The notes under the pieces were generated by a model. It was not told the DNA's origin, made no database searches, and saw only the letters and a program-made list of their open reading frames with translations. A stretch of DNA of 17,113 nt from Cylindrobasidium torrendii FP15055 ss-10 (taxonomy: Eukaryota > Basidiomycota > Agaricomycetes > Agaricales > Physalacriaceae). The stretch covers positions 1-17,113 of the forward strand of contig KN880824.1 in NCBI GenBank assembly GCA_000934385.1, read 5' to 3'. Below are positions 1 through 17,113 of the stretch, piece by piece. Within the stretch, counting starts at the first letter, position 1. Each line of letters opens with the position of its first letter. The translations under genes and the position numbers were made by a program.

Positions 1-209
1 ACAGCCGCATTCCTTTCAAGTCACAGCCGCATTCTGACTTCGCCGATGGATGCAGCCCATGTCCCAATCTCCGAAAATTATGTATATGCATGCTCATCCT
101 GTCTTCAATCCCTGGCATCACTCCGCATTATTCGAGTCATTGCTATCCTATCCCGTGGTACGCTCGCTATGACTTGACCTCAGATACTGGACGGTGGCTC
201 CCTCGTCCT
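1..209. other. left edge, no gene seen
   Basis: No convincing coding signal is visible before the stop codon of the zinc-finger gene. The 12-bp string ACAGCCGCATTC occurs at 1-12 and again at 23-34 (period 22), so a small tandem repeat may run off the left edge. The rest is probably the 3' untranslated region of the minus-strand zinc-finger gene. Confidence 0.4.
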
Positions 210-519
210 CTAGAATTCCGCGTCTTTAGGCTGTTTCGCGTGGAACGGTCTGGCAAGCAACTCCGAGTGGTACTTGGAAATGTGCATGTACACTTCGTGC
301 GCATCCTTGAATGTGCGCTGGACACTCTCGTCCGAGTTCCCATCGCGCTGGGTGCAACCATACTCGCAGACGAATGGGTGTGATTTGTGGGTCTGCATAT
401 GTGCCTTCATTATGTCCTCGTCGTCGGAAGCAAAATCGCAAGCGGGGTTTTCGGGGCAGGCGGGGGGTGTCCAAGGCGCGGACTTGCTTGCTCTTGTATG
501 TGTTGGTGGAGGAGGACAT
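210..519 (-). pseudogene. small C2H2 zinc-finger protein, frameshifted in a C6 run
   Basis: Not a recognised named gene, but the translated part contains clear C2H2 fingers. The second frame reads CPENPAC, 12 residues, then HMQTH (C-x5-C-x12-H-x3-H), followed by a second finger that starts FVCEYGC and ends HISKYH. The best start is the ATG at 519 (MSSSTNTYKS), but that frame leaves the finger frame. Both frames join if the homopolymer G6 at 462-467 (C6 on the coding strand) were one base shorter; this would give about 102 aa ending ...KQPKDAEF. An intron does not repair it well, because the only GT..AG pair nearby would remove the first finger. It is therefore either a true frameshift pseudogene or a homopolymer sequencing error. 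A TATA box lies about 110 bp upstream. The role would be nucleic-acid binding; the target is unknown. Confidence 0.6.
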
Positions 520-628
520 CGGATTTGTGTTGTGTGCGATGAACGAGGATGGGGGTGTTGTTTGTGGACGTGATGTAATGAAAGAACAACGATTCAACGG
601 TTACAAGGATGCGGTTGCTCTGCGGTTG

Positions 629-637
629 CTTATATAG
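629..637 (-). promoter_or_regulatory. TATA box of the zinc-finger gene
   Basis: The minus strand reads CTATATAAG, a near-consensus TATA box, about 110 nt before the ATG at 519. The 9-mer GCGGTTGCT occurs twice just beside it (611-619 and 622-630). A second A/T-rich TATA-like stretch lies further upstream around 676-687. The placement supports the ATG at 519 as the start of a transcribed gene. Confidence 0.5.
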
Positions 638-964
638 TTTGTTCAGTGCCATGGTCTTTGTTCGAGTGGCTCTATTTTTTTATACAATTAGGCTACAGTA
701 AGACAGTTGTCTTTATGTACTCCTTATCGCTGCCATGCTTTATGCCTAACCGGATTGATTAAGCGTACTCGTCCAAGTCAAAATATTCAAGTTGGCACAG
801 TGCTCTGCTGAGGGTGTTAGTATGTTGCGGATGATGATTAAAATATCGTCTATGAGTATGCTTCATAGAATTACAACAGTGAGCGGTATACAAAGGACCG
901 ACTATGAATTTTAGATCCAATCGACGAAACACACAACGATCAACGGCCACGAGGAAAAGGTCTA
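638..964. other. intergenic; possible minus-strand terminal exon at 759-807
   Basis: This is mostly A/T-rich spacer between two divergent genes. On the minus strand a textbook branch site plus acceptor (ACTAACACCCTCAG, ending at 808) precedes an open exon ending at a TAA at 759 (last residues EYFDLDEYA). A GTATAC donor at 891 could join it in frame to an open stretch running up to about 950. No ATG starts that stretch and no product is recognised, so this is only a possible exon fragment. Confidence 0.2.
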
Positions 965-974
965 ATCACGTGAT
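965..974. promoter_or_regulatory. ATCACGTGAT palindrome (E-box type site)
   Basis: A perfect 10-bp palindrome with a CACGTG core sits 133 bp upstream of the ATG at 1107. TCACGTGA-type sites are recognised by bHLH factors of the Cbf1/Pho4 type and are common in fungal promoters. Just downstream is an inverted repeat GTGAGTG (1002-1008) / CACTCAC (1016-1022). I infer a promoter element of the plus-strand gene that follows. Confidence 0.45.
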
Positions 975-1034
975 GGATAGCTCCCTCCGTGTACACGCTG
1001 TGTGAGTGTCACAGTCACTCACCAACTGTGACTC

Positions 1035-1054
1035 CCACCACCACCACCACCACC
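1035..1054 (+). repeat. (CCA)n microsatellite
   Basis: Six perfect CCA units followed by CC, in the presumed 5' untranslated region or promoter of the gene starting at 1107. The length is likely to vary between strains. Confidence 0.85.
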
Positions 1055-1106
1055 GCAACGTTGACAATAACCCGTCGCATTTCCCCAACCCCGATATCGT
1101 TACAAT

Positions 1107-2307
1107 ATGTCCCAATCTGTTTATTACGCCAACTGGGAGGATACTTTGTCTGACGAGGAGGATTTGGACCTCGTGCGTGGTGTTTTCCTGGCAGTCTTTG
1201 TCTGCGATGACTGACAAGCAATTAGATCGACGATGCCGCTACCCAGCCACCACTCACCCAGGCCCCAGTCAGCCTCGGCGGCGATTCCGAGTCTGAGGAG
1301 GATGATGAAGAAGATGTCCCACAGTTCTTTGACGCTGTACGTGACCTTTTTGCGTATTCCTTGACTGTAGCGACTCAACGAACAATTAGAGCGACGACGA
1401 ATATACGGAGTCGCCCGCCACTCAGGACCCCGGCCGTGGGCGCTACTACGTCGAAGAGGACGAGGAAGAGTACATTACATACCCGCCGAACTATCCAGCG
1501 CATTATGAAAGCCTGGACGAGTATATCGAGGACCGGGAGAAAAAGATGAGAGGCGACGCGGAAGAGAGCCATCTCCTTGAAGAGTCCCTCCCAGCGCAAC
1601 CGGCCGACATTGAGATGGAGGATGGTGTCGAGACCGTCAAGAATGAGTCCGAAGATTATAACACAGCCAGTGTTTTTGAGGAACACTCAACGTCGCAGGA
1701 CAACAACTCGGACGAAGATGATATCCGCATCGCATCTCAGTATGATAATGACGAAGATGCTACGCAGAGAGACGACGTCGATATGCTACCCCCGCAGGAC
1801 CCCGGATTCTATTTCCAGGGTGTAGAAATCAGCATCGAGGAGATCGAGGCATCGACCGTGTTCTGGCAGTTGCCGGGCCAGCCAAACGAGACCATGAAGC
1901 TGGAGGACTATGCGGGTCGGTGTCGCCAAGAAGCACTGCGGCTGGCAAAGTTCTGGCTCAATCAAGGATGCAGGTGCATCGATGGACGCTGGATCAAGTG
2001 TATCTTCTCGCAGGAGGAGCTGCAGAGGGCTAGGGAGACCGAGAGGCGCAAGAAGGAGAGGCGGCGAGAATTGAAGAGGATTTATTTCGCAAGATACCCA
2101 CTCTTCATAAGTCAAGGGTTGACGGAGGACCAGGCAGTGGCGAAGCTGGAAGAGATTGAGGCGGAGGCTAGGGCTTGGGACGCTAGATATAAGAGGAAAC
2201 AGGACGAAGAAGAGGAAGAGGAAGAGGAGGAAGCGACGCTCGGGTGTGTTTTCTCATTTTTTCCACCCATGCGTAGGTCAATCTGGCGAATAAGCTTGTC
2301 CTATTAA
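1107..2307 (+). CDS. acidic coiled-coil protein of unknown function, 3 exons
   Basis: Exons are 1107-1172, 1226-1336 and 1390-2307, giving 364 aa. Intron 1 has a GTGCGT donor, a CTGAC branch site and a TTAG end. Intron 2 has a GTACGT donor and a TTAG end. Both are 53 nt and both keep the frame, which supports the ATG at 1107 (MSQSVYYANWEDTLSDEEDL). The first ~190 residues are very rich in Asp and Glu and look disordered. A more ordered part follows (around FYFQGVEISIEEIEA and the WLNQGCRCIDGRWIK segment), then a long charged helix and a run of nine Glu. No family is recognised. The 3' end is uncertain: a GTGTGT..CAG intron would replace the last residues by a short GDT tail. It faces away from the zinc-finger gene and lies outside the co-oriented minus-strand block, so it is probably a host gene. 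Confidence 0.72.
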
Positions 2308-2847
2308 CAGAGACACTTGACGAATAGCTTAATGGTCTCATCTGGCAAATGAACTTGATGTGCGAACGGGGTGGCTCAAGGGCTTGCTTGCTGTCGGCGG
2401 TGTCCCTTCGTCGTCGCTGGCAGCGACCATGAGGTCGCAAGGCGGGACCCTACGCTAGGGTTAAAGGCTTATCACCCAAATGGGACCGGACTTGGGCGAA
2501 AAGGGGATCGGACGTGGTGAAATGCCACGCGGGTGGAAGGATATTGGGCTATGGCCAATTATGGGGTCGATCACACCTCCCTAGTCACGGGGAGCAGTGC
2601 ATGTGCAAGGGTGAGGAGGAGGAGGACTGGCTCTGTGGCGTCCCGTCACCAAGTCCGTAAGCGCACTGAGTGCAAAACATGCCATCAATGACACACATCA
2701 TGAACCCAGTGATTATTTCCGGGGCAGGGTTCAATGTGAACACAAGCAATAGCATGGTGGCGAACAAAAAATTATTACATTGCAAACCGATGCAGTCCAT
2801 AGGATACGTTAGAGGGGATGTGAGTCCGAGTATGCCTCAACGTAAGC
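2308..2847. other. gene-poor spacer at the left of the minus-strand block
   Basis: I see no supported gene here. The 3' untranslated regions of the convergent genes on either side probably take up part of it. A 71-codon minus-strand frame (2585-2800) starts with ATG and has a hydrophobic stretch, but it lacks any family resemblance or splice context. The left part contains a cluster of inverted repeats, described separately. If a mobile element ends on this side, its end is probably in this spacer. Confidence 0.4.
2413..2559. repeat. cluster of five short perfect inverted repeats
   Basis: Within 147 bp there are five: GTCGCTG-G-CAGCGAC (2413-2427), ACCCTA-CGC-TAGGGT (2447-2461), CCCA-AA-TGGG (2475-2484), CGTGG-7 nt-CCACG (2513-2529) and ATTGG-7 nt-CCAAT (2543-2559). 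Each stem is perfect. They could be transcript 3'-end structures or protein-binding sites near a transposon end; neither is shown. Confidence 0.5.
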
Positions 2848-3520
2848 TCAAATGCGGAGTACGTCTACTAGGCACAGAGGGACGAGGGATTTAGTACGAG
2901 TAGAGGGAAGCCACTTGGCATACCGGCGAGCACATGCTAGTGTCGCACGGTACGACTCGGCCTGCGCGCGCAATTCTCCCGATGAGGGCACGTCGGCCGG
3001 GAGTTCCCCCCTCCGCTCCGCGTTGTCGAGCGTGGCAGCTACGTCCTCGCAGATTTCGATTTGCGCCGTGATGTGGGCAATGGACTTCGCTAGGTCGTCT
3101 TCGAGTTGGCACATTTCACCATGGACACGGGAAGCGGCGAGCACCTTGATGCGCCAAGCCTGGCAAACTGCGACGCGTTGTCAGTCTGAAAAAGGACAAG
3201 GACCGTTATGACGCACATTCATGGCCTCCCTCGCGCAACTCCAAGATGACTGTCTCCATGTCTGATGTCCACCCATCCCGTCCATAAATCGCAGAGCGCA
3301 CCCGCCATTCGAGGGAGAAGAGCTCCATAAAAAGATTGTCTCGCTCTTGCCTCTTCGACGCCACAACGCTGGGGAGTTGCTTCACTGCACCTTGTTGAGC
3401 CATGCCCAAACGAGCTGCATCAGCCTCACCAAACGTATCGACCTTGCAGCTGCTTAGACGGATTAACGACATTCTGTCGTGTAGAGAATACGGCGGTGCG
3501 GCTGAGATCGCGGGGGTCAT
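2848..3520 (-). CDS. helical protein of unknown function downstream of the KDZ transposase
   Basis: Two exons (3520-3217 and 3167-2848) are joined by a 49-nt intron with a GTGCGT donor, an ACTGAC branch site and a CGCAG acceptor. The frame is kept and gives 207 aa. The start is the ATG at 3520 (MTPAISAAPPYS). No family is recognised. The sequence looks almost wholly helical, with heptad-like stretches such as MCQLEDDLAKSIAHITAQIE and no long hydrophobic segment, so a soluble coiled-coil protein is likely. It follows the transposase stop by only 124 bp on the same strand, so it may be a companion gene of the element. An alternative is that it is a detached extra C-terminal part of the transposase, but it has its own ATG and the transposase already has a complete tail. 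Confidence 0.62.
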
Positions 3521-3644
3521 GGTGGTAAGAATGATGGAACGATCGATTCATGAATCTACGACAAATCCAAATTCTCCCTACGGCGTGGAGCATTAAGCCA
3601 TCAACTACTCTATTCGTTCAAGTCCGTGGTGGACAAAGGCGCAG

Positions 3645-6600
3645 CTATGGGGGTATGAACCCGTACACCAACTTCCCGGTAAGCCTCTCCGAGACATCGA
3701 CAATGGGCGTTGAGATAGGTATGGTTTGGTCCATGCCCTTGCGGGCAAACATCTCAAAGACCACCTCAGGCAGAAGGGGAACTAGATTGACCACGGCGCT
3801 GCGTGCTTCTTCGAACTTAGCATCGGCAGATTTCTTCATATCCTCGCGCAAACGCTGCTGCTTCAGCGCGTATGCTCGCGCACCTGCTTCGAACAACGGG
3901 TCATGCTGGCCCTCGAAACCGGCAGGGTGCGACCATTGTCGACCAGCTTCCGATTGGGAGCGCACGCCCCAAACCTTTGCCTCCGAGTCCATGGTCCTGC
4001 TGAAGTTGGTCATGTCACGCAGGGTTAAGTCGACTGCTTCCTGAGTTCGTCGAGCCCTGGCGTATAGCTTGCACCACTTGAGCCGGAGCGCTACAACGTT
4101 TCAACAGCACCCTCCCTCGAATAGATAGCGGCTCACCTGCAGTCAGCCCTTGGGACGCTTCAGCGCCATTGAGCTGCCTCCAAATCCAGCTTGGTAGCTC
4201 CTTATCGCGGTCTCGTTGGGTCTGCTGGTCCGTGACAGACTCTGGGGCGCTGCCTGCCACAAGTGGATCTTCCCGGAACCCTTTGATGTCGCCTTCCTTC
4301 AACTCCAACAGGGAATCTTTCCAAATCGGACTCGCACCGAGCGTGGCTAACACAAGCAGAGCTCGGTAATGCGTTCGGTACTCCGCCACTATGTGAGTTC
4401 TTTTGTCTGTGTGGTCGTGGATTGCGTCGCTGGAGCATGTGTTACCCTTCTGCCCGCGAACGAAGCGGCTGGTGAAAGCATAGAACGCCGCCCCCATCAA
4501 GATGTTTTCCCTGAGCGATGCCAAAGCGCTGTAAGATCGAGTTGCCCGCAGTAACGACTCGTACTCGACGAGCAGCCGGTCAAGTGCGTTCACTGGCGTT
4601 CCCATTGCTGACGGGAGCAGCAGCTTATCGTCGTAAGGCTGGGCGGCTTGCATGTCAGGCTCGTCGTCTTTCAGTCTCATGACCGTTGCTCGAGGCATGT
4701 ACACGGACTGTATTTTCTTGAAGTGCTTCATCCGACGACGCAGTTGGTTGACTTGCTCCACGTGAGTGGCTCGCTCAATGTCAGTGGCATGCGGTCGTTT
4801 CTTCAAGCCTGCCGCAGCAATCCTCAGCGTTGCCCTTCATCAATCGCGGGTGAGACATGTTTCTGGCTCCGGAAAGGACACTCACTGTCGCTTCTCGATG
4901 TTGAGTCCCTCTGTGATGAATTGACTGGGCGACATGGTGTGTCGCACAAAACCTTCGGCGATCTTCTCACCCTCCATCCTTGCTAGCGTTAATCGAATGG
5001 ATCCCTCGCCGACACCTGGTCAAATCATCAGGATACACACACAGCTTCTCAGAAGGAGCATACTAGGGCTGGCCTCTTCCTCAAACGGATTGGGCGCGTT
5101 TGCGGGGTCCTTCTCGTAAGCCTCCATGGCTGGGATCCATTCCCTCTGCACGGCCTGGGCCACCTGCTCCGTCGACATCATGTCGTTGTGGAAAACCATG
5201 AAATTCACCACGGCTTGAGCCCGTTGGGCTCCATATTCGTCGAGCTTTCGAACTAGGAAAACGGCTACGAGATGATCATCAGAGTTAGGGCCGCGGGAAA
5301 CAACATCAAGCTCACGAGCGCCGGTGGTCTTCTGCCAGTTGGCATCACCGATGTGGTCGTCAAGCGTGTCCGCTCGAGACCCCGCACCCATTTCCCGAGT
5401 GCTCGTCGCGGTTGGGTTGGTGTTTGCCCATTTTCGCTCGCTAGCCTCACCGTCCGCTAACCCCGCGCCTGGCATGAAATGCCATGAGTACCGAAATAAG
5501 CATCTCCTGATATGGCCGCCGAGATGAAACTTCCCAATGAGGAAGATGAACTGCTCGACCATCAACGCGGCGCCGTTCAGCCCTGGGGAGTACCCTGCCA
5601 TTCGTGCGAGCAAGTGTATAGAGTAGCTGCAGTTGATGTCGTAGGAGAAAATTACCAGAAGGGTTAGCACATAACAAAGGCCTCGCAGTAGGCAGAAGTC
5701 CATTACGGAGTGCCTGGCCAGGTAATGCGATGAGTTTTCAGCCGATGCTGGGTGAGATGAACTCACTCCTCCCCACGCCTGAGGTTCACCATAGAGGGCA
5801 GCGTGATGTCATGCCGCGCACATGTCAGTTGTCCTACTCCAGTAACCACCGCGCCTTTGCGCTCAATGGAGGCCTGCAGCACGGCGTTGTGTTGATTACA
5901 GGGCGGGGTGACTGGTATTTCTGGGCGCGCCTTACCGAACTCCTTCATATGCTGCGCAAATTCCTTGTCGTCAACCATGTAGGCGGCGCCGCGGTTCAGT
6001 GGCTCATCATCGACAGCTCCCTTGTTGTATCGCCGCAGGTGAAAGTTGGCGTCCATGACAAGTTGAGCAGAAAGCTCATATCTCCGCTCAGGAGGGGTCA
6101 CACTGAGCTGCAGTCAGCAATTGCAGCTGAATCCACTTCACTGGTCATACCGTATATCATCCACGGTAACGTTGACTCCCAAACGCGGACACATGGGGCA
6201 GAGAACGGCCAGTTCCCCTCTCTTCATGTTTTTGCGGCCATTGACCACATTGCCTAATCCGGACTGCTTACACATCATCAGATGGCGCCACATCCGTATC
6301 ATGTGCAGCCACTGCTGGTAGCGAAAGAGCTGAAGAAGTCAGCTTCGACAAGAAGAGACCAAAAGGGAGGGACCCACCGGTGGCAAAGAAGACACACCGG
6401 TGTTGTCAGTCAGTCGGCAGATATGTTTGAGGTAGGAGTAAGCAGATTTCTAGGACTTATGAGCTCACAAAAAGAAGAGGAATCAGGCAACGTACCTTGG
6501 ATACAAAGGACGACTGGCGGAATTCCCTGAGGGCCTCAAAGGTGGCGCAGGTCTGCGGGTCTGTGGTCGTAGCGGGAAGAAGACGAGCTCGCAGAAGTTG

Positions 6601-7528
6601 GACCGGTTTACTGAGCGACTGGCAACAGCAGAATTTGACAGTCACTCGATGCACCCCCGAGACATCGATGACGACCAAGGTTCTGTCTTCGTGGCCATGG
6701 CAGGTCGTGTGGGCAGGGTTTAGGTCGACGACTAGTCCAAGGGATGTCAGCTCCTCTCTGATGAAATGATGGCCTGTCCAACGCTGCACAACGAGAGGGA
6801 TGAGAATTAGTCAAGCAGTAAGTCTGCCACTGACTGACCTCAATTCTGTGTAGCCAAAGGTCCTGGTGTTTGGCCAGAAGGCAAGCCTGGCAGCGCAGCC
6901 GTTCGCAACGGCACACCTGGCACCTGAATTCACCCTTCCTCCCGCATGGGCACGAGAGACCTTCAGTGGGCGCTTCCATACGCAGGAGCTCGGCGAGCCA
7001 GCGGTCCGCATCCTCAAGGCTCCATAGCCCTACAACGTTATGCTTCTGAAGGCTGGTCGGATCGAGTTTGTTGACATGCAGCACACTACGCACCGAAGAC
7101 CGAGCACTCTCAGCAGCGACTGCCTCAGCAGCCTCCAGCAGATCAGGAGGCACATAGGCGTCTGCTTTTGCTTCATCCGCCATACGTTGGTCTCTTGCCG
7201 CCCAGAACAGGTCGACTACTCGTCGAACAGTGGGAGGCATAGGCTTAGCAGGAGTCTCAGCCACACCAGCGTCCATGAAGCTGTCAACCTCTTCCCCATC
7301 CCAATGCACAGGTCTTCGGAAACGCTCCGTCATAGAAGCGACCTCATAAGCAATGCGAGGACGTTTGGAACGAGACGTCCTCACAGTGACCCGATTATAC
7401 TGGGTAGGAATGGCAGGGGGTTGAATGTCCATCCGGGCGGAGGACCGAGCGGGGTTGGCTGCATCCTCTAGATCTTGTCGCTGACGCTGCTGGCGCAAAA
7501 TGGCCGCTTGGAGGGTCCGTCGCGACAT
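3645..7528 (-). CDS. KDZ-family transposase, full length, 10 exons
   Basis: Predicted DDE-type transposase acting on the ends of a KDZ DNA transposon in the nucleus. Exons: 7528-6839, 6783-6496, 6449-6378, 6329-6151, 6102-5767, 5713-5316, 5264-5064, 5015-4886, 4822-4137, 4090-3645; nine introns of 46-63 nt give an unbroken 1141-aa frame. After a ~190-aa disordered N-terminus comes the Cys/His cluster known as CxC2 (C193, C195, C203, C206, C208, C213, C216, H221, H227), then the family landmarks VIDVSGVHRVTVKFC (~268-282), TTTDPQTCATFEALR (~302-316), LTDNTG, and CPMCP (~394-398). The catalytic candidates are D427 in MDANF, D547 in SYDIN, and E611 or E614 in DGEASER, with KFHLGGHI (583-590) between the last two. 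A helical tail with PNPFEEE and a Leu/Arg-rich region follows. Family members are about this size. The acceptor of intron 8 (GAG) is weak, but the frame supports it. No inactivating change is seen. Confidence 0.9.
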
Positions 7529-7697
7529 GGGGCGGGAAAAAGCAAAACTGACGACTTGAGTGGAGTCACAGCAGTGTCACAGATAACCTTCCATATGTGG
7601 AGGGACCATTGATCGAGAGTGTTGGCTCCACGTGCCTGAGGCGTCACAAAAGCTTGCTGGACCCGACCTTGGAGGCGCTATTACCAACTCATCCATC
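7529..7697. promoter_or_regulatory. divergent promoter region between transposase and 110-aa ORF
   Basis: These 169 bp separate the ATG of the minus-strand transposase (7528) from the ATG of a plus-strand ORF (7698). Both genes, if both are real, must share this promoter. There is no clear TATA box on either strand. The repeated motif GTCACAG/GTCACAG (around 7565-7583) and a CCATATGTGG site (7591-7600, one base away from a CArG-type box) are the only visible candidates for factor binding. Confidence 0.35.
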
Positions 7698-8030
7698 ATG
7701 GCCGGACTATCCTTAGCAGAAAGGAACCTGGAATACTTCCTGAGGAATCATGTTGCCCTGCTGCAATCCCCAAACTCTCACGCCCACATCATCCGAGCCA
7801 TCCGGTTTCTGCACATATGCTCGGAGGCCATCGCCTCCGACTCGCAGCGGGCGCTTATGGACCCCAACAGTGAGTGTCTATTGTCCAAGAGCAACTTAAT
7901 CGGCCTCATGAAGGACCCCCGGGCAGCCTCTCAGGAAGATTTCAACAGCCTCACTTTACGACACCAACTTTGTTCGGACGCGTTGAGAATCATGGGAACC
8001 GAAGTAGTGCAGAGCTTATCATTGAGTTAG
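7698..8030 (+). CDS. small helical protein of unknown function, divergent from the transposase
   Basis: A single-exon frame of 110 aa, starting MAGLSLAERNLEYFLRNHVA and ending at TAG. It is the only plus-strand coding candidate inside the minus-strand block, and neither strand holds a competing gene here. The composition is protein-like (ordinary use of hydrophobic residues, predicted helices, two Cys, no low-complexity run) and the ATG lies in a fair context (CATCATGG). No family is recognised. The frame stays open upstream of the ATG to about 7632 but without another ATG. Divergent placement against the transposase would allow shared control; a regulator of the element is one possibility, which is pure inference. 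It may also be a chance ORF. Confidence 0.5.
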   Translation: MAGLSLAERNLEYFLRNHVALLQSPNSHAHIIRAIRFLHICSEAIASDSQRALMDPNSECLLSKSNLIGLMKDPRAASQEDFNSLTLRHQLCSDALRIMGTEVVQSLSLS

Positions 8031-8124
8031 TGGCGGAATGAGGACGTTTGGCTACCTAGGAATGACAGGGCCACAAGCAATGAATTGTCGGTTTCTACGT
8101 AAAGTCGTTACAATTCTACATCGA

Positions 8125-8991
8125 TTAGGATTCGGGGGGGACGTCGGCGTCCTGGGACAGCTTAGCGAAGTACCAAATCAGGTCCAAAAGCCTTTCAAAC
8201 AACTCCCCAGGATGCCGCTCCACAGACAGGCCCTCCTTCAAGGCCAGGAGGACACGAGGGCGGCGGCGAATTTTAACGGCTAGTACTACGAGGTCGTTGC
8301 CGGTCTGAACGCCCATTTCCATGAAATGGGCGTCGAATCTCAACAGCTGACGCGACTCAAGCAGCTTCCTGACTGTGCCGGGCACGAAAGAGCTCTTGTT
8401 CTCGAGAGCGGCCCATCCTTTCGGGGACTCCTGCAACGCCTTCTCAAACCGCTTCTGGCTCTCAGAGGAGCTGTATGCTGCCAACGGAGTCAGAGCCCTG
8501 CGGAAACGATAAGAACAAGGGACTCACCAATGTATGGGGCGGCTCCCACTCCGACCTGAACTCCCTGCAGCCTCTTCGAGCCGTTGCGTCGCATAAGTCC
8601 CCGTATGTGTCTGCCCGAACAATCAGCAACGATTCAAACGTCCCCAATGGATGGCGCACGCCAAGCCCGCCCTGGCATTCTGAGTGGCCATGGCCACCAA
8701 GAGTCGGCGGCCTTTCAGCCTCTTCAATGGGTTGACTTCACGCACGTACATGCGTTTGGGATCCATACCGGGCAGGACGACGGTCTTCTCCAAGAAGGCT
8801 TGATATCCAGGCGACGCTGTGTCCAAATCGGCGACGCGCTGGTCCTCGCCAGGAAAACCTGCCCAGAAAAGGAGAGATCCCCCGTCGCCGAGAGAGGCGT
8901 CCTCAATGTCAATGTCGGGAGAGGGAAGACGAGGTGTCGCATCCTGGACCTCTCTGGTGCCAATGTTGGTGTCTGAGTCAACGTGTTCCAT
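8125..8991 (-). CDS. protein of unknown function between dioxygenase and transposase
   Basis: Exons 8991-8660, 8610-8528 and 8477-8125 join in frame through introns of 49 nt (GTGCGC..GCAG, GCTGAT branch) and 50 nt (GTGAGT..GCAG, CTGAC branch), giving 255 aa from the ATG at 8991 (MEHVDSDTNIGTREVQ). An ATG 18 codons upstream, at 9045, is also in frame and would add MSSYLIPSLSLS. A separate open stretch at 9152-9042 (MGGQSPPEFGRG) could be an earlier exon, but I found no good splice to connect it. The protein has an acidic N-terminus, a mixed middle part around LLFWAGFPGED and VREVNPLKRLKGRRLLV, and a helical C-terminus ending in LLDLIWYFAKLSQDADV. No family or catalytic motif is recognised. It lies 260 bp after the dioxygenase stop on the same strand. 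Confidence 0.62.
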
Positions 8992-9224
8992 GGGCAAGCG
9001 ATGGTGGTGGGAAAGCGAGAGGGACGGGATTAGGTAAGAGCTCATGAGCAGCCAACTCGGAGCTTCCTGTCAGGCTTAAGTCCTTCCAGTGCCTCGGTTT
9101 CCACGAGGACCGGTATGCCTCTGCCAAATTCAGGTGGAGACTGGCCTCCCATGGAATGGGGCTTCGGGACGGTGAAAACAGGAGAGGATTGTGAAATTAT
9201 GCAGTATGAAAGGAGGGGACTGCG

Positions 9225-9267
9225 AAATTAGGCGGTAGCGGTACTAGAAATTAGGTAGTAGCGGTAG
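9225..9267. repeat. two 20-bp direct repeats over the dioxygenase stop codon
   Basis: GAAATTAGGCGGTAGCGGTA (9225-9244) and a copy with two changes (9248-9267) are spaced 23 bp apart. A weaker third copy starts near 9193. The dioxygenase stop codon (9251-9253) lies in the second copy, so the last residues (STTATT) and the tandem stop signals come from the repeat. Confidence 0.7.
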
Positions 9268-11536
9268 TAGATCGTACGTATTCTTGCCAATACATTCCCC
9301 TGAGCTTAAGCTCCTCCACATCACATCCGGTGTCCTTGCCCTGAGCTCGGGCGTTCTTCAGCGTGTCGGTGTCCAGCTCACTGGATTGAAACATGGTGGC
9401 CTGTATGAAGAAAACGCAGGAGCCTCTCGCTTGCATGCTGTCACTGAGAGGGGTGCAGAGGTGGCGGGTGGCGGCGGTCGGCTCAGTGGGGCTCACTACG
9501 ATGTCGACATCACGGAGGCGGGCTTTGCTGAGAATTTCATCCAGCTCGGCCTTGCGTTCGGGAGAAAGGAAGGGAAGCAAATCGTCCAGGTCTGCGAAGA
9601 TGTGAGCGAGAGAGCCTGAGGGTGGAATGAAGACTCACCATAGTTGAAGTGATAAAAGAGGGCGGAGGGATATGTCAAAACAACACCGGGGGGCAGCTGA
9701 ATGAAGAGGTTGGCATCCCAGATGCATAGCCAGCATTTCTCATCCGAGTTGAACACACCTGGTTAAGTCAGACACCGAGGGAGGAGAGGGCTAAGACGAG
9801 CTCACCGTAGATGAAGATGGCGCAGAGGCCGATGGCGATGTTCATGGCATCGACGTGGGGCAAGCATTTGACAAATCGGGAATCCCGACCCCAGTTGAGG
9901 CAAAAATTCCAAAATAGACCGTACTGGGGCGAGATCCCGTACTTGCGCTCCATATAGGTCTTGAGCTGGAAGTATCGTGCACGGACGCCAGGAAATTCGT
10001 CCAAGGTGGCGTTGACATACGATCTGGAGGGCTATGAGCGAGAGGGCATCCGATGCAAGTAATGATGGCTTACGTGACACGATACATGGGGCCATCCACA
10101 CGAAAAAGGGTAGCGAGGGCTCGCATGTTCTGGTGGTTCCTGTGCCAAGCTCGAAGCTCCGGGGTCTGAGAAGGGTTAGACGGGAAGCGACTGTGGGAGG
10201 GAGAGCTCACAATCTTGTTGTTGCGATCATAGCCGGAAATCTGGAAGAAGTGGGGCCCTCGGACCTGGTTCCCCTCCTCGACGGTGCAGCCCAGGACGAA
10301 CTTCTGGCACTCATACATGAACTGGGCCATGAAGGGACTCAGCTTGGTGGCGGCGTACTCCACGGTGAGCTCGGGGTTGATGAAGCCCACCAGAGCGGTG
10401 CGATAGATGATCAGCCGCCCCATGTTGTCGTAGATCTTGGTAGGCAACTGGCCGCTGGGGGGAGAAATGAGCGGGAGCCCAAGAGAGGGTGGCGGTTGGA
10501 GGACTCACGAGTTTCGAAAGGGCACCAAGACGACATCGGCCAAGTATTGCCCCAGCGTCCGAGCTTCCCACTTGGCGACCACATCAACTCCGATGTCCCG
10601 AACGACCTGTCGACTGCCCTGCCATCCACCATCAGCGGTGCGCACTTCCTCGACGTCGATGCCGGGCAGGTCGACCTCATCCGCGCCACGCCTGTCTCTC
10701 TTGCGTCGCCTCTGGGCCTGGTTCTTCATCTTCTTGTAAGCCTGGCGAGGTGTCATCTGCGGAGCTCCGGCAGCGAGAGTCTGCCTCTTAGCGGAAGGCG
10801 GGGGCGAGCTGCCATCCGAGTGACGGGGTCGTTTCTTGGGGTTGGCCTGAGACTTGGAAGTGGCCTTGGAGGACGAGTGAGACCCGGGATGGCGGTCGGC
10901 CCAATGCGGATCGCGCGAGTTGGCCTCGAGGACAGCCACGATGATATTGTGGGCCACGAGGAGGTTGACCAGCCAAAGGACGGACTGGTTGGCGTCGGGA
11001 GGAAAAGTGGGAGTCTGGGGGACGGACCCATCGCCAAATTCGGCCTCGGATAGACCTTGAGTGCAGTCGGGCGGGGGGATGGGCATGCGGTCGTAACTCC
11101 TCAAGGTCTTCTCCCATCGATCGGCGGCCAGGTCTTGTTCGGTCTCAGGACTGCGGGAAGGAGGTGTCAGGCGGAATTGAAGACGAGTGCGGCCAAGAAC
11201 GCACCTCAGCGAGTCAACCAAGGCGCCCGGAAAATCATGCAGGGCGCTATCGTAGCGATCCGTCGTCTCAGTGCGCGGGCGGCCATCCGAGCCCAGCTTC
11301 GACACCAGCGGCTCGAGCACGCAGTTGGCCACGTCCAGCCCAGGAGTTCGCAGACGCTGAGCGGGTCGACCTTCCACCGGCCGGCGTCGGACGTCAAGCA
11401 CGCCCTCAGCCTCCTGCCAATCCACGATTTCCCGCACGCTAGGCAGGCTGCGAGGACGTCAGCTCCTCTTGCGGTGGTTAGAACACAGGACGCACACAAT
11501 ATTGAGCAGCCTGCTCAGGCCGCGGGTGACTATCAT
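9251..11536 (-). CDS. TET/JBP-like 2-oxoglutarate/Fe(II) dioxygenase
   Basis: Probable nuclear dioxygenase; TET/JBP family members oxidise methylated pyrimidines in DNA using Fe(II), 2-oxoglutarate and O2. Exons 11536-11496, 11447-11205, 11150-10509, 10454-10211, 10165-10074, 10023-9806, 9758-9639 and 9591-9251 give 646 aa from the ATG at 11536; all seven introns (45-54 nt) keep frame. An N-terminal helical part and a basic low-complexity stretch (PKKRPRH near 200, RRRKRDRR at 242-249, likely nuclear signals) precede the catalytic double-stranded beta-helix. Iron ligands: H477 and D479 in LPHVDAMN, and H530 in LFYHFN after the turn LPPGVVLTYPSA. R589 in QARGSCVFF is the candidate 2-oxoglutarate-binding Arg. 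The HxD..N spacing and the PG-x-V turn fit fungal TET/JBP-like enzymes, but another 2OG oxygenase subgroup is possible. The true 5' end is unresolved and may reach 11885. Confidence 0.72.
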
Positions 11537-11647
11537 GGAGTGACAGGCCGGATGGTGGTAGGAGGGGAAGGCGACAGCTACTCAGCTCCGCGCGACGTCA
11601 GCAGGTCCCTGACCACGTGCGGAAAATCACGGGGACGAGGCCACGGT

Positions 11648-11687
11648 GGCCATCAAACGCGTCGTCCGGCCATCAAACGCGTCCCGA
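11648..11687. repeat. 20-bp tandem duplication near the dioxygenase 5' end
   Basis: GGCCATCAAACGCGTC occurs at 11648-11663 and again at 11668-11683, a period of 20 bp. Twenty is not a multiple of three, so within a coding exon it would shift the frame. It falls exactly where the 5' gene model of the dioxygenase cannot be joined. Confidence 0.75.
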
Positions 11688-11885
11688 GCTGATGAGGAGG
11701 GCGGGATGGTGGGCTTGATGGCTGGAAGTCGGGAAGTCGGGCGCGAGCGAGCCAGCACGGCGGTCGATGCTTTGATCGGAGGGAGCGGGCCTCGGTGGCC
11801 GACGGCGGGGATGTGAACCAGGCCTCCGGAAGGGCGACGGCGACGCAAGGGGTGAGGGGGCGAGGGGAGAAGGAGATTCCGCCAT
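11676..11885 (-). other. candidate first exon of the dioxygenase gene, Pro/Ser/Arg-rich
   Basis: An open frame from the ATG at 11885 (MAESPSPLAPSPLASPSPFR) runs to a stop just before the 20-bp duplication. It lies about 90 bp downstream of a good TATA box and before the supported dioxygenase exons. Another short open stretch, in a different frame, reads PHVVRDLLTSRGAE (around 11640-11595) and could be spliced to the LLNIVLPSVREI exon by a GTAGCT..CAG intron. I could not find a clean splice linking all three pieces, so the start of the mRNA and protein is not settled. Confidence 0.3.
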
Positions 11886-11973
11886 AAGGAAGAGACAGTG
11901 CTTTGCCCGCAACCTTATGACGGAGATCTCAGCTGGGGACATGAGGGCGGGAGGATGTCAAAGCACACGGCGC

Positions 11974-11982
11974 ATATATATA
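11974..11982 (-). promoter_or_regulatory. TATA box of the dioxygenase gene
   Basis: The minus strand reads CGATCGTATATATATGCGCC, a strong TATA box between the stop of the upstream 530-aa gene (12292) and the first ATG candidates of the dioxygenase (11942 and 11885). With usual spacing transcription would start near 11945-11950. It argues that the two genes are separate transcription units. Confidence 0.5.
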
Positions 11983-12151
11983 CGATCGAGTACAAACACA
12001 GCCACTTGCACATGACTGAGGCTTAGGTCCCGAAAGCTCAGGGCTTCACTGCGTCACCCACTGGATGGAACCTCTCTCCTATGCATCGTCCGGCCACCGA
12101 ACATGATTCGAAAGTAGGGATGAGATACCGATATACGAACGAAATTCTATA

Positions 12152-12210
12152 GCACACATACGCGACCTCCGAGATAATACAGATGCACACGTACACGACC
12201 TCCAAGATAA
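12152..12210. repeat. 26-bp imperfect direct repeat, period 33
   Basis: The segment 12152-12177 (starting GCACACATACGCGACCTCC) recurs at 12185-12210 with three changes. It lies in the spacer between the 530-aa gene and the dioxygenase TATA box, on the upstream side of the promoter, so it could be a paired factor-binding site. The rest of the 11983-12291 spacer shows no supported gene. Confidence 0.65.
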
Positions 12211-12291
12211 CACACTGCAACGGGAGAGGGACGCAACGCGAAGAGGCTGACGAAGGCCACCATCCCAGCTCCTGAGCTCACCCAACCCCAC

Positions 12292-14287
12292 TCACTTGCG
12301 AGCTCCTCGGAATCGATAGGCGCCGGAGCCACAGTCGACATGGTGAATGTCCTCGTCGGTGAGGACGAAGCGAGAACCAAAAGCAGGCATCATCCTCCCC
12401 TGCCTCTGGGCCTTGGGCTTCTTCCACCCTCGACGCCTTGCCTGGAGCTCCCGATGCTCCTGGCTGGCCACTTCCTCGGAGTAGTAAGCGTGGTCAGCGT
12501 TACGGGCCCATTCATCGATCTCGGCCTGACGCTGCTTAGCTTGCTTGGCCTCCGCGCTGGCCTTGAAGGTGGCCAACAACACCGATCCCTCCCTACTCTT
12601 TCGACGGTCCTCCTCCATCCGGTCACCAGCTAGTTTAAGCTCCTCCGAGTCAACGGAGCGGGCGTCCTCACGGTCCAGAAGGCCGGGCTCAGAGGAGCCG
12701 GTGCCAGCAGGCAAGACGTCGTTGTCGATGCCAGCATCACTGGGATCGGACGGGGTGAGGGAAGAGAGATCGCTGAGAAGGTCGAGGTCGCTGAGGTCCT
12801 GATCAGCGGGCACGAAAGCCTCGGGCATGGCAGTCTTAGCACGTTTGGCAGCAGTACGCTCCACTGACCCACCGCTGTTGATGCGCTTGCTCCCAGCTAG
12901 TTCATCAGCAGGCCGCTGGTCGTGCTCGTCGGCCGTGGACGAATCTCCTGCAGAAGACGGGAGTTCGCTCTGGGGCTCCAACATGGCTTGGACACCCCCC
13001 CGGAGCTCGGCTAACGCGTCGGCCGCAGCTGACATGGCATAACCGGCTTCGAGGTCTGTCAGAGACGAGGAGCATGAGCATATGAGCGGCGGAGCTAAAC
13101 GTTGACGCACCTAAGTTCTCCTCCGTCCTGAGACTGACAGGGTGAGCAACAGGCGGGGGTCGAGCGACCGGAGACAAGTTCGGTCGAGCAGGTCCCTTAG
13201 GAAGGGCTCGCAAAGTGGACCTGGGGTACAGAGGGGCTTGACCGGTTCAACTACAGGAAAAAGCAAGAAGAATGCGGCCCACCGTGGCGCTTCTTGACGT
13301 ACACAGCGGGCTTCTGAGGCGGCCTCACCGCCTTAGTGGGATCCCACGGTCCTAGAGTGAGCGTGTTAAGCCGCCTTCAGATAGACGCTCTCAAGACATG
13401 CCTTCAAACGCAGCCTGGAAGGCGCTGGCGTCGCGCGCCAATCCGCCGCCCGAACGAGGCAGCAAAGCTTGATCTGCAAGGAAGCGTCGGTATGAACCAA
13501 GCACGGGCCGACCCTCAGGGAGTCGCGTCGCAGGAGCTGGGGGTGTCCCTGAAAGAAATGTTGAGCGATGCAAACGCAGCTCATAGCAAGCAACAAGCTC
13601 ACCCCCTCCTTGCACAGCTGGGGCTTGATCTTGGCTGTTTGCATCGGAGCCTGAGTCAAGAGTCAGCGTTCCATCGGAGGGAGAAAGAACGTGAGCATAC
13701 GAGAGGCATCACGGGAGGCAACGCGAGAGGCTAAGGGTTCGAGGCCCGATGGTGTTTGCTCGCCATGGATGGAGGCAAAGCCTGCCTCAGCGAGCTCCAT
13801 GATTCTGCCCACCAGCTGCGCAAATGGCGTTAGCACGGGTCATCTGCCAGAGAACCTGAAGCACCTCAACGGCTCGGACTCTGCCTACCGCCGTGTCAAC
13901 GTCGTAGGACTCCTGAGGGAAAAGCTCCGCGTGCAGGTGAATGGCGTAGAGGAAGAATAGGTGCCGTTCCCCGTTGAGTCCAGACTGGCGAAAATCACCC
14001 AGCAAAGCTAGGCCGAAGGCAGCCTCGCGTCGTCGCTAGCAAGCATGAGATGGAGAAGGGCTGACGCCATGGGAGAGACTGACGATGCCCTTAAGGGTAT
14101 GCTGAGGGCCGAATTAACGTGGCAGCTACCGCGCAGTGTGAGAAGGACGCACACATATGAGAAAGGCGCCGTCATATCTCTGGATATCCGCTGTGAAGTC
14201 GAACTCGTAAGGCCCATGGTCAAGCGAATAGTCAAACTCCTGCTGGTGAACTACTGGGTTCTCCGAAGGTCCTGATTCCAGCGACAT
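12292..14287 (-). CDS. 530-aa protein of unknown function, 9 exons
   Basis: Exons 14287-14153, 14101-14084 (an 18-nt micro-exon), 14035-13865, 13815-13701, 13650-13603, 13548-13402, 13351-13283, 13236-13111 and 13055-12292 join in frame for 530 aa. The start is MSLESGPSENPVV. Residues ~52-125 form an ordered helical part (GLALLGDFRQ, ERHLFFLYAIHLHAELF). The rest is mostly low-complexity, Ser/Ala/Pro-rich and then charged, with a basic patch ARRRGWKKPKAQRQGR before the end ...GSGAYRFRGARK. No family is recognised. Intron 6 (13401-13352) appears to be a rare GC-AG intron, since only that junction keeps the frame. The donor of intron 3 has two possible positions. The TGA stop overlaps a perfect GTGAGT donor, so a spliced read-through form is possible. 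The nature of the N-terminal domain is open; the C-terminal part could be a DNA- or RNA-binding tail. Confidence 0.62.
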
Positions 14288-14705
14288 GATGGGGAAGGAC
14301 AGCAAGCAGCTTTTCAGCCCATCGAGCTTATGTACCCAGGGGGGGCCGATACACCTTATTTCCACGCGTGGGCATGTGGTCGTTTTTGCGGACAAGAAAA
14401 GCACCTAAAGACCCTAGTGAGCCTATTTCAACGGCATTTGGGCTTAGGGATGCTCTCGGACGCCGGTGTCTCCCCTTGAAGCTCATTACTGCTCATCTCC
14501 GTGACACACTGAGGCCCACAGCCTTCCGCTTAGTCCTCAAGTGGTGTTCAAGCCCGTTCGAGGGTCAATTTCGCCTGTGCGACGCTTTGTGATCCTCGGA
14601 AACACGAAGTATACTCAAGAAGGGCTCATCATTGGTCGCAGTGGGTGTTGAGGGAATAGGGAATACTACATCAGGCATATACGCTACGCAGAGGCTTCGC
14701 CGGTT
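14288..14705. other. spacer between the 397-aa and 530-aa genes
   Basis: About 420 bp that should hold the 3' untranslated region of the upstream gene and the promoter of the 530-aa gene, both on the minus strand. The minus-strand frame stays open for 39 codons ahead of the ATG at 14287 but has no earlier ATG. No strong TATA box is seen. A 74-codon plus-strand frame here (14368-14592) has no support. Confidence 0.4.
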
Positions 14706-16020
14706 TCAGTCCGCGTACAGATCCTCCAAGTCATCCTCGTCATCCACCTCCTGGTTAGCAGGCTCCTCTTCGAGGGACGGCGGCACGCTGTGGCCGATGG
14801 TGCTCCCGTAGAAGTTCCAGATGTACTGGAGCTGGGAGGCCTCGAGGCGCCATTCGTGGAAGTTGGCGGCGTTGAGGAACATTGAGAACGAGTAGCTGTT
14901 CAGCAATGCGTTTTCAATGGGGATGCGGATGGCCCCGTGGTAGGCAAGCAGGAATGTGGTGAAGACGTCGGACCTTGAAGCTGAGCTCTCCTGGCGCGGG
15001 CCCTCCTGACGACGCGGGCCCTCCTGACGGCGACGAGAGGGGGAAGGCTGAGGAGTGATACGAGCTGTTGTGCGAAAGGGACCCAGGCCGCTGGGAGAGG
15101 CCAAGTTGACCGCCGATCCTAGGCGGGAGCTCACGATGCGACCAGCCTCCTCCGGCGCAATCTCCTCGAGGTCGGCAGCGCTCCTGCCTCGGACTCCATC
15201 GCGACTAGACAAGGAGGGGGTAGAAGGAGAGTCGGGAACCGGGCGAGTGGGAGAAGCGTTGCCCTGCTCGGGAGAGCCGTTCATCAAAGTGATGCTTTCC
15301 CACTCGGAGACAGCGGGCGCAAAGGCGGAAGACTGGTCCGGGTTGACGAATGGCACGTCGTCGTGGGAGGGGTTCCAGGGCGTTGCACGAGGAGGCGCGG
15401 TGTGAGAGCTGTCGTTGGACAAAGCAGGCGACCATTCGCGACGCCCCTCGGCCGAGGCGCCGCGAGTGAGCAGAAAGCGAAAAGCTCCGGAGAAATTGTC
15501 GAACACACCAGCCTGGCGGAACCGGGCCTGTGAACCTGCGAGGTTCTGACGAGCTTCAGCGCTGAGGTAGGTGTTAGGACAATGCATGAACTCAGAACCC
15601 CAAGATGAAGCAATGACTTACTCAGAGAAATGCATGACCACTCTATGGCCATACACGACGGCAAAGTACCACGACGATTCCACTGAAGCCTGGACTTGGC
15701 GGAAGACGCCAGCCGTTTCAAGCGCATTGACCAAGTCGCTAGGACCGCCGCTGATCAAGCGGTGAGAGTGGGCGATGACGGCGGGCTGCATGATTCGGAA
15801 GAACGCATTGGCCTCCTCAGCGGTCTCAAAGGGCCCGAATTGCATAGGAAAGGGGCTGCCATATCGGCCGTTGGGAATGAAAGCTCTGGGGATGTGATAG
15901 TTAGCTAGAGGCACAACGTCCAGCGGAGGTGGCTATCGGGACGTACGCGGTTCGATAGACACCTGCGCGTCTGTCATGGGAGAATTCGGAGGGATAGACA
16001 AGAACGTAGAAGCGGCCCAT
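14706..16020 (-). CDS. protein with possible tandem viroplasmin/RNase H1 N-terminal-like modules
   Basis: Exons 16020-15947, 15885-15622 and 15561-14706 give 397 aa; introns are 61 nt (GTACGT..CCAG) and 60 nt (GTAAGT..TCAG, CTAAC branch). The start is MGRFYVLVYPSEF. Two segments look like the small fold found at the RNase H1 N-terminus and in viroplasmin-like proteins, which binds RNA/DNA hybrids or dsRNA: residues ~1-60 (FYVLV, RAGVY, FETAEEANAFF) and ~92-150 (WYFAVVYGH, SDAEARQNLAG, a Phe/Ala-rich helix). The pattern YxVxxG..W/F..A..F is met only loosely, so this is a tentative call. A long Ser/Pro-rich linker follows, with a small RRQEGP repeat encoded at 14996-15029. An ordered C-terminal part contains IENALLNSYSFSMFLNAANF, and the last 25 residues are very acidic. 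It is first in the co-oriented series. Confidence 0.6.
14996..15029 (-). repeat. 18-bp in-frame repeat encoding RRQEGP
   Basis: GCGGGCCCTCCTGACG appears at 14996-15011 and 15014-15029. The period of 18 bp adds six residues (RRQEGP) without breaking the frame of the 397-aa gene. Confidence 0.8.
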
Positions 16021-16179
16021 GGCGATATGAAGTCAAGATGGGAGGAGTGCAAGACGCCGGTGACCCATGTCGATGAGCATCTTAAAGGCGGGGAACAAGC
16101 GGCGATGCAGTCATCAACGGGCTAAGGCCAACCCCAGGTCAGTGTGGTGGCTGAATGGCCTGGGACAACTGTTACGCAC

Positions 16180-16485
16180 CTATCCGCTGTCCTTTATGCT
16201 CAAACATGAGAACCTTTTCGCGGGCTTCACGTAAAATGTGGTCCCGCGGCATGAAAGTCGACTACGGTCCGTTCCAACTGTTCGATGGGCGATGGCCTCG
16301 ACATAGCCGTGCACACCAGCCTCCACGTTCGCATTGAGCATCTGGGCAAAAAGGACGACTCCCTCTGCTAGGCCGTATGCCTCATGGTGGTCAAGAGGAT
16401 GGAAGCAAGAGCTTCCGACGCGTGCGGTTGCAAGCGACCATGATAGGAACAGCCCAATCTCCGGATCTCGATCTTGATAGCACAA
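16180..16485 (-). pseudogene. possible coding remnant upstream of the 397-aa gene
   Basis: An open minus-strand frame of about 100 codons with protein-like content (FHPLDHHEAYGLAEGVV, then LFAQMLNANVEAGVHGYVEA). It has no ATG at its start and no clear splice sites. The AEGVVLFAQM stretch vaguely recalls the AEEANAFFRIM stretch of the neighbouring 397-aa protein, so a decayed copy or an exon of another gene is possible. It could also be chance. Confidence 0.25.
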
Positions 16486-16640
16486 CGAGGCTATCCATAA
16501 CAGGACAAGGACCTAGGGATCGCTCACACCCTGGCATACTTGCGCTAGAACGCAGGTTGCTATCACACGGACTTGAAAAAGTGCCCTAACATGCAACGAT
16601 ATAGCTTATTTCTTAAAAAAACTGAGTTCAAGTACGACTC
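16486..16640. other. spacer before the tandem repeat
   Basis: Short A/T-rich region with no gene seen. It separates the possible coding remnant from the tandem repeat array. Confidence 0.4.
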
Positions 16641-17113
16641 TACCTCTAGATATACATGAGTGAGCAAACAAGGCTCGAATGATTTAGCAAGTTACGACTT
16701 TGACTGCACCTATGCTCTTAACATCTCATCCTTCTGCTCCATAGGGCGTCTACAGCATATGGGTTCAGAATATCGAGCTGAATGGTGACTCCCAACATAT
16801 GTGAGAGAGCGAAGGATGCTCGAACGATTTAGCAAGTTCGGGCTCGGACTGCACTTACGCCTTTGGTGTCTACGCGAATGAGCTTCCACTTTAAACATCG
16901 AGTTGAGTTACAAATATATGTGTGCGAGTGAAAGATGCTCGAACGATTTAGAAAGTTCGGACTCGGACTGCACTTACGCCTTTGGTGTCTACGCGAATGA
17001 GCTTCCACTTTAAACATCGAGTTGAGTTACAAACATATGTGTGCGAGCGAAGGATGCTCGAATGATTTAGCAAGTTCGGACTTGGGCTGCACTTACACCT
17101 TTGGTGTCTACGC
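16641..17113. repeat. tandem repeat array, 119-bp unit, open at the right edge
   Basis: The landmark GATTTAG starts at 16681, 16826, 16945 and 17064. The last two full spacings are both 119 bp; the first unit is 145 bp and strongly diverged. The two complete 119-bp units differ at only about six positions. Each copy holds a CGAAC-(GATTTAGCAA-like loop)-GTTCG inverted repeat. Degenerate repeat sequence begins near 16641. The array continues past the window, so the copy number is unknown. It looks like a minisatellite or the subterminal repeats of a mobile element, with no coding content. Confidence 0.85.

What the first reader, a model, noticed from the sequence alone, without database searches (positions are those of the whole stretch)
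3645..11536. KDZ transposase and TET/JBP-like dioxygenase in one co-oriented block
The sequence shows a complete KDZ transposase with the CxC2 cluster and D/D/E motifs and, two genes upstream on the same strand, a dioxygenase with HxD, distal His and C-terminal Arg. KDZ elements and TET/JBP genes are known to be associated in mushrooms; the inference is that a DNA-demethylating or methyl-oxidising enzyme travels with the transposase and modulates its silencing. This copy seems intact in both genes.
Basis: partly seen in the sequence, partly recalled or inferred. Interest (0 to 1): 0.85.

Follow-up and report, generated by a model that had tools for sequence, protein, structure and literature searches.

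The report
Mushroom jumping gene carrying DNA-modifying enzyme
A mushroom's large "jumping gene" carries, next to the enzyme that moves it, an intact-looking enzyme shaped like those that oxidise methyl marks on DNA; such pairings are known in fungi, but this enzyme belongs to a branch that standard family profiles miss.

Summary
The window (Cylindrobasidium torrendii, from an identical database protein) carries a 1158-aa KDZ transposase with a CxC2 domain. The second gene upstream, same strand, encodes a 646-aa dioxygenase with HxD...H...R.

Both genes lie in a six-gene element whose right end is exact at 2264. A second copy on C29 has the same six genes in order, under purifying selection (dN/dS 0.07-0.29). 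Contig C397 probably holds the left end: about 24.6 kb, with a 7-bp duplication (inferred).

Close relatives of the dioxygenase lie near a Helitron and a weak tnp2-like gene in this genome. KDZ/TET association is published; the enzyme branch and cargo look new. Methyl-mark removal is untested.

The parts
62..2263 (.). Left flank: host sequence present elsewhere without the element
   Evidence: 91% to C300 (query 62-2263), 80% to C161 (228-2262); C300 runs on uninterrupted past the break
2257..2263 (+). TTTTTTC, probable 7-bp target-site duplication, one copy here, other copy probably at C397:6815-6821
   Evidence: that C397 is the other flank is inferred
2264..2360 (+). Right terminus of the element, CACCCATG..., with three subterminal repeats of the type TCTGRCGAATA
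   Evidence: exact junction against C300; other copies C228, C188, C296 start at 2264; C29 has the same CACCCATG end and two of the repeats at the same position, a third as a variant seen by eye
2850..3520 (-). Gene 6, about 208 aa, two exons (splice site approximate), no Pfam match
   Evidence: DNA match to C29:88886-89544; dN/dS 0.21
3645..7528 (-). KDZ transposase, 1158 aa, nine exons, CxC2 + KDZ domains
   Evidence: dN/dS 0.067 against C29
8124..8991 (-). Middle gene, 255 aa, three exons, no Pfam match
   Evidence: dN/dS 0.29
9251..11536 (-). TET-like dioxygenase, 646 aa, eight exons; His477 and Asp479 codons begin at 9857 and 9851, His530 at 9651, Arg589 at 9427
   Evidence: fold of a relative; dN/dS 0.099
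12293..14287 (-). Gene 4, partly modelled (first three exons and last exon), no Pfam match in its last long ORF
   Evidence: matches C29:78505-80041; dN/dS of last exon 0.22
14704..16020 (-). Gene 5, 397 aa, three exons, no Pfam match
   Evidence: matches C29:76052-77435; dN/dS 0.22
16794..17113 (.). 119-bp tandem array running off the contig end; the same repeat stands at the end of contig C397

Best explanation
This is one large KDZ (Kyakuja-like) DNA transposon. The transposase moves it; the dioxygenase is standing cargo kept by selection, not a chance neighbour. The dioxygenase most likely oxidises methylated bases (5-methylcytosine, possibly N6-methyladenine) in the element's own DNA, so that host methylation does not silence it. 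Shown: gene content, one exact end, the same six genes in order in a second copy, purifying selection, catalytic residues, TET-like predicted fold of a relative. Inferred: the left end on another contig, the substrate, and the anti-silencing role. The other four genes are constant companions of unknown function.
Against: No methylation or activity data. No sequence-level match to any solved TET or to a Pfam family. The fold model is of a 34%-identical relative; the model of the window's own protein was poor (mean pLDDT 44.3). Foldseek TM-scores to CcTET are only 0.39-0.54. The C29 copy has Gln where the window has Arg589, so activity may not be needed in every copy. Eight of the 12 contigs with a dioxygenase relative showed no KDZ match. 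The base pair before the second TTTTTTC is TC, not the TG published for Kyakuja. dS of 1.1-1.7 nears saturation, so the ratios are rough.
Confidence: 0.62

Rival explanations
1. The dioxygenase is element cargo but makes a new base modification that marks or protects the element or its ends, instead of removing methyl marks.
Against: CcTET and TET2 score higher than CMD1; none of the element's companion genes matched a Pfam family such as a glycosyltransferase.
Confidence: 0.18
2. The dioxygenase has another or no catalytic role now: a nucleic-acid dioxygenase of AlkB kind, or a DNA-binding cofactor of transposition.
Against: Metal ligands are kept in nearly all members; Z to CcTET, TET2 and NgTET1 is 6-9 units above AlkBH3; dN/dS 0.099.
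Confidence: 0.1
3. The dioxygenase is a host gene trapped beside the transposase, not part of the element.
For: Relatives on C301 and C119 lie near ordinary genes (phosphatase and rhodanese domains; F-box) with no transposase recognised in the ORFs scanned.
Against: The same six genes in order on C29, with selection on all; relatives near a Helitron and a weak tnp2-like gene.
Confidence: 0.05

Closest known systems
TET+ Kyakuja elements of Agaricomycetes (Kojima 2025, PMC12730594, sections read; association first reported by Iyer et al. 2014, recalled, not held)
   Same: KDZ transposase with a TET-like dioxygenase; element begins with CA; 7-bp target duplication (here probable)
   Different: Dioxygenase not related to CcTET/AG type by sequence in my searches; six-gene cargo; apparent last bases TC, not TG
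PE-type transposon TETs (Kojima 2025)
   Same: Divergent from AG type, found by fold rather than sequence; relatives near more than one transposon superfamily in one genome
   Different: PE hallmark is HxE; this family has HxD (Asp in 78 of 79)
CcTET of Coprinopsis cinerea (PDB 8jkk, 7w5p, 7vpn)
   Different: 12% identity in the structural alignment; no sequence-profile match
KDZ elements of Cryptococcus (about 11 kb; PMC12510652, passages seen)
   Same: Large basidiomycete KDZ element with target duplications
   Different: Described there with terminal inverted repeats; the passages seen do not mention a dioxygenase

Membership tests
KDZ transposons | KDZ transposase domain (PF18758) and CxC cysteine cluster | tested here: met
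   169.2 and 103.6 bits, both far over cut-off
KDZ transposons | D/D/E acidic residues | tested here: met
   D427, D547, E611 inside the KDZ domain match 423-647; their catalytic role is recalled
Kyakuja lineage of KDZ | 5'-CA...TG-3' termini without inverted repeats | tested here: inconclusive
   CA at the right end in window and C29; probable left end reads TC
Kyakuja lineage of KDZ | 7-bp target-site duplication | tested here: inconclusive
   TTTTTTC on both sides if C397 holds the other flank; none found for the C29 copy, whose far side lies in an assembly gap
Kyakuja lineage of KDZ | Position in a KDZ transposase tree | not tested
   no reference transposases of the three lineages at hand
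TET/JBP dioxygenases | HxD and distal His metal ligands, 2-oxoglutarate-binding Arg | tested here: met
   conserved in family alignment; assignment of Arg to 2-oxoglutarate binding is by analogy
TET/JBP dioxygenases | Fold closest to TET/JBP among solved structures | tested here: met
   first 26 Foldseek rows and first 15 VIA rows are CcTET, NgTET1, TET2, CMD1; model is of relative P0019
Pfam Tet_JBP (PF12851) and 2OG-FeII_Oxy_6 (PF20515) | Profile match | tested here: not met
   no match in the window protein or seven relatives; the genome search with PF20515 finds other loci, not this one
AG-type TET | Sequence relationship to CcTET | tested here: not met
   profiles of 11 and 32 family members match no TET entry in the PDB at E up to 10; a remote link below that sensitivity is not excluded
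PE-type TET | HxE in place of HxD | tested here: not met
   Asp in 78 of 79, Arg in 1, no Glu
PU-type TET | Sequence relationship to the Pucciniomycetes proteins | not tested
   no reference sequences at hand
TET/JBP dioxygenases | Oxidation of 5-methylpyrimidines in DNA | not testable with these tools
   needs an assay

The most novel reading that the evidence does not exclude
A further, unnamed branch of transposon-borne TET-like enzymes, keeping HxD but missed by sequence profiles, occurs across Agaricomycetes. Within this one lineage it has passed between KDZ, Helitron and perhaps tnp2-type elements. Here it rides in a giant KDZ element of about 24.6 kb with four further co-evolving genes that may form a dedicated anti-silencing or DNA-modifying set.
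Probability: 0.4. Interest if true: 0.65.

Novelty: new variant of a known kind. Interest (0 to 1): 0.5.

Why it matters
[quoted passage not shown] A branch that sequence searches miss would mean that transposon-borne TETs in mushrooms are undercounted. It also gives a natural comparison within one small genome: KDZ copies with and without the enzyme, and one copy with a changed cofactor residue, whose methylation can be measured. The conserved companion genes are concrete candidates for how such elements resist silencing.

Tried and rejected
Pfam scans of single exons and of the whole spliced proteins gave nothing above chance for the dioxygenase. PDB sequence-profile searches gave only chance or low-complexity matches (5 and 42 sequences at E up to 10; best 0.25 and 0.0021; none a TET). 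Profile comparison with this genome's PF20515 proteins found no relation (E 0.52), but that profile had four partial sequences and itself finds no TET in the PDB. The first structure model, of the window's own protein with 11 sequences, was poor (mean pLDDT 44.3) and was not searched.

The left end was sought inside the window as TG + TTTTTTC: no exact site, eight with one mismatch (chance mean 2.55), none read as an end. Inverted-repeat search: 59 pairs, the 25 longest shown, none pairing the 2264 end with a site near the other side. The target duplication expected for C29 (GGGAGTC) was not found at its far side in C29:74801-76000, which begins in an assembly gap. C397 sequence next to the array has no DNA copy elsewhere in the genome apart from array repeats, so it could not confirm the left half. 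PF12851 had no match in the genome, but no control genome rang either.

CpG observed/expected is 0.89 in the element, 1.01 in the left flank, 0.93 in a C29 flank: too small a difference to argue for hypermutation. The association test assumes uniform placement and is only indicative. The tnp2 link of C369 rests on a match below the cut-off. The tree kept 74 of 97 rows, those with at least 200 of 331 core residues. dN/dS used only codons in the best match of each exon: for example 160 of 230 and 137 of 216 residues of two transposase exons, only the last exon of gene 4 (residues 45-258 of 259), and residues 46-99 of 101 of gene 6's first exon. The ORF scans near other dioxygenase copies took 30 chosen ORFs, not every ORF.

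Papers: PMC12730594, abstract and named sections, passages, figure legends (58); figures and supplements not seen. PMC12510652, passages only. Iyer et al. 2014 not held, recalled. Listings searched.

Full report
What is in the window. The window is contig C394 of a 29.3-Mb, 494-contig genome. A database protein matching my dioxygenase model at 100% over the searched part, on a contig of the same 17113 bases, names the organism as Cylindrobasidium torrendii FP15055 ss-10. The genes of interest are on the minus strand. In transcription order: gene 5 (16020-14704), gene 4 (14287-12293, partly modelled), dioxygenase (11536-9251), middle gene (8991-8124), KDZ transposase (7528-3645), gene 6 (3520-2850, splice site approximate). 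The transposase carries CxC2 and KDZ domains far over cut-off.

The right end. Window 62-2263 matches C300 at 91% and 228-2262 matches C161 at 80%; other matches, to C228, C188 and C296 at 83%, begin at 2264. C300 reads ...CTCATTTTTTC straight on into GTGCTCCC..., while the window switches after ...CTCATTTTTTC to CACCCATGCG.... This is an exact junction. The C29 copy has the same CACCCATG end and two of the window's three subterminal repeats at the same positions; the third is a variant seen by eye.

The second copy. C29 has all six genes in the same order: gene 5 at 76052-77435, gene 4 pieces within 78505-80041, dioxygenase 80964-83247, middle gene from 83508 to about 84330, transposase 84870-88742, the gene 6 region 88886-89544 and the terminus near 90124. 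NG86 estimates between the copies: transposase dN/dS 0.067, dioxygenase 0.099, gene 6 0.21, gene 5 0.22, gene 4 last exon 0.22, middle gene 0.29; protein identity 54-83%; dS 1.1-1.7, so the ratios are rough; no stop in the aligned C29 codons. The block is old and each part has been kept by selection, the dioxygenase almost as strictly as the transposase. Other KDZ matches in the genome are distant (27-39%), except two pieces on C410 at 91% and 83%.

The left end. The window ends in a 119-bp tandem array. The one other contig found with this array, C397, carries it at its own end. The same contig, in the same orientation, carries the host sequence that follows the break in C300, at 95%. There C397 reads TC-TTTTTTC-GTGGTCCC, so TTTTTTC stands on both sides. 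I infer one insertion: 14,850 bases on C394 plus about 9,770 on C397, with an unknown amount of array between. Only 988 bases of the C397 part and the 21-base junction were seen. The two bases before TTTTTTC are TC, where TG is described for Kyakuja (PMC12730594). An open frame near C397:15880 was not identified.

Other relatives in this genome. Twelve contigs match the dioxygenase protein and 21 match KDZ; both lists are lower bounds. Four contigs have both (C394, C29, C278, C465), three of them within 5 kb. On C465 the relative is divergent (35%) and on the strand opposite to the KDZ gene. On C278 the relative lies about 4 kb from Helitron ORFs (DUF6570, Helitron_like_N) on the same strand and 12.6 kb from a distant KDZ on the other strand. 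On C369 it lies 3 kb from a below-cut-off tnp2-like ORF on the same strand. In a tree the copies of C394, C29, C369, C278 and C345 form one clade (support 0.999), KDZ-linked copies sister to the C369 copy (0.868). Proximity without element ends does not prove that a Helitron or tnp2 element carries the gene; if they do, it has moved between superfamilies, as published for the PU and PE types.

How it probably works. Transposase and dioxygenase would be expressed from the same element, and the dioxygenase would oxidise methyl marks laid on it. The published correlate is heavy oxidised methylcytosine around Kyakuja elements in Coprinopsis, though retrotransposons were marked there too (PMC12730594). 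For this element no methylation data exist here; substrate and effect are inference. The Gln in place of Arg589 in the C29 copy speaks against a strict need for activity in every copy.

Known or new. KDZ elements with TET enzymes are published. The library searches showed no paper on this enzyme branch or on KDZ elements of C. torrendii, but Table S1 and the figures of PMC12730594 were not seen, so an entry there is possible. Hence 'new variant of a known kind', interest 0.5.

Noticed in passing
C29:80964-83247 (P0002): The C29 dioxygenase copy has Gln where the window has the conserved Arg589, with the metal ligands kept.
   Followed up: partly
C5:387962-388577, C438:5455-6066, C392:1955-2257, C469:5755-6379: A different dioxygenase family, PF20515, occurs at these places with an HxDND-type motif at three of them; none of these contigs has a KDZ match.
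   Followed up: partly
C423:7822-8058 and 11663-13106: A relative of the middle gene (35% over about 80 aa) lies upstream of a distant KDZ gene on the same strand, with no dioxygenase match on that contig: the middle gene may be an older KDZ companion than the dioxygenase.
   Followed up: no
C345:10911-12958 and C278:27145-29231: These two dioxygenase copies are 84% identical in the core, the closest pair among the copies compared by tblastn; only C278 has recognised Helitron ORFs nearby.
   Followed up: partly
C410:2-313 and 15597-15905: Two pieces 91% and 83% identical to the window's transposase, possibly parts of a further close copy.
   Followed up: no
window 16794-17113 and C29:74840-75500: Both copies have repeated motifs outside gene 5; they look related only by eye (around TTCGAG), and in both cases the repeats run into a contig end or an assembly gap.
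   Followed up: no
C397:15601-15880, minus strand: Open frame beginning MDKLGLDLIRLVLVDHL next to the array, possibly further cargo of the element; it has no DNA copy elsewhere.
   Followed up: no
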